DNA from: Burkholderiales bacterium PBB2
GTDB taxonomy: Bacteria; Pseudomonadota; Gammaproteobacteria; Burkholderiales; Burkholderiaceae_C
Reading direction: 5' to 3'
NCBI GenBank assembly: GCA_002255955.1
Contig: NKIM01000005.1
Coordinates: 62,001 to 126,000 of the forward strand
Length of the DNA stretch: 64,000 bases
Shown here piece after piece: positions 1 to 64,000 of this stretch. The notes beneath the pieces are model-generated. The model was not told where the DNA came from, ran no database searches, and saw nothing but the letters and a program-made list of their open reading frames with translations. How positions within the stretch are numbered: the first letter of the stretch is position 1; each line of letters begins with the position of its first letter. The translations under genes and the position numbers were made by a program.

Positions 1-92
1 CCGGCTTTGTGGCGGGCCACAAGGCGGCGGCCTCGGCCAGCAGCCCGGCGGCCGAGACTCTGAACGAGAACTCGAGGCGGGCCTACGCGCCC

Positions 93-785
93 ATGTCCGG
101 TGGCTTGCCAGTGGACCCGCAAGCCGCGCGCCGCAAGCGCGGCTTTTTGCTGGCGGTGCTGGGCCTGCATGTGCTGTTCGGCGCCGGGCTGATGGTGCGC
201 CGGGCCTTGCCTGTGCAAGAGAAACCGGCGCCGATCCAGGTCAGCCTGATCACCCCCAAGCCCTCGGCGCCAACGCCGCTGCCGACGCCGCCAGCCCCCC
301 AACTGCCCAAGCTGGCGCCCATGCCAGCCCCGGTGATCCCGCCGTTGGTGACACCGCCCATCACCGCCCCGGCGCCCATGGCCGCCCAGGTCGTCAGCAG
401 CGAGCCGCCGGCCGCCCGCGCCCCGGCCCAAGCGCCTGCCGCCGCACCCAACCCCGCGCCGGCACAGGCCGTGGTGACACCGCCGGCGCCACCTGCCGTG
501 CACCAGATTCCGCCCAATGCGGTGCGCTACTTGGCCGAGCCCCGCCTGAACATGCCGCTGCTGTCGCGCCGCACCGGTGAGCAAGGCGTGGTGCACCTGC
601 GCATCCTGGTCGATGCCCAGGGCCGCTTGAAGGAAGCCACGGTCAAGAAGAGTTCCGGCTTTGAGCGCCTCGACAAGGCGGCGCTGGAAGACATCCGCAG
701 CGCCCGCTTCTCGCCGTATCTGCTGCAAGGTCAGCCGGTCGAGTGGGAAACCACCGCCTTGCTGTCCTACGAGTTGGAGCGTTAG
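93..785 (+). CDS. TonB family energy transducer
   Basis: TonB-like protein that would couple the inner-membrane proton motive force to outer-membrane receptors. A short basic cytoplasmic tail is followed by one membrane helix (about residues 15-37), then a long Pro/Ala-rich periplasmic stretch, then a C-terminal TonB domain with the typical block SGFERLDKAALEDI and an ARFSP motif. The reading frame stays open to the left edge (GTG at 9 is in frame), so a start at 9 or outside the window cannot be excluded. ATG at 93 is preferred because it places the helix close to the N-terminus, as in TonB. The gene lies directly upstream of a siderophore receptor, which suggests it energises that receptor. 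Confidence 0.85.
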   Translation: MSGGLPVDPQAARRKRGFLLAVLGLHVLFGAGLMVRRALPVQEKPAPIQVSLITPKPSAPTPLPTPPAPQLPKLAPMPAPVIPPLVTPPITAPAPMAAQVVSSEPPAARAPAQAPAAAPNPAPAQAVVTPPAPPAVHQIPPNAVRYLAEPRLNMPLLSRRTGEQGVVHLRILVDAQGRLKEATVKKSSGFERLDKAALEDIRSARFSPYLLQGQPVEWETTALLSYELER

Positions 786-996
786 CCCGCCAGACTCGCC
801 CACGGCCTGCGGGCCCAGAGTCGGGCCAGCGCCCCGTTCGCATTTTTTGATATCCCAGCTCCAGCCAGCCAGCTCGCAGCCGCGAGCCAGCCCGCCACGC
901 AACACAAGTTCGCAGCGCTCCCGAGGCCACCACAGCCCGGGTCGGGGCTGCGCCATGTTCCACATCGATCCGTTTGTACGTTCAGGAGTTCCTTCC

Positions 997-3228
997 ATGT
1001 CCCGCACCAAGTCGCGCCCCGCACACCGTCAAGCCCTGCTGCCCCTGGGCGCCCTGGCCGCCGGCTTCGGCCTGGCCAGCGCCAGCCTGGCCCAGACCGC
1101 GCCCCCGGCCGAACCGGCCAAGGCCGAGAACGCCCTGCCCATCGTGCGCACCAAGGCCAGCGCCGAGCCCACCGGCAAAGACGCGTATCAGGCCACGGAC
1201 ACCCGCATCGGCAAGGGCAAGCAGGAGCTTCGTGACATTCCTCAGTCCATCACGGTGGTGACGGAAAAGCTGATGGACGACCGCAAGCTGGACAACGTCA
1301 AGGAAGTGCTGAAGAACACCTCGGGCATCACCTTCCAGGCGGCTGAAGGCGGCGAAGAAGACATCAAGCTGCGCGGCATCTCGCTGCAAAGCACGGGTGA
1401 CATCTTCATCGACGGCATGCGCGACCCGGCCTTCTACGAGCGCGACACCTTCTTCCTGGACCGCATCGAAGTCCTGCGCGGTTCGGCCTCCATGCTGTTC
1501 GGCCGCGGCTCCACGGGCGGTGCCGTGAATCAGGTGACCAAGCAGGCACGCCTGCTGAACGAAAACCAGATCGACGTGTCCGTCGGCAACCACGGTGCCG
1601 TGCGCACCCTGGGTGATTTCAACCTGCGCACCGGCGACTCCTCCGCCCTGCGCATGGATGCCATGGTCACACGCGCCGACAACAACGGCGCCGGCTCATC
1701 CATCAACAAGGCCGGCCTGGCCGGCAACTACCGCTGGGGCATTGGCGAGCAGGATGAGTTCAGCGTCACGGTGTTCGCTCTGGACAACCAGAACGGCATC
1801 AACTACGGCCTGCCCTGGGTGCGACCCACGGTGAGCTCGCCGGCCAGTACCTCCACCCTGGTGCCGATGGACCCGGACAGCTACTACGGCATGAGCAGCG
1901 ATCAGAACGACGGCTCGGCCAAGTTCGCCATGGTCTCGCACACCCACCGCTTCAACAGCGATGTGGAACTGATCACCAAGCTGCGCTACGCCAGCTACAC
2001 ACGTGACATGCGCGCCAGCCTGATCCGCTTCGGCGGCGCTACCGTGCAGCCGGATCGCACGGCCGTGTCCTTGGCCACGCTCAGCCCCAGCACCGTACTG
2101 ACGCGCAGCCTGATGCTCAAGAAGCAGGACATGCAAACCGTCACTGCGCAGACCGACCTGAGCGCCAAGTTCAGCGCCCTGGGCTTCAAGCACTACCTGC
2201 AGGCCGGCGCCGACTTCGCCAACGAGAAAAAGCAAGTCTTTGCCGCCGTGGGGACCCAGCCGGGCAAGCCGAACACCAGCGTCGGCACGCCTGCAGACGG
2301 CGCTTCCTACGACGAGACCCTGCGCAGCTTCCGCACCGGCAGCGACTACGTCTCCAAGGGCTACGGCGGCTATGTGCAAGACATGGTCACGCTGGCACCG
2401 ACCTGGAAGCTGCTGGCCGGCCTGCGCTACGACCACCTGAAAGGCGACTACAACAGCTACTCGGCCACTGCCCCGATCGTCACCACCAACTACGTGATGA
2501 AGGTGTCGGAGTGGAGCCAGCGCGCCGCCGTGCTGTTCCAGCCGAACGCCCAGCTGTCCTTCCACCTGATGGGAGCCACCTCCTTCAACACCTCGGGTGA
2601 CGCCTACTCGCTGGGCGCGCAGAACAAGGACGTGCCGCCTGAGAAGTCGGTCAACGTCGAACTGGGCGCCAACTACGACAGCGCCGACGGCAAGCTGAGC
2701 ACCCGCGTGGGCATCTTCCGCGCCACCAAGCTGCATGAGCGCAACACCGATCCGCTGAACAACAACGTGATCATCCTCTCGGGCAAGCGCCATGCCGCCG
2801 GCATCGACGTGGACGTGGCCGGCCGCATCACGCCGGAATGGGAGGTCTTCGGCAACTTCACCTGGATGCCGGTGGCCAAGATCGACATCGGCGCGCAAGG
2901 TGCAGAAGGCCAGGGCACCCGCCCCTCGCTGACCCCGCGCTACTCGGGCAGCCTGTGGACGACCTACCAGCTGACGCCTCAGCTGCGCATCGGTGGCGGC
3001 CTGAACGGCCGCAGCGGCCAGCAGCCCAATCGCAACCCTGGCTTCTACGCACCCAAGTTCATCACCACCGACTTGATGGCCGAATACGCCGTGATTCGCG
3101 ACACTTTGTTGTTCAAGCTCAACGTCAGCAATGTGAGCAACAAGCACTATGCTGCCCAGCTGTACACGGCCTTCTACGTGCCCGGCTCCGGCCGCCTGGT
3201 GAACCTCACCGGCACCTACAAGTTCTGA
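997..3228 (+). CDS. fiu: TonB-dependent catecholate siderophore receptor (Fiu/PiuA type)
   Basis: Outer-membrane ferric-siderophore receptor of 743 residues, close to the usual length of Fiu. The start at 997 is fixed by AGGAG at 984-988, eight bases upstream. A signal peptide ends near ASLAQ. The plug domain shows DIPQSITVV, LRGISLQSTGDIFIDGMRD and IEVLRGSASMLFGRGSTGG. A 22-strand barrel follows and the protein ends in a terminal Phe, the usual outer-membrane signature. Family knowledge: Fiu/PiuA receptors take up catechol-type iron chelates, and a dioxygenase gene next to them (ybiX/piuC) is characteristic, as seen here. No convincing Fur box was seen in 786-996. Substrate specificity is inferred. 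Confidence 0.9.
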   Translation: MSRTKSRPAHRQALLPLGALAAGFGLASASLAQTAPPAEPAKAENALPIVRTKASAEPTGKDAYQATDTRIGKGKQELRDIPQSITVVTEKLMDDRKLDNVKEVLKNTSGITFQAAEGGEEDIKLRGISLQSTGDIFIDGMRDPAFYERDTFFLDRIEVLRGSASMLFGRGSTGGAVNQVTKQARLLNENQIDVSVGNHGAVRTLGDFNLRTGDSSALRMDAMVTRADNNGAGSSINKAGLAGNYRWGIGEQDEFSVTVFALDNQNGINYGLPWVRPTVSSPASTSTLVPMDPDSYYGMSSDQNDGSAKFAMVSHTHRFNSDVELITKLRYASYTRDMRASLIRFGGATVQPDRTAVSLATLSPSTVLTRSLMLKKQDMQTVTAQTDLSAKFSALGFKHYLQAGADFANEKKQVFAAVGTQPGKPNTSVGTPADGASYDETLRSFRTGSDYVSKGYGGYVQDMVTLAPTWKLLAGLRYDHLKGDYNSYSATAPIVTTNYVMKVSEWSQRAAVLFQPNAQLSFHLMGATSFNTSGDAYSLGAQNKDVPPEKSVNVELGANYDSADGKLSTRVGIFRATKLHERNTDPLNNNVIILSGKRHAAGIDVDVAGRITPEWEVFGNFTWMPVAKIDIGAQGAEGQGTRPSLTPRYSGSLWTTYQLTPQLRIGGGLNGRSGQQPNRNPGFYAPKFITTDLMAEYAVIRDTLLFKLNVSNVSNKHYAAQLYTAFYVPGSGRLVNLTGTYKF

Positions 3229-3252
3229 CCCATGGTCAGTGTCTGATCCGAC

Positions 3253-3280
3253 AGGCCCGGCTTCGCTCGGGCCTTTTTCT
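3253..3280 (+). terminator. Intrinsic terminator between receptor and dioxygenase genes
   Basis: Stem AGGCCCG (3253-3259) and CGGGCCT (3268-3274) with an eight-base loop, followed by a T-rich tract. It sits 25 bases after the receptor stop and 18 bases before the next start, so it would lower but not necessarily abolish read-through into the dioxygenase gene. Confidence 0.75.
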
Positions 3281-3297
3281 TTTTCACCCCGATCACC

Positions 3298-3981
3298 ATG
3301 CTGTTGAAAATCGCCGAGCTCCTCAGCCCCGCTGACTTGAAGCAGGCCCGCGATCTGCTGGACGAAGCCAGCTGGCAAGACGGCCGCCTCACCGCCGGCG
3401 CACAGGCCGCACAGGTCAAGAACAACCAGCAGCTGCCGATCGGCAGCGAATCGGCGCGCGCGCTGCAAGCCCTGCTGCTGAAGGCGCTGGAGGGCCACGC
3501 GACCTTCTTCTCCGCGGCCCTGCCCAAGCGTCTGCTGCCGCCCATGTTCAACCGCTATGCCGGCGAGGCCAACACCTACGGCAACCACATCGACCAGGCG
3601 ATCCGCTATGTGCCCGGCACGGGCCAGCGGGTGCGCACCGACATCTCCTGCACGGTGTTCCTCAGCGAACCCGAGGAGTACGAAGGCGGCGAGCTGGTGA
3701 TCGCCGACACCTACGGCGAACAGCGCGTCAAGCTCGCGGCCGGTGACGCCGTGCTCTACCCCGGCACCAGCGTGCACCGGGTCGAGCCGGTCAGGCGCGG
3801 CGCCCGCCTGGCCAGTTTCTTCTGGATCGAGAGCATGGTGCGCAGCGACGAGCAGCGGCGCCTGCTGTTCGAGATGGACCAGGCCTTGATGCAGCTGCGC
3901 AGCGAGCATGGCGATGGTGACGCCGCCGTCCAGCTGACTGGCACGTACCACAACCTCTTGCGCATGTGGGCCGACACATGA
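3298..3981 (+). CDS. ybiX: Fe(II)/2-oxoglutarate dioxygenase, PKHD-type (YbiX/PiuC)
   Basis: PKHD-type hydroxylase of 227 residues, the usual size for YbiX/PiuC. The double-stranded beta-helix shows the HxD iron-binding pair in GNHIDQAIR, and a distal His followed by an Arg for 2-oxoglutarate in [20 protein letters not shown]. The N-terminus [17 protein letters not shown] fits the family. It follows the Fiu-type receptor as in enterobacteria and pseudomonads, where the pair is iron-regulated. The substrate is not known; modification of a siderophore or its breakdown product is the usual guess. Its stop overlaps the next start (ATGA at 3978-3981), so the two are probably translationally coupled. 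Confidence 0.9.
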
Positions 3982-5141
3982 GAAGCGACGCCCCGCCCGA
4001 ACTCTCGCCGCTGCAAGACATCCCCGCCGGCATCGCCAACCTCGCCGATTTCGAAGCCCATGGCCAGGCCGCCGTCGCGCCCGAGCATTGGGCTTATCTG
4101 AACGGCGGCGCCGGCGACGAGATCACGCTGCGCGGCAACCGCAGCGCCTGGGACGCCATCCAGCTGCAGCCGCGGGTGCTGCGCGATCTGGCCGGTGGCC
4201 ACACGCGCAGCGAGCTGCTGGGCCGCACGCTGGCCCACCCCATCCTTCTGGCCCCCATCGCCTACCAGCGCCTGGCCCATGCCGATGGCGAGCTCGCCAG
4301 CGCCTACGCCGCGGCCGCGCAGCAAGCGGGCATGGTGCTGAGCGCCCAGTCCAGCATGCCGATGGAGGCGATTGCCCAAGCCTTTCACGACGAACCAAGC
4401 AGCGGCCCGCTGTGGTTCCAGCTCTACTGGCGCGATGACCGCGACTTCATGCTACAGCTGCTGCGCCGGGTCGAAGCGGCGGGCTTCCAAGCCTTGGTGC
4501 TGACCGTCGATGCGCCCGTGCATGGTGCGCGCGACCGCGAGCGGCGTGCCGGCTTCGCGCTGCCGGGCGACATCCGAGCGGTCAATCTCGGCGGTATCAA
4601 AAAGCCCTTGAACCTACAGCCGGGCCAGAGCGAGCTGTTCGACGGTCTGATGCCACGCGCCGCCACCTGGGCCGAGATCGACTGGCTGCGCGCGCACAGC
4701 CATCTGCCCCTGCTGCTCAAGGGCGCCAACCACCCCGAGGATGCACGCGAGGCCGTGGCGCGCGGCGTGGCCGGCCTGATCGTCTCCAACCACGGCGGCC
4801 GCACGCTGGACACGTTGCCGCCCACCGCCGCGCTGCTGCCGCGCGTGCGTGCGGCCGTTGGCCCTGAGCTGCCGCTGCTGGTCGACGGCGGCATCCGCCG
4901 CGGCAGCGATGTGCTGAAAGCCCTGGCCCTGGGGGCGGATGCCGTGCTGCTGGGCCGGCCTTACATCCATGCCCTGGCCACCGCGGGCGCGCTCGGTGTG
5001 GCCCGCGCGCTGCGTTTGCTGCGCGATGAATTCGAGATCGCGATGGCCTTGTGCGGCTGCAAGACCCTCGATGACATCGGCCCTGCGCAGCTCTGGCGCG
5101 CCGATGCAGACGCCGGGTTTACACGCAGTGGCGGGCCCTGA
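3978..5141 (+). CDS. FMN-dependent alpha-hydroxy-acid dehydrogenase/oxidase (LldD family)
   Basis: TIM-barrel flavoenzyme of 387 residues in the glycolate oxidase/L-lactate dehydrogenase family, which oxidises 2-hydroxy acids to 2-oxo acids. Visible family features are YLNGGAGDE near residue 40, an [16 protein letters not shown] segment, the active-site block SNHGGRTLD containing the catalytic His, [15 protein letters not shown] and [11 protein letters not shown]. The start is placed at ATG 3978, which overlaps the dioxygenase stop; a GTG at 3966 would add four residues. Its place behind fiu-ybiX suggests a link to iron or siderophore metabolism, perhaps 2-oxoacid supply, but the natural substrate cannot be read from sequence. 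Confidence 0.85.
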
Positions 5142-5338
5142 ATGACGCAAGCCCGCGACACCGAGGGTAAACAAGCGTCTTTTCCGCGTGAGATCAGCAC
5201 TTCTCCCCCTGGCAAAGCCTTCTCAATGCCAGAGGTGCGCAGTACCATCATCCTTGCTCGGTGCTAGAGAGAAATGAAGGCTTATGCGGCCTTCACCCGG
5301 ACCCGGCACATCAACAACTTTTGATGGAGAGAATTGAA

Positions 5339-5782
5339 ATGGCAACTGCGAAGAAGGCCGCACCCGCAAAGAAGGCGGCTCCGGCAACCAAGGCCGCTCC
5401 GGCAAAGAAAGCAGCCGCGGCCCCCGCCGCCAAGAAGGCTGCTGCGCCGGCGAAGAAGGCAGCTCCCGCGAAGAAAGCTGCTCCGGCCAAGAAGGCGCCT
5501 GCTGCCAAGAAGGCAGCCGCGCCCGCCAAGAAGCGCACTCCGAATGCAGCCTTCATGAAAGCCCTGACCCCCAGCGCCGCCCTGGCCGCCATCGTGGGCG
5601 CAGCTCCGCTGCCGCGCACCGATGTGACCAAGAAGGTCTGGGAATACATCAAGGCCAACAAGCTGCAGGACGAAGTGCAGAAGCGCATCATCGTCGCCGA
5701 TGCCAAGCTGAAGGAAATCTTCGGCAAGGCCAAGGCCGATATGTTCGAGATGACCAAGCTGATCAACAGCCACCTGAAGTGA
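5339..5782 (+). CDS. Histone H1-like Lys/Ala-rich tail fused to a SWIB/MDM2 domain
   Basis: Protein of 147 residues. Residues 1 to about 62 are almost only Ala, Lys and Pro in repeats of the form KKAAPAKKA, like the C-terminal tail of histone H1. Residues about 68-147 form a SWIB domain (MKALTPSAALAAIVG, PLPRTDVTKKVWEYIKANKLQD, FEMTKLINSHL). The tail should bind DNA without sequence specificity. The SWIB fold is best known from eukaryotic chromatin remodellers and chlamydial proteins, and this tail/SWIB combination recurs in Burkholderiales. GGAGA at 5326-5330 supports ATG 5339 over an in-frame upstream start. The gene stands alone and ends in a strong terminator. A nucleoid-associated role is inferred. 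Confidence 0.9.
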   Translation: MATAKKAAPAKKAAPATKAAPAKKAAAAPAAKKAAAPAKKAAPAKKAAPAKKAPAAKKAAAPAKKRTPNAAFMKALTPSAALAAIVGAAPLPRTDVTKKVWEYIKANKLQDEVQKRIIVADAKLKEIFGKAKADMFEMTKLINSHLK

Positions 5783-5841
5783 TGCGGCTGCGGTGGCGGC
5801 CGGCTCAAGCGGTCACCACCTCGATGCTGCAGACATGAACA

Positions 5842-5865
5842 AGCCCGGCATGCCGGGCTTTTTTT
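5842..5865 (+). terminator. Intrinsic terminator after the SWIB gene
   Basis: Perfect nine-base-pair dyad AGCCCGGCA/TGCCGGGCT (5842-5859) followed directly by a run of T, 60 bases after the SWIB stop codon. Confidence 0.85.
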
Positions 5866-5910
5866 CGTCTGGACGATCGAGGGGATCGTCGGCGTTGCGC
5901 GCCGAACCCT

Positions 5911-6315
5911 TCAGCGAGACAGGCGCGCGGCCGTGGCCTGCAAGGCCTCGCTCAGGCGCAGCACATCGATGGGCTTGACCCAGTAATCGCTGAAGCCAGC
6001 GGCACGCGCAGCCTCGACCTGGCTGGCATGGTCATCGGCCGACAGGGCGACGCAGGGCAGCGGCGCCAGGCGTTGATCCGCCCGCAAGGCCTCGATCAGG
6101 CTCAGGCCGCTCATATCGGGCAGGTTCATGTCGATCAACAGCAGATCGGGCAAGGCCTCGGGCGCACGCTCGGCCAGCAGGGCCAGGGCTTGCTCGCCGT
6201 CCTCGGCGCAGTGCAGATGCCAACCCGGCAGGCGCCGAAACACCTCTTCCATCAGGACGATGTTGATGCGATCGTCCTCGACGTAAAGCACCTGGAGGCT
6301 GGCGGCTGGAGACAT
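5911..6315 (-). CDS. Stand-alone response regulator receiver domain
   Basis: A 134-residue CheY-like receiver with no output domain. Visible features are the acidic pocket VEDDRINI (residues 11-18), the phospho-acceptor Asp in LLLIDMNLPDMSG (about residue 62), the switch Ser in ALSADD and the conserved Lys in YWVKPID. Single receivers of this type often serve as phosphate shuttles or as partners of a hybrid kinase encoded elsewhere. No histidine kinase lies in this window, so the pathway is unknown. It is transcribed leftward toward the SWIB gene and convergent with it. Confidence 0.88.
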   Translation of the reverse strand: MSPAASLQVLYVEDDRINIVLMEEVFRRLPGWHLHCAEDGEQALALLAERAPEALPDLLLIDMNLPDMSGLSLIEALRADQRLAPLPCVALSADDHASQVEAARAAGFSDYWVKPIDVLRLSEALQATAARLSR

Positions 6316-6626
6316 GGCAGGAAAGCTGGGAATGCAAGAAACAGCGTTGCGCCACGAACGATAGCAGCGAAACCGGCCCAGACCCGCCAGCGCCCTGCAG
6401 CCCGGTGAAAAAACCGGGGCCAGGGCTGCTCAACGTGGAGCGCAACCCACAAGTGGCAAGGATTCGTGAAATCCGCGGCAGCGGCACCCACCACTCAAGG
6501 GGGTGGCTCGGCCGCCCGCGCAACCTAGGGTTACTACACTCTTGACAGTGAATTGCAGTCGCGACCTCCGCGGCATTTTTTCACGCTTGACCCCGGCCCT
6601 GCCCCCCGCTCAACGGACCTTTCTCC
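6316..6626. other. Intergenic region between receiver and MHFG gene
   Basis: A 311-base divergent control region. It contains a small dyad CCCGGT/ACCGGG (6401-6418) around six purines, a TTGACA hexamer at 6542-6547 and the decamer CCTAGGGTTA (6524-6533), which recurs upstream of another exported-protein gene (10576-10585). No gene is visible. Confidence 0.4.
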
Positions 6627-7427
6627 ATGCCCTTGCTTGCCACGCTCGCTCTTGCTGCATCCGGCGCCACGCTGCCCCACTGTTCGTGGGATCGGCCCGG
6701 CGTGAACCCCTTCATGGGTGATGTGGTCGCGGCCGTGGACCGCTACCAGGACATTCCCGCCCCGGTGCGTGCCAAGCTCAAGGCGCGCATGGCCCAGCGC
6801 GATTACGACGAGATCGTCAGCATCCAGCGCGACGAGATCAAGGGCAGCAAGGCCATCTACGGCAGCACCATCAGCGAGATGCACTTCGGCGCCAACAACG
6901 TCTGCAAGACGGTCAGCCGCGCCAAGTGGACGCAGAAGTACGAAGAACGTGGCCTGGTCTATTGCGAAGAGGGCCAGTGCATTCTGGTGCCCACGGTCTG
7001 CCGCAACGTCAGCCGCATCCAGCGCATGACACCGCGCGCCTCGGCGCCGGCGGCGGCCACCAATGTCGCCTCGGCCGCGCAGGAGATCGATGACCCGCAA
7101 AGCCAGCTGGAGATGGACCCGCCAGCCGCCGGTGCCCTCGGGGGCGGCGCGCCGGACAGCGGTCGCAACAGCTTTGCCCAGCTGGCCAGCGGCGCCAACA
7201 CCGGCTTCGATGGCGGCAGTGGCGCCACGCCCGGTGCCCTGGTGCCCAGCAGCCCGCCGACCTTCAGCGGCAACAACCCCGGCCCCTCAGTCGGCGGTTT
7301 CAGCGTGCCCTCGCTGCCGCCCAGCATCGTGGTGACCACACCGGCCGTGCCCGAGCCTGAAAGCTGGGCCCTGTTCGCCGGCGGCCTGCTGGCCCTGGCC
7401 TTCTTGGCCAAGCGCCGCCCGCGCTGA
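6627..7427 (+). CDS. MHFG-type PEP-CTERM protein
   Basis: Exported protein of 266 residues with a short hydrophobic N-terminal segment, a conserved central part holding the tetrapeptide MHFG (in ISEMHFGANNVC) and four Cys residues (NNVCKT, LVYCEEGQC, TVCRNV), a low-complexity Gly/Ser/Pro region, and a C-terminal sorting tail: VPEPESWAL, a hydrophobic helix and the basic end KRRPR. PEP-CTERM proteins are cleaved and processed by exosortase and usually belong to exopolysaccharide or biofilm matrix systems. No exosortase gene lies in this window. The MHFG signature marks a recognised but functionally uncharacterised subgroup. The N-terminus is short for a signal peptide, so the start could lie elsewhere. 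Confidence 0.85.
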   Translation: MPLLATLALAASGATLPHCSWDRPGVNPFMGDVVAAVDRYQDIPAPVRAKLKARMAQRDYDEIVSIQRDEIKGSKAIYGSTISEMHFGANNVCKTVSRAKWTQKYEERGLVYCEEGQCILVPTVCRNVSRIQRMTPRASAPAAATNVASAAQEIDDPQSQLEMDPPAAGALGGGAPDSGRNSFAQLASGANTGFDGGSGATPGALVPSSPPTFSGNNPGPSVGGFSVPSLPPSIVVTTPAVPEPESWALFAGGLLALAFLAKRRPR

Positions 7428-7479
7428 TCCTGGGTTCATCAGCCGGCGCCGCCGTCAGCCGGCAGCGCCTGCGCCAGCC

Positions 7480-10446
<2,967 letters not shown>

Positions 10447-10735
10447 GGTGGGCGGCAATCAATTCGCAGTACGGGAAAACCCACCATCATAGGTCGGGCG
10501 TCCCTCAAGCGCCCTGCTGCGGCCTGGGCGGGCCGCTCCAGGCCGGAAATCGCCCCAGAACGGCAGTTGTTCACGCCTAGGGTTAACCCCTTGTCGGCGC
10601 CGGCGGCGATTCAATCGCCTGCGGCCGCAGTTCGTCGCACAGGCATGGCTGAGCCCCCTGGGGTTTTCGATACTGAGTCCATCGAAGCAGCACTGGGCCG
10701 CTTCGCCAACCGCAAGAAAGAAAGCAGGACTCATC

Positions 10736-11008
10736 ATGAAGACCACCACCACCCTGATCCGCATCGCCAGCGCCGCCCTGGCCACCAGCCTGATGTTCGC
10801 CGCCACGGCCGCCTCCGCTGCCGACAGCAGCGCCACCAAGACCGAGCTGCCGCGCGTGGTCGTAACCGGTAAGTCCGCCGGCCCCGCCCCGGTCGTGCAG
10901 CAACTGCCGCGCGTCGTGGTCTCGGGCCTGAGCGTCAACACCCAGATGCAGCAGCTGATGCTGGCTGCCGCCAAGAGCGATGGCAAGGCTGCACGTCGCA
11001 ACGGCTGA
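10736..11008 (+). CDS. Small exported protein with repeated LPRVVV motif
   Basis: A 90-residue protein with a clear Sec signal peptide (MKTTTTLIRIASAALATS..., cleavage near ASAAD). The mature part holds two copies of a short motif, LPRVVVTGKS and LPRVVVSGLS, about 20 residues apart, then a Gln/Met-rich stretch and a basic tail. The RVVVTG motif resembles the segment at the start of the plug in TonB-dependent receptors, but no receptor follows. AGGA at 10726-10729 supports the start. It is divergent from uvrA. Function is unknown. Confidence 0.75.
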   Translation: MKTTTTLIRIASAALATSLMFAATAASAADSSATKTELPRVVVTGKSAGPAPVVQQLPRVVVSGLSVNTQMQQLMLAAAKSDGKAARRNG

Positions 11009-11219
11009 GACGGGACCACGTGATGCAGAAGCGATGCCCCGCCAGAGGCAGCTGCCCCACCAACCGCTCTGAACCCTGCCGAGCCGAGCCATAGACGCAT
11101 GGCCGGTGCTGCCGCCCCCCCTGAATGGACGTGAGCACCCCCGTGTTTCTCTGCCTCGGCTCGGCCTTTTGTGAGCCACATCTCCGACAATGCCGCCAAC
11201 ATTCGTTGGAGGTGCTGGA

Positions 11220-12443
11220 GTGACGGAAGAATCCCGCAAGCGCAGATCATGGCTTGACGGCTTCATGGCCTATGCCTTGCCCACCGGGCTGGCGGAGGCC
11301 CAGGTGCGCCACAACATCGTGGTGCTGGACCAGCTGCTCTACGCCTTGTGGAACCTGGGCGAGAACCTGGTGTTCGCCTGGACCCCGCTGCCGCAGGGCT
11401 TGAACCTGCTGGTCGCCCCCCATCCCTTGCTGACCGAGTTCACCCAGGCGCCTGGCCTGGCACCCGAGGAAGTGCGCCGACGCGCCCAGCTGCTCGATGA
11501 GCTGCTGGCCCACCAAAGCCATCTCAGCGCCGAGCAGTTCGAGCGCACCGCGGCCGAGCTGGGCCTGCGCCCTCACACCATCCAGCTGCCCTTCGCGCCC
11601 GACGCCGGCCTGGGCCTGGACCTGGTGGCCGCCATCATTGCGCGCTACGGCATCCGCCTGGTGGAAGACCGGGCGGTGATCCTGTTCGACGCGGTGGGCT
11701 TCTCCCTGCTCAGCCCGCTGCAGCAGGTGGTGCAGCTGAACAGCCTGTCCTGCTCGGTCAATGCCGCCTATGCCAAGCTGCTGGACCGCGAGATCAACAT
11801 CAACTTCGCCCGCACCACCACCGGCGATGGCTTCTACATCTGGAACCGCATGCGCGGCATCGAGGCCAATGTCGAGCTCTACCAGCTGCTGCAGTTCATC
11901 CTGGCCGACAACGCCCTGGCCCGTGAACGCGCCAGCCAGCCCAACTCGGTGCCCCTGCTGCGCGCGGCCTTCCATGTCGGCTCGCACTACGAGTTCTACC
12001 AATCCGAGGGCCTGAACCCGACCTCCTTCAGCTACTTGGTCGGCCAGGTCACGATCGAGCTGGCGCGCATGATCGAGCGCGCCCTGCCGGGCCAGATCCT
12101 GCTGGGCAAGTTCAACACCTTGATGCGCGACGAGCACAGCGGCGAGGTGCAACGGATGGCCAGCATCGATTTTGTCGAGCGCACCCGCCGCCCGCTCAAG
12201 GCCTTGAACGGCCTGAGCCTGGCCGGCGCGGAGATCGACGAGATCGCCTGCTACCTGACCGGCCGCCCGAACGGTCAGGGCGAGTTCGGCATCAGCGAGT
12301 TCGAGATCCTCGACAAGCACGGCCGCGCCCACCGCGTCTACAACGCCAAGATCAACATCCACCGGCGTGCCGGGGAACCGATCTACCTGGGTCTGCGCGA
12401 AGAAGACCTGCCCGCTTTCCCTGCACCTGTTACGGTTTGTTAA
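11220..12443 (+). CDS. Divergent class III nucleotidyl-cyclase-like protein
   Basis: A 407-residue protein. Residues about 145-320 look like a divergent class III adenylate/guanylate cyclase fold: AVILFDAVGFSLL near residue 155 carries the first metal-binding Asp, TTTGDGFYIWN near 201 carries the second, and a segment near 280 (YLVGQVTIELARMIERALPGQILLG) matches the end of the domain. In that segment the transition-state Asn seems replaced by Ile while the Arg is kept, so activity is uncertain. The N-terminal 140 residues are not recognised. GGAGG at 11208-11212 selects the GTG at 11220; an ATG at 11190 would add ten residues. It is probably co-transcribed with the next gene, also a cyclase. 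Confidence 0.7.
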   Translation: MTEESRKRRSWLDGFMAYALPTGLAEAQVRHNIVVLDQLLYALWNLGENLVFAWTPLPQGLNLLVAPHPLLTEFTQAPGLAPEEVRRRAQLLDELLAHQSHLSAEQFERTAAELGLRPHTIQLPFAPDAGLGLDLVAAIIARYGIRLVEDRAVILFDAVGFSLLSPLQQVVQLNSLSCSVNAAYAKLLDREININFARTTTGDGFYIWNRMRGIEANVELYQLLQFILADNALARERASQPNSVPLLRAAFHVGSHYEFYQSEGLNPTSFSYLVGQVTIELARMIERALPGQILLGKFNTLMRDEHSGEVQRMASIDFVERTRRPLKALNGLSLAGAEIDEIACYLTGRPNGQGEFGISEFEILDKHGRAHRVYNAKINIHRRAGEPIYLGLREEDLPAFPAPVTVC

Positions 12444-12505
12444 CTGCGAACCATCCCCAAGCGGTAGGATGGCCGGACAACGCGAAGTCGCAAAACGCCC
12501 AGGCC

Positions 12506-15500
12506 ATGCCCGACCCTCACGATCGCGCCCCAGTGCCACAAGCCGTCGGGCAGCGACGCCATCTCACCATCCTGTTTTCAGACCTGTCGGAATCCACCCG
12601 GCTGTCCGATGCCATGGAGGCAGAGCATTACGCCGCCATGCTGGCCGAGGTGCGCGGCCTCTACCAAAACCTGATCGCCAAGCACGGCGGCACGGTGGTG
12701 CGCATCCAGGGCGACGGCGTGCTGGCCATCTTTGGCCACCCGCAAGCCGGCGAGGACGACGGCCGCCGCGCCACCGAGGCGGCGCTGGAGCTGCACCACG
12801 CCGTGCGGCGCATGAAGCCGCAAACCGCTGCGGCCGCCTGGCCGGCCGGCCAGGGCCTGAGCCTGCACACCGGCATCCATGCCGGCATGGTGCTGATCGA
12901 AGAGGGCGACGCCATGCGCGGCCGCTTCGAGCTGCTTGGCAACACACCCAATGTCGCCGCCCGCCTGGCCGATGAGGCCTGCGCCGATGAAATCCTCGTC
13001 AGCGCCGAAACCCTGGGCCCGCTGCACCCCTTTTTCCAGACCAGCGAACGTCGCCTGGTGCCGCTGAAAGGTCGTGCCACGCCGCTGGCGGTCTACAGCA
13101 TCCTGGGCCAGGTCAGCATCGGCCGGCGCTTTGAGGCCAGCAAGCGCCGCGGCCTGGCGCCTTTTGTCGGCCGCGCCGCCGAGCTGGCCCTGATGGAGCT
13201 GCGCCTCGATCAGGCCTGCAGCGGCCAACCGCAGTGGTTGAGCCTGCGCGCCAGCGCCGGCGTGGGCAAAACCCGGCTGACTGAAGAATTCCTGCGCCGC
13301 GCCGCCGACCGCGACTGCCGCGTGCTGCGCGGCTACTGCGAAAGCTACCTCAGCGCCGAACCCTTGCAGCCCTATCTGCAAATGCTGCGCACCCTGCAGC
13401 GCCAGGGCTCGGCCGAGGCCGACGCGGTGCTGCGCGGCCCGGCCAAGGAGCGGCAGGAGGCGGTGTTGCAGCTGCTGCTGCAACTGGCCGGCCAGGGGCC
13501 GCTGCTGCTGCTGATCGACGATCTGCAATGGGCGGATGACGCCAGCCTGGCCCTGCTGCACCGCCTGCGCGCCGAGGCCGAGCGTCGCGCGTTGCCGCTG
13601 ATGCTGCTGAGCGCCACCCGGCCTGCGGTGGTGACCGAAACCCCGGCCCTGCTGCTGCCCATTCACCATGGCCACGAAGCCGCCGAGGCCCTGCACCACC
13701 ACGAGCTGCTGCCCCTCACGGAAGAGGAGGCAAGCCAGGCCATCGCTCAGTTGCTGCCCGGCACCGACCCCTTCATCAGCGCCGAGGTCCAGCGCCATGC
13801 CGGCGGCAACCCGCTGTTCATTGAAGAGCTGTGCCACGCCCTGGCCCACCAGCGCGGCAGCGTCAGCCTGCGCGCCGCCGAGGAGGCGCCGCCCGCCCTG
13901 AACCCGGCCAGCGGCGGCCATGCCTGGCTGGCCGCGCTGATCGAATCACGGGTGGCGCGCCTGCCGCCCGCCCAGGCCCAGCTGCTGCGCGTGGCGGCGG
14001 TGATCGGCGCGGTCATCCCGACCTGGCTGTTCGAGCGCATCAGCGGCTGCTGCGAAAAAGACCCGGTGGTGCTGGAGCTGGCCGAGCTGGATTTCATCTT
14101 CCCGGCCGAGCAACCGGGCCTGCTGCGCTTCAAGCACGGCATCACCCGCGACGTCATCTACGACAGCACCGGCCTGCACGAGCGCCAGGCCCTGCACCGC
14201 CACATCACCGCCGAGCTGCGCGCCCAACTGGTCCTGGGCGGCCAGGAGCCCGCCCACGAGCTGCTGGCCTACCACGGTGGCGCCGCCGGCCAGTGGCAAG
14301 ATGCCGCCCACCATGCCGAGCAAGCGGGCGACCAAGCTCTGGCCAGCTCGGCCCTGGACCGAGCCAAAAAGCAATACCGCGCCGCCCTGGCCGCCCTGGA
14401 GCATCTGCCACCCAGCGAAGAGGTGCACCAGCGCTGGATCGCCATCGCCCACCGCTTCGGCATGGCCTGCGTGTTCGACGCCTCGCGCGCCGATTTGCGC
14501 GTGCTGCAGCACGCCACCGGCCTGGCCGCCCTCAGCGGCGACCCCACCGCCATGGCGCGCAGCCAGTACTGGCTGGGCTATGTGCGCTATGCCCTGGGCG
14601 AGGCACGCGCCGGCCTGCAGATCTGCTTGCGCAGCCTGGATCAGGCCCAACGTCTGCAAGACCAGACCCTGCTGGCGCAGATGACCGGCACCCTGGGCCA
14701 GATCCGCGCCGCCACGGCCGAGTACGCACCCGCCCTCCAGTTGCTCGATCAAGCCATCGCCCAGCTGCGCCCGCGCCCGTCCAGCGGCAACGGCCGGCCG
14801 GCCACGCGCCGCCCGCCCATCGGCCTCGCCTACTCGCTGGCCTGCCGAGCCTATGTGCTGGGCGACCAGGGCCATTTCAGCGCTGCAGAAGCCGCGTTCG
14901 ACGAGGCTTTGGGCCTGGTGCAAGGCAGCAACCATGCCGTCGAGGCGTCCATCCAGGGCTGGCGCGCCGCCGTGCTGCTCTGGCAGGGTCGCTGGGCTGA
15001 GGCGCAAGTCTGCGCGGCCGAAACCCACCGCGTCGGTGCCCAGGTGCGCAGCCTCTTCACCTTTGCCATGGGCCATGCCGCCGGAGCCTACGGCGCCTGG
15101 ATGGGCGGCCGCTGCCCGCTCGCGCGCCAGGCCCTGGAAGAAGCCGTGGCTTGGCTGAGCCCGCGCGGCGGTGGCCTGTTCAGCTCACTCAACCACGGCT
15201 GGCTGGCCGACATCCTGGTGCAGCAAGGCGAGGCAGATCGGGCCCGCAAGCACATGGCCCAGGCCCTGCGCCGCGGCCAGCAAAGCGACTGGATCGGCGT
15301 GGCCATGGCCTACCGCGCCGCCGCCCGCCTGGCGCAAAGCCAGGGCCAGCCCGAGCGGGTGACGCATTACCTGGCTGCTGCCCATGCCGTGGCACAGCGC
15401 CGCGGCTCCATGCACGAACGCGCCGTGACCGAACTCTGCGCTGCCGAGCTGGCCTTGCAGCGTGGCGAATCAGCGACCTCCCGCGGCCTGCTCGATGAAG

Positions 15501-15574
15501 CCGAATCAGCGTTCTTCACCATGGGCATGGATTGGCATTTGGCGAAGGCGCGGGAGCTGCGCAAGCAGCTCTAA
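12506..15574 (+). CDS. Adenylate/guanylate cyclase with AAA ATPase and TPR-like repeats
   Basis: A 1022-residue signalling protein. Residues about 15-195 are a class III cyclase domain with both metal-binding Asp residues (ILFSDLSESTRL and RIQGDGVLAIFG) and the catalytic Asn/Arg pair (LGNTPNVAARL), so it looks competent. Residues about 220-560 form an AAA-type ATPase related to LuxR/MalT-like regulators, with P-loop ASAGVGKTRLTEE near 250 and Walker B LLLLIDDLQWADD. The remainder is helical repeats of tetratricopeptide type. Family knowledge: such proteins are thought to couple an unknown signal to cyclic nucleotide synthesis. ATG 12506 is chosen over an in-frame TTG at 12437 that would overlap the upstream gene. 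Confidence 0.88.
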   Translation: MPDPHDRAPVPQAVGQRRHLTILFSDLSESTRLSDAMEAEHYAAMLAEVRGLYQNLIAKHGGTVVRIQGDGVLAIFGHPQAGEDDGRRATEAALELHHAVRRMKPQTAAAAWPAGQGLSLHTGIHAGMVLIEEGDAMRGRFELLGNTPNVAARLADEACADEILVSAETLGPLHPFFQTSERRLVPLKGRATPLAVYSILGQVSIGRRFEASKRRGLAPFVGRAAELALMELRLDQACSGQPQWLSLRASAGVGKTRLTEEFLRRAADRDCRVLRGYCESYLSAEPLQPYLQMLRTLQRQGSAEADAVLRGPAKERQEAVLQLLLQLAGQGPLLLLIDDLQWADDASLALLHRLRAEAERRALPLMLLSATRPAVVTETPALLLPIHHGHEAAEALHHHELLPLTEEEASQAIAQLLPGTDPFISAEVQRHAGGNPLFIEELCHALAHQRGSVSLRAAEEAPPALNPASGGHAWLAALIESRVARLPPAQAQLLRVAAVIGAVIPTWLFERISGCCEKDPVVLELAELDFIFPAEQPGLLRFKHGITRDVIYDSTGLHERQALHRHITAELRAQLVLGGQEPAHELLAYHGGAAGQWQDAAHHAEQAGDQALASSALDRAKKQYRAALAALEHLPPSEEVHQRWIAIAHRFGMACVFDASRADLRVLQHATGLAALSGDPTAMARSQYWLGYVRYALGEARAGLQICLRSLDQAQRLQDQTLLAQMTGTLGQIRAATAEYAPALQLLDQAIAQLRPRPSSGNGRPATRRPPIGLAYSLACRAYVLGDQGHFSAAEAAFDEALGLVQGSNHAVEASIQGWRAAVLLWQGRWAEAQVCAAETHRVGAQVRSLFTFAMGHAAGAYGAWMGGRCPLARQALEEAVAWLSPRGGGLFSSLNHGWLADILVQQGEADRARKHMAQALRRGQQSDWIGVAMAYRAAARLAQSQGQPERVTHYLAAAHAVAQRRGSMHERAVTELCAAELALQRGESATSRGLLDEAESAFFTMGMDWHLAKARELRKQL

Positions 15575-15593
15575 AAGGGTGAGAGCGGCGGAT

Positions 15594-15610
15594 GGGCGCC
15601 ATCGGCGCCC
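15594..15610. terminator. Hairpin between convergent genes
   Basis: GGGCGCC/GGCGCCC dyad with a three-base loop lies in the 44-base gap between the convergent cyclase and peroxidase genes. There is no U-tract, so a terminator role on either strand is only a guess. Confidence 0.35.
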
Positions 15611-15618
15611 GCTCCATC

Positions 15619-18600
15619 TCAACCCAGCTGCACCGCCAACACCGTCGGCGAGGGCGTCGCACGCAGCACGCCCGCTTCCAGCAGGCCGGCGGCCACACCC
15701 AGCATCACGCCCACGGCCATGGCGTAGCCAGGGCAGGCGTGCAGAGGCGCGGGGTCGACGGCGTCGTAGCGGTCGCCGCCAAACATGATGGTGTGATCGC
15801 CCGGGTTCTGGGCGGCGCAGGAGACGATGCCGACGATGATCTTGTCACCCTCTTGGACCTCGACACCGCGCAGACGGTGCGTCACGCGGGCGCGGCGCCA
15901 GACGGCGGCCGGTACCGGCTGGCGCATCATGGTGGCGAGCAGGGTGGGCCGCAGGGTGGCCACGGCGCGCGCGTACACCTGATCGGCGGCCATGGGCGCG
16001 CCGCCCAGCCAATCCTGCTGGAGGTCCCATAGCCTTTTGCTGACCACCCAGGCGGCCAGGCTGGAGACCTGGTTGCCATGCACGGTGGGCGGGAAGCCGA
16101 GCATGATGCCGGCCAGGGTGCGCGGGATGATGTCGGGGTCCAGCTTGGCGGCTTCGCTCAGCGAGTCCTTGATGGCCTGGCTGATGGCCGGCAGGGCAGG
16201 GTTGGTCTCCAGCCATTCACGCACGGCGCGTTGCAGGCCCTGGCCCTTGGCGCTGGCCACCTGCTCGACCACCGGGCCGGGCTGCGGGCCGAAGACGTAG
16301 CGCGACACGGCGAAGAAGTCACGCGGGCAGCGCGGCGCGCTGTTGGCCGCACCGGGCACATAGCCGGTGCCCAGCATCTGCTGATCGTTGGGCAGGCCGA
16401 ACCAGACGGTGCAGAGCTTGTCCAGCACGACTTCGGAGAGCTTCTCGATGTCCAGCAAGGCTTCGCGCTGGCCCAGCTTCTGGTTGCCTTCTTTCAGGGC
16501 CGCCAAGTAGGCGCGCGCCACACGGTAGCTGGCGGCAAAGGCCTCGGGCTCGCTGATGCTCTCAATCGCCGTGTTGATGGCTGGCGCCTGCTCGCGGTGG
16601 CCGCTGTCCTCGTCCATGCCGAGGTAGCCCAGGCCGATGGAGCGCTGCATGCGCTCACCGTAGCCGCGCACCGAGTAGCGCTGCTGGGTGTCGCGGAAGA
16701 CCTCGAGCACGGCCGCGGCCTCGCCGACCAACACGCCGTAGGCGGTGCGCAGCACGCCACCGGGCTGGGCGCGCACGTACGCCCAGGCGACGTCGCGGCT
16801 GCTGGGGTCTTCCATCCATTGCTGCCAGGCGGAAGCGTTGTCCAGGGCTGGCGCGCGCTGCGGTGCCGGGGCTGCGGCCGGCAGGGGCTGCTCCACCAAG
16901 GCCGGCAGATGGCGCAAGGCGGGCAGGGAGGGCACGAAGAAGTAAGCGCCCCATTGCAGCTCGACAAAAGGCTGTTCGCCCAGGTCGAGGTGCACGCTGC
17001 GCGGGCCGGAGTCGGTCTGCTCCTCAAAGCGGTAGATGCGCGGCTTGCCCTGGGTGGCCACGGCCAGGAAGGGGTCGGCCTGCTCGGCCAGGCCGCCGCT
17101 TGCATTGCCGCCGGCGATCCAGCGCTGCAGGGTTTCGAACTGCTCGGCCAGATGGGCGTTGTAGGCCATGAAGATCAGACCGCGGTCCTGCTCCTTCTCA
17201 TCGTCCTCGCGGGCCGGCTGCGCCAGGCTGCCGGTATAGACCGGGCCGTAGGACATGCCCCGGCGCAGCACGCGCGGAACCGCACCCTCACGCGGATTGC
17301 CACGGCGGATGTGGGCATGGAAGGGGCAGGCGCTGCCCGCTGAATCCTGCTGGTAGGTGAAGGCATTGCTGGGGCCGCTGCCGGGCGCGGCCAGGGGCTC
17401 GCCATCCAGGCTGCGGCCCATCATCTTGGCCAGCACGCGCTGCGGGTCCAGGCCGTGGACCTGGGCCTGCTCCTGCACGCGGCGCTGCAGGCGGCCGACA
17501 TGCTGGCGCAGCTTGCGAACGACCAGGAAGCTGCCCAGGTCGAGCAGGGCATCGGCCTTCTCGGGCACGGCATGGCGGTCGCGCGACGTGGGGAAGCCCA
17601 GCACCACCTCGCCGCGCGGCACCGCGTCGGACCAGGGCTTGCCCGGGGCCGTGGGCGGGTTGGCCAGCGGGCCGCCGGCGCGCTGCGGGTCCACCTGGGG
17701 TTGGCTGATGCCGTCGATGAAGCCGAAGTTCTCGCGCGTGGCTCCGCTGCTCGGGTCGATATTGCGGCGCATGTCCTGCACGGCCAGCACCTGCAGGCCG
17801 CTGTCGCGCTCCAGGCTGGCGATTTCGGCATCCACCGTGGCTGCATTCACACCGGCACCGAAGCGCAGCTGCACCACTAGGTGCACGGCATTGAGGTCCA
17901 CACGTGCCGCCGGGCTGGCGCGCTCGGCCGCGCCGCGCGGCCAGTTGCGCTCGGGCAGCTTCCAGTAGCGCGGGTGGTTGTGGCGCAGATCGCCAAGCAC
18001 GCCGGCGCGCGCCTCCATGCCCTCCTGGAAGGCCTGAGGGAAGCGCGCCAGGCGCGAGGCCGGCACGCCCAGGGCGCGCAGGCCGGCCAAGCTCAGAGCG
18101 ACATTGCGATAGAAGCCATCGGTCGGGGCTTCACCGAGCAGGGTCTGGGCCTCGCTGCTGGGTTTGAACTGCTGGCTGAGCCAGGCCACCGCCTGACCGC
18201 GGTTGGCCACGCGCAGCAGCACCAGGGCGCCACCGACCAGATCGGGGTAGGCGCTGAGCATGCCGCCCTGGATGTCAGCATCACGGTAGGCCAGGGCGCG
18301 CGGCTTGACCTCGGGCTGGGGCGGCACGGTCTCGAACCAGGCCAGCATCTTGTAATGCGTGGCGCGCAAGGCATAGCCGGCGGCCAGCAGTGGGTTGGCC
18401 TGGGCCTGCTCGGGCGTGGGCGGCAGCAGGGGGAAGCGCTGCAGGGTATCCAGGCCGCGCAGCTCGAACAGCACATCGCGGGTGGCGCGCAGCAGGCAAT
18501 ACCCATCCGGCGCGCTGGGCAGGAAGTAGCGCTCCAGCGAATACAGCGCCGCCAGCGCCGGCAGGCCGCGCACGGCCATGTCGAAGGCTGCACGCAGGTC

Positions 18601-19212
18601 GCTGGGCAGGGGCTTGCTCTCGCCCGGCAGCGGCCGGCGCAGCCGGGTCACCGCCAGGTCGCCGCCCTCGGGATGCAGGCGGCTTTGGCGCTCCAGCTCG
18701 GCCAGGTAGTCGTGGTCGGCACAGCTGCGGCCCGATTCCAGGTAGAGGAAATCGGCCGAGAACTCATTGGCGCGCACCCACTCGATGTAGCGCTCGAAGG
18801 AGGTCTCGCGTGAAAGACGGTAGCCCTCGCAGTGGCAGAGCATCAGATCCAGCATGCTGCCCAGGTCATCCCAGATGACGCGCATATACGGCTCCCAGCC
18901 GCCGTCAAAACAGACATTGAGCAGGAACTTGTGCGGCGTGCCCTCGGCATCGATGCCCGGGCGCGGCTCGACGATGGCCCAGCGGAAGGAATGGACGATG
19001 CGGAAACGGCTGACCACATCGGTGAACAGTTCGGGCGTCTCGCTCGATTCGCGCGCCGACTGTCGCAAGGCGTTCAGCGTCTTGAGCACGCGGCGCAAGC
19101 GCTCGAGGTGGGTGATGGTCTCGAAGGCGTTGACGAAACCGGGCTTGATCGGCGTGAGCAGGCACAGATCGGTGATGCCCTGCAACTGGGTGTCTTGGCG
19201 GCTGGCTGGCAT
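15619..19212 (-). CDS. Fusion: N-terminal domain, DyP-type peroxidase, cytochrome P450-like domain
   Basis: A 1197-residue protein that appears to hold two haem modules. Residues 1 to about 300 are not firmly recognised; blocks such as FLLNVCFDGGWEPY hint at a ferredoxin-like DyP-related fold. Residues about 310-770 are a DyP-type peroxidase: ADIQGGMLSAY, LARFPQAFQEGM, the GxxDG motif in GFIDGISQP (497-505), the likely proximal haem His in CPFHAHIRRGNPR (about 634) and GLIFMAYNAHLAEQFE. Residues about 790-1197 resemble a cytochrome P450, with haem-thiolate Cys in PLHACPGYAM (about 1160) and an I-helix-like AGIMLGFPPTVHG. The K-helix Glu of ExxR seems replaced (VATLRPT). ATG 19212 has a purine-rich GAGGGAG upstream; the longest frame begins 75 bases earlier. 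Confidence 0.88.
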   Translation of the reverse strand: MPASRQDTQLQGITDLCLLTPIKPGFVNAFETITHLERLRRVLKTLNALRQSARESSETPELFTDVVSRFRIVHSFRWAIVEPRPGIDAEGTPHKFLLNVCFDGGWEPYMRVIWDDLGSMLDLMLCHCEGYRLSRETSFERYIEWVRANEFSADFLYLESGRSCADHDYLAELERQSRLHPEGGDLAVTRLRRPLPGESKPLPSDLRAAFDMAVRGLPALAALYSLERYFLPSAPDGYCLLRATRDVLFELRGLDTLQRFPLLPPTPEQAQANPLLAAGYALRATHYKMLAWFETVPPQPEVKPRALAYRDADIQGGMLSAYPDLVGGALVLLRVANRGQAVAWLSQQFKPSSEAQTLLGEAPTDGFYRNVALSLAGLRALGVPASRLARFPQAFQEGMEARAGVLGDLRHNHPRYWKLPERNWPRGAAERASPAARVDLNAVHLVVQLRFGAGVNAATVDAEIASLERDSGLQVLAVQDMRRNIDPSSGATRENFGFIDGISQPQVDPQRAGGPLANPPTAPGKPWSDAVPRGEVVLGFPTSRDRHAVPEKADALLDLGSFLVVRKLRQHVGRLQRRVQEQAQVHGLDPQRVLAKMMGRSLDGEPLAAPGSGPSNAFTYQQDSAGSACPFHAHIRRGNPREGAVPRVLRRGMSYGPVYTGSLAQPAREDDEKEQDRGLIFMAYNAHLAEQFETLQRWIAGGNASGGLAEQADPFLAVATQGKPRIYRFEEQTDSGPRSVHLDLGEQPFVELQWGAYFFVPSLPALRHLPALVEQPLPAAAPAPQRAPALDNASAWQQWMEDPSSRDVAWAYVRAQPGGVLRTAYGVLVGEAAAVLEVFRDTQQRYSVRGYGERMQRSIGLGYLGMDEDSGHREQAPAINTAIESISEPEAFAASYRVARAYLAALKEGNQKLGQREALLDIEKLSEVVLDKLCTVWFGLPNDQQMLGTGYVPGAANSAPRCPRDFFAVSRYVFGPQPGPVVEQVASAKGQGLQRAVREWLETNPALPAISQAIKDSLSEAAKLDPDIIPRTLAGIMLGFPPTVHGNQVSSLAAWVVSKRLWDLQQDWLGGAPMAADQVYARAVATLRPTLLATMMRQPVPAAVWRRARVTHRLRGVEVQEGDKIIVGIVSCAAQNPGDHTIMFGGDRYDAVDPAPLHACPGYAMAVGVMLGVAAGLLEAGVLRATPSPTVLAVQLG

Positions 19213-19516
19213 ATTGGAAAGCTCCCTCGGTGAATATGTAGCGAGGCACAGCGTCCCCGCGGCACACGACGGCGTGATGACAGCCACGGCCGAGGTGCGC
19301 CGCCGACCATAGTGGCTGGCCGCCGTTCTGTCCTCGGGATTTCTAGGGATTCGCGCCCGGCTGGGGTGGGTTCAAGCCCGCTTTTCGTCGCCCTGGATGG
19401 CGATTCGCGCGCTCCGGCCTGCAGCTCATCGCCCGAGCCTGGAAAGGCCCGGCGAGATTGCCGACACTTCAACCATCGCAACAGAGGAGCCCACCCTCAC
19501 CAAGGAGATTCGCATC
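19213..19516. other. Divergent control region
   Basis: About 304 bases between the DyP-P450 gene (leftward) and a small exported protein gene (rightward). It holds both ribosome binding sites. No dyad or promoter stands out, and no gene is visible. Confidence 0.3.
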
Positions 19517-19702
19517 ATGGACACCCGCAACACCAGCCTTCTGACCACCTTGTTGACCGCCCTGGGCGCCGTCGCCGCCTCCGCGGTGCTGGCCCTGAGC
19601 CAGGCCGAACCGGCCGCGCAGCAAGAGCAAGGTCAGCCGTCGCTGCGTGTCAGCGGCAGCGTCGAGCTCAGCCAGAGCCTGCTGCCCGTGACCAAGAGCT
19701 GA
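19517..19702 (+). CDS. Small membrane or exported protein
   Basis: A 61-residue product with an N-terminal hydrophobic segment (about residues 8-27, LLTTLLTALGAVAASAVLAL) that could be a signal peptide or an anchor, then a short Gln/Glu/Ser-rich tail. AAGGAG at 19502-19507, nine bases before ATG 19517, is a strong ribosome binding site and supports real translation. It is divergent from the DyP-P450 gene and convergent with the MFS gene, with a two-base gap between stops. No family recognised. Confidence 0.6.
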   Translation: MDTRNTSLLTTLLTALGAVAASAVLALSQAEPAAQQEQGQPSLRVSGSVELSQSLLPVTKS

Positions 19703-19704
19703 TC

Positions 19705-20979
19705 TCAGCGAAACAGCTGCGGGTGCTGACGTGCGTACCAACCCTCGGCCTGCTCATGCGGCAGGTTGAGGAAATCGCGGTAGCCCGGCACCCAGCGATA
19801 GGCCAGTCCGCCCAGGAACAGGCCCAGGCCGAACAGCAGGTAGATCCAGTCCACGCCCAGGCGCAGCAAGCCCAGGCCGGCAAGACCTGGCCCCAACACG
19901 CCGGCCACCTGCATCACCATCATGTTCACCGCCGTCATGCGTGAGCGAAATGCCTGCGGGATGGCCAGCATGCGGTGGGTCTGACCGACCATCTGCACGG
20001 TGGCGATGCAGGCCCCAAGCACGGCGAATCCCAGCACGATCACCACGCCCTGGTGGCTGAGGCCGATGAGCCCCATGCTCAGTCCTTCGATCAGGATGGC
20101 CGCTAGGCTGGCCCGAAAGCGGCCGATGCGCTGCGCCAGCCAGACCGAGCCGCCCAGCGAGCCCAGCAGCAGGCCGGCCGACAGGCCCGCTTCGCAAGCC
20201 CCCAGCCAGGCCCCGGACAAGCCCAGGGACTGCACCTTCAAGGGCACCAGCATGCCAATGGCCGGGCCGAAGAACACCATCACCAGAAACGACACCGTGG
20301 GCCAGCCGCGCTCCAGCGGCATCTTCCATTTGGCCGCCAGCCCGGCGCGCAGCTCGCGCAGCCAATGGCGGGCGTGCGCTTGGGGGCGCAGGGCCGGGGT
20401 CTGCACGCGCCAGGCCAGGGCCGCAGCCAGCGCCAGCAGCAAGGCATGCAACCACAGCGCTGCTGCCGTGCCGGCCAGGGCCAGCACCGCGCCACCAAGG
20501 GCCGGGCCCAGCAAGCGTCCGATGGCCTGCGCGCTCTTCTGCAGGCCCAGGCCTTCGGTCAGCTGGCTGGGCGGCAGCAGCTCCGCGACGATGCTGAAGG
20601 AGGCCGGCATGATGGCCGCCATCGCCACCACCGACAGCAGTTCCAGCGACATGACCCAGTGCAGCCGGTAGAGCCCGGCTTGGGCCAGCGAGGCCAGCAG
20701 CAGGGCTTCGAGCGCCATCAAGGCCAGGCCCCCCGAGATCAGGAGCTTTTTGTCCAGCCGGTCACCCAGCGGTGAAAGCAGGGGCAGGGCCAGGCAAGAG
20801 CCCAGCGCCAGGCCACCGGCAAACAGGGCCAGGTGCGCGGCACCGCCCTCATGCGCCACCCACCAGGGCGTGGCCACGCGCCCGACCATCAGCGACAGCA
20901 GCATCAGGGAATCACTGATCAGCAAGAGGCGGAAGGGCCCGCTGAAGGCAGCCAGGCGTCGGGCGGTCGCTTGTAACAT
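19705..20979 (-). CDS. Major facilitator superfamily transporter
   Basis: A 424-residue polytopic protein with about 12 predicted membrane helices, in the range of MFS drug/siderophore exporters (DHA3/EntS-like). The loop after helix 2 reads SPLGDRLDKKLLI, matching the MFS motif G-x-x-x-D-R. Helix-rich halves are separated by a basic loop around residues 190-215 (AHARHWLRELRAGLAAKWK). The substrate cannot be predicted. The start at 20979 (MLQATARR) is preferred to a frame extending 72 bases upstream, which would run into the divergent lipoprotein gene's control region. Confidence 0.85.
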   Translation of the reverse strand: MLQATARRLAAFSGPFRLLLISDSLMLLSLMVGRVATPWWVAHEGGAAHLALFAGGLALGSCLALPLLSPLGDRLDKKLLISGGLALMALEALLLASLAQAGLYRLHWVMSLELLSVVAMAAIMPASFSIVAELLPPSQLTEGLGLQKSAQAIGRLLGPALGGAVLALAGTAAALWLHALLLALAAALAWRVQTPALRPQAHARHWLRELRAGLAAKWKMPLERGWPTVSFLVMVFFGPAIGMLVPLKVQSLGLSGAWLGACEAGLSAGLLLGSLGGSVWLAQRIGRFRASLAAILIEGLSMGLIGLSHQGVVIVLGFAVLGACIATVQMVGQTHRMLAIPQAFRSRMTAVNMMVMQVAGVLGPGLAGLGLLRLGVDWIYLLFGLGLFLGGLAYRWVPGYRDFLNLPHEQAEGWYARQHPQLFR

Positions 20980-21049
20980 CGCGCCAGTTTGACACGCGGG
21001 GCCGGCGCGGCCGTGACCCCAAGGCCGCCACCTCGGACCACGCCACGCC

Positions 21050-23077
21050 ATGCCCCAACGCCCGATTCACACGGATTCGCACCGCCGCGCTTTCTTCGCC
21101 GCCACGGGCGGCATGGCCCTGGCGCTGGCCGCCCTGCTGGCGGGCTGCGGCGGCGGTGGGGGCGGCGGTGACAGCCCGCCTACGCCCGTGCAGCCAGTGC
21201 CGCCGGTGGCCGAGGTGCCGCCGCTGAGCAGCCAGTGCCAGAGCAACTCGATCGCCCGCCTGGCCCAGCCGGCCACGCTGCAGGCCGGGCGCAACCAGGA
21301 GCTGAGCCTCTTGGCCTGCCCCGGCCACCGCCTGAGCCAGCTGCGCTGGGAACAAAAGGAGGGCGCGGCCCTGACTACCCTGTCGGCGCGCTCGCAGGCG
21401 CTGACGCTGGAGCCCGGCGCCGCCGGCAGCCACCGTTTCGATCTCAGCTACCAGGATGAGCTGGGCCGCAACTACAGCGCCAGCCTGCCCCTGACCGTGG
21501 CGGCCGACGCCAACCCGGCGGCCTTGCGCGCGGTGCTGCGCGGCGAGCCCAGTGTTTACGCCGGCGGCAAGTTCTCGCTGCGCGCCTGGCTGCCCGGCTT
21601 GAGTGACACGGAGCTGGCCACGGCCAGCTGGCGCTGGGAGCAGCTGGAAGGGCCGACACTGAGCCTGAGCGGCGCCAGCGGCGCGCGCCTGCTGGCCACG
21701 GCGCCAGCCGCCAGCAGCGACACGCTGCTGCGTCTGCGCGCCAGCGCCGATCTCGGTGACGGCCGCAGCGCCAGCGGCGATTTCAGCCTGCTGGTGCAGG
21801 CCCTGCCACCGCTGCCAGCCAACCCCCTGTTCGGCAGCGACGAGACCCCCAGCCGCGTCTACCCCTACAAAGCCAGCAGCCCCTGGGCCGGGGCGCTGAG
21901 CGAGTGTGTCTACCACCCGGGCCTGAGCTCCAGCAACCCCAACAACCTCTGCACCCTGGGTAAGCTGCCCTTGCTGGGCAGCGCCAACAGCACGGGCACG
22001 CCGACGGTGGACGAGATCATGGACCGCGTGCTGGTCTCCAACGACTGGATGGGCGCCAACTTCGAGCGCTTTCTGCGCGAACAGGATGTGCATGGCGATT
22101 TCCGCCGCATGCTGGCCTCGGTGACGGCCGTGGTGATCGGGGGGCGGGTCCGCCCGGCGTTCTACTGGAGCGCCACCGGGGCCATCTACCTGGACGCCGC
22201 CAACCTCTGGCTGACGCCCGAGCAGCGCGACACCGTCAGCGAAACGCCCGACCCGCGCAGCGACAACGGCGCCGCGCTCAGCTTTGCCAGCCCCTGGCGC
22301 TACGTGAAGGACAACCGCCACGCCATCACCAGCCTGGCCGTGGCCAAGCGCGCCTCCCGCAGCCTGGAGGATGTGCAGAACGCGCTCGGCTCCCTGCTCT
22401 ACCACGAGCTCAGCCATGCCGGCGACTTCCTCCCGCCGCGCGTGCACGCCAGCCTGCTGGGCAGCAGCAAGCGGGTCTATGAAGCCATCCCGGCGCTGAC
22501 TGCCTCGGAACAGCTGAACCAGCGCTACCCCTTCTTCTCGCTGGAGATGCGCGGCCTGGCTCGCGTGCTGTCCTACGGCGACGCACCCACCGCCACCCAA
22601 CTCACCTACCGGCCCGAGGACGTGGTGCGCTTCTTCAGCCAGGACCGCGTCAACGACGACTACAGCTACTCCGTCGCCAGCGGCGCCGCCTTCTCGCGCG
22701 AAGACACGGCCATGCTGATCGAGGAAGCGCTGATGCAGCGACGCCTGGGCGTCTGGCGCGATTACGCCATCACCAACAAGCTCGAAGCCGGCGCCAACAG
22801 CGCCGACCTGACCGTCGTCTGGGGACAGCGCGGGCGCATCGGCGAGGCGGCCATCCGGCCGCGGCTCCAGCTGGTGCTGGCCGAGATCATGCCCTGGCTG
22901 CCGGCCGACTTTGCCGACGGCCTGGGCACGCCGCTGGCCCTGCGCCCCGGCAGCAGCTGGGGTGCCAACCTCGACCAGGCCGCCCTGCAGGCCGGCAAGA
23001 TCAAGCCGCTGAGCGCCCAGCAGCGCTACAACGAGCAGGAGCAGACCACACGCGCCCTGCTGCGTGGCAGCCGCTGA
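21050..23077 (+). CDS. Lipoprotein with HExxH metallopeptidase-like motif
   Basis: A 675-residue exported protein. The N-terminus has RR followed by a hydrophobic stretch and a lipobox ending in LLAGC (Cys near 33), then a Gly-rich and Pro-rich linker, so lipidation is likely. Residues about 60-260 look like two Ig/PKD-like beta domains (RWEQKEGAALTTLS and RWEQLEGPTLSLSG share a pattern). The C-terminal half is not recognised, but it holds HELSH (His452-Glu453-x-x-His456), the zinc-binding HExxH signature, in LLYHELSHAGDFLPP. A secreted zinc peptidase is plausible; the third zinc ligand was not identified. It is divergent from the MFS gene. Confidence 0.75.
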   Translation: MPQRPIHTDSHRRAFFAATGGMALALAALLAGCGGGGGGGDSPPTPVQPVPPVAEVPPLSSQCQSNSIARLAQPATLQAGRNQELSLLACPGHRLSQLRWEQKEGAALTTLSARSQALTLEPGAAGSHRFDLSYQDELGRNYSASLPLTVAADANPAALRAVLRGEPSVYAGGKFSLRAWLPGLSDTELATASWRWEQLEGPTLSLSGASGARLLATAPAASSDTLLRLRASADLGDGRSASGDFSLLVQALPPLPANPLFGSDETPSRVYPYKASSPWAGALSECVYHPGLSSSNPNNLCTLGKLPLLGSANSTGTPTVDEIMDRVLVSNDWMGANFERFLREQDVHGDFRRMLASVTAVVIGGRVRPAFYWSATGAIYLDAANLWLTPEQRDTVSETPDPRSDNGAALSFASPWRYVKDNRHAITSLAVAKRASRSLEDVQNALGSLLYHELSHAGDFLPPRVHASLLGSSKRVYEAIPALTASEQLNQRYPFFSLEMRGLARVLSYGDAPTATQLTYRPEDVVRFFSQDRVNDDYSYSVASGAAFSREDTAMLIEEALMQRRLGVWRDYAITNKLEAGANSADLTVVWGQRGRIGEAAIRPRLQLVLAEIMPWLPADFADGLGTPLALRPGSSWGANLDQAALQAGKIKPLSAQQRYNEQEQTTRALLRGSR

Positions 23078-23089
23078 GGCCTGCGAGCC

Positions 23090-23902
23090 TCAAAAGGTGT
23101 AGCCCAGGCCGACCAGCACGGTCGGTGCGCCCTTGCGCTCGACCAGCGGGCTCTTGGCCGCATCGCCGAGCACGCGGTGGTAGCTGGCATTGGCCATCAG
23201 GCTCATGGAATCGCTGAGCTTGTAGCGGGCCGACAGGCCGAGGTCGGCGCCGTAGAGGCCGGCCTTGGGGTGGAACTCCTTGAAAGACGTGGCCGCCGCC
23301 TGGGCCGCGCTCACGCCGTAATAGGACTGCAGATAGCGCGTGTCGGCAAAGCCGAGCGACACCTCGGCGCCCAGCTCCAGCGGGCCGCTGGCCAGCAAGG
23401 GCAGGCTGCTGCCGAAGCTGGCCAGGGTGCCGCCATGGCCTTGCTTGCCCAGCGCCGTCTTCAGCTCGAAGTTCAGCGGCAGACCCAGGCCGCTCCAGCT
23501 GCCGGCGACGCCCAGCTCGCCACTGGCCTTGATCTTGCCCATGCCGCGTAGGCGGTCGCTGCCGCTCTGGCCCAGAAAACCCTTGACCTTGTGGTCCTCG
23601 CGCCCGGCATCGGCGCCCAGGGTCAGCGCAAATTGAAAGTCAGGCCGCTCGACCGCCCAGTAGCGCAGGCCACCAAGGGTGGAGGCTTCGAACGCCCCCT
23701 TGCGGTAGCGCAGATCGGGCAGCAGCACGGCATGGCTGCGGCTTTCCTTGGCGCCGACGTACGTGGGGCTGTACGCCGCACCGGCGCCGATGAAGCCGTG
23801 AAAGCCCTCGGTCGGCGCCGGCTCGGCGGCGCGGACGCCACCGGTGACGGCCAGGAGCAGCGCACTGCAGGCAAGGGACAAAGGGAGCGAAAGGGATTTC
23901 AT
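23090..23902 (-). CDS. MipA/OmpV family outer-membrane protein
   Basis: A 270-residue beta-barrel protein with a Sec signal peptide (cleavage near VRAAE). GFIGAGAAYSPTYVGAKESRS and LPDLRYRKGAFEAS are typical of MipA/OmpV proteins, and the terminal GLGYTF ends in Phe as expected for an outer-membrane barrel. Family members have been linked to murein-hydrolase scaffolding (MipA) and to osmotic or antibiotic responses; the role here is not evident. ATG 23902 is chosen because MKSLSLPLSLACSALLL gives a clean signal peptide. It converges on the lipoprotein gene with a 12-base gap. Confidence 0.88.
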   Translation of the reverse strand: MKSLSLPLSLACSALLLAVTGGVRAAEPAPTEGFHGFIGAGAAYSPTYVGAKESRSHAVLLPDLRYRKGAFEASTLGGLRYWAVERPDFQFALTLGADAGREDHKVKGFLGQSGSDRLRGMGKIKASGELGVAGSWSGLGLPLNFELKTALGKQGHGGTLASFGSSLPLLASGPLELGAEVSLGFADTRYLQSYYGVSAAQAAATSFKEFHPKAGLYGADLGLSARYKLSDSMSLMANASYHRVLGDAAKSPLVERKGAPTVLVGLGYTF

Positions 23903-24046
23903 GGAACAGGTCAGCACCGCAGTGCCCGGTAGTCAGTAACGGGCGAACTGTGCGCATGCACGACCTGCGAGGCCAGCGCAAAGCGCGAAGACGCAGGCCC
24001 TGCATCGCCCGGGAGCGGGGCGCACACCGTGGTGCCAAACAGGCCA

Positions 24047-24235
24047 TCACTTCCCGCACATGCCAGGCGTCAGCGCGGCCACCCGGGCGTAGGCGCCATC
24101 ACGCAGCAATCCATCGCGCAGGGTGGGCAGCTCGCCCTGGCTATCCTGGCCGCGCTGGGCGCAAAAAAGCCCGCTGACCTCGGCACCGCAGTTGCGGCAA
24201 CGGGTGAGCGGGCTGACGCCGCTGGCGGCTTCGGC
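24047..24235 (-). pseudogene. Remnant of a zinc-ribbon protein
   Basis: Between the ABC operon and mipA-like gene, a 62-codon minus-strand frame bounded by two stops and lacking an ATG encodes TRCRNCGAEVSGLFCAQRGQ. This resembles a CxxCG-x8-CxxCGQ zinc ribbon as found at the N-terminus of DUF3667-type proteins, but the last Cys has become Arg. The rest (LPTLRDGLLRDGAYARVAAL) is not recognised. It is best read as a decayed fragment. The inverted repeat listed as a terminator overlaps it. Confidence 0.4.
24163..24214 (-). terminator. Possible terminator of the ABC operon
   Basis: On the minus strand AGCCCGCT (24214-24207) pairs with AGCGGGCT (24175-24168) across a 31-base loop, followed by six T. 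It lies about 50 bases past the ATPase stop. The long loop and overlap with the zinc-ribbon remnant lower confidence. Confidence 0.4.
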
Positions 24236-24266
24236 CTACGGGGTAGCGCCGGGCTGCAGCGCCTCC

Positions 24267-25967
24267 TCAGGCGGCGGCTGAGACCGGGGCCTCGCCCTGG
24301 TAGCCGCGCGGCACCGCGCCGAGCAGGCGGCGGGTGTACTCCTGCTTTGGGGCATTGAGCAGGGCCTGGGTCTCGTTCTGCTCGACCACATCGCCGTTCT
24401 GCATCACCAGCACCTCGTCGGAGATGAACTTCACCACGGCCAGGTCATGGCTGATGAAGACATAGCTGAGGCCGAACTCGTCCTGCAGGTCTTTCAGCAG
24501 ATTGAGCACCTGGGCCTGCACCGACACGTCCAGCGCCGACACGGCTTCGTCCAGCACCAGCACCTCGGGGTTGAGAGTCAGGCAGCGGGCGATGGCAATG
24601 CGCTGACGCTGGCCGCCCGAGAACTCGTGCGGGTACTTGTTCAGCACCGTGTCGTCCAGGCCCACCTTCTTGAGCAGGGCGCTGGCGCGGGCCAGGCGGT
24701 CCTCGTGGTCCTTGCCGATCTTGTGGATCTCCATCGGCTCGACCAGGGTCTGGCCGATGGTGAAGCGCGGGTTCAGCGAGGCATACGGGTTCTGGAACAC
24801 GACCTGGATGCGGCGGCGCATCTTCTGCCAGTCGTTGCCGCTCATCTTGAGCAGGTCCTTGCCTTCGAACAGCACCTCGCCGCCGGTGGGCTCGTGCAAG
24901 CGCAGCAGGGTCAGGCCCATGGTGGTCTTGCCGGAGCCGGACTCGCCCACCACGCCCAGGGTGTAACCCCTGCGCAGCTTGAAGCTGACCTGCTTGACGG
25001 CCTTGAACTCTTTCTTGCTGAACAGGCCGGCCTTGAAATAGAAGCTCTTCTGCAGGCCGCGCGCTTCCAGGATGACCGGGGCGTTCGGGTCCTTGGCCTT
25101 GCCCACGGCCTGGGCGCGGACCTCGCCCTTTTGCGCGGCGATGTGGTCGTCGATGACCATCAGGCGCGCCGGGTTCTCGCTCAGCGAAGGGCGGCAGGCC
25201 AGCAAGGCCTTGGTGTAGCTGTCCTTGGGGGCGCTGAAGATCTCGGCCACGGGGGCCTTCTCGCGGATCTCGCCGTGGCGCATCACCACCACCTGGTCGG
25301 AGATCTCACCCACCACGCCCAGGTCGTGCGAGATGAACAAGAGGCTCATCTTGTGCGTCTCTTTGAGCTTGGCCATCAGCTCCATGACCTGGCGCTGGAT
25401 GGTCACGTCCAGGGCCGTGGTCGGCTCATCGGCGATCAAGAGCTTGGGGCTGCAGGCCAGGGCCACGGCAATCATCACGCGCTGCTGCTGGCCGCCGGAC
25501 ATCTCGTGCGGGTAGGCCTTCAGGCGGCGCTTGGGCTCGGGGATGCCCACTTCATTGAGCAGCTCCTCGGCGCGCACCAGGGCCTGCTTGCGGCTCATGC
25601 CCATGTGCTTGATCAGGGGCTCCATGATCTGGTCGGCCACGGTGAAGACCGGGTTCAGCGAGGTCATGGGGTCCTGGAACACGCAAGCGATGTCGCGGCC
25701 GCGGATGGCTTGCAGCTCGGGCAGCGAGGTCTGCAGCAGGTCACGCCCCTGGAACAGGATCTTGCCCTGACGCTCGGCATTGCTGGGCAGCAGGTTGAGG
25801 ATGGACATGGCCGTGACCGACTTGCCCGAGCCCGACTCGCCCACCAGGGCGACCGTCGAGTTCTCGGGGATGTCGAAGCTGATGCCCTTGACGGCCAGCG
25901 CGCGTTGCATCTGGCCGTTCACCTTGCCCATGCGGAAGGCGACCTTGAGGTCTTGAATTGAAAGCAT
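24267..25967 (-). CDS. Peptide-type ABC transporter, duplicated ATP-binding protein
   Basis: A 566-residue protein with two complete OppD/OppF-type ATPase modules in one chain, as in YejF or GsiA. Module 1 (residues 1 to about 265) has Walker A GESGSGKSVT, signature SGGQQQRV and Walker B LLIADEPTTALD. Module 2 (about 300-566) has GESGSGKTTMG, SGGQRQRIAIARCL and VLVLDEAVSALD; note DEAVSALD in place of the more usual DEPTSALD. It is third in the leftward operon after two permease genes, 123 bases downstream of the second; that gap has a small GCCAGC/GCTGGC hairpin. It should power uptake of peptides or similar solutes bound by the neighbouring receptors. Confidence 0.93.
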   Translation of the reverse strand: MLSIQDLKVAFRMGKVNGQMQRALAVKGISFDIPENSTVALVGESGSGKSVTAMSILNLLPSNAERQGKILFQGRDLLQTSLPELQAIRGRDIACVFQDPMTSLNPVFTVADQIMEPLIKHMGMSRKQALVRAEELLNEVGIPEPKRRLKAYPHEMSGGQQQRVMIAVALACSPKLLIADEPTTALDVTIQRQVMELMAKLKETHKMSLLFISHDLGVVGEISDQVVVMRHGEIREKAPVAEIFSAPKDSYTKALLACRPSLSENPARLMVIDDHIAAQKGEVRAQAVGKAKDPNAPVILEARGLQKSFYFKAGLFSKKEFKAVKQVSFKLRRGYTLGVVGESGSGKTTMGLTLLRLHEPTGGEVLFEGKDLLKMSGNDWQKMRRRIQVVFQNPYASLNPRFTIGQTLVEPMEIHKIGKDHEDRLARASALLKKVGLDDTVLNKYPHEFSGGQRQRIAIARCLTLNPEVLVLDEAVSALDVSVQAQVLNLLKDLQDEFGLSYVFISHDLAVVKFISDEVLVMQNGDVVEQNETQALLNAPKQEYTRRLLGAVPRGYQGEAPVSAAA

Positions 25968-26090
25968 GTGTGCCCCTCGTTCAGCGAGTACGCTGACCGG
26001 TCCCCCGAGGGGACGCCAGCCAGCAGGCTGGCATGACGGGCCGGCTTGGGGCGGCCCGGCGCTCGGCCCGGATAGTCAACAACGGTCCCA

Positions 26091-27155
26091 TCACTCGAGA
26101 CCTCTCAATTTCGGGTCCAGCGCATCGCGCAAGGCATCGGTGAACAGCGCAAACGCCGTCACGAACACGGCCATCAGGGCGGTCACCGCCGCCAGCTGCC
26201 ACCAGTAGCCGAGGATCAGCTCGCTTTGCGATTCGCTCAGCATGGTGCCCCAGGAGACCTGGTCCACGCCCACACCCAGGCCCAGATAGGACAGGATGAC
26301 CTCGCTCTTGATGAAGCTCACCACATGCAGGCTCAGCTGCACCAGGGCCACGTGCGAGACATTGGGCAGGATGTGCTTGAACATGCGCGAGTAGCGCGAG
26401 GCGCCGATGGCCTCGGCCGAGCGCACGTACTCGCGCACCGAGTGCTTCATGAACTCGGCGCGGATCAGGCGGTAGATGCCGGGCCAGCCGGCCAGGCCCA
26501 GAATCATCACCACCGACATCACGCCCTTGCCGAAGATCACGGCGAAGGCAAAGATCAGCAGGATGCTGGGGATGGCGGTGAAGACGTTGTAGAGCCACTC
26601 GAGGAAGTCGCCGATCTTGCCGCCGAAGAAGCCCGAGATCGCGCCCAGCACCGTGCCGATGATGGTGGCCACCACGGCCGCCAGCACGCCCACCAGGATG
26701 GAGACTTCCGCGCCCTTGATCACCTTGGCCAGCACGTCGCGGCCCAGGCGGTCACCGCCCAGGGGCAGGGTCTCGGCCTTGACCACCTCTTCGGTCTTGA
26801 ACTGGCTGGCGCGCTCTTCCCATTCCTTGTACTTGGGCGCCAGCGGGTCGATGTCGCTGAGGTCGACATTGGGGCCCTTGGGCTGGGCGATCACGCCGGT
26901 GGCTTCGGCCGGGGCCGGGCCCATGAAGGTCGGCGGCGCATTGGGCACGCCTACTTCCTTCTGCCAGTTCTTGGCCAGCAGGCCGCTGGCCGAGGCGATC
27001 ACCATCAAGAGGAAGACCGCGACGATGGCCATGGAGACCATGCCCACCTTGTCGGCCTTCATGCGGCGCCAGGAGGCGGCCCAGACGCCTTCGGACTTCT
27101 GAGCCTTGTTGTTGCCGGATGCGGCGGGGGTCGGAGAAGACATCACTGCACTCAT
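26091..27155 (-). CDS. Peptide-type ABC transporter permease, DppC/YejE type
   Basis: A 354-residue inner-membrane permease. An N-terminal helix (about residues 38-60) is followed by a periplasmic segment of about 70 residues, then five helices of BPD_transp_1 type. The GGDRLGRDVLAKVIKGAEVSL-like block and the EAIGASRYSRMFKHILPNV coupling helix (EAA loop) are typical of DppC/OppC. The long periplasmic insertion is as in YejE-like members. Its ATG overlaps the stop of the upstream permease gene (ATGA, 27155-27152), so the two are translationally coupled. Confidence 0.92.
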   Translation of the reverse strand: MSAVMSSPTPAASGNNKAQKSEGVWAASWRRMKADKVGMVSMAIVAVFLLMVIASASGLLAKNWQKEVGVPNAPPTFMGPAPAEATGVIAQPKGPNVDLSDIDPLAPKYKEWEERASQFKTEEVVKAETLPLGGDRLGRDVLAKVIKGAEVSILVGVLAAVVATIIGTVLGAISGFFGGKIGDFLEWLYNVFTAIPSILLIFAFAVIFGKGVMSVVMILGLAGWPGIYRLIRAEFMKHSVREYVRSAEAIGASRYSRMFKHILPNVSHVALVQLSLHVVSFIKSEVILSYLGLGVGVDQVSWGTMLSESQSELILGYWWQLAAVTALMAVFVTAFALFTDALRDALDPKLRGLE

Positions 27156-28090
27156 TTCAGCACCACGCGCGGGTCGACCAGCTTGTACAGCACGTCGGTG
27201 ATCAGGTTCACCACCATGGTCAGGAAGGCGATGTAGATGGCAAACGCCTGGATGACCGGGTAATCGCTGCGGTTCACGGCCAGCAGGATCTCGCGGCCCA
27301 GACCCGGGATGGAGAAGAACACCTCGAGCAGGAAGCTGCCGACGAACACGCCCGGCAGAGCCACCGAGATGTTGGTCATGATGGGGATCATGGCGTTGCG
27401 CAGCACATGCTTGAGCAGGATGGTGCGCTCGGTCATGCCCTTGGCGCGCGCCGTGCGCACATAGTCATGCCCGATCTCGTCGAGGAAGAAGGTGCGATAG
27501 AGGCGGGTGTAGGGCGCAATCGCCACCGCCACCGCCACCATGATGGGCAGGGGCGCGTAGGTGGTGAGGTTGGTCCAGACGCTGTCGGTCCAGCCCTGCA
27601 CCGGGAACCAGCCCAAGCGGAAGGCGAACACATACTGGCCCACGATCACGTAAACCAGCAGCGAGATCGACACCGCCACCGTGCTCAGGATCATGACCGT
27701 GCGGTCGGTCAGGCTGCCGCGCACGGCGGCCACGGCCAGGGCGAAAGGAATCGCCAGCGAGACCTCCAGGATCAGGATGGGCAGCATCACCGTCAGCGTG
27801 GCCGGCAGGCGGCTGCTGAAGAGGTTGGCCACCGATTCATTGGTCGCCCAGCTCTTGCCCCAGTCGAAGGTGACGATCTGCTTGAGGAAGATCCACAGCT
27901 GCTCCCAGACCGGCTTGTTCAGGCCCAGCTGTTCGCGGATCGCGTTGATCTGCTCGGGGCTGGCGTTGAGGCCGCCCATGATTTCGGCGGGATCGCCACC
28001 GAAGTACTTGAAGAGGAAAAACACCAGCAGCACGACACCGAGCAGAGTCGGAATCATTTGCCACAAGCGCCTGAGCAGGTATGCCGCCAT
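27152..28090 (-). CDS. Peptide-type ABC transporter permease, DppB/YejB type
   Basis: A 312-residue permease beginning MAAYLLRRLWQMIPTLLG, the standard DppB/OppB N-terminus, with six predicted helices. The EAA-loop block YVRTARAKGMTERTILLKHVLRNAMIP is the coupling helix to the ATPase. It also has the usual periplasmic stretch with the QLGLNKPVWEQ motif. It is the first gene of the leftward three-gene operon and stands back to back with the five receptor genes. The frame extends 39 bases further upstream, but ATG 28090 matches the family N-terminus. Confidence 0.93.
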   Translation of the reverse strand: MAAYLLRRLWQMIPTLLGVVLLVFFLFKYFGGDPAEIMGGLNASPEQINAIREQLGLNKPVWEQLWIFLKQIVTFDWGKSWATNESVANLFSSRLPATLTVMLPILILEVSLAIPFALAVAAVRGSLTDRTVMILSTVAVSISLLVYVIVGQYVFAFRLGWFPVQGWTDSVWTNLTTYAPLPIMVAVAVAIAPYTRLYRTFFLDEIGHDYVRTARAKGMTERTILLKHVLRNAMIPIMTNISVALPGVFVGSFLLEVFFSIPGLGREILLAVNRSDYPVIQAFAIYIAFLTMVVNLITDVLYKLVDPRVVLK

Positions 28091-28488
28091 TGCTGTCGGG
28101 CTCCAGTTAACGCGTCGTCGGTTGGACAAAAGAAACCCCGCACGCGGGTGGCGGACGGGGTTTGCGGGAAAAGTTGCGCGAGTCTAAGCGAAGCCAGGGC
28201 CGGTTTTCACGGCATTTGCCCTGAGCGCCCCATGGATTGGGGCTTTCGGCAGCCGCGCCCCTCAGGGCATGCGCGCAAATCGCACCACCGGACTGGGCGA
28301 AAATTGCAGCAAGTGATGCGCGATCTGCATGACCCCGCTGTGACACCACATCGTCCACAGGCCCTAGACTGCGCAACTTTGCGCGCGCCCTCGTCTGTCA
28401 CCCTGCCCCATCCCGGCATGGGGCGCGCCGGATGATGCCCCGTGGGCGCCGCCGGAGATCCCTTGGCGCCCCGAGACCTTTACTGAGC
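28091..28488. promoter_or_regulatory. Divergent promoter region of the ABC operon and receptor array
   Basis: A 398-base region without a gene. Toward the receptor side it has a -10-like TAGACT (28365-28370) preceded by GTGACA (28340-28345, a long 19-base spacer), and immediately after it a dyad GCGCAA/TTGCGC (28371-28384) that could be an operator. The sequence CTAGACT followed by CGC recurs upstream of the second receptor gene (30484-30490). These assignments are by eye. Confidence 0.35.
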
Positions 28489-30417
28489 ATGACCATGAGC
28501 CATTTGCCACGCCCGACCTCCTCGCCCCTGGCCCGCCCCGCTGCCGTCCGTCGCGCCCTGATCGGCTTGAGCCTGGCCATGGCCGGCGCCGCTGCTGGCC
28601 TGCCCGCCTGGGCGGCCACTGAGGCCGGCGCCGCCGAGGGCAAAGCCGCCGCCCCATCCACCGCCTCCGCCTCGCCCAAGGTGCTGCGCTACGCCTTCCG
28701 CGTGGCCGAAACCGGCTTCGATCCGGCGCAGATCAGCGACACCTATTCCAAGACCGTGGCCGCCGGCATCTTCGATGCACCCCTGAAGTTCGAGTACCTG
28801 GCCAAGCCGGCCAAGCTGGTGCCCAACACCGTGGTGGCCATGCCCGAGATCTCGGCCGACTTCAAGACCCTGACCTTTGAAGTGAAGCCCGGCGTCTACT
28901 TCAACGACGACCCGGCCTTCAAGAGCCTGAAACCGGGGGAAAAGCGCGAGCTGACCGCCGCCGACTACATCTACTCCATCAAGCGCCACTACGACCCGCA
29001 GTGGAAGAGCCCCAACCTCTACCTGCTCGAGAACGTCAAGATCCTCGGCCTCTCGGAGCTGCGCAAGGAGCTGATGGCGGCCAAGAAGCCTTTTGACTAC
29101 GACCGGCCGGTCGAGGGCCTGCAGCAGCTCAGCCGCTACAAGTTCCAGATCAAGCTGGGCGTGGGCGACCCGCGCTTCATCAACCAGTTCGCCGACAGTG
29201 GATTCCTCGGCGCCGTGGCGCGCGAGGTGGTCGAGGCCTATTCGGACAAGATCATGGAGCACCCGGTGGGCACGGGCGCCTGGCGCCTGGCCGAGTGGCG
29301 CCGCAGTTCGCGCATCGTGCTCGAGAAGAACCCCAATTACCGCGAAGAGTTCTACCAAGAGCAGCCACCAGCCGACAAGCCCGAGCTGGCCGCCCAGGTC
29401 AAGGCCTTGCAAGGCCGCCGCCTGCCCATGATCGACCGGGTGGAAATCGCCATCATCGAAGAGAACCAGCCGCGCTGGCTGTCCTTCCTCGGCAACGAGG
29501 CCGAGCTCCTGCCCGAGCTGCCCTTTGAGTTCGCCGGCATCGCCATCCCCAACAACAAGCTCGCGCCCAATCTGGCCAAGAAGGGCGTGCAGATGACGCG
29601 CTTCATCTACCCCGAGATCGCGTTTTCCTACTTCAATATGGAAGACCCGGTGGTGGGTGGCTACACGCCCGAGAAGATCGCGCTGCGCCGCGCCATCTCC
29701 CTGGGCATGGATGTCAACAAGCAGATCCGCATCGCGCGCCGCGGCCAGGGCATTCCGGCCCAGGGCCCGTCCATCCCGGGCGTGTTCGGCTATGACCCGA
29801 GCTTCAAGTCCGAGATGAGCGAGTACAACCTGGCCAAGGCCAAGGCCCTGCTCGACCTCTACGGCTACACCGACAAGGACGGCGATGGCTGGCGCGACAT
29901 GCCCGACGGCTCGCCCCTGCGCATCGAGTACGCCACCCAGCCCGACGGCACCAGCCGCCAGCTGGTCGAGCTCTGGAACAAGGGCATGGACGCGCTGCAC
30001 ATCAAGATGACGTTCAAGACCGCCAAATGGCCCGAGAACCTCAAGTCGGCCAACTCGGCCAAGCTGCAGATGTGGGGCGTCAGCTGGGTCGCCTCGACCC
30101 CGGACAACGACACCTTCCTGGCCCTGGGTGACGGCCGCGCCAAGGGCAAGGCCAACAAGGCGCGCTTCGACCTGCCGGCCTTCAATGCCCTGTACGAAAA
30201 GCAAAAAGCCCTGCCCGACGGCCCCGAGCGCCAGGCCGTGATGCGCGAAGCCCAGCGCCTGCTGATCGCGTACATGCCCTACAAGATGGACATCCACCGC
30301 ATCTTCACCGACCTGGCCCAGCCTTGGGTGATCGGCTACGAGCGCAATGTCTTCGTCCGCACCTTCTGGAACTATGTGGACATCGACCAGGAGCGCTTTC
30401 AGCGCGAAGCCAAGTAA
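28489..30417 (+). CDS. ABC solute-binding protein family 5, copy 1
   Basis: A 642-residue periplasmic binding protein of the OppA/DppA family. A Sec signal peptide ends near PAWAA. Shared blocks are LRYAFRVAETGFDPAQISD, EHPVGTGAW, EENQPRWLSF, YFNMEDPVVGGY and, near residue 462, a loop DKDGDGWRDMPD with the residue spacing of a calcium-binding EF loop. It is the first of five tandem paralogues on the plus strand, opposite the permease operon. ATG at 28489 and 28495 are both possible starts. The ligand is unknown; peptides are the default family guess. Confidence 0.92.
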   Translation: MTMSHLPRPTSSPLARPAAVRRALIGLSLAMAGAAAGLPAWAATEAGAAEGKAAAPSTASASPKVLRYAFRVAETGFDPAQISDTYSKTVAAGIFDAPLKFEYLAKPAKLVPNTVVAMPEISADFKTLTFEVKPGVYFNDDPAFKSLKPGEKRELTAADYIYSIKRHYDPQWKSPNLYLLENVKILGLSELRKELMAAKKPFDYDRPVEGLQQLSRYKFQIKLGVGDPRFINQFADSGFLGAVAREVVEAYSDKIMEHPVGTGAWRLAEWRRSSRIVLEKNPNYREEFYQEQPPADKPELAAQVKALQGRRLPMIDRVEIAIIEENQPRWLSFLGNEAELLPELPFEFAGIAIPNNKLAPNLAKKGVQMTRFIYPEIAFSYFNMEDPVVGGYTPEKIALRRAISLGMDVNKQIRIARRGQGIPAQGPSIPGVFGYDPSFKSEMSEYNLAKAKALLDLYGYTDKDGDGWRDMPDGSPLRIEYATQPDGTSRQLVELWNKGMDALHIKMTFKTAKWPENLKSANSAKLQMWGVSWVASTPDNDTFLALGDGRAKGKANKARFDLPAFNALYEKQKALPDGPERQAVMREAQRLLIAYMPYKMDIHRIFTDLAQPWVIGYERNVFVRTFWNYVDIDQERFQREAK

Positions 30418-30733
30418 GCCCTAGCGGGCGGCCCTCGCGGCCGCCTTGGGGTTCGACTGCATGGCCGAGCCCCGACATTGGCACTAGACTCCGCCCCAGA
30501 TCAGAACGCTGAAGCAGCGCCACGCGCCGCTCCAGCGTCCCGCACCACAGAACGCGCCGCAGCCCCTGGCTGGCCGGCGCGTTTGTTTGCCGAGGATGCG
30601 TTCGCATCGGGCAGGGCGGCCGGGGCGATGGTCTGACGGGTGCGGCGTCAAACCTCCTCCACCCCTCGGACATCGCCGCGCGCCGCCCTCTCGCTGGCCA
30701 GAGACGACGCAGGCGAGGAATGAGGAGACGCGA
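30418..30733. other. Gap between receptor copies 1 and 2
   Basis: A 316-base non-coding stretch, much longer than the other gaps in the array (10-28 bases). It contains a GC-rich dyad just after the stop of copy 1, a -10-like TAGACT (30485-30490) and a long hairpin (30551-30583). Copies 2-5 may therefore be expressed separately from copy 1. Confidence 0.4.
30551..30588 (+). terminator. Hairpin terminator or attenuator before receptor copy 2
   Basis: Perfect nine-base-pair stem AACGCGCCG/CGGCGCGTT (30551-30559 and 30575-30583), with a loop that itself can pair AGCC/GGCT, followed by TGTTT. It lies downstream of a possible promoter (30485-30490), so it could terminate copy 1 transcripts or attenuate copies 2-5. 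Confidence 0.5.
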
Positions 30734-32590
30734 ATGATGTGGAGGAGACGCCAGCAGCCCCGCCCGCTGCGGCCCGTGCTGACACTGGCCTGGACCCTGG
30801 CCCTGGCCACCGGTCTGCTTGGGCACCGCGCTGCCCTGGCCGCCCCCGAGCCCAGCCCGGCCTCGGCCCAGGCCCATGTGCTGCGCATGGCCTTTCCGAT
30901 CGCCGAGACCAGCCTGGACCCGGCCCAGGTCAGCGACGAGTACTCGAGCGAGATCATCGCCAACATCTTCGAGTCGCCCCTGGTCTACGACTATCTCGCC
31001 CGGCCAGTCAAACTCAAGCCGCTGACGGCCACCGCCCTGCCCGAGGTCAGCGCCGATTTCAAGCAGTTCACCCTGCGCATCAAGCCCGGCATTCAGTTCG
31101 CGGCCGACCCGGCCTTCAAGGGCAAGCTGCGCGAGCTGGTGGCCGCTGACTATGCCTATGCGCTCAAGCGCCATTTCGACCCGCGCCTGCGCAGCCCGCA
31201 TTTCGCCAATCTGGAGAGCGAGCAGATCCTGGGCCTGGCGGCCCTGCGCGAGCGCAGCGTCAAGACCGGCAAGCCCTTCGACTACGACGCCCCGGTCGAA
31301 GGCCTGCAAACGCCGGACCGCTACACCCTGGTCATCAAGCTGGGACGGCCCAGCCCGCGCTTCGCCCACCGCCTGGCCCAGCCCATGAGCCAGGCCCTGG
31401 CGCGCGAGGTGGTGGAGACCTACGGCGACAGCATCGGCGAGCATCCGGTGGGCACCGGGCCCTTTGTGCTCAAGGAATGGCGGCGCGCCTCGCGCCTGGT
31501 GCTGGAGCGCAACCCGGGCTTCCGCGAGGCCTATTTCGACGAGAGCCCGGCGCCCGATGACGCCGCCGCTCAAGCCGTGGCGCGCGAACTCAAGGGCCGG
31601 CGCCTGCCCCTGGTGGACCGGGTCGAGGTGTCCATCGTCACCGAAAACCAGCCGCGCTGGCTGGCCTACCTGGGGGGCGATTTCGACTTCCTGGCCGTGC
31701 CCAATGAGTACGCGGCCCTGGCCGCACCCGGAGGCCAGCTGGCCCCGCATCTGGCCAAGCGCGGCATGCGTTTGCACCGCAATCTGCTGTCCGATGTGAT
31801 CTTCAGTTACTTCAATATGGAAGATCCGCTTGTCGGCGGCTACGCAGCCGAAAAGGTGGCGCTGCGCCGCGCCATCAGCCTGGGCTACGACAACGAGGAA
31901 GAAGTGCGCTCGGTGCGGCGCGGCCAGGCGATTCCGGCGCAAAGCATCATCACACCCAACACCTTCGGCTACCAGCCGCAGATCAAGACCGAGATGAGCG
32001 AGTACAACCTGGCCAAGGCCAAGGCCTTGCTGGACCTGTACGGCTACATCGACCGCGACGGCGACGGCTGGCGCGACCTGCCCGACGGCAGCCCATTGCG
32101 CCTGGAGTACCACACCCAGCCTGACAGCAACTCGCGCGCCTTCAACGAGCTCTGGCGCAAGCACATGGCCGCGCTGCAGCTGCACATCGAGTTCAAGAGC
32201 GCCAACTGGCCCGACAACATGAAAGCCGCCCGCGCCGGCCGACTGATGGTCTGGATGCTGAGCTGGACGGCCGACATGCCGGACGCCGACTCCCTGCTGG
32301 CCACCGCCTACGGCCCGGCCAAGGGCGAGGACAACCTCAGCCGCTTCAACCTGCCCGAATACGACCGCCTGGTGCAGCGCAGCCAGAGCATGGCCGACGG
32401 CCCCGAGCGCCAGGCCCTGATCCAGGAAGCCGAACGCCTGTTGACCGCGTATATGCCCATGAAAGCCCATGTGCACCGCATCCGCCTGCGCCTGGCCCAG
32501 CCTTGGCTGAAGGGCTATCTGCCGCACCCCTTTCTGCAAGGCTTCTGGCGCTTTCTCGACAGCCAGCCGCCGACGGGAAAGAAGTCCTGA
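30734..32590 (+). CDS. ABC solute-binding protein family 5, copy 2
   Basis: A 618-residue paralogue of copy 1 with a basic N-terminus (MMWRRRQQ) and a signal peptide ending near ALAAP. It keeps EHPVGTGPF, ENQPRWLAY, YFNMEDPLVGGY and the EF-like loop DRDGDGWRDLPD near residue 440. GAGGAG at 30722-30727 fixes the start. The blocks around the presumed binding pocket differ between copies (for example VFSYFNMEDPLV here against VLFTVFNHEDPVI in copy 3), consistent with different ligands, though this is inference. It likely starts a four-gene operon with copies 3-5. Confidence 0.92.
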   Translation: MMWRRRQQPRPLRPVLTLAWTLALATGLLGHRAALAAPEPSPASAQAHVLRMAFPIAETSLDPAQVSDEYSSEIIANIFESPLVYDYLARPVKLKPLTATALPEVSADFKQFTLRIKPGIQFAADPAFKGKLRELVAADYAYALKRHFDPRLRSPHFANLESEQILGLAALRERSVKTGKPFDYDAPVEGLQTPDRYTLVIKLGRPSPRFAHRLAQPMSQALAREVVETYGDSIGEHPVGTGPFVLKEWRRASRLVLERNPGFREAYFDESPAPDDAAAQAVARELKGRRLPLVDRVEVSIVTENQPRWLAYLGGDFDFLAVPNEYAALAAPGGQLAPHLAKRGMRLHRNLLSDVIFSYFNMEDPLVGGYAAEKVALRRAISLGYDNEEEVRSVRRGQAIPAQSIITPNTFGYQPQIKTEMSEYNLAKAKALLDLYGYIDRDGDGWRDLPDGSPLRLEYHTQPDSNSRAFNELWRKHMAALQLHIEFKSANWPDNMKAARAGRLMVWMLSWTADMPDADSLLATAYGPAKGEDNLSRFNLPEYDRLVQRSQSMADGPERQALIQEAERLLTAYMPMKAHVHRIRLRLAQPWLKGYLPHPFLQGFWRFLDSQPPTGKKS

Positions 32591-32600
32591 GGTGGGCACG

Positions 32601-34457
32601 ATGAAGCAACGGGCCTGGCTTTGGGCGGTGCGGCTGCTGGGCGCTGGCCTGATGCTGGCCACCGCCACCGGACCGGCAAGAGCCGTGGCCGAGGCCGGCT
32701 ACGAGCCCCCGCCGCGCGTGCTGCGCTACGCCTTTCGCATCGCCGAGACCGGCTTCGACCCGGCCAAGGTGCAAGACATCTACTCGCGCACCATCACCCA
32801 GCACATCTTTGAGTCGCTCTTCACCTACGACCACCTGGCCCGGCCGGTGCGGCTCAAGCCGCTGACGGCGGCGGCGCTGCCCGAGGTCAGTGCGGACTTC
32901 AAGACCTGGACCATCCGCATCCAGCCCGGCATCTACTTCGCCGACGACCCGGCCTTCAAAGGCCAGCGCCGTGAGCTGGTGGCGGCCGACTACGTCTACA
33001 GCTTCAAGCGCTTTGCCGACCCGCAGACCAACAGCCCCGCCTGGGACACGCTGGAAGAGAACCATGTGCTGGGCTTGAACGACTACCGCGCCGAGCTGGA
33101 GCGCAGCAGGAAGCCCTTCGACTACGAGCACCCGATCGAAGGCCTGCGCGCGCTGGACCGCTACACCTTGCAGATCCGCCTGGCGCGTTCGCGCCCGCGC
33201 TTCGACCAGACCCTGGCTGATGGAAGCCTGTTCGGCGCGGTGGCGCGCGAGGTGATCGAGGCCTACCCGGAGCGCAGCATGGAGCACCCGGTCGGCACGG
33301 GGCCCTTTCGCCTGGCGGCTTGGCGGCGCAGCTCGCTGATCGTGCTGGAACGCAACCCCGCGTACCGGGAACGTTACTACGACGCCCAGCCGCGCGTGGA
33401 CGACAGCGAGGGTCAGGCCTTGCTCAGCCGTTTCAAGGGCCGGCGCATTCCCATGATCGACCGGGTGGAGATCTCCATCATCGAGGAGAACCAGCCACGC
33501 TGGCTGTCCTTCCTGAACGGCCAGTTCGATCTGATCGACCGCGTGCCTGAGGACTTCATCAACCAGGCCATGCCGGGCGGCCGACTGGCCCCGGGCCTGG
33601 CCAAGCGGGGCATGCAGGGCTACCAGGTGCTGACCTCGGACGTGCTCTTCACCGTCTTCAACCACGAGGACCCGGTGATCGGCGGCAACCAGCCCGAGCG
33701 TGTGGCCCTGCGCCGCGCCATCGCGCTGGGCACCGATTCCGAACGCGAGATCCGCGTGGTGCGGCGCGGCCAGGCGATTGCGGCGCAATCGCTGCTGATG
33801 CCGCACACCACCGGCTACGACCCGCGTTTCAAGAGCGAGGGCGGCGACCACGACCCGGCGCGCGCCCGCGCCCTGCTGGACCTGTACGGCTACCGCGACC
33901 GCGATGGCGACGGCTTCCGCGAACAGCCCGACGGCAGCCCGCTGCAGCTGGTCAGCCTGAGCACGCCGGAGAGCTTTCAGCGCCAGATCGACGAGATCTG
34001 GCAGAAGGCGATGGCGCAGATCGGCATCCGCGTCGAGTTCAAGACCGGCAAATGGCCGGAGAACCTCAAGGCCATGCGGGCCGGACGCTTCCAGATCTGG
34101 TCGCTGGCCATGTCGGCCGCATCGCCCGATGGGCAGGATTCGCTGGGCCTGTACTACAGCCCGCGCATCGGCGGCAGCAATTACGCGCGCTTCCGCCTGC
34201 CGCAGATGGACCAGCTCTACGAGAAGGCCAACAGCCTGCCCGATGGCCCCGAGCGCGCCGCCGTGTTCGCCGAGGCCAAGCGCATGGCCGCGGCCTATGC
34301 GCCCTACCGCGCGCGCGGCCACCGCCTGCTGACCGACCTGGCCCAGCCGCAGCTGATCGGCTACCGCCGCCCGCCCTTCTGGCTGAACTGGTGGGAGTAT
34401 GTGGACATCGACCCTTCAGCCGCGGAACGCCGCGCCCTTCCGACCTCCAGCCCCTGA
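32601..34457 (+). CDS. ABC solute-binding protein family 5, copy 3
   Basis: A 618-residue paralogue, ten bases after copy 2, with GAGGTGG at 32589-32595 overlapping the previous stop region as ribosome binding site. A signal peptide ends near ARAVA. Differences from the other copies include VFNHEDPVIGGNQ in place of the YFNMEDP block, and the EF-like loop DRDGDGFREQPD with Glu at position 9. It ends in a Ser/Pro-rich tail. Ligand unknown. Confidence 0.92.
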   Translation: MKQRAWLWAVRLLGAGLMLATATGPARAVAEAGYEPPPRVLRYAFRIAETGFDPAKVQDIYSRTITQHIFESLFTYDHLARPVRLKPLTAAALPEVSADFKTWTIRIQPGIYFADDPAFKGQRRELVAADYVYSFKRFADPQTNSPAWDTLEENHVLGLNDYRAELERSRKPFDYEHPIEGLRALDRYTLQIRLARSRPRFDQTLADGSLFGAVAREVIEAYPERSMEHPVGTGPFRLAAWRRSSLIVLERNPAYRERYYDAQPRVDDSEGQALLSRFKGRRIPMIDRVEISIIEENQPRWLSFLNGQFDLIDRVPEDFINQAMPGGRLAPGLAKRGMQGYQVLTSDVLFTVFNHEDPVIGGNQPERVALRRAIALGTDSEREIRVVRRGQAIAAQSLLMPHTTGYDPRFKSEGGDHDPARARALLDLYGYRDRDGDGFREQPDGSPLQLVSLSTPESFQRQIDEIWQKAMAQIGIRVEFKTGKWPENLKAMRAGRFQIWSLAMSAASPDGQDSLGLYYSPRIGGSNYARFRLPQMDQLYEKANSLPDGPERAAVFAEAKRMAAAYAPYRARGHRLLTDLAQPQLIGYRRPPFWLNWWEYVDIDPSAAERRALPTSSP

Positions 34458-34485
34458 GCCCTTCAGCCCCTCAGCCCTTGTTCCG

Positions 34486-36321
34486 ATGAATCCGATTCAG
34501 AAATTTCTGTGCACTGCGGGTGGCCTGCTCTGCCTCGGCTTGTTGCAGCTCAGCGCGTCAGCCCAGGCTGCACCTGAGGAAAAGCCGGCGGCGCCCAAGG
34601 TGTTTCGCTACGCCTTTCTGGTGGCCGAAACCGGTTTTGACCCGGCGCAGATCAGCGACACCTACTCGCTGACGGTGACGCCGCACATTTTTGAAGCGCT
34701 CTACAGCTACGACTACCTGGCCCGCCCGGTCAAGGTGAAGCCGCTGACGGCTGCTGCCATGCCCGAGGTGTCGTCCGACTTCAAGACCTGGACGATCAAG
34801 ATCCAGCCCGGCATCTACTTCACCGAACACACAGCCTTCAAGGGCCGGAAGCGCGAGCTGGTGGCCGCCGACTACGTCTACAGCTTCAAGCGCTTTGCCG
34901 ACCCGGCGCTGAAAAGCCCGATGTGGAACACCGTGGACGAATGGGGCGTCAGCGGCCTGGCCGCCCTGCGCCAGAACGCCCTCAGCGGCAAGCGAGCCTT
35001 CGATGCCAAGCAGCCGATCGAGGGCCTGCAGGCGCTGGACCGCTACACCTTGCAGATCAAGCTGGACCAGCCGCGCCCGCGCCTGCTGGAGCAGCTGGCG
35101 CGCAGCGACCTGTTCGGCGCTGTGGCCTGGGAAGTGGCCGATCTCTACGGCCGCGACACCATGGAGCACCCGGTGGGCACCGGCCCCTATCTGCTCAAGG
35201 AATGGCGGCGCAGCTCGCGCATGGTCTTCGAGAAGAACCCCGGCTACCGCGAGCGCTTTTACGACGCCGAACCGAATGCCGATGACGCCGAGGGCCAGGC
35301 CCTGGCCGCGCGCTTCAGGGGCCGGCGCATTCCCATGATCGACCGGGTGGAAATCGCCATCATCGAGGAGAGCCAGCCGCGCTGGTTGTCCTTCCTGAAC
35401 CGCGAGCATGATTTTCTGGAGCGGCTGCCCTCGGATTTCGTCAACGTCGCCATTCCCCACGGCAAGCTGGCGCCCAATCTGGCCAAGCAGGGCATGCAGC
35501 TGAGCCGCGTGCTGGCGGCCGACAGCGCCTTCACCTTTTTCAATATGGAAGACCCCACGGTCGGCGGCTACAGCGCCGAGAAGGTGGCGCTGCGGCGCGC
35601 GCTCTCGCTGGCCATCGATGTGGAGGGCGAGATCGGCCGCGTGCGCCGGGGCCAGGCCATCGTCGCGCAGTCCCTGGTGCTGCCGCACACCAGCGGCTAC
35701 TCGGCCAGCTTCAAAAGCAGCATGGGCGACTACAGCCCGGCGCGGGCCAACGCCCTGCTGGATCTGTACGGCTATGTCGATCGCGATGGCGATGGCTGGC
35801 GCGACATGCCCGATGGCAGCCCGCTGGTGATCGAGGTGGCCAACCAGCCCGACGCCTTGTCGCGCCAGTATGACGAGCTCTGGCAGCGCAACCTCAAGGC
35901 GGTGCACATCAAGGCCCGCTTCATGCATGGCAAATGGCCCGAGCAGCTGAAGATGGCGCGGGCCGGCAAGCTCATGCTTTGGTATTTGGGCACCGTGGCT
36001 GCCGCGCCCGACGGCCTGCCGGCGCTGCAGCGCCTCTACGGGCCACAAGCCGGCAACCAGAACCTGGCGCGCTTCAAGCATGCGGAGTTCGACGCCCTCT
36101 ACGATCGGCTGCAGCTGATGCCCGACGGCCCGGAACGCGAAGCCTTGTTCCTGGAGGCCAAGCGCATCCAGGCGGCGCTGATGCCCATGAAAACCCATGT
36201 CCACCGCCTGGTGTCCGACATCTCGCAGCCCTGGCTGATCGGCTATCGCCGCCCCCTGTTCCGCTACGACTTCTGGCAGTACCTGGACATCGACCCGGCG
36301 CGCCAGCCGGCCGCGCGCTGA
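34486..36321 (+). CDS. ABC solute-binding protein family 5, copy 4
   Basis: A 611-residue paralogue, most like copies 1 and 3 in its first third (RYAFLVAETGFDPAQISDTYS). A signal peptide ends near ASAQA. It retains EHPVGTGPY, EESQPRWLSF, FFNMEDPTVGGY and an EF-like loop DRDGDGWRDMPD near residue 432. The gap to copy 3 is 28 bases and no strong ribosome binding site is visible before ATG 34486; a longer frame from 34399 would overlap copy 3, so the inner ATG is preferred because it starts a good signal peptide. Confidence 0.9.
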   Translation: MNPIQKFLCTAGGLLCLGLLQLSASAQAAPEEKPAAPKVFRYAFLVAETGFDPAQISDTYSLTVTPHIFEALYSYDYLARPVKVKPLTAAAMPEVSSDFKTWTIKIQPGIYFTEHTAFKGRKRELVAADYVYSFKRFADPALKSPMWNTVDEWGVSGLAALRQNALSGKRAFDAKQPIEGLQALDRYTLQIKLDQPRPRLLEQLARSDLFGAVAWEVADLYGRDTMEHPVGTGPYLLKEWRRSSRMVFEKNPGYRERFYDAEPNADDAEGQALAARFRGRRIPMIDRVEIAIIEESQPRWLSFLNREHDFLERLPSDFVNVAIPHGKLAPNLAKQGMQLSRVLAADSAFTFFNMEDPTVGGYSAEKVALRRALSLAIDVEGEIGRVRRGQAIVAQSLVLPHTSGYSASFKSSMGDYSPARANALLDLYGYVDRDGDGWRDMPDGSPLVIEVANQPDALSRQYDELWQRNLKAVHIKARFMHGKWPEQLKMARAGKLMLWYLGTVAAAPDGLPALQRLYGPQAGNQNLARFKHAEFDALYDRLQLMPDGPEREALFLEAKRIQAALMPMKTHVHRLVSDISQPWLIGYRRPLFRYDFWQYLDIDPARQPAAR

Positions 36322-36346
36322 GGGTTTCAAAAAGGACAAAGCGGCC

Positions 36347-38143
36347 ATGCAAAGACGTGAGTGGATGGCCGCCGCCGGCCTGCTGGCTGCCAGCCCCTGG
36401 ACCCAGGCCCTGCCCGACAGCGCCGCGAAATCCAAGCGCAAGGTCTTGCGCACCGCCTTCAACTCCGCCGAAGTGGGCTTCGACCCGCTGCAGGTCTCCG
36501 ACCGCACCTCGGTGGCGGTGAACGCCCATATCTTTGAATCTCCACTGACCTACGACCTGCTGGCCCGGCCGGTGCAGCTGCGGCCGCAAACGGCGGCCGG
36601 CCTGCCCGAGGTGTCCGCCGATTTCAAGCGTTTTGTTTTCACCATCCGGCCCGGCATCTTCTTCGCCGACGACCCGGTGTTCCAGGGCCGGCGGCGTGAG
36701 CTGGTGGCGCAGGATTACGTCTACACCGTCAAACGCTTCTACGACCCGCGGCTCAAGACCGAACACCTCTACCAATTCGAGAACGCCAAGATCCTGGGCC
36801 TGAGCGAGCTGCGCGAGCAGGCCATTCAGCACAAGACCACGTTCGACTACGACCGCGAGGTGCCCGGCCTGCGGGCGCTGGACCGCTACCGCTTCGAAGT
36901 GCGCTTGGCCGAGCCGGACCCGCGCTTCGTCCATCTGTTTGCCAATGCCAGCTACACCGGCGCCGTGGCGCGCGAGGTGGTGGAGGCCTATGCAGAGGAC
37001 CTGCTGGCGCATCCGGTGGGCACCGGCCCGTTTCGCCTCAAACGGTGGCGGCGCAGCTCGCAAATCGTGCTGGAGCGCAACCCCGGTTTCCGCGAGCAGA
37101 TCTACGAGCCCGGCGAGGTGCCGCCCGATGCGCAAAGCCAGGCCATTGCGCAGCTGCTGAAAGGGCGCCGTCTGCCGCTGCTGGACGAGGTGCAGATCAA
37201 CATCATCATCGAGCCGCAACCTCACTGGCTGGCCTTCTACGGCGGCGAGCTCGACCTGCTGGAGATGCCCACCGAGGTGGCCACGCTGGTGCTGCCGGGC
37301 GGGCAGCTGGCACCCCATTTGCGCAAGCGCGGCGTGCAAGCCTTGCGCAGCGCAGGCGCCACCGTCGGCTTCAGCTTTTTCAATATGGACGACCCGGTGG
37401 TGGGCGGGATGGCGCCCGAGCGCGTGGCCTTGCGCCGCGCCATTGCCTTGGCTTACGACAACGAGGCCGAAATCCGCCAGGTCTACAAAGGCCAAGCCGT
37501 GGTGGCGCAGTCCATGCTGCCGCCCCTGGTCTATGGCCACGACCCCGAGCTTCGCAGCGAACTGAGCCGCCCCGACCTGGCGCGCGCCCAGGCCTTGCTG
37601 GAACTGTATGGCTATGACAAGCGCGACGCCGAAGGCTACCGCCTGCAGCCCGACGGCAGCCGCCTGACCCTGCGCCGCGCCGGCACCGCCGGCAGTTCAC
37701 GTCAGCGCCAGATCGACGAGCTGTGGAAAAAACAGATGGACGCCCTGGGCCTGCGCATCGAGTTCGAATCCGCCACCTTTGGCGAACTGATCAAGAAGGC
37801 CCTGGCCAAGCAGCTGATGATCTGGGGCTATTTCTGGGACATGGGCGCCCCCGACGGCGATTTCATCCTCGGCATGGGCTACGGCCCCAACGCCGGCCAA
37901 AGCAACGACGCCCAATTTCGCCTGCACCGCTACGACCGCCTCTACGAGCAGCAACGCCTGCTGCCCGACGGCCCCGAACGCTGGGCCCTGATGCAGCAAC
38001 TCAACCGCCTGCTGCTCAGCTACATGCCTTACCAAGCCCACAACCACCCGTTGCGGGTGGATTTATGTCAGGTGGGGGTGAAGGGGTTTATCCGGCATCC
38101 GTTCACGAGGGATGGGTGGAGGTTTGTGGACAGCCTGAGCTGA
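36347..38143 (+). CDS. ABC solute-binding protein family 5, copy 5 (divergent)
   Basis: A 598-residue paralogue and the most divergent of the five. Its N-terminus MQRREWMAAAGLLAAS has an RR pair followed by a hydrophobic stretch, resembling a Tat signal, unlike the Sec-type signals of the other copies. It keeps AHPVGTGPF and FFNMDDPVVGGM, but the EF-like loop has decayed to YDKRDAEGYRLQPD, with the acidic spacing lost. AAGGAC upstream may act as ribosome binding site, 25 bases after copy 4. It converges with the oligosaccharyltransferase gene across a 19-base gap. Confidence 0.9.
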   Translation: MQRREWMAAAGLLAASPWTQALPDSAAKSKRKVLRTAFNSAEVGFDPLQVSDRTSVAVNAHIFESPLTYDLLARPVQLRPQTAAGLPEVSADFKRFVFTIRPGIFFADDPVFQGRRRELVAQDYVYTVKRFYDPRLKTEHLYQFENAKILGLSELREQAIQHKTTFDYDREVPGLRALDRYRFEVRLAEPDPRFVHLFANASYTGAVAREVVEAYAEDLLAHPVGTGPFRLKRWRRSSQIVLERNPGFREQIYEPGEVPPDAQSQAIAQLLKGRRLPLLDEVQINIIIEPQPHWLAFYGGELDLLEMPTEVATLVLPGGQLAPHLRKRGVQALRSAGATVGFSFFNMDDPVVGGMAPERVALRRAIALAYDNEAEIRQVYKGQAVVAQSMLPPLVYGHDPELRSELSRPDLARAQALLELYGYDKRDAEGYRLQPDGSRLTLRRAGTAGSSRQRQIDELWKKQMDALGLRIEFESATFGELIKKALAKQLMIWGYFWDMGAPDGDFILGMGYGPNAGQSNDAQFRLHRYDRLYEQQRLLPDGPERWALMQQLNRLLLSYMPYQAHNHPLRVDLCQVGVKGFIRHPFTRDGWRFVDSLS

Positions 38144-38162
38144 GACACAGCCACGCTACATA

Positions 38163-39929
38163 TCAGCGCATCTCATGTAAGTCGTAGCGACGCTCCGGAG
38201 CTTGGCATTGATAGGGCAAGACCTTCGCCGTACTCGGTGGCTTGTTGCAGACCTCAAACCAATCGTTGACTTGCGGGGTCTTGAACTCTCGCAGTCTTTG
38301 AGCGACATAACGGGCTCGATCCAAATCACCCTCTGCGGCCAGGGATTTGGACCAAGACATCAAAAGAGGCTCATCGCAAATCAGGTGAGCGGCACGGCGT
38401 GCGGCGACCAAGGCATCTCGCCCTGGTGACAACATCAGCGCCGCGTATCGATCCGCGTACACAGGAAAAAGCACCGAACGCTGCTGCGCTTCGACCACGT
38501 TCTCCCAAATCGGTATATCGAGACCCGATTCATCTCGAATGACAACGATGCGCAGATAGTCCAAATAAGCAGTAACTGAGATGACCAGGGCCAAAGCACC
38601 CAGGTACTTTGCCGGGATGGCAGCGTAAGCTTGGTCACGAAGGCGAACAGAGCGCGCGCCGCTCGCTGTCATGCCGAGAACAAAAACCATCGGAAACAAG
38701 AAATACGCGTACCAAAATGGGAATTCCACCATGCTGAAGATCAAGACCGAGCCGACCATCAAAAGCGCGCAACGATACAAGCTGGCATCTTCAGTTGTTT
38801 CATTCACTGAAAATTTGAACAGTTGGAAAAGCGTTTTAAACACCAAAAACAAAACCAGCCCGCCCACTGGCCAGCCCAGCTCCAACAACAACTGCATCAG
38901 CAAATTGTGAGTGTGATCAAATGCTGGCATAGCGCGACTGCTATTTTCAACCATGGTCCAGGCGAAATTAAACTCACCCCAACCTATGCCTGCCCAGGGA
39001 TGTTGCTTTAAAAGACTCCACGCGTCACTCAAAACCAACCATCGCTTTGGAGACCCCAAACCTTCATTCAAGCGACTCGCAGCGTGAAACTGCACCTGGC
39101 TGTTCTGAGCCCAAATCGCAATCAATACCCAGGACAGCAAGAGCGCGAGGGGTATGGTCTTTAGCACCCAGCGGGTATTTCGCCCCAAACGCTTGTCTAT
39201 CCACCCCCAAACGCTCAGCACCACAAGGCAGGCAAGCGCAGCGCGAGACGCTGTCAAGGCCACTCCAAGCACAAACCCGAATTGCAGCAAACCAAAAAGT
39301 TCGCGTCCGAATACAAATTGGAATCGCCCGCGATCGGCGAGATAAACGCCGCCGGCAACACCCAAAAGCAAAAACAGGGCCAGATGATTGGGCTGCCGCA
39401 TATTGCCGATGGCTCGACCCGTAATACTCGTTCGGGCGATAAAATCACCATCGGCCACGGCAGGAAGAAAGACTTGAATCAGGGCGACCAGCGAGCAGAA
39501 GAACGCCGTCACAAAGAAAGCCCAACTCACAGCTTCAAACCAGACTGCCCGAGAGCAGGAGACGCCAGCTCTTGCCTCCAAGCCATGTCCCAGCTGGTAA
39601 ATCAACATCGCCAAGACAAGAATTCCGCTGCTCGACAAGGCAAGAGAAACCGGGGAACCCGCACTGAAAACAGACACCCATGGAGCCAAAGCCAGAATGA
39701 GCAACGCCCAGTTCAAGGCCCCTCCCGACCAACGCAAAGGCCTTGCACCCATGGCGATCATCACCAAACCCCAGCCTGCGATAGCGAGAAGCTGACAAAA
39801 GATCGATGACGTAGAAACTGGGTTGTACGCAACCAGGGGTGGAATTGCACATGCGCACACCATACCCGCGAGTATGGGGAAACTCGGAGCGGGCCTCCGT
39901 TCTGGCGCAACTACTTGCAGAGCCTGCAT
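38163..39929 (-). CDS. PglL/TfpO-type O-oligosaccharyltransferase (Wzy-like)
   Basis: A 588-residue membrane protein with about 12 helices, in the O-antigen ligase/Wzy_C superfamily. The large periplasmic loop holds the conserved FDHTHNLLMQLLLELGW block with the catalytic-type His near residue 340, preceded by WAGIGWGEFNFAW. A soluble C-terminal part of about 150 residues (RRAAHLICDEPLLMSW..., ending RYDLHEMR) is as in PglL-type enzymes. Such enzymes transfer a lipid-linked glycan to Ser/Thr of pilin. Its position straight after two pilin genes on the same strand supports pilin as the target. Base composition is far lower in GC than the flanks, suggesting acquisition by transfer. Confidence 0.85.
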   Translation of the reverse strand: MQALQVVAPERRPAPSFPILAGMVCACAIPPLVAYNPVSTSSIFCQLLAIAGWGLVMIAMGARPLRWSGGALNWALLILALAPWVSVFSAGSPVSLALSSSGILVLAMLIYQLGHGLEARAGVSCSRAVWFEAVSWAFFVTAFFCSLVALIQVFLPAVADGDFIARTSITGRAIGNMRQPNHLALFLLLGVAGGVYLADRGRFQFVFGRELFGLLQFGFVLGVALTASRAALACLVVLSVWGWIDKRLGRNTRWVLKTIPLALLLSWVLIAIWAQNSQVQFHAASRLNEGLGSPKRWLVLSDAWSLLKQHPWAGIGWGEFNFAWTMVENSSRAMPAFDHTHNLLMQLLLELGWPVGGLVLFLVFKTLFQLFKFSVNETTEDASLYRCALLMVGSVLIFSMVEFPFWYAYFLFPMVFVLGMTASGARSVRLRDQAYAAIPAKYLGALALVISVTAYLDYLRIVVIRDESGLDIPIWENVVEAQQRSVLFPVYADRYAALMLSPGRDALVAARRAAHLICDEPLLMSWSKSLAAEGDLDRARYVAQRLREFKTPQVNDWFEVCNKPPSTAKVLPYQCQAPERRYDLHEMR

Positions 39930-39975
39930 GAATGTCGAGCGGCTATTGGGAGCATCAAAGCATCTGCTTTCCAAA

Positions 39976-40419
39976 TTACGCCTGCTTTGGCAGCAGCTTG
40001 GTCGGCAAAGTACTCGTCGAATCCACAGTCCAATTCATTGAACGATTGGCGCAAACGCCCTTGTAAACCAGGGTATTCCCGGCAGATACGCCACCAAAAC
40101 TCTTGAAAACAACAGTGACGAGCAGGCCATCATTGCTTACGTCCGAGGTTGAAATCGAAGCAACAACCTTTTCTGTCGCGAAAACTGCCGGAACATCTGT
40201 ACCCAATTGAGCAGACGTCGCACTGCCAAGCGCATTGATCACGCACATCTCCGAAGCAGCCAAGAACACCGGCTGGACCATCGTGGTCGCCTCACTGATT
40301 CGCGCTCTATCCATGTAGTCACGATAAACTGGCAATGCAACCGCTGCAAGCACTCCAAATATCAAAACACCAATCATTAATTCGACCAGAGTAAATCCAT
40401 TTACAGAAACTCTCATCAT
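39976..40419 (-). CDS. Type IV pilin-like protein, second copy
   Basis: A 147-residue prepilin. The leader MMRVSVNG is followed by the cleavage/methylation site and the helix FTLVELMIGVLIFGVLAAVALPVYRDY, with Glu at mature position 5. A Cys in SEMCVIN and another in GVCANRS could form a disulphide loop; the C-terminus is LPTKLLPKQA. It is shorter on identity with the upstream pilA than two alleles would be, and its DNA is AT-richer. AAGG about six bases before ATG 40419 may be its ribosome binding site. It lies 46 bases upstream of the oligosaccharyltransferase gene and is probably co-transcribed with it. Confidence 0.88.
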   Translation of the reverse strand: MMRVSVNGFTLVELMIGVLIFGVLAAVALPVYRDYMDRARISEATTMVQPVFLAASEMCVINALGSATSAQLGTDVPAVFATEKVVASISTSDVSNDGLLVTVVFKSFGGVSAGNTLVYKGVCANRSMNWTVDSTSTLPTKLLPKQA

Positions 40420-40506
40420 ATTCAACCTTGCTCGAAACGTATTTTGTACTGCGTAGAATAAAGACCAAGAGCTACGCATGAGCTGCAGCTCAGAAACCGG
40501 CAAAGA

Positions 40507-40536
40507 AAAAAGGGCGACCCTGAGGTCGCCCTTTTT
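40507..40536 (-). terminator. Intrinsic terminator after pilA
   Basis: Thirteen-base-pair stem with loop CTGA and flanking A/T runs (40507-40519 and 40524-40536). It is symmetric, so it can act in both directions. It lies 35 bases past the pilA stop and before the second pilin gene, which would limit read-through and favour excess PilA. Confidence 0.85.
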
Positions 40537-40570
40537 ACTTGCCGTTGCTCGGCATTAACTACTCGCCCAA

Positions 40571-41017
40571 TCAAGTCTTCGGCAAGAACTTGGATGCTAC
40601 CGAACCGCTGACGGTCGTCTTGCACGATCCGCCAGCCGTGCAGTTAATGGTGTAAATCACCGTCTTACCGTCCACGTCCGAATTCCCGGTGGAGCCGGCT
40701 TTGTACGTAACAGTGATCGTCGCTTGAGTCGCAGAAACACCTGCTGCTTCCACCTTTTCAACATACTTGCCACTGATATCCGTCGCCGTGGCAGACAGGC
40801 CGAACGCTGCATTCGTCAGACCGTTAGCCAGCGCGCCCTCATTGAACATCACTTGGGCGTTGCGAATGGCGGTCGCAGCGAGCGAAGGACCTTCAGCCAC
40901 TTTGCCCTTGGTTGTGTAGTCCTGATAAGCAGGCAGAGCGACCGCAGCCAAGATACCAACGATCGCCACGACGATCATCAGTTCGATCAATGTGAAACCT
41001 TGTTGAACGCGCTTCAT
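40571..41017 (-). CDS. pilA: Type IVa major pilin
   Basis: A 148-residue prepilin with the short leader MKRVQQG and mature N-terminus [27 protein letters not shown], textbook for type IVa pilins, Glu5 included. The C-terminal part has a Cys pair (NCTAGGSC) forming the D-loop and ends in [13 protein letters not shown] before ATG 41017 and a sigma-54 promoter with upstream dyads (41090-41236) indicate strong, regulated expression of a major pilin. Pili of this class serve twitching, adhesion and DNA uptake. The glycosyltransferase gene downstream suggests that this or the second pilin is O-glycosylated. Confidence 0.93.
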
Positions 41018-41089
41018 GATGGGTACTCCTACGGGGTTGAACGGGACGGGGAACGAATGAAAAGAAAGAAGAGGGAACGCACCCCCTGA

Positions 41090-41108
41090 ATGCAGGGGTC
41101 GTGCCAGC
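41090..41108 (-). promoter_or_regulatory. Sigma-54 (-24/-12) promoter of pilA
   Basis: On the minus strand TGGCACG, four bases, then CTGCAT, against the consensus TGGCACG-N4-TTGCW: one mismatch, with the essential GG and GC dinucleotides ten bases apart. Expected transcription start is near 41080, giving a leader of about 60 bases before pilA. In other bacteria pilA is driven by RpoN with PilR. Confidence 0.75.
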
Positions 41109-41167
41109 GTGTTCAGGGCCACTTGGCGTGACATCTGGCACGAACTGGGCGCCAGCGAGCCATGCGA

Positions 41168-41236
41168 CTGACAATTTTGGTCAGCTGAGACCTGACAGCC
41201 TGTGACGCAAAAAGTGACCTGACAATTTTTGTCAGG
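41168..41236. promoter_or_regulatory. Upstream activator dyads of pilA
   Basis: Two inverted repeats: CTGACAATTTTGGTCAG (41168-41184, imperfect) and CCTGACAATTTTTGTCAGG (41218-41236, perfect eight-base arms), with a half site CTGACAG between (41192-41198). They lie about 90-155 bases upstream of the expected transcription start, a usual place for enhancer-binding proteins. PilR sites in Pseudomonas contain TGTC repeats, and TGTCAG half sites occur here, so PilR is the likely ligand. Confidence 0.55.
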
Positions 41237-41282
41237 CCTGTGTGGGCTGCCCACAACCGGCCACAAGACGGTGCACCAAAGC

Positions 41283-41308
41283 AAACGGCAACCCTGAGGT
41301 TGCCGTTT
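41283..41308 (-). terminator. Intrinsic terminator after the MBL-fold gene
   Basis: Eleven-base-pair perfect stem with loop CTGA (41283-41293 and 41298-41308), built like the pilA terminator. T-rich tails occur on both sides. It lies 68 bases past the stop of the leftward MBL-fold gene and separates it from the pilA control region. Confidence 0.75.
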
Positions 41309-41375
41309 TTGGCTGAAGCTTGGCCAACGAGTGGCGCCGAGATCACGCTCGGCGAACGCCGAGCAGTCACCCCAC

Positions 41376-42152
41376 TCAATCCAGATCCATCACCATCCCC
41401 GCCACCAAAGCCTCGATCCGGTGCCGGCTCGCCAGGGCGGCGATTTCTTCCATCACGGCCAGACCTTCGCCGGGTTTGATGTGAGTGATCTGCACGGCCA
41501 CGCTGCCGGCGAGTTGGGCCAGTTCCACGCCGAGGCGGGCAGGGCTGAGGTGGCGGCTGAGGTCGGCCAGGGTTTGCTCGTCGTTGCTGAAGGCGGTTTC
41601 GATCACCAGATGGCTGACCGGCAACTGGGCCAGGCGAGCCCAGAGCGCCGGGTTGGGGCCGGTGTCGCCGGTGAAGACCCAATGGCCGCGCGGGCCGGCA
41701 ATCGCGAAACCGCAGGCCGGCACAGTGTGGGCGGCGCTCAGCACCTCGATGCGGCGGCCACCCAGTTCCAGCACCTCGCCCACTTCAAACGCATGCAGAC
41801 TCAGCACCGGCCGCTCGGCGCTGGGCAGGCGGGTGAAATCGGGCCAGATCACGCCGTTGAAGATGTGCTGGCGCAGCGCCTCCAGGGTTTGCGGCAGACC
41901 ATGAACTTGGATGGGTGGCCGGCCCGCCTCGGCGCGCAGGCGCAGCACCGAATCGGCCAGCAGCGGAATGGACAGCACATGGTCCAGATGGGAATGGGTG
42001 ACCAGGATGTGGTCGATGCGCGCCAGCTCGTCGAGCGCCAGGTCGCCCACGCCCGTGCCGGCGTCGATGAGCACATCGTCGTCGAGCAAGAAAGCGGTGG
42101 TCTTGAAGCCGGCTGCAATGGCACCCGAGCAGCCGAGGACGCGAATTTTCAT
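41376..42152 (-). CDS. MBL-fold hydrolase, class II cyclic-nucleotide phosphodiesterase-like
   Basis: A 258-residue metallo-beta-lactamase-fold enzyme. The metal motif HxHxDH is intact in [18 protein letters not shown]; further ligands are the His in [11 protein letters not shown] and the Asp in FTGDTGPNP, with a last His in ITHIKPGEG. The [11 protein letters not shown] context and overall layout resemble class II 3',5'-cyclic-nucleotide phosphodiesterases and RNase Z relatives; which activity applies is not decidable here. [11 protein letters not shown] at 42152 is chosen as start because beta-strand 1 begins there; 42161 is an alternative. It is divergent from the SNF2 gene. A link to the cyclase pair about 27 kb away is only speculative. 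Confidence 0.8.
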
Positions 42153-42448
42153 GGGGGGCATCAGTGGGCGGGAAAGCCGTCTTGGCGCCGATCCCGAAGG
42201 GAAAAAACCGGTGCCGTTGACAGGGCCCTCCAATGTACTGAGCCCCGGCATCTAAACAAGGGAGCATTACCGGCTTGCAGCTGACAAAGCGCCCGGGTGC
42301 ATGCCGGGCAGCGCAGCGGCGTGATTTGCTGCACGAGGCGAGATGCCGTGCCGCCGCGCGGAGGCCTGCCAAGGGCCGCTTGGCATACTGCGCTGCTGCG
42401 CGCCACCGCGCCCCCATGCTCTCCGCATCTCTGCTTCCAGCCCACCCC

Positions 42449-46645
<4,197 letters not shown>

Positions 46646-46666
46646 ACCGCCACGCCGGCCGCCGTT

Positions 46667-48667
46667 TCAATCGCTGCGCAGCAGCTTTTCCTCGGCCAGG
46701 GCCAGGGCCTCGGGCACGCCCGAGAGCACCAGGGTGTCGCCACCCTGCAGCAGCAGCTGCTCATCGGCCGGCACCACCGCGCCATTGACCCGCCGCACCG
46801 ACACCACCGACACCCCGGTCGCGTGCAGGGCCAGCAGGCCCAGCGCCGTGTGCATATAGGGGCTGGCGGTGGGCAGGGTGACGGAGCGCAGGCGGGCATG
46901 CTGGCGCTCTTCACCGGTGTCGTCATCGGCGCCGTGGAAATAGCCGCGCAAGAGCCCATAACGCGCATCGCGCGCGTCACGGGTCAGGCGGATCACCCGG
47001 CGCATGGGCACGCCCACCAGGGCCAGCGCATGGCTGGCCAACATCAGCGAGCCCTCGATGGCCTCGGGCACCACCTCGGTGGCGCCGGCGGCACGCAGGC
47101 GCTCGAGGTCGCTGTCGTCGATGGTGCGCACCACCACCGGCACCTGGGGCGCATGCGAGTGCACCAGATGCAGGATCTTCAGGGCCGAGGGCGTGTCCGG
47201 GTAGCTGACCACCACGGCGCTGGCGCGGGCCAGGCCGGCGGCCATCAGGCTTTGCAGGCGGGCGGCATCACCGAAGACCACGCTCTGGCCGGCCGCGGCC
47301 GCCTGGCGCACCCGGTCGGGGTCCAGATCCAGGGCCATATACGGGATGTTTTCGCCATCGAGCAAGCGGGCCAGATTCTGGCCGCTGCGGCCGTAGCCGC
47401 AGATGATCACATGGGCCTGCGCCTTGATGGACTTCTTGGCAATCGTGGTCAGCTGCAGGGACTGCATCATCCAGTCGCTGCTGGACAGCTTCATGACGAT
47501 GCGGTTGCTGTACATGATCAAGAACGGCGTGGCCAGCATGGACAGCACCATGCTCGCCAGCACCGCGCTGACCCACTGCGGCGCAATCAGCTGGTGCTGG
47601 GCGCCCAGGGTCAGCAGCACAAAGCCGAACTCACCCGCCTGGGCCAGATAGAGGCCGGTGCGCAAGGCCACGCCTGTAGGCGCCTTGAACAACCAGGCCA
47701 GGCCGGCGATCAGGGCGAACTTGGCCAGCACCGGCAGCAAGCTGAGCGCAATCACCAGCGGCCATTGCTGGGCCAGGGTGCTCCAGTCCAGCTTCATGCC
47801 GATGGTGATGAAGAACAGGCCCAGCAGCACATCGTGGAAGGGCCGGATGTCGGTCTCCACCTGGTGCTTGTATTCGGTCTCGGCGATCAGCATGCCGGCG
47901 ACAAAAGCGCCCAGCGCCAGCGACAGGCCGGCATGCTCGGTCAGCCAGGCCAGGCCCAGGGTGACCAGCAGCAGGTTGAGCATGAAGAGCTCGTCGCTCT
48001 TGCGCCGCGCCACCAGGGTCAGCCACCAGCGCATCAGCTTCTGGCCGCCCACCAGCAGCAAGGCCAGCAGGGCGACCGCCTTGAGCAAGGCCCAGCCCAG
48101 GGACTGGGCCATGGCCGAGCCGTCGCTGTTGAGCGCCGGGATCAGCACCAGCAAGGGCACCACGGCCAGATCCTGGAACAGCAGCACGCCCACCACGCGG
48201 CGGCCATGCTCGCTCTCCAGCTCCAGGCGCTCGGCCATCAGCTTGACGACGATGGCCGTGCTGCTCATGGCCATGGCCGCGCCCAGCACCAGGGCGCCTT
48301 GCCAACTCAGATCCCAGGGCAGGCCCAGCAGCTGCAAGCCGGCGCGCAGCAGGTAGTGGCCGGCGATGGTGGCGACGATGGTGATCAACACCTGCAAGAG
48401 CCCAAGGCCAAAGACCAGGTGGCGCATGCTGCGCAACTTGGGCAGGTTGAACTCCAGCCCGATCACAAACATCAGAAAGACCACGCCAAACTCGGCCAGG
48501 TAGCGGATGCCCACCGTGTCGCCCGCCAAAGCCAGGGCATTGGGGCCGATCAGCACGCCCACAGCCAGATAGCCCAGCATGGGCGGCAGCTTCAGCAAGC
48601 GGCAGGCGACCACGCCCAGCACGGCAGCAATCAGGTAGATGAGGGCCAGGTCAAGCGCAGTGATCAT
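46667..48667 (-). CDS. CPA2 monovalent cation/proton antiporter with RCK domain (KefB/YbaL-like)
   Basis: A 666-residue transporter. Residues 1 to about 385 form about 12-13 membrane helices of the Na+/H+ exchanger type (LGYLAVGVLIGPNALAL, FMFVIGLEFNLPKLR, GAFVAGMLIAET). A cytosolic RCK/TrkA-N domain follows at about 410-530 with the nucleotide-binding VIICGYGRSGQNLARLLD, then a TrkA-C domain to the end (PTASPYMHTALGLLAL...). Family members mediate K+ or Na+ efflux in exchange for protons, gated by ligand binding to RCK. The cation cannot be stated. It converges on the SNF2 gene with a 21-base gap. Confidence 0.92.
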   Translation of the reverse strand: MITALDLALIYLIAAVLGVVACRLLKLPPMLGYLAVGVLIGPNALALAGDTVGIRYLAEFGVVFLMFVIGLEFNLPKLRSMRHLVFGLGLLQVLITIVATIAGHYLLRAGLQLLGLPWDLSWQGALVLGAAMAMSSTAIVVKLMAERLELESEHGRRVVGVLLFQDLAVVPLLVLIPALNSDGSAMAQSLGWALLKAVALLALLLVGGQKLMRWWLTLVARRKSDELFMLNLLLVTLGLAWLTEHAGLSLALGAFVAGMLIAETEYKHQVETDIRPFHDVLLGLFFITIGMKLDWSTLAQQWPLVIALSLLPVLAKFALIAGLAWLFKAPTGVALRTGLYLAQAGEFGFVLLTLGAQHQLIAPQWVSAVLASMVLSMLATPFLIMYSNRIVMKLSSSDWMMQSLQLTTIAKKSIKAQAHVIICGYGRSGQNLARLLDGENIPYMALDLDPDRVRQAAAAGQSVVFGDAARLQSLMAAGLARASAVVVSYPDTPSALKILHLVHSHAPQVPVVVRTIDDSDLERLRAAGATEVVPEAIEGSLMLASHALALVGVPMRRVIRLTRDARDARYGLLRGYFHGADDDTGEERQHARLRSVTLPTASPYMHTALGLLALHATGVSVVSVRRVNGAVVPADEQLLLQGGDTLVLSGVPEALALAEEKLLRSD

Positions 48668-48736
48668 GGCCCCGATATTAGCGGCCGGGCGTGCCCCCCA
48701 ATCTGTGGAAACAAGCCGCTATGCTCCCGCCTCACC

Positions 48737-49495
48737 ATGGCACGCCACTTTGATCGCCCACAGCGGACCTGGCCGGGGCTGAAACGCCAGGCCCTGCTGC
48801 TCGTCGGCCTCGCCTCAGCGGTCTTGGGCGCTGAAGCCGATCCGGGCTATTACCTGGTGCGCCCCTACGCCGCCGCCGGCAAGAGCTCGCTGGACCTGCG
48901 CTACTGGAGCGTGCAGGCCCCGGGCGAGGCGGCCTTGCTCTGGCCCGAGCTGGGCCTGCGCCACGGCTTCAGCGAGCGCTGGACCAGCGAAATCCTGCTC
49001 AGCTGGATCGGCCCCGGCTGGCGCTCGCAAAAGCTCAGCTCGCTGAACTGGATGAACCAGCGGCTGCTCAGCAGTCCCGACAGCGACCATGAGCTCGCCC
49101 TGCACACCCAGCTGATCCACAACCGCGGCCGCCACGCCGGCACGGCGCTGGAGATCGGCCCGAGCTGGCAAGGCGACTGGGGCCTGAGCCGCCTCAACCT
49201 CAACCTGCTGCTGGAGCACGACTGGGCGCGCCGCGAGGGCACCCAGCTCAAGCTGCAGTGGCAGGTATCGCGGCCGCTGCAGCCGGGCCTGCGCCTGGGC
49301 CTGCAAGGTTTTGGCGAGCTGGGGCGCTGGAACCACTGGCTGCCCGCCGCCCGGCAGTCGCAGCGCGCCGGGCCCATGCTGCACTGGGTGCCCGAGGGCC
49401 AGCAGGGCCTGAGCTTCAATGCCGCCTACCTCTGGGGCCGCACCTACGGTCGGCGCGGCGACATGTTCAGCGCCCAGCTGCTGCTGGATTTCTAA
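48737..49495 (+). CDS. Putative outer-membrane beta-barrel protein
   Basis: A 252-residue exported protein without a recognised family. A signal peptide ends near VLGAEAD; the mature part is rich in alternating strands with aromatic girdle residues (LRYWSVQAPGEAALLWPELGL, WTSEILLSWIGPGW, LNLNLLLEHDWARR) and closes with FSAQLLLDF, a terminal Phe as in outer-membrane barrels. The gene begins at ATG 48737, within a much longer open frame that is only the antisense shadow of the antiporter gene. It is divergent from the antiporter. Confidence 0.7.
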   Translation: MARHFDRPQRTWPGLKRQALLLVGLASAVLGAEADPGYYLVRPYAAAGKSSLDLRYWSVQAPGEAALLWPELGLRHGFSERWTSEILLSWIGPGWRSQKLSSLNWMNQRLLSSPDSDHELALHTQLIHNRGRHAGTALEIGPSWQGDWGLSRLNLNLLLEHDWARREGTQLKLQWQVSRPLQPGLRLGLQGFGELGRWNHWLPAARQSQRAGPMLHWVPEGQQGLSFNAAYLWGRTYGRRGDMFSAQLLLDF

Positions 49496-49507
49496 CCCAC
49501 CCGGCGC

Positions 49508-50437
49508 TCAGAAGGCCAGCAATTGCCGCTGGCTCTCGAACTCGCGCTGCGCGCCGCTGATGGGGTCGCGAAAGGCCAGGCCGCGCGCCAGCAGCTGCAG
49601 GGGCTGGCTGTAGTCCGGCGCCTCGATGGGCTCGGGCGGCAGCAAGTGCGGGTAGATGCGGTCGCCCAGCAAGGGCAGGCCCAGGGCGTTCATGTGGGCG
49701 CGCAGCTGGTGCTTCTGGCCGGTGCTGGGGCTCAGGCGGTAGCGGGCCAGGGGCAGGCTGGGGTGGCGCTGCAGCAGCTCGACCTGCGTCTCGGCATTGG
49801 GCTCGCCCGCCACCTCTTCCATCTGCATGAAGGCCTCGCTGCGCTCCTGCAGGCGGCTGCGGCGGGTCAGCGGCAGGCTCAGGCCCAGCGGCTCGGGCAG
49901 GCCGGCCACGGCCTCGTAGACCTTGTGCACGGCGCGCTCGCGGAACAGGGCTTGGTAGGCGCCACGCGTGGCCGGCTGCAGGCTGAAGACCACCAGGCCG
50001 GCGGTCTCGCGGTCGATGCGGTGGATGGGGCTGAGATCGGCCAGGCCGGTGGCGCGGCGCAGCCGGGTCAGCAGGGTCTGCTGCACAAAGCGGCCGCTGG
50101 GCAGCACCGGCAGGAAATGCGGCTTGTCGGCCACCAGCAGCAGCTCGTCCTGGAACAGGATCTGCGCCTCGAACGGCACCTCCGGCTCACGCTCCAGCTG
50201 GCGCCAGTAGTAGATGCGCGTGGCCGGCCGGTAGGGCGCGTCCACCGGCAAGACCTGACCCCGCTCGTCCAGCACCAGGCCCAGGGCAAAGCGATCGCAC
50301 CACTCCGCACGGCTCAGGCGCGGCAGGCGCTCCACCAGGTAATCGAGCAGACTGGGCCAGCGCCCGGCCGGGCAGGCCAGCACGCTGGCCCCGACGCCAT
50401 CGCGCAAAGGCAGGGCCAGCTTGGGCGGGCGGCTCAT
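49508..50437 (-). CDS. RluA-family RNA pseudouridine synthase
   Basis: A 309-residue enzyme of the RluA group, which converts uridine to pseudouridine in rRNA or tRNA. The catalytic block HRIDRETAGLVVFS (Asp near residue 141) is intact, preceded by LLVADKPHFLPVLPSG and followed by TGQKHQLRAHMNALGLPLLGD. An N-terminal S4-like part is weak. Target RNA is not predictable. It converges with the outer-membrane protein gene and is separated by 12 bases from the TIGR02285-type gene upstream on the same strand, so it is probably the last gene of a murA-TIGR02285-rlu operon. Confidence 0.9.
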   Translation of the reverse strand: MSRPPKLALPLRDGVGASVLACPAGRWPSLLDYLVERLPRLSRAEWCDRFALGLVLDERGQVLPVDAPYRPATRIYYWRQLEREPEVPFEAQILFQDELLLVADKPHFLPVLPSGRFVQQTLLTRLRRATGLADLSPIHRIDRETAGLVVFSLQPATRGAYQALFRERAVHKVYEAVAGLPEPLGLSLPLTRRSRLQERSEAFMQMEEVAGEPNAETQVELLQRHPSLPLARYRLSPSTGQKHQLRAHMNALGLPLLGDRIYPHLLPPEPIEAPDYSQPLQLLARGLAFRDPISGAQREFESQRQLLAF

Positions 50438-50449
50438 GGCGGGCTCGCC

Positions 50450-51409
50450 TCAGTCGATCTGCGGCCCGCCGCGGGCGCGTTCGTCGAGGTAGCGCTTGAG
50501 GCGCTGGCGGTCACCCTCGTCCAGGCTGCTGCCGCGCCAGGACTGGATCCAGGCCTCGCGCTGCGGGTCGGCCGCCATCTTGCGCACCGCCTGGTCGATG
50601 GCCTCGATCTGCTTGCGCCCTTCGGGCGTGCGGCTGCAGGCGTAGGTGGCCAGCTGGGTGCTGATGCCCTCCTGCACCGGCAGCTTGATCAGCTCGGTGC
50701 TCGGCAAGCCCTGGCTTTTCAGGTATTCATCGGCTGCGCTGGGGTAGTCGAGGGTGTAGTCCATGCGCTGGGCCAGCAGCATGGCCAGCAGATGCATATG
50801 CCGGCCGGCCACCACGGACTTGGGCGCCTTGCTGCCCGCGGCCTGCAGGGCGGCATCGATCTTGGGACCAAAAGCACGGTCGCGCGGCAGCAGGCCGACC
50901 AGATCGCTCTGCAGCAGCTCGGCCAGCGGCACCTGGCGGCCGGCGCGCTCGAAACGTTCGAAGCGCGGCGCCAGCTCGCGCCGTGCAATCACCGCCAGCT
51001 GGCGCGACACCAGGGGTGGGTGCACATGGGTGAAGTACAACCAGCCCAGGCGCTCAGGCGTGCTGACATGCAGGGGCGAGCACAGGGTCTGGCCCTGGCG
51101 CACCAGGGCTTCGAAGCGCGGGAACCCGGCATCGAGAAACTCATGCCGGTACTGCGGCAGCTGCTGGATCAGCAGGCGCAAAAAGCCGTCGATCTCGCCA
51201 TGGCCCACCAGCTCAGACGCGCGCTGCGGCGCCTTGCCGCCGGGGTAGGTGAAATGGGGCGGCACATCGCGCACCATCCAGCGGATCACGCCGGGCTCGG
51301 GGCCCGGATCGGTGGGCGCTGTCTGCGCACTCGCCCAGATCGGGCTCAAGCACAGCCATGCGCTCAAGCACCAGCGCCAGCGCCGGCGGCCCTGAACCTC
51401 GTGTTTCAC
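50450..51409 (-). CDS. TIGR02285-type periplasmic protein
   Basis: A 319-residue exported protein, similar to family-3 solute-binding proteins (signal peptide ending near WASAQ; body with VIRWMVRDVPPHFTY, GEIDGFLRLLIQQLPQY and RMDYTLDYPSAADEYL). It matches what I recall as family TIGR02285, of unknown function. The start is set at GTG 51409, which overlaps the murA stop (GTGA, 51409-51406) and implies translational coupling; the longest frame would begin 15 bases earlier. Confidence 0.75.
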   Translation of the reverse strand: MKHEVQGRRRWRWCLSAWLCLSPIWASAQTAPTDPGPEPGVIRWMVRDVPPHFTYPGGKAPQRASELVGHGEIDGFLRLLIQQLPQYRHEFLDAGFPRFEALVRQGQTLCSPLHVSTPERLGWLYFTHVHPPLVSRQLAVIARRELAPRFERFERAGRQVPLAELLQSDLVGLLPRDRAFGPKIDAALQAAGSKAPKSVVAGRHMHLLAMLLAQRMDYTLDYPSAADEYLKSQGLPSTELIKLPVQEGISTQLATYACSRTPEGRKQIEAIDQAVRKMAADPQREAWIQSWRGSSLDEGDRQRLKRYLDERARGGPQID

Positions 51410-52707
51410 TCGCCGTCGACCCACTCGATGCGGGCGCCCAGGGAGCAGATGTTCTCGACGAACTGCGGGTGGGCGCGGCGGATCGGCGTGGCGTTGCGGA
51501 TCACCGATTTGCCTGGGATGCTGGCTGCCACCATCAGCAGGGCGATGGCCACGCGGATGATGTAGGGGCTCTCCACCTCGGCCGGATGCAGCGGCTTGCC
51601 GCCGAAGGTGACCATGCGGTGCGGGTCGGACAGGAAGGCGTGGCCGCCAAACTTGCTCAGCTCCGAGGTCCAGCCCATGGCGCCGTCGTAGATCTTGTTC
51701 CAGAACATCACGCTGCCTTCGGCCTTGATGCCCAGGGCCACGAAGATGGGCAGCAGGTCCACCGGCAGATAGGGCCAGGGCGCGGCCTCGACCTTTTGCA
51801 GGATGTTGCGGGTGAAGGGCTCCTTGACCTTGAGCGGGCCTTGCGTCTCGGCGCGCGACCAGCCGTTCTCGTGCACGATCTGCACGCCGAACTTGGCAAA
51901 GGTGCGGTCGATCAGGGGGAACTGCTCGGGTGTGGAGTTCTTCACCTCGACCCGGCCGCCGGTGATGGCGCCCAGGGCCAGGAAGGTGACGATCTCGTGG
52001 AAATCCTCGGCGAAGGTGAACTCGCCGCCGCCCAGGCGCTCGACGCCGTGGATGGTCAGGCGCGAGGTGCCCAGGCCCTCGATCTGCGCGCCCAGCATCT
52101 TCAGAAAGGCACAGAACTCCTGCACATGGGGCTCGGAGGCGGCGTTCATCAGCGTCGAGCGGCCCTGGGCCAGCGCGGCGCAGAGCACGAAGTTCTCGGT
52201 GGTGGTGACCGAGGCGTAGTCGGTCCAGTGGTCGTTGGCCTGCAGGCGGGCCGGCACCGCCAGGACCAGCCCATCGGGCTGCCGCTCGACGCTGGCGCCG
52301 AAACGCTGGAAGACTTCGACATGGGGGTCGATCTCGCGCACGCCCAGGGTACAGCCGGTCACATCGTCCTCGATGCGGGCCGAGCAGAAGCGCGCCAGCA
52401 GGCCCGGCACCAGCATGATGGAGCTGCGCATTTCCTCGGGCAGGCGGTCGCGGGCGGCGTCGAAGTGGGTGTCGCGGTGGTGCAGATTCAGCACCCGGCT
52501 CTTGGCATCCATCTCGACCGAGCTGCCCAGGCTGCGGAAGACATCGAGGATCTTCTTCACGTCCGTGATGTCGGGCACCCCGTGCAGGCGCACCGGCTCG
52601 CGCGTCAGCAGGGTCGCGCAGAGGATGGGCAGGACGGCGTTCTTGTTGGCCGAGGGAACGATGCGGCCGGCAAGAGGCGTGCCGCCGTGGACGATCAGAT
52701 TGGACAT
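51406..52707 (-). CDS. murA: UDP-N-acetylglucosamine 1-carboxyvinyltransferase, divergent MurA
   Basis: A 433-residue EPSP-synthase-fold enzyme. N-terminal PSANKNAVLPILCATLL holds the Lys-Asn pair used in catalysis, and TGCTLGVREIDPH matches the Cys loop (Cys115 in E. coli), so the first step of peptidoglycan precursor synthesis is plausible. The usual PDRIETGT block appears replaced by FTFAEDFHEIVTF, and the DLRAG block by SPYIIRVAI, so it is a divergent form or a second copy. Canonical betaproteobacterial murA usually sits near hisG and toluene-tolerance genes, which is not the case here. Start ATG 52707 (MSNLIVHGG) fits the family; the longest frame adds 21 residues. Confidence 0.8.
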   Translation of the reverse strand: MSNLIVHGGTPLAGRIVPSANKNAVLPILCATLLTREPVRLHGVPDITDVKKILDVFRSLGSSVEMDAKSRVLNLHHRDTHFDAARDRLPEEMRSSIMLVPGLLARFCSARIEDDVTGCTLGVREIDPHVEVFQRFGASVERQPDGLVLAVPARLQANDHWTDYASVTTTENFVLCAALAQGRSTLMNAASEPHVQEFCAFLKMLGAQIEGLGTSRLTIHGVERLGGGEFTFAEDFHEIVTFLALGAITGGRVEVKNSTPEQFPLIDRTFAKFGVQIVHENGWSRAETQGPLKVKEPFTRNILQKVEAAPWPYLPVDLLPIFVALGIKAEGSVMFWNKIYDGAMGWTSELSKFGGHAFLSDPHRMVTFGGKPLHPAEVESPYIIRVAIALLMVAASIPGKSVIRNATPIRRAHPQFVENICSLGARIEWVDGE

Positions 52708-52885
52708 GGGCTGGGAGCGGGCAGGGAACAGGCAGGCGCGAAAGAGGGGCCGGAAATCGACCGGCGCCAATTATCAGGCCAGGCCCGCTGCCGCCTGCCG
52801 CCGCTGGGTGTAAATCTGCGGGGTCTCGGCTGACAAGCCGGGGCGGCCCTCCGGCTCGCCCCGCGTCCTGCCGGGCGCAGGCCGC

Positions 52886-54421
52886 TCAGTCATCGAGCCG
52901 GAACACCGCCACCGCCTCCACCAGGCGCTGCGCCTGCAGGCGCAGGCTGTCGGCCGCGGCGGCACTTTCCTCGACCAGGGCCGAGTTTTGCTGCGTGGCA
53001 TGGTCCATGGTGGACACCGCCGCGCTGATCTGGCTGACGCCCGCGCTTTGCTGGCTGGCGGCCGTGCTGATCTCGCTGACGATGCCCGAAACCCGGTGGA
53101 TGGCGCCGACGATCTCGCCCATGGTCTGGCCGGCCTGGTCCACCAACTCGCTGCCCTGCTCGACGCGCGAGACGCTGTCCGAGATCAGGTTCTTGATCTC
53201 CTTGGCCGCTTCGGCCGAGCGCTGCGCCAGACTGCGCACCTCGCTGGCCACCACGGCGAAGCCGCGCCCCTGCTCGCCGGCCCGGGCCGCTTCCACCGCG
53301 GCATTGAGGGCCAGGATGTTGGTCTGGAACGCGATGCCGTCGATCACGCCGATGATCTCGGAGATGCGCTTGGAGCTGTCGTTGATCTCGCGCATGGTGG
53401 CCACCACCCGGCCCACCTCTTCACCGCCGCGACCGGCCACCTCGGAGGCGGTCTGGGCCAGCTGGTTGGCTTCGCGCGCATGGTCGGCGGTGTGGCGCAC
53501 GGTGCTGCCCAGCTGCTCCATCGAGGCCGCGGTTTCCTGCAGGGCCGAGGCCTGCTGCTCGGTGCGGTTGGACAGGTCGAGATTGCCCTGCGCGATCTCG
53601 GTGCTGGCCTCGGCCACACGCTCCGAGCCTTTGCGCACATCGGTCACCACCTGGCTCAGGCCTTCCTGCATATCGGCCAGGGCGCGCAGCAGCTGGGCGG
53701 TCTCGTTATGCCCCTCGGAGGCGATGTGCACGGTCAGGTCACCGGCCGCCACGGCGCGGGCCAGGCGCACCGCCTCGGCCATGGGCCGGGTCAGCAGACG
53801 GGTGATGTAGACCGCGGCGAAACTGCCCAAGCCCAGCGCGCAGACACCGAGCACGCCGGTCACGCTCATCGCATGCACACTGGCCGCTTCGGCATCGGCC
53901 TGGAAGGCCTGGGCATTGGCCGTGGCCGCGTCATCGACCTTCTGGCGCTGGGCGCGCAAGGCATCGAACATCTGCGTGCATTTGGTGCGCACCAAGCTGG
54001 CAGCGCCGAAGGAATTGCCCTGGGTCTTGAGCTCGATGATCTCGGCCCAGACTGGCTTCCAGGCCCGGTAGCCGGCCAGCAAGGCCTGGAACTCGCGGTC
54101 GTCGCCGAGGTAGCGTTCCTGCGCCAGGGCCAGGTCTTGCTCAACCTGCTTATCGTTGACGGCCAGCTGCGGCACCAGCAGCTTGATCTCGTCCATGTCC
54201 TCGGCCAGGGCAATGTCGCTGAGCAGGCGGCGCAAATTGATCATGCCCTGCTCGGCGCGCAGCACGGCGCCGCTGACGGCGAAGGGGTGTTGGTATTGCA
54301 GGCGGGTCAGCGCCGCCAGCTCGCGCTGCTGGTAGGCACTGAACAAGAGACTCAGCGCCAGCACGACCAGCACCAGGCCGAAGCCGATGCCCATTTGCTT
54401 GAAAATGGCGAGCTTGTTCAT
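52886..54421 (-). CDS. Methyl-accepting chemotaxis protein
   Basis: A 511-residue chemoreceptor. Two membrane helices (about residues 9-29 and 188-210) flank a 4-helix-bundle sensor domain of about 155 residues, then HAMP ([20 protein letters not shown]) and a signalling domain with the hairpin tip [37 protein letters not shown]. No CheR-docking pentapeptide is visible at the C-terminus (VFRLDD). Ligand unknown. AGGGAGA upstream of ATG 54421 supports this start over the frame extending a further 210 bases. Confidence 0.93.
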
Positions 54422-54588
54422 CGTCTTGTCTCCCTGAGACACCGGCCCGGCTGCATCGAGCGACCAGACGGGGGTGGCGAGGGCCAGTATGGCGGAAAGC
54501 CCCGGCCAGGGATAGCGGCGAATTGGGCGGTGAATGCCCCCCGGCCGGATCACCATCACGGCCACAGGGTCAGCCCCTTGACCCGGGC

Positions 54589-55422
54589 TCAGGCCTTGGG
54601 ATCCAGCCGGCGCGCACGCGCCAGGCGCCAAGCTTCCTTGGGGTCATCGCCATAGACCTGCTCGGCCGTGGTGGCGGTTTCCTGCAGGCGCGTGTCGATG
54701 GCCATGCGCTTGTCGAAGACAAAGCACTCGCCCTGCCAATCGGCCGCGGCATCGGGCATCTGCTCGAAGTAGCTGACGATGCCGCCGTCCAGCTGGTAGA
54801 CCTCCAGGCCCTGGCTTTGCATCCAGGCGCTGGTCTTCTCGCAGCGGATGCCGCCGGTGCAGTACATGGCGATGCGCTTGCCCTCGGCCTTCCAGGCTTC
54901 GGCATGGGCGGCCACATAGGCCGGGAAATCGCGGAAATGCGCGACCTCGGGGTCGACCGCATTCTTGAAACGGCCCAACCGGTACTCAAAGCTGTTGCGG
55001 TTGTCCAGCACCAGCACATCGGGCTCGTTGAGCAACTCGCGCCAGCGCTGCGGGGAGACATGGGTGTCGGGCAGCTCCGGGTCGGGCAGGCCGCTGACGC
55101 CGGGCACGCCGAAGGCGACGATCTCGGGCTTGCAATGCACCTTGATCAAGGTGAAAGGCCGCGTGGTGCAGGCGCTGTGCTTGAACACCATGCCCGCGAA
55201 GGCACCGCCAAACACCGCATCCTGCTGCAGCGCGTGCTCAAACGCCGCCAGGGCGGCAGCCGGCGCAGCAATCGCGCCGCTGATGCCCTCGGCCGCGACC
55301 AGGATGTTGCCGCCGATGCCGGTCTCGGGCCCGCTCAGTTCGCGCAGCCGCGTGGCCACCGCTTCCGGCTCGGCCAGAGCCACGAAGCGATAGAAGGAGG
55401 AATGGACATGCGACTCGCTCAT
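54589..55422 (-). CDS. trhO: tRNA uridine(34) hydroxylase (YceA, rhodanese fold)
   Basis: A 277-residue TrhO/YceA protein that installs the 5-hydroxy group on U34 of tRNA with oxygen. A rhodanese domain carries the active-site Cys in [13 protein letters not shown] (about residue 180), and an N-terminal ferredoxin-like part includes [15 protein letters not shown]. Start MSESHVHSS at 55422 is used. It lies 12 bases after the stop of the desulfurase fusion on the same strand, so the two are probably co-transcribed. That pairs a tRNA-modification enzyme with a sulfur-handling enzyme. Confidence 0.9.
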
Positions 55423-55434
55423 GGGCACCCGAGC

Positions 55435-57513
55435 TCAGACCAGCAGAGCCGGGTCGGCCGCCGCGGCGCGCACCGGCACATCGGGCAAGAGGGCCAGGCC
55501 GCCGCTGAGCGTCCAGGCCTGGCTGTGGCCGAGGCGGGCCAGGGCCTGCGCCGCCTGGCGGCTGCGGTTGCCACTGCGGCAGAAGAACAACAAGGGGCGC
55601 TGCTCGGCCAGCCAGCCGGGAATGGCATTGAGAAAGCGGGACAAGGGCATGGCCTGCAAAGCCACTCCGGCCAGCTCGGGCGTCTGGCTCAGGAACTGCT
55701 CGTAGGGCTCGCGCACATCGATCAGCAGCGCATCCGGATGGGCGTCGACAAACTGCTGCAGCTGCGTGCCCGAGAGCTGCAGCAGCGGGGCTGCCACGGC
55801 CTCGCCGCGCTCCAGGGCCAGGTTGCTGGCCAGCAGCTGGGCATCGTCGCTGGGCGGTGCGATCAGGGTCTGCGCACCGATCTGCTCGCCCAAGGCCTGG
55901 GCGTGCTGCGGCGCCACAAAGGCCAGGCAGCAGGCTTGGCCCTGGCCACCTTCGCTGAGCAGCAAGGCCTGACCCCCGCCCTCCAGCAGCTGGCGGCGCA
56001 AACGCTTGGCGCCCAGCTCCAGCTCCGTCTGCGTCAAGGGCCAGCCCAGCGCATCGACCTCCGCCGATGCGGCGAGCAGATCGGGCAGCTCGGCCGCCAG
56101 CAAGGCCCGCGCCTCACCGTGGGCAGCCGCGCCATGGCTGCTGAGCACAGCGACCACGGGGTAGTTTTGACAGCGCAGCACCTGGGCCAAACGGCTGACC
56201 TGCTCGGGCTGCGGGTCGATCAGCACGCAGCGCTGCGAGGCCGCATCGGCCAGCACATAGCAGCACGCACCTTCCAGCATGAAGCGGCTCAGACCCTCGC
56301 CCACGGTGGGTTGGTTGTCCGCGGGGCTCATGCAGTTGCGGCGCAGCGATTCACCGCAGGCCTCGATGCGGGCACAGGCCTCGGCGATGAAAGCCTCGTC
56401 CACGGCCGGGCCGATGGACAGGCGCACGGCGCCGGCGGCTTGCCAATCGGGCAGGCCCATGGCTTGCAGCACAAAGCTCGGTGCGGCCTTGGCCGCGCTG
56501 CAGGCCGAACCGCCGCTGACGCGCACATCGGCCGCGTCGAACAGGTCCTGCAGCAGGCGCGAGCTCAGGCCCGGCACCGAGAAATTGAGGGTGGTGGGCA
56601 GGCTCTGCGCCAGCGGCGCGTTGTAGACCAGGCCCGGGAAGGCCTGCTCCAGCGCGGCCGCCAGGCGGGCGCGGAAGCCGCTCATCTCGGCATGGCTGCG
56701 GAAGGTCTTGCCCTCTTTGTCTTCCAGCGCTTCCAGCACCGCACCCAGGGCGGCGATGCCGGACATGTTCTCGGTGCCCGAACGAAGCGCCCCCTCCTGG
56801 CCGCCGCCAGCCATCAGCGGCGTGAAGGGCGCACCGGCGCGCACATAGAGCAGGCCGATGCCCTTGGGCGCATACAGCTTGTGGCCGGAGAAGGGTGCGT
56901 AATCGATGCGGCTTTGGCTCAGGCGCAGGGACAGCTTGCCCAGGGCCTGCACGCCGTCCACCATCCAGAATGCGCTGCTGCCACTGGCATTGAGGGCGGC
57001 CTCGATGCCGGTCAGATCGCTGATGACGCCGGTTTCATTGTTGGCGGCCATGGTGCAAACCAGGCCGGCCTCGGGCGCCTCACGCTGCAAGAACTCCAGA
57101 TCATGGCGGCCCTGCGTGTCCACCGGGATGGCGCGGATCGCCAGGTTCAAGCCCAGCACGGCGTTCCAGTGCTTGAGTGCCTCGGGCACGGCCTTGTGTT
57201 CGGTGGCGCCGTAGAGCAGCTGGCTGCCGATGGCCTGGCCGGCTTCGCGGCGTGCGCGCAGGGCGTGCAGGGCGGACAGCACGGCCGTCTGGATGCCTTC
57301 GGTCGCGCCGCTGACAAAGAGCAGCTGGCCGGCGCCGGTGTCCAGCAGGCGCTGAGCGCGGGCACGCACGCCATCGATCAGGGCACGTGCCTTGAGGCCG
57401 GTGCTGTGCACGCTGCTGGGGTTGCCGTAGTCCTCCACCATGGCCTGGATGGCCGCCGCCTTGGCCTGCGGCAACACGGGCGTGGTGGCATTGGCGTCGA
57501 GATAGATTTCCAT
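55435..57513 (-). CDS. Fusion: cysteine desulfurase, degenerate MBL-fold domain, rhodanese
   Basis: A 692-residue three-part protein. Residues 1 to about 390 are a NifS/IscS-type class V aminotransferase: YLDANATTP, GATEHKAVPEAL (His106), PLP Lys212 in FSGHKLYAPKGIG and the nucleophile Cys338 in GGSACSAAKAAPS. Residues about 405-570 look like a metallo-beta-lactamase fold, but the HxHxDH motif reads SSHGAAAHGEA, with the second His and the Asp changed to Ala, so it is probably not a working metal site. Residues about 578-680 are a rhodanese with active Cys645 in FFCRSGNRSR. The order suggests that persulfide made on the desulfurase is passed to the rhodanese. It is followed by trhO. Confidence 0.88.
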   Translation of the reverse strand: MEIYLDANATTPVLPQAKAAAIQAMVEDYGNPSSVHSTGLKARALIDGVRARAQRLLDTGAGQLLFVSGATEGIQTAVLSALHALRARREAGQAIGSQLLYGATEHKAVPEALKHWNAVLGLNLAIRAIPVDTQGRHDLEFLQREAPEAGLVCTMAANNETGVISDLTGIEAALNASGSSAFWMVDGVQALGKLSLRLSQSRIDYAPFSGHKLYAPKGIGLLYVRAGAPFTPLMAGGGQEGALRSGTENMSGIAALGAVLEALEDKEGKTFRSHAEMSGFRARLAAALEQAFPGLVYNAPLAQSLPTTLNFSVPGLSSRLLQDLFDAADVRVSGGSACSAAKAAPSFVLQAMGLPDWQAAGAVRLSIGPAVDEAFIAEACARIEACGESLRRNCMSPADNQPTVGEGLSRFMLEGACCYVLADAASQRCVLIDPQPEQVSRLAQVLRCQNYPVVAVLSSHGAAAHGEARALLAAELPDLLAASAEVDALGWPLTQTELELGAKRLRRQLLEGGGQALLLSEGGQGQACCLAFVAPQHAQALGEQIGAQTLIAPPSDDAQLLASNLALERGEAVAAPLLQLSGTQLQQFVDAHPDALLIDVREPYEQFLSQTPELAGVALQAMPLSRFLNAIPGWLAEQRPLLFFCRSGNRSRQAAQALARLGHSQAWTLSGGLALLPDVPVRAAAADPALLV

Positions 57514-57798
57514 GGCGAAGAACTGGCTGGGCAGGCAAAACAGGCGCGTGGCGCGAAGCCGCCATGGTACCCGGCCGCCCGCGCCGCACCTATACTGCGG
57601 CCCCGGGTCGGCAGCACACCCAGGCCTTGCCGCGCGGCATCCCCGCGAGCTAAACCTGCCATTGGCACCAGAAGCACAGACCCAGGCCCGTGATCATCCT
57701 CACCCCTGCGTGCGCTCGTCTGGAAGTCGGCAAGCACCAGCACTGTTCAGCCTGAAGCCGAGCAGCTCATGCGCGCGCGCTGTGGAGACTTTCACGCC

Positions 57799-58446
57799 AT
57801 GACCCGTCTTGCCATTCCTTTCCATGCCGAGGACATCTCGGCCCTGGCCAAATCCCTGCGCCAACAGCTGGACAGCCATCTGTCCAGCACGCCACAGGCA
57901 CCCTCGCATCTGAGCCTGCTCAATATGCTGGCGCGCGCCGCCGGCCATCGCAATTTGCAGGCCTTGCGCGCGCAGGCCGCCCTCCAGCCCGTGCCGCTCG
58001 CCGCAGCAGTGCCTCCTTCCGAGCCGATCGCACCGGCCCGCGGCCCGCGCCATCCGGGCCTGAGCGAGCTGGCCGACCGCGCGCTGCGCCAGTTCGACGA
58101 GCAAGGGCGCCTGGCCCGCTGGCCCAGCCGGCACCAGGTCCAGCGCCTGGCCATCTGGGGTTTGTGGCTGCATTTCGACAGCCGACGCATCTACACCGAG
58201 GGCGAAGTCAACGCCTTGCTCCAAGCGCAGCACTGCTTCGGTGACCACTGCACCCTGCGCCGCGAACTGGTGGAGATGAAGCTGCTGAGCCGCGAAGACG
58301 GCGGCCGCCGCTACCAGCGCCAGAACCCGCAGCCCAGCGAAGAGCTGCTGCCCCTGCTTCAGGAACTGCGCCGCCGGCACCGGCTCCATGCGGGCCGGCG
58401 CCGCCCGCCCGCGGAGGCGGCGGACGCTCAGGCAATCGCCGGGTAG
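57799..58446 (+). CDS. DUF2087 domain protein
   Basis: A 215-residue protein with an Arg-rich end. The C-terminal half (FDSRRIYTEGEVNALLQAQHC..., TLRRELVEMKLLSREDGGRRYQR) matches the DUF2087 winged-helix-like domain; the N-terminal half (LAIPFHAEDISALAKSLRQQLD..., LLNMLARAAGHRNLQALRAQ) looks helical and resembles a glyoxalase-related or small DNA-binding segment. Function unknown; DUF2087 is often found in putative transcription regulators. The last 19 bases overlap the 3' end of map on the other strand. ATG 57799 is preferred. Confidence 0.78.
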   Translation: MTRLAIPFHAEDISALAKSLRQQLDSHLSSTPQAPSHLSLLNMLARAAGHRNLQALRAQAALQPVPLAAAVPPSEPIAPARGPRHPGLSELADRALRQFDEQGRLARWPSRHQVQRLAIWGLWLHFDSRRIYTEGEVNALLQAQHCFGDHCTLRRELVEMKLLSREDGGRRYQRQNPQPSEELLPLLQELRRRHRLHAGRRRPPAEAADAQAIAG

Positions 58447-59222
58447 TCGCCCGTGCCCTCAGGCCAGGCGGTCAGCAGATCGAAGCCGGTCTCGGTGACC
58501 AGCACCATATGCTCCCACTGCGCCGACAGCGAGCGATCCTGCGTGACCACGGTCCAGCCATCCGAGAGCTCTTTCACGCCGCGCTTGCCGGCGTTGATCA
58601 TGGGCTCGATGGTGAAGATCATGCCGGCCTGCAGCGTCAAGCCCTCGCCGGGCTTGCCGAAGTGGTTGACGTGAGGCTGGTCGTGATAGATGTCGCCGAT
58701 GCCATGGCCGCCGTACTCGCGCACCACGCTGTAACCGGCCTGGTGGGCCACGCTCTGGATGGCGTGGCCGACATCGCCGAGGGTGGCACCGGGCCGCACC
58801 TTGCGGATGCCGGCGCGCATGGCCTCGTAGGTCACCTGCACCAGGCGGCGCGCGGCCGGCTTGGGGTGGCCGACGAAATACATGCGGCTGGTGTCGCCGA
58901 ACCAGCCGTCCTTGATCAGGGCCACGTCGAGGTTGACGATGTCGCCCTCTTTGAGGATCTTGGTCGGCGAAGGGATGCCGTGGCAGACCACCTCGTTGAC
59001 CGAGCTGCACAGGGTCTTGGGGTAGCCGTGATAGCCGATATTGGCCGGGGTGACGCGCAACTCGTCGACGATGTACTCGCGGCAGATGCGGTCCAGCTCG
59101 TCGGTGCTGACGCCCGGCTGCACATGGGGCGTGATCATCTGCAACACCTGGGCGGCCAGGCGGCCGGACTCGCGCGCCTTGGCAATCTCTTCCGCCGTGC
59201 GGATCTTGACGCGGCCGTTCAT
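58428..59222 (-). CDS. map: Type I methionine aminopeptidase
   Basis: A 264-residue metallopeptidase of the pita-bread fold that removes initiator Met from nascent proteins. Metal ligands are visible in VNLDVALIKDGWFGDTSR (two Asp), GHGIG (His), FTIEPM (Glu) and QWEHM (Glu), and the substrate His in VCHGIPSP. The ATG overlaps the stop of the upstream ParD-like gene (59222-59219), so translation is coupled. The canonical betaproteobacterial map lies near rpsB; whether this is a second copy cannot be seen from this window. Long upstream frame extensions run through the ParD-like gene and are not real. Confidence 0.95.
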   Translation of the reverse strand: MNGRVKIRTAEEIAKARESGRLAAQVLQMITPHVQPGVSTDELDRICREYIVDELRVTPANIGYHGYPKTLCSSVNEVVCHGIPSPTKILKEGDIVNLDVALIKDGWFGDTSRMYFVGHPKPAARRLVQVTYEAMRAGIRKVRPGATLGDVGHAIQSVAHQAGYSVVREYGGHGIGDIYHDQPHVNHFGKPGEGLTLQAGMIFTIEPMINAGKRGVKELSDGWTVVTQDRSLSAQWEHMVLVTETGFDLLTAWPEGTGDYPAIA

Positions 59223-59506
59223 TGCATGCCCTTGCTGTGATGACCGGCCGATCGTGCCCCGCGAGGCGCGGCCGCCGGTGCTGCCTCCAACTGGCCGGCG
59301 GCGGCGCTGGCCAGGTCCAGGCCACCGGCCTGCTCGGCGCGGATCAGCAGACGGCAGATCTCGCGGTGGTCGAGGTCCGGGTAGAGCTCGGACAGCAGGC
59401 CGATGCGCATCCAATGCTCGGCCTGGGCGTTGATGGAGCGCGACAAAGCCTGGCTGGCAATGCGCAGGCTCTCATGCATCGGATCTGAAATTTTGACGAT
59501 TCCCAT
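59219..59506 (-). CDS. ParD-like antitoxin-type protein
   Basis: A 95-residue protein starting MGIVKISDPMHESLRIASQALSRSINAQAEHWM, a ribbon-helix-helix motif of the ParD_like family. No toxin gene lies next to it; its stop overlaps the map start by four bases instead. It is AT-richer upstream, with a perfect palindrome AAACGTATACGTTT (59523-59536) 17 bases before the start, a good candidate for autoregulation, since such proteins repress their own operon. The C-terminal Ala/Gly-rich tail is not typical. A regulator of map rather than a toxin partner is a fair inference. Confidence 0.75.
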   Translation of the reverse strand: MGIVKISDPMHESLRIASQALSRSINAQAEHWMRIGLLSELYPDLDHREICRLLIRAEQAGGLDLASAAAGQLEAAPAAAPRGARSAGHHSKGMQ

Positions 59507-59545
59507 GCCGACATTTTATGCGAAACGTATACGTTTTGTATAGAC
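59507..59545. promoter_or_regulatory. Promoter region of the ParD-like/map operon with palindrome
   Basis: AT-rich stretch with a 14-base perfect palindrome AAACGTATACGTTT (59523-59536), followed rightward by GTATAG, and a -10-like TAAAAT on the minus strand (59514-59519). It is probably an operator overlapping the leftward promoter; the rightward psd gene begins 80-100 bases away. Confidence 0.55.
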
Positions 59546-59625
59546 CGGCACACCCAGTTGCCACCCGCTTCGCAGCAGACCCGCTCGCTACAATCGGCCG
59601 CCTTTCTTTCTCACCGGAATCCTTG

Positions 59626-60492
59626 ATGGCCCTGTCCGAACGCCACGCCGTGCTGCTGCAACACCTGCTGCCCAAGCAGGCACTGACACGCTTTGCCGGC
59701 TGGGTCGCCGGCGCACGCATGGGCGGGCTGACCACGGCCATCATCCGGCGCTTCGTGGCGCGCTACCAAGTCAATATGGCCGAGGCGGCCAACCCCGACA
59801 TCGCTGCCTATCCGACATTCAACGAGTTCTTCACCCGAGCGCTCAAACCCGGCGCCCGCCCCCTGGCCGACGCGCCCCTGATCTGCCCGGTGGACGGCGC
59901 GATCAGCCAGTTCGGCCGCATCCAGGGTGAGCAGATCTTCCAGGCCAAGGGCCATGACTTCAGCTGCACCGCCCTGGTCGGCGGCGACGCCAGCCTGGCC
60001 GCCCAGTTCCGCGACGGCCACTTTGCCAACATCTACCTCAGCCCCAAGGACTACCACCGCATCCACATGCCCTGTGATGGCCGCCTGACGCGCATGATCC
60101 ATGTGCCCGGCGATCTGTTCTCGGTCAACCCGGTCACAGCCCGCGGCGTGCCGGGCCTGTTCGCCCGCAACGAGCGCGTGGTCTGCGTCTTTGAAGGCGA
60201 GCAAGGCCCTTGGGTGATGGTGCTGGTCGGCGCGACCATCGTCGGCAGCATGGCCACCAGCTGGCACGGCGTGGTCAACCCGCCGCGCCCGGGCGCCGTG
60301 CGCGAATGGAGTTATGCCCCCGGCCAGGTCAGCCTGAACAAGGGCGATGAGCTGGGCCGCTTCCTGCTCGGCTCCACCGTGGTGATGCTGTTCCCAGCCA
60401 GCCAGGGCCTGCAGTTCAACCCGGCCTGGCAAGGCGAAAGCCTGGGCCAGCGCGGCAGCGCGGTGCGGCTGGGTGAGGTGATGGCGCGCTGA
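59626..60492 (+). CDS. psd: Phosphatidylserine decarboxylase proenzyme
   Basis: A 288-residue inner-membrane enzyme that makes phosphatidylethanolamine from phosphatidylserine. The self-cleavage motif LGST in FLLGSTVVMLF (about residue 247) gives the pyruvoyl group; the upstream Asp/His residues are in PVDGAISQFG and LSPKDYHRIHMP. Length is typical. ATG 59626 (MALSERH) is chosen, since a frame from 59518 starts inside the operator region of the ParD-like gene. Confidence 0.95.
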   Translation: MALSERHAVLLQHLLPKQALTRFAGWVAGARMGGLTTAIIRRFVARYQVNMAEAANPDIAAYPTFNEFFTRALKPGARPLADAPLICPVDGAISQFGRIQGEQIFQAKGHDFSCTALVGGDASLAAQFRDGHFANIYLSPKDYHRIHMPCDGRLTRMIHVPGDLFSVNPVTARGVPGLFARNERVVCVFEGEQGPWVMVLVGATIVGSMATSWHGVVNPPRPGAVREWSYAPGQVSLNKGDELGRFLLGSTVVMLFPASQGLQFNPAWQGESLGQRGSAVRLGEVMAR

Positions 60493-61456
60493 ACCTGTGC
60501 CAGTCCCGCCCTGACGCAGGTAGCGCGCACCTGCGCAAATTGCGACTCACCGATAACGTCGCTGATATTCGCCTATTGCTCTGACGATCAAGGACTTCGG
60601 ATCCGGTCACATCTGCCGGTACGCGCGACTGCGTCACGCTCCTTACAAATCAAAACACCCTGTGAGTTTGCAGATCGCATGCCACAGATGACATGCCCGC
60701 ATGTGTTCATCGCTGGTACTGATGATCGAGACAAATTAGACCGGATGAGCCGAGCAAGCTCGGCGATGTTCAGCTCTTGGACGGTAGCCGAGGCTTGAAC
60801 GACCCAGACGTGATCTTGGTCCAGGCCCCGAATAGTCACTGCAAGCATCAACGCCATGTCAGGTGCGCCAGTTTGGGCGATCCGGTGTGCAGCCTGCGCG
60901 CCTTAGGCCTGAAGTAAAACGGACGAGGCTCAAAGCCAGGGACTTGCGGCACAACGCCTGAGCCTTCGACCACGAGGCCACTGAGGCGAGCCTTCCTGCG
61001 AGCTTGCAGTCAAAAACCCCAGGCCACATTGCCAGTCCTCGCAGGGTGTCCAACCCCGCTGCAAACTGCGTCTCACCAGAAACCTACCTGAGCAGTGACA
61101 AGAACCCTTGGCCTCGTGTCAACAGGTCCCAGATCGCCGTCCGCAAAAGCCAAAGCAACCATCGCAATTGGCATGACAGGCGTACGACGCTTCGCAATCG
61201 AGGCAAATGAGCTCAAAAAGAGCGTTCACGCCCCCACGCCTCAGAAATCGTCGAGTATTTCGAGACGAAACCGTCTGTTTAGATCGACCTCTGGGTGAAT
61301 TTCCCCAAAAGCTGCATCCTCCCGGGTTAGCCCTGAAACAGGTCGATTCTGCACCGTTGAGAATCATCGTTATCAGTCACAACCAAGCGACCCAATCGAC
61401 GGCCTCTTTGCAAAGCACTGCTCCCGATGCACGTCGTTGATTCACGCTCCAAGACC
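60493..61456. other. Gene-poor stretch of low GC content
   Basis: About 960 bases without a convincing gene. GC drops well below the flanking genes. Short frames exist on both strands (for example 60588-60857 minus, 61119-61367 minus) but none has a family feature, a good ribosome binding site or normal codon bias. A GCAGGT/ACCTGC hairpin (about 60516-60534) follows psd and may be its terminator, without a U-tract. The stretch may hold decayed genes or a regulatory region for the HAF protein gene. Confidence 0.45.
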
Positions 61457-62653
61457 ATGACGCACCTCTCGCAGATCCGATTCTCTGGCTTGCTATCGCG
61501 CGTTGCGAAAGCGCGACCATTTCTCGGCCTGATCGCGCTCGGTGTTGGATTGCTGTGTGGCAACCAAGCCAGTGCGCAGAGCTACACAAGCTTGCGGCTG
61601 AGCGAGCAGAACAACGAGCTCTACTACGCATTGAACAACATCGGTCAGCTCGCAGGGAGTCGTGTCGACAACTTCAACAACACCTACGCCCTCATCACCG
61701 GTCCCAACGGACAAGGCCCCAACACCCTCATCATGATGCAGGGCAGCGTTTTGGGCAGTGCCATCAACGCTCACGGTCAATTGGTGGGAATGGTTGATGT
61801 AGGCGGCACCGGCCTCGACTTGCAAGCCTTTGTCACCGGCCCCCAAGGGGAAAATCCTCAACTCCTCGGCGGCTTGGGCGGAGACATCACCTCTCCGCTC
61901 GGGATCAATCGCGCCGGCCTCGTCGTGGGCCGGGCGCGTGACAGCGACAACAAGTTTCAGGCGGTCCAGTGGCTGCCCAACAGCTCAAGCGCAGAACGAC
62001 TGGCCACCTTGGGCGGCAGCACCAGCGCGGCTCAGGCCGTCAACGACCAATGGCTGATCGTCGGCACGTCTGGACGAAGCGATGGCAGCAACCACGCGGT
62101 GATCTGGGGTTTGAACGGGGCGGCCATTACCGACCTCGGCACCCTTGGCGGACGCAACAGCTCCGCTCTGGGCATCAACACCTGGGCACAAGTCGTCGGC
62201 GGCTCTCGAGTCGCCGATGGCAGCCTTCACGCCTACATCACCGCCCCTGGGGCGGTGGGCATGACAGACCTGGGTACGCTGGGTTGGGCCCACAGCCGCG
62301 CGTCCTACATCAACGATTCGGGCGTGGTGGCAGGCACACTCATGACGGGAACCGATGCGGCTTCGTATCTTGACAGCCATGTCTTCATCACCGGCCCCAA
62401 CGGCCTGGGTATGGTGGATCTGAACAGCCTGGTCAGCGTGGGCGAAGGGCTGTACCTGAACGATGTCTGGGGCTTGAACGATGCCGGCCAACTGCTGGTC
62501 AGCGACCAGAATGGCCTGGGCTATCTGCTCACGCCCGTGCCCGAAGCCGCCAGTTCGGCCATGCTGCTGGCCGGCCTGCTGATGCTGGCCCTGCTGGCAC
62601 GCCAGCGCCGCGGCTACAACCGGGCAAGGTCCCTCAAGTCGATGCAGGCTTGA
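61457..62653 (+). CDS. HAF-repeat PEP-CTERM protein
   Basis: A 398-residue exported protein. A signal peptide ends near NQASAQ. The body is built from about seven imperfect repeats of the HAF type, with cores such as TDLGTLGGRNSSALGIN, LATLGGSTSAAQAVN and the pattern G-INxxGxVVG. The tail VPEAASSAM, a hydrophobic helix and RQRRGY form a PEP-CTERM-like sorting signal, here followed by an unusual extra 13 residues (ending LKSMQA). Such proteins are probable exosortase substrates at the cell surface. ATG 61457 is used; 61427 is in frame. It is the second PEP-CTERM gene of the window. Confidence 0.85.
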   Translation: MTHLSQIRFSGLLSRVAKARPFLGLIALGVGLLCGNQASAQSYTSLRLSEQNNELYYALNNIGQLAGSRVDNFNNTYALITGPNGQGPNTLIMMQGSVLGSAINAHGQLVGMVDVGGTGLDLQAFVTGPQGENPQLLGGLGGDITSPLGINRAGLVVGRARDSDNKFQAVQWLPNSSSAERLATLGGSTSAAQAVNDQWLIVGTSGRSDGSNHAVIWGLNGAAITDLGTLGGRNSSALGINTWAQVVGGSRVADGSLHAYITAPGAVGMTDLGTLGWAHSRASYINDSGVVAGTLMTGTDAASYLDSHVFITGPNGLGMVDLNSLVSVGEGLYLNDVWGLNDAGQLLVSDQNGLGYLLTPVPEAASSAMLLAGLLMLALLARQRRGYNRARSLKSMQA

Positions 62654-62681
62654 GCGGCGCGGGCCACGCGAGCGGCGGCGT

Positions 62682-63632
62682 CTAGATGAGCTCGATCAAG
62701 GCACGCAAGGCCGGGCTGGTCTGAAGCCGGCCGGGGTAATAGAGCGCGAAGCCTGTGCCCGGCGGGCACCAGCCGGCCAGCAGTTCGATCAGCTGGGCGT
62801 TGTGCAGCAAGGGTGCAGCTGCCAGTTCGTAGACATAAGCCACACCGGCCCCGTCCAGCGCCGCTTGCAGGGCCACGGCCTGGTCGTCGACGGTCAGCGG
62901 GCCCGGCACGTCGAGATCGGTCGTCAGGTCCGCTCGCGCGCAAGCAGGGCCAGCGCAGCGACAGCCGCCCGCGTGTTCAAGAAAGCTCCAGCGAAACAAG
63001 CCGCCACTGGCGAAGCGCTGGCGCACGCAGGGCAGGGCGAGCAGGTCCTGCGGCTGCTGCGGTGCTGGGTGGCGTTGCAAGAACTCAGGTGAGGCCACCG
63101 CGATGAAACGCTGCGCACCCCCGAGTGGCACCGCCACCATATCGGCCGGCAAGCGTTCGGCAAATCGCACGCCGGCATCAAAGCCCTGCTCGACGATGTC
63201 GACCAGGCCATCCTGGGTGCAGAGCTCCACCTGCACCTGCGGGTGGGCTGCGACATAACGCGCCAACAAAGGGGTCATCAAGAGCCGCGCCGCGCTGCGC
63301 GGCACGCTGAGACGCAGGCTGCCGGACACCCGCCCGCTCAGCTGCACCACGCTGTCCAGGGCCCGCTCCAGGCTGCGCATGGCGGGCAAGGCGCCGGCCA
63401 GCAGGCGCTCGCCGGCCGCAGTCAGCGCCACGCTGCGGGTGCTGCGGTTGAGCAAGGCCACGCCCAGCTGGGCCTCCAAGCGACGCATGGCCTGGCTGAC
63501 AGCAGAGGGCGAAAGACCCAGCTGCCGGGCCGCGCGGCGGTAGCTGCGCGCCTCGGCCACGGCGGCAAAGACACGCAGGGTTTGGAGTTCGGTTTCGCGA
63601 GGGAAGCTCTGCATCAATCGGGGCGAGTCCAT
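62682..63632 (-). CDS. LysR-family transcriptional regulator
   Basis: A 316-residue LysR regulator. The N-terminal winged helix reads LQTLRVFAAVAEARSYRRAARQLGLSPSAVSQAMRRLEAQLG, and the effector-binding domain follows from about residue 90. It is divergent from an aldo/keto reductase gene, with a long dyad in the gap, the usual layout for a LysR regulator controlling its neighbour. Starts at 63632 (MDSPRLMQS) and 63614 (MQSFPRETE) cannot be separated. The co-inducer is unknown. Confidence 0.9.
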   Translation of the reverse strand: MDSPRLMQSFPRETELQTLRVFAAVAEARSYRRAARQLGLSPSAVSQAMRRLEAQLGVALLNRSTRSVALTAAGERLLAGALPAMRSLERALDSVVQLSGRVSGSLRLSVPRSAARLLMTPLLARYVAAHPQVQVELCTQDGLVDIVEQGFDAGVRFAERLPADMVAVPLGGAQRFIAVASPEFLQRHPAPQQPQDLLALPCVRQRFASGGLFRWSFLEHAGGCRCAGPACARADLTTDLDVPGPLTVDDQAVALQAALDGAGVAYVYELAAAPLLHNAQLIELLAGWCPPGTGFALYYPGRLQTSPALRALIELI

Positions 63633-63671
63633 GTGGTGCGGATCGGGATGGGCTGCAAGGCGCAGTTTGAA

Positions 63672-63693
63672 GCCAATAGCCCTGGCTATTGGC
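63672..63693. promoter_or_regulatory. Perfect dyad, likely LysR operator
   Basis: Ten-base arms GCCAATAGCC and GGCTATTGGC around a two-base centre, located between the divergent LysR and aldo/keto reductase genes, about 40 bases from the regulator start. Confidence 0.65.
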
Positions 63694-63886
63694 GAGAAGT
63701 GCAACACCGCAGGCCGCCCGAGACCGCGCTCTCAGGGGCCGGGCCGATGGATGAAGAGCTTCCCCAAACACCGCGCGATTGTGAAGCAGGGCTGCACAGC
63801 CCGTGCGGCCGGCGGCGGCTTGTGAAGGCCGGGGCCGGCCGCCACCATGCAGACCTCGATCCACCGCCCACCGGGAGTTCCACCGC

Positions 63887-64000
63887 ATGAACAGCCATTC
63901 CACAACGCCCTTGCAGCGCCGCCTGGCCGGCCGCGACATCCCCGCCATCGGCCTCGGCCTGATGGGCATGAGCGAGTTTTACGGCGCCGTCGACGACGCC
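63887..64000 (+). CDS. Aldo/keto reductase, N-terminal part only
   Basis: First 38 residues of a protein cut by the window end. After a short leader the sequence LAGRDIPAIGLGLMGMSEFYG matches the N-terminus of aldo/keto reductases of the YakC/AKR13-like group, including the GLMGMSEFYG block. GGGAG at 63873-63877 supports ATG 63887. It would reduce carbonyl compounds with NADPH. It is divergent from the LysR gene and probably regulated by it. Confidence 0.85.
   Translation, partial: MNSHSTTPLQRRLAGRDIPAIGLGLMGMSEFYGAVDDA

Follow-up and report, generated by a model that had tools for sequence, protein, structure and literature searches.

A single open reading frame in a 64,000-nucleotide stretch of DNA from Burkholderiales bacterium PBB2 (hereafter the window) raised the question of whether a DyP-type peroxidase and a cytochrome P450 are joined on one chain and, if so, what chemistry such a pairing would carry out.

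Layout of the fusion gene

The gene and its three parts were placed as follows.

15619..19212, minus strand: gene for the DyP-P450 fusion, start ATG at 19212, 1197 codons and a stop
18283..19212, minus strand: N-terminal domain, residues 1-310, motif FDGGWEPYMR
16903..18276, minus strand: DyP domain, residues 313-770 (profiles, PDB search, Foldseek)
15622..16890, minus strand: P450-fold domain, residues 775-1197 (PDB search, predicted fold, profile-profile comparison)

The coordinates agree with those of an earlier sequence-only reading; the strand is corrected to minus, stops being present on the plus strand there. As that reading had proposed, one intact 1197-residue chain was found, the frame being open throughout (1222 codons from the GTG at 19287 and 1197 from the ATG at 19212). 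A frameshift joining two genes was ruled out because 67 further distinct full-length proteins share the layout, giving a set of 68 loci that includes close relatives; architecture and conservation are demonstrated. The motifs quoted earlier were all found, GFIDGISQP at residues 497-505, CPFHAHIRRGNPR at 629-641 and HACPGYAM at 1158-1165. Profiles, predicted fold and relatives together bear out a real fusion of a DyP and a P450-fold part, and the chain, judged from its sequence, appears to link a DyP-type peroxidase to a different haem enzyme, a cytochrome P450 that has been strongly altered.

The DyP domain retains its catalytic residues

17713..17715, minus strand: D500, predicted catalytic Asp, within the GxxDG motif of DyPs; D in 67/68, E in 1
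17311..17313, minus strand: H634, predicted proximal haem His, aligned with DyPs of known structure
17263..17265, minus strand: R650, predicted distal Arg, 68/68, aligned with the R of ..RRG.. in DyPs

In the Pfam check that had been suggested for the fusion protein, PF20628 matched above its cut-off (E 1.3e-8), and a second DyP profile, TIGR01413, fell just below its own (E 1.2e-26; 93.8 bits, cut-off 100.5). The DyP part matched 8re3 among PDB sequences (E 4.9e-30) and 8re2 by Foldseek (E 2.4e-21). DyP membership is therefore indicated by profile and fold, with the catalytic Asp, proximal His and distal Arg all present; the His singled out earlier as the likely proximal haem ligand, H634, was conserved in 68/68. 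In a quick tree, the DyPs of the fused proteins formed a single clade (SH-aLRT 99).

Such intact residues would suit peroxide detoxification, or lignin or aromatic oxidation, by the DyP part with the P450 part clearing products, and DyPs are presented as broad peroxidases in the available text of PMC4420034. We regard this as quite unlikely, since it leaves the recurring lipases and cyclase described below unexplained and inspection of the fusion protein by eye showed no secretion signal.

The C-terminal part is predicted to have a P450 fold

The sequence-only reading had expected a P450 profile match in the C-terminal region. With Pfam p450 alone this failed, for the whole fusion protein and for the C-terminal regions of family members (0/53), whereas with profile-profile comparison it succeeded: hhalign aligned the family profile with 28 ordinary P450s (98.4%, E 5.4e-15, 328 columns) with Cys on Cys, compared to 0.1% for a control using the N-terminal profile. 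P450s made up 24 of 25 weak matches in a PDB sequence search (best E 0.0037), and all 50 Foldseek matches listed for the predicted C-terminal model (pLDDT 94.8; best E 8.9e-9, TM 0.52-0.65). The plain Pfam test was accordingly rejected as decisive, being too insensitive beside the PDB search, the fold and hhalign. These findings indicate that the C-terminal part, as modelled, belongs to the P450 fold. Because Pfam is blind to it, annotation pipelines are likely to label such proteins plain DyPs, and one plasmid copy of the fusion was found annotated in this way.

16072..16110, minus strand: I-helix segment G1035-N1047, P1042 at the acid position, T1043 kept
15925..15936, minus strand: ExxR-equivalent A1093-T-M-M1096, motif lost, from alignment with P450s
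15895..15897, minus strand: R1106, aligned with the Arg that follows the K helix in compared P450s
15727..15783, minus strand: Cys loop F1144-G1162, FGG and HxC being separated by an insertion
15733-15735, minus strand: predicted thiolate C1160, within the Cys loop

The F, G, H, C and G of the Cys loop (FG...HxCxG) were invariant in 68/68, so that the haem-thiolate block HACPGYAM recognized earlier is upheld, with C1160 as the predicted haem ligand. R1106 was likewise found in 68/68, and its equivalent is presumably the haem-propionate Arg. The ExxR motif of the K helix is usual in P450s, not universal. At 1093/1096, E and R were both present in 1/68 and the motif was lost in 67/68; none was found at 1085/1088 (0/68), and any E..R within 1080-1100 occurred in 8/68. 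The earlier observation that the ExxR Glu is absent thus extends to the family, but the site given for it, VATLRPT, was ruled out, as alignments place the equivalent (A1093-M1096) eight residues later. This loss was accompanied by loss of part of the meander, approximately half of the stretch preceding the Cys loop. The I-helix acid, which in P450s protonates bound O2, was replaced in 68/68 (P in 66 and A in 2 at position 1042), and the adjacent position 1043 held T, S and P in 61, 6 and 1 proteins, respectively (T/S in 67/68).

Alternatively, the P450-fold domain might have no enzymatic role and serve as a structural regulator or haem-thiolate sensor that informs the cyclase or the DyP half of peroxide, NO/CO or the state of the haem. 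The combined losses of the ExxR motif, the I-helix acid and some of the meander, and the linkage with the cyclase, would be consistent with this, and a fungal dioxygenase partner, 10R-DOX-1, is described without a haem-thiolate ligand in the available text of PMC13049297. Conservation of the thiolate Cys, the His, the propionate-type Arg and the I-helix T/S goes beyond what a scaffold needs, and ExxR was retained in 8/8 P450s encoded in operons beside DyPs; we consider a sensor unlikely. An ordinary O2-dependent monooxygenase, with its ferredoxin and reductase encoded elsewhere and the DyP half clearing leaked H2O2, could draw on the rest of the genome, whose other contigs carry 11 Fer2 and 5 NAD_binding_1 matches, and would fit the retained T1043. 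It is distinctly unlikely given that the acid is missing throughout the family and that neither of the two families sought, ferredoxin (PF00111, Fer2) and NAD_binding_1 (PF00175), was found on the 181-kb contig, in agreement with the earlier remark that no reductase or ferredoxin gene is nearby.

The N-terminal domain and separate-gene versions

The N-terminal domain had no match in Pfam, its profile found nothing meaningful in PDB, and confidence in its model was low in part. The same profile (A3) matched separate ORFs adjoining stand-alone DyPs, with E 9.7e-17 for a 170-aa ORF at locus L175; in a search of 150 phylum genomes, matches occurred in 2. From these similarities, the N-terminal part appears to be the counterpart, in fused form, of a protein whose gene lies next to those of stand-alone DyPs.

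The fusion was present in 20/148 relatives sampled and was rare outside the window's family (2/398 phylum genomes and 2/289 in the class of genome G256). In these profile searches, the strongest ordinary P450s scored 6.5e-7 and 1.9e-6. Because one clear false positive in the phylum, FtsX-like by eye (L104), scored 3.1e-4, weaker P450 matches of the phylum and class searches (7e-5 to 7.5e-4) count little alone.

Eighteen non-fused DyP places among the sampled relatives, and one chosen by its N-domain, gave 19 separate-gene loci. A P450 adjoined the DyP in 7, a cyclase in 7 and both in 5, against a background of any Pfam P450 in 24/60 genomes of the order; an N-domain ORF was found at 13/19. The I-helix acid was replaced in 7/8 operon P450s, and its loss is not universal among these versions because the L175 P450 retains Asp-Thr. 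At L175 the separate genes run N-domain, DyP, P450 and LCAT-type hydrolase, and four long homologues carry N-DyP-P450-GDSL on one chain; this colinearity of genes and domains, in one genome, is demonstrated. The C-terminal GDSL-like (lipase-like) domain was seen only in these 4 among the fused proteins examined, 1/4 over the Pfam cut-off, and the window's fusion protein has no lipase domain. A patatin gene adjoined the DyP at two loci (L164 and L171). The lipases were by-eye picks in a few loci that were then tested.

A cyclase gene is linked to the fusion

12437..15574, plus strand: class III cyclase-AAA_16-TPR protein, tail-to-tail with the fusion gene, start TTG uncertain

Pfam matches of the neighbouring protein were Guanylate_cyc (E 1.3e-20), AAA_16 (E 3e-22) and TPR_12 (E 3.8e-9). 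The cyclase gene was near the fusion in 54/68 loci by blastp (53 by clustering), and 8 of the 14 loci without it reach a contig end within 1.2 kb. Among the 54, it lay within 500 bases in 43 and tail-to-tail in 52, an arrangement in which genes are not co-transcribed; in two Bradyrhizobium loci it ran in the same direction as the fusion. In two further genomes, G007 and G012, it was approximately 17 kb away. The cyclase was also found at 6/6 more distant homologues with room for it, and on the Sphingopyxis plasmid and at L118. A close cyclase, at a limit of E <= 1e-120 that was chosen after viewing the list (next value 5e-52), occurred in 20/20 fusion-bearing genomes compared to 4/128 others. 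The linkage is thus demonstrated; the cyclase does not need the fusion, since four same-genus genomes keep it there without one. Crp/Fnr genes lay beside the locus in 11/77 records (near-duplicates L077 and L078 included) and at L118; this regulator is accessory, not constant.

In PADLOC, nine PycC models matched the cyclase domain (best E 5e-19), which together with the AAA-TPR layout could suggest a defence or stress-alarm system made of a STAND-like cyclase-AAA-TPR protein and an oxidative effector. PycC matches are expected of any class III cyclase, the fusion protein matched no PADLOC model, and the locus adjoins uvrA and is stable in the genus, not island-like, all of which makes such a system very improbable. 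A known defence system was rejected on the same PADLOC results, and in the three proteins covered, the fusion, its cyclase neighbour and an N-domain ORF, cyclase similarity was the only Pycsar trait found, with no Pycsar effector among them.

Proposed chemistry

The best explanation, which we hold tentatively and at somewhat below even chances, is that the locus encodes a reductase-free di-haem enzyme using peroxide or lipid hydroperoxides, with roles for the lipase and cyclase. It would operate in the manner of the fungal dioxygenase-P450 oxylipin synthases, with a peroxidase of another superfamily. The fusion would be soluble and bind one haem in its DyP half through H634, where D500 and R650 would cleave peroxide. 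The P450 half keeps its haem-binding apparatus (FG, H, C1160, G and R1106) but no longer has ExxR, the I-helix acid or some of the meander, and we infer that it works without reductase-driven O2 activation. Acting as a hydroperoxide isomerase or as a peroxygenase, it may react with H2O2 or with an organic hydroperoxide, probably that of a lipid, which the DyP half would hand on or keep in balance. P450 peroxygenases lack the acid-alcohol pair, according to the available text of PMC10988616. The lipase domain or gene of some relatives would release the lipid, and the cyclase-AAA-TPR neighbour would respond to, or control, the chemistry of the fusion. Haem occupancy, peroxide use, the lipid substrate and the cyclic-nucleotide link we infer from these features.

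The lipases found with relatives and the cyclic-nucleotide-making neighbour hint at a system for lipid oxidation or signalling that has not been described before. A more specific version, rather unlikely as a whole, is a bacterial lipid-signalling module convergent with fungal peroxidase-P450 routes but built on another peroxidase superfamily. In it a lipase would liberate a fatty acid or lysolipid, the DyP-P450 would form or rearrange the hydroperoxide of that lipid to give an oxylipin-like product, and through the cyclase-AAA-TPR protein a cyclic-nucleotide signal would follow (with Crp/Fnr in some loci). Since both separate-gene and fused versions exist, the hypothesis is directly testable.

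Comparison with known systems

No paper on a DyP-P450 fusion was found in the open PMC subset. Peroxidase-P450 fusions are known as fungal oxylipin synthases, and a bacterial DyP version would show the pairing arising twice. To our knowledge the natural substrates of DyPs are largely unknown, and the fusion family would supply them with a concrete substrate hypothesis; a P450 without ExxR would test what the P450 fold needs.

The DyP part resembles DyP-type peroxidases such as 8re3 of D. radiodurans and 4g2c (DyP2) in its whole domain and its D, H and R residues, and differs in being flanked by the N-domain and the P450 domain. Like the P450 peroxygenases CYP152 and OleT, the P450 part lacks the acid-alcohol pair and may use peroxide; those are stand-alone P450s, whereas the present domain retains the Thr and has Pro at the acid position. 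We know of no ExxR loss among the traits of the CYP152 family, and of no meander loss in CYP157. The latter, from Streptomyces, offers P450s without ExxR (reference cited in the available text of PMC3990721) that, unlike the present protein, are not fused. The neighbour is similar to Pycsar PycC in its class III cyclase domain and adds AAA and TPR parts.

The likeness to PpoA in logic, a peroxidase-P450 pair on one chain with different domain families in the bacterium, had been noted from the sequence and holds. In the fungal dioxygenase-P450 fusions (PpoA; linoleate diol, allene oxide and epoxy alcohol synthases), a haem peroxidase-type domain also stands N-terminal to a self-sufficient P450 with an HxCxG loop and no reductase, according to the available text of PMC13049297 and PMC4420034. 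Theirs belongs to the peroxidase-cyclooxygenase superfamily, whereas the peroxidase part here is a DyP of the chlorite-dismutase superfamily, so that the peroxidase-cyclooxygenase-type N-terminal domain that marks the PpoA family is absent. The present fusion further differs in being bacterial, and in its extra N-domain, its lost ExxR and its cyclase neighbour.

Domain architecture of the fusion

The fusion of a dye-decolorizing-type peroxidase (DyP) with a P450-fold domain and its tail-to-tail neighbour are laid out as follows.

15619-19212, minus strand: DyP-P450 fusion gene, an uninterrupted frame of 1197 codons
Fusion residues about 1-310: N-domain
Fusion residues 313-770: DyP part
Fusion residues 775-1197: P450-fold domain
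12437-15574, plus strand: cyclase neighbour, with Guanylate_cyc, AAA_16 and TPR domains (Pfam)

When the PDB was searched by sequence, DyPs matched residues 370-771 (8re3, E 4.9e-30). The DyP part was above the cut-off of Pfam PF20628, the fusion scored slightly under that of TIGR01413, and it was the sole Dyp_perox_C match in its own genome. Alignment with known DyPs placed D500 at the position of the catalytic Asp, H634 at that of the proximal His and R650 at that of the distal Arg; they were conserved in 67, 68 and 68 of the 68 aligned full-length proteins, respectively.

Pfam p450 found nothing in the whole fusion protein or in any of 53 family C-terminal regions, and the only PF00067 match in the genome was a different, ordinary P450 on contig C82. 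When the 53 regions were combined into a profile, it gave 25 weak PDB matches, of which 24 were P450s (best E 0.0037); in other genomes it matched ordinary P450s (L114, E 6.5e-7; L102, E 1.9e-6; and weaker ones) and one false positive (L104). The hhalign value for the P450-part profile against a profile of 28 P450s was 98.4% (E 5.4e-15, 328 columns) compared to 0.1% for the N-domain profile used as control. The AlphaFold model of the domain had a pLDDT of 94.8 and a pTM of 0.93, and all 50 Foldseek hits among the matches listed were P450s (best E 8.9e-9, TM 0.52-0.65). We regard it as practically certain that a DyP and a P450 fold share one conserved chain, the pairing that the sequence-only reading had proposed.

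Pfam recognized the N-domain in none of 39 members, the best chance hits having E 0.058. Its profile matched separate ORFs immediately upstream of DyPs (L022, E 7e-7; L023, E 6e-6). In its predicted structure a beta-alpha-beta-beta-alpha unit comes first and helices come after it, which we read as compatible with a ferredoxin-like half barrel.

Retained and lost P450 features

Residues W1105, R1106, F1144, G1145, H1158, C1160 and G1162 were invariant across the 68 proteins. Between FGG and HxC lies a loop of variable length, also seen in three P450s encoded beside non-fused DyPs (L164, L166, L171). ExxR was missing from the equivalent columns in 67 of the 68, and the S1131-F1144 spacing was 13 residues compared to 26 in an ordinary P450 (L103). 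Part of the meander before the Cys loop, which ExxR normally stabilizes (excerpted text of PMC3990721), is thus gone, and the missing Glu belongs to this larger loss. CYP157 is a documented case of P450s that lack ExxR (cited in the same excerpt). The I-helix acid column held P in 66 proteins and A in two, and the column after it T in 61, S in six and P in one.

The same parts as separate genes

We compared 19 loci, comprising all 18 non-fused DyP places among 148 relatives and one N-domain place. A P450 adjoined the DyP in seven (L156, L157, L158, L164, L166, L169, L171), a cyclase homologue was present in seven (L157, L158, L162, L163, L164, L166, L171), both stood beside the DyP in five, and the N-domain was found in 13 (profile or blastp). 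Five of the seven P450s were over the Pfam p450 cut-off and that of L166 was just under it; that of L171 had no Pfam match. In L164, L166 and L171 the P450 and N-domain occupy a single ORF with the DyP gene adjacent, which is another arrangement of the fusion's parts. L175 came to light through its P450; there the N-domain, the DyP, the P450 and an LCAT-type hydrolase follow one another in that order. With L175 included, ExxR was retained in all eight of these P450s and the I-helix acid was missing from seven. By eye, the ORFs behind the DyP-P450 pair in L156 (10588-12429) resemble a glutathione transferase and a YiiX/NlpC-type hydrolase, and an alpha/beta hydrolase-like ORF lies near the pair in L169 (12551-13549).

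Four long homologues (L018, L019, L020, L101; genomic contexts L105, L106, L107, L111) carry an SGNH/GDSL-like C-terminal domain, matched by Pfam Lipase_GDSL_2 in all four and over cut-off in one. Patatin genes in L164 and L171 and the LCAT in L175 were over the Pfam cut-off. The occurrence of three unrelated lipase families around the DyP-P450 pair, seen in a selection of loci, is suggestive.

Distribution and origin

The 68 fusion loci include Roseateles, Paucibacter, Pelomonas, Variovorax, Xenophilus, Pseudorhodoferax, Rivibacter, Rubrivivax, Ramlibacter and two Bradyrhizobium. The fusion was held by 20 of the 148 relatives and by 10 of 18 within the genus (own genome counted). On plasmid pDB-1 of Sphingopyxis sp. 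DBS4 (L112 5959-14306), a 5'-truncated fusion gene, annotated as a DyP-domain protein, adjoins a Tn3-family transposase. A mercury-transport cluster lies near this gene, and a cyclase and a Crp/Fnr gene come after it. Because 18 fused DyPs formed one side of a branch in a quick tree (SH-aLRT 99), a single origin of the fusion is the simplest reading.

The cyclase neighbour

The cyclase gene ends 44 bases from the fusion stop codon. Homologues were present in 54 of the 68 loci by blastp (53 by clustering), and eight of the 14 loci lacking one had contig ends within 1.2 kb. All six more distant fusion homologues with enough flank also had a cyclase, and so did the Sphingopyxis plasmid (39% identity to the window protein) and L118 (36%). 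A close cyclase (E <= 1e-120) occurred in 20 of 20 genomes with the fusion compared to 4 of 128 without it (148 genomes). Those four belong to the same genus and keep the cyclase together with gene 11190-12443 at the same locus, where the fusion is absent. No second full-length cyclase copy was found in the PBB2 genome. A functional tie between fusion and cyclase is probable.

Gene 11190-12443 (plus strand), upstream of the cyclase, encodes a 417-residue protein with a cyclase-like stretch by eye and no Pfam match; it occupies the same place in many relatives' loci. Cyclase homologues in L164 (1013-5281) and L166 (11087-15232) are longer N-terminally by about 350-500 residues, the latter with a CHAT-like match just below the Pfam cut-off, and those in L157 (12013-15390) and L162 (10672-14022) have an N-terminal SAM domain (SAM_1 over cut-off). 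The gene at 21050-23077 (plus strand) encodes a putative lipoprotein of 675 residues, which shows a weak PKD-type match and has relatives in six of the 68 loci (clustering).

Proposed mechanism and comparison with known systems

No Fer2 or NAD_binding_1 gene was found on the fusion's contig. This result, the lost I-helix acid and the DyP partner together argue for peroxide or hydroperoxide chemistry, which on sequence grounds we somewhat favour for the P450 part. Dioxygenation of fatty acids is not known for DyPs; an alternative role of the DyP half may therefore be to reduce hydroperoxides or to generate substrate radicals. That the substrate is a lipid is a tentative proposal, and the complete mechanism, a reductase-free di-haem enzyme acting on peroxide or lipid hydroperoxide, is offered with equal reserve. 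It seems unlikely that lipase, fusion and cyclase form a full module leading from oxylipin to cyclic nucleotide.

P450 peroxygenases without the acid-alcohol pair are described in the excerpted text of PMC10988616. In fungal dioxygenase-P450 fusions, a P450 with an HxC loop consumes hydroperoxides from the protein's own first domain (excerpt of PMC13049297); such a loop is also present in the fused P450 part described here.
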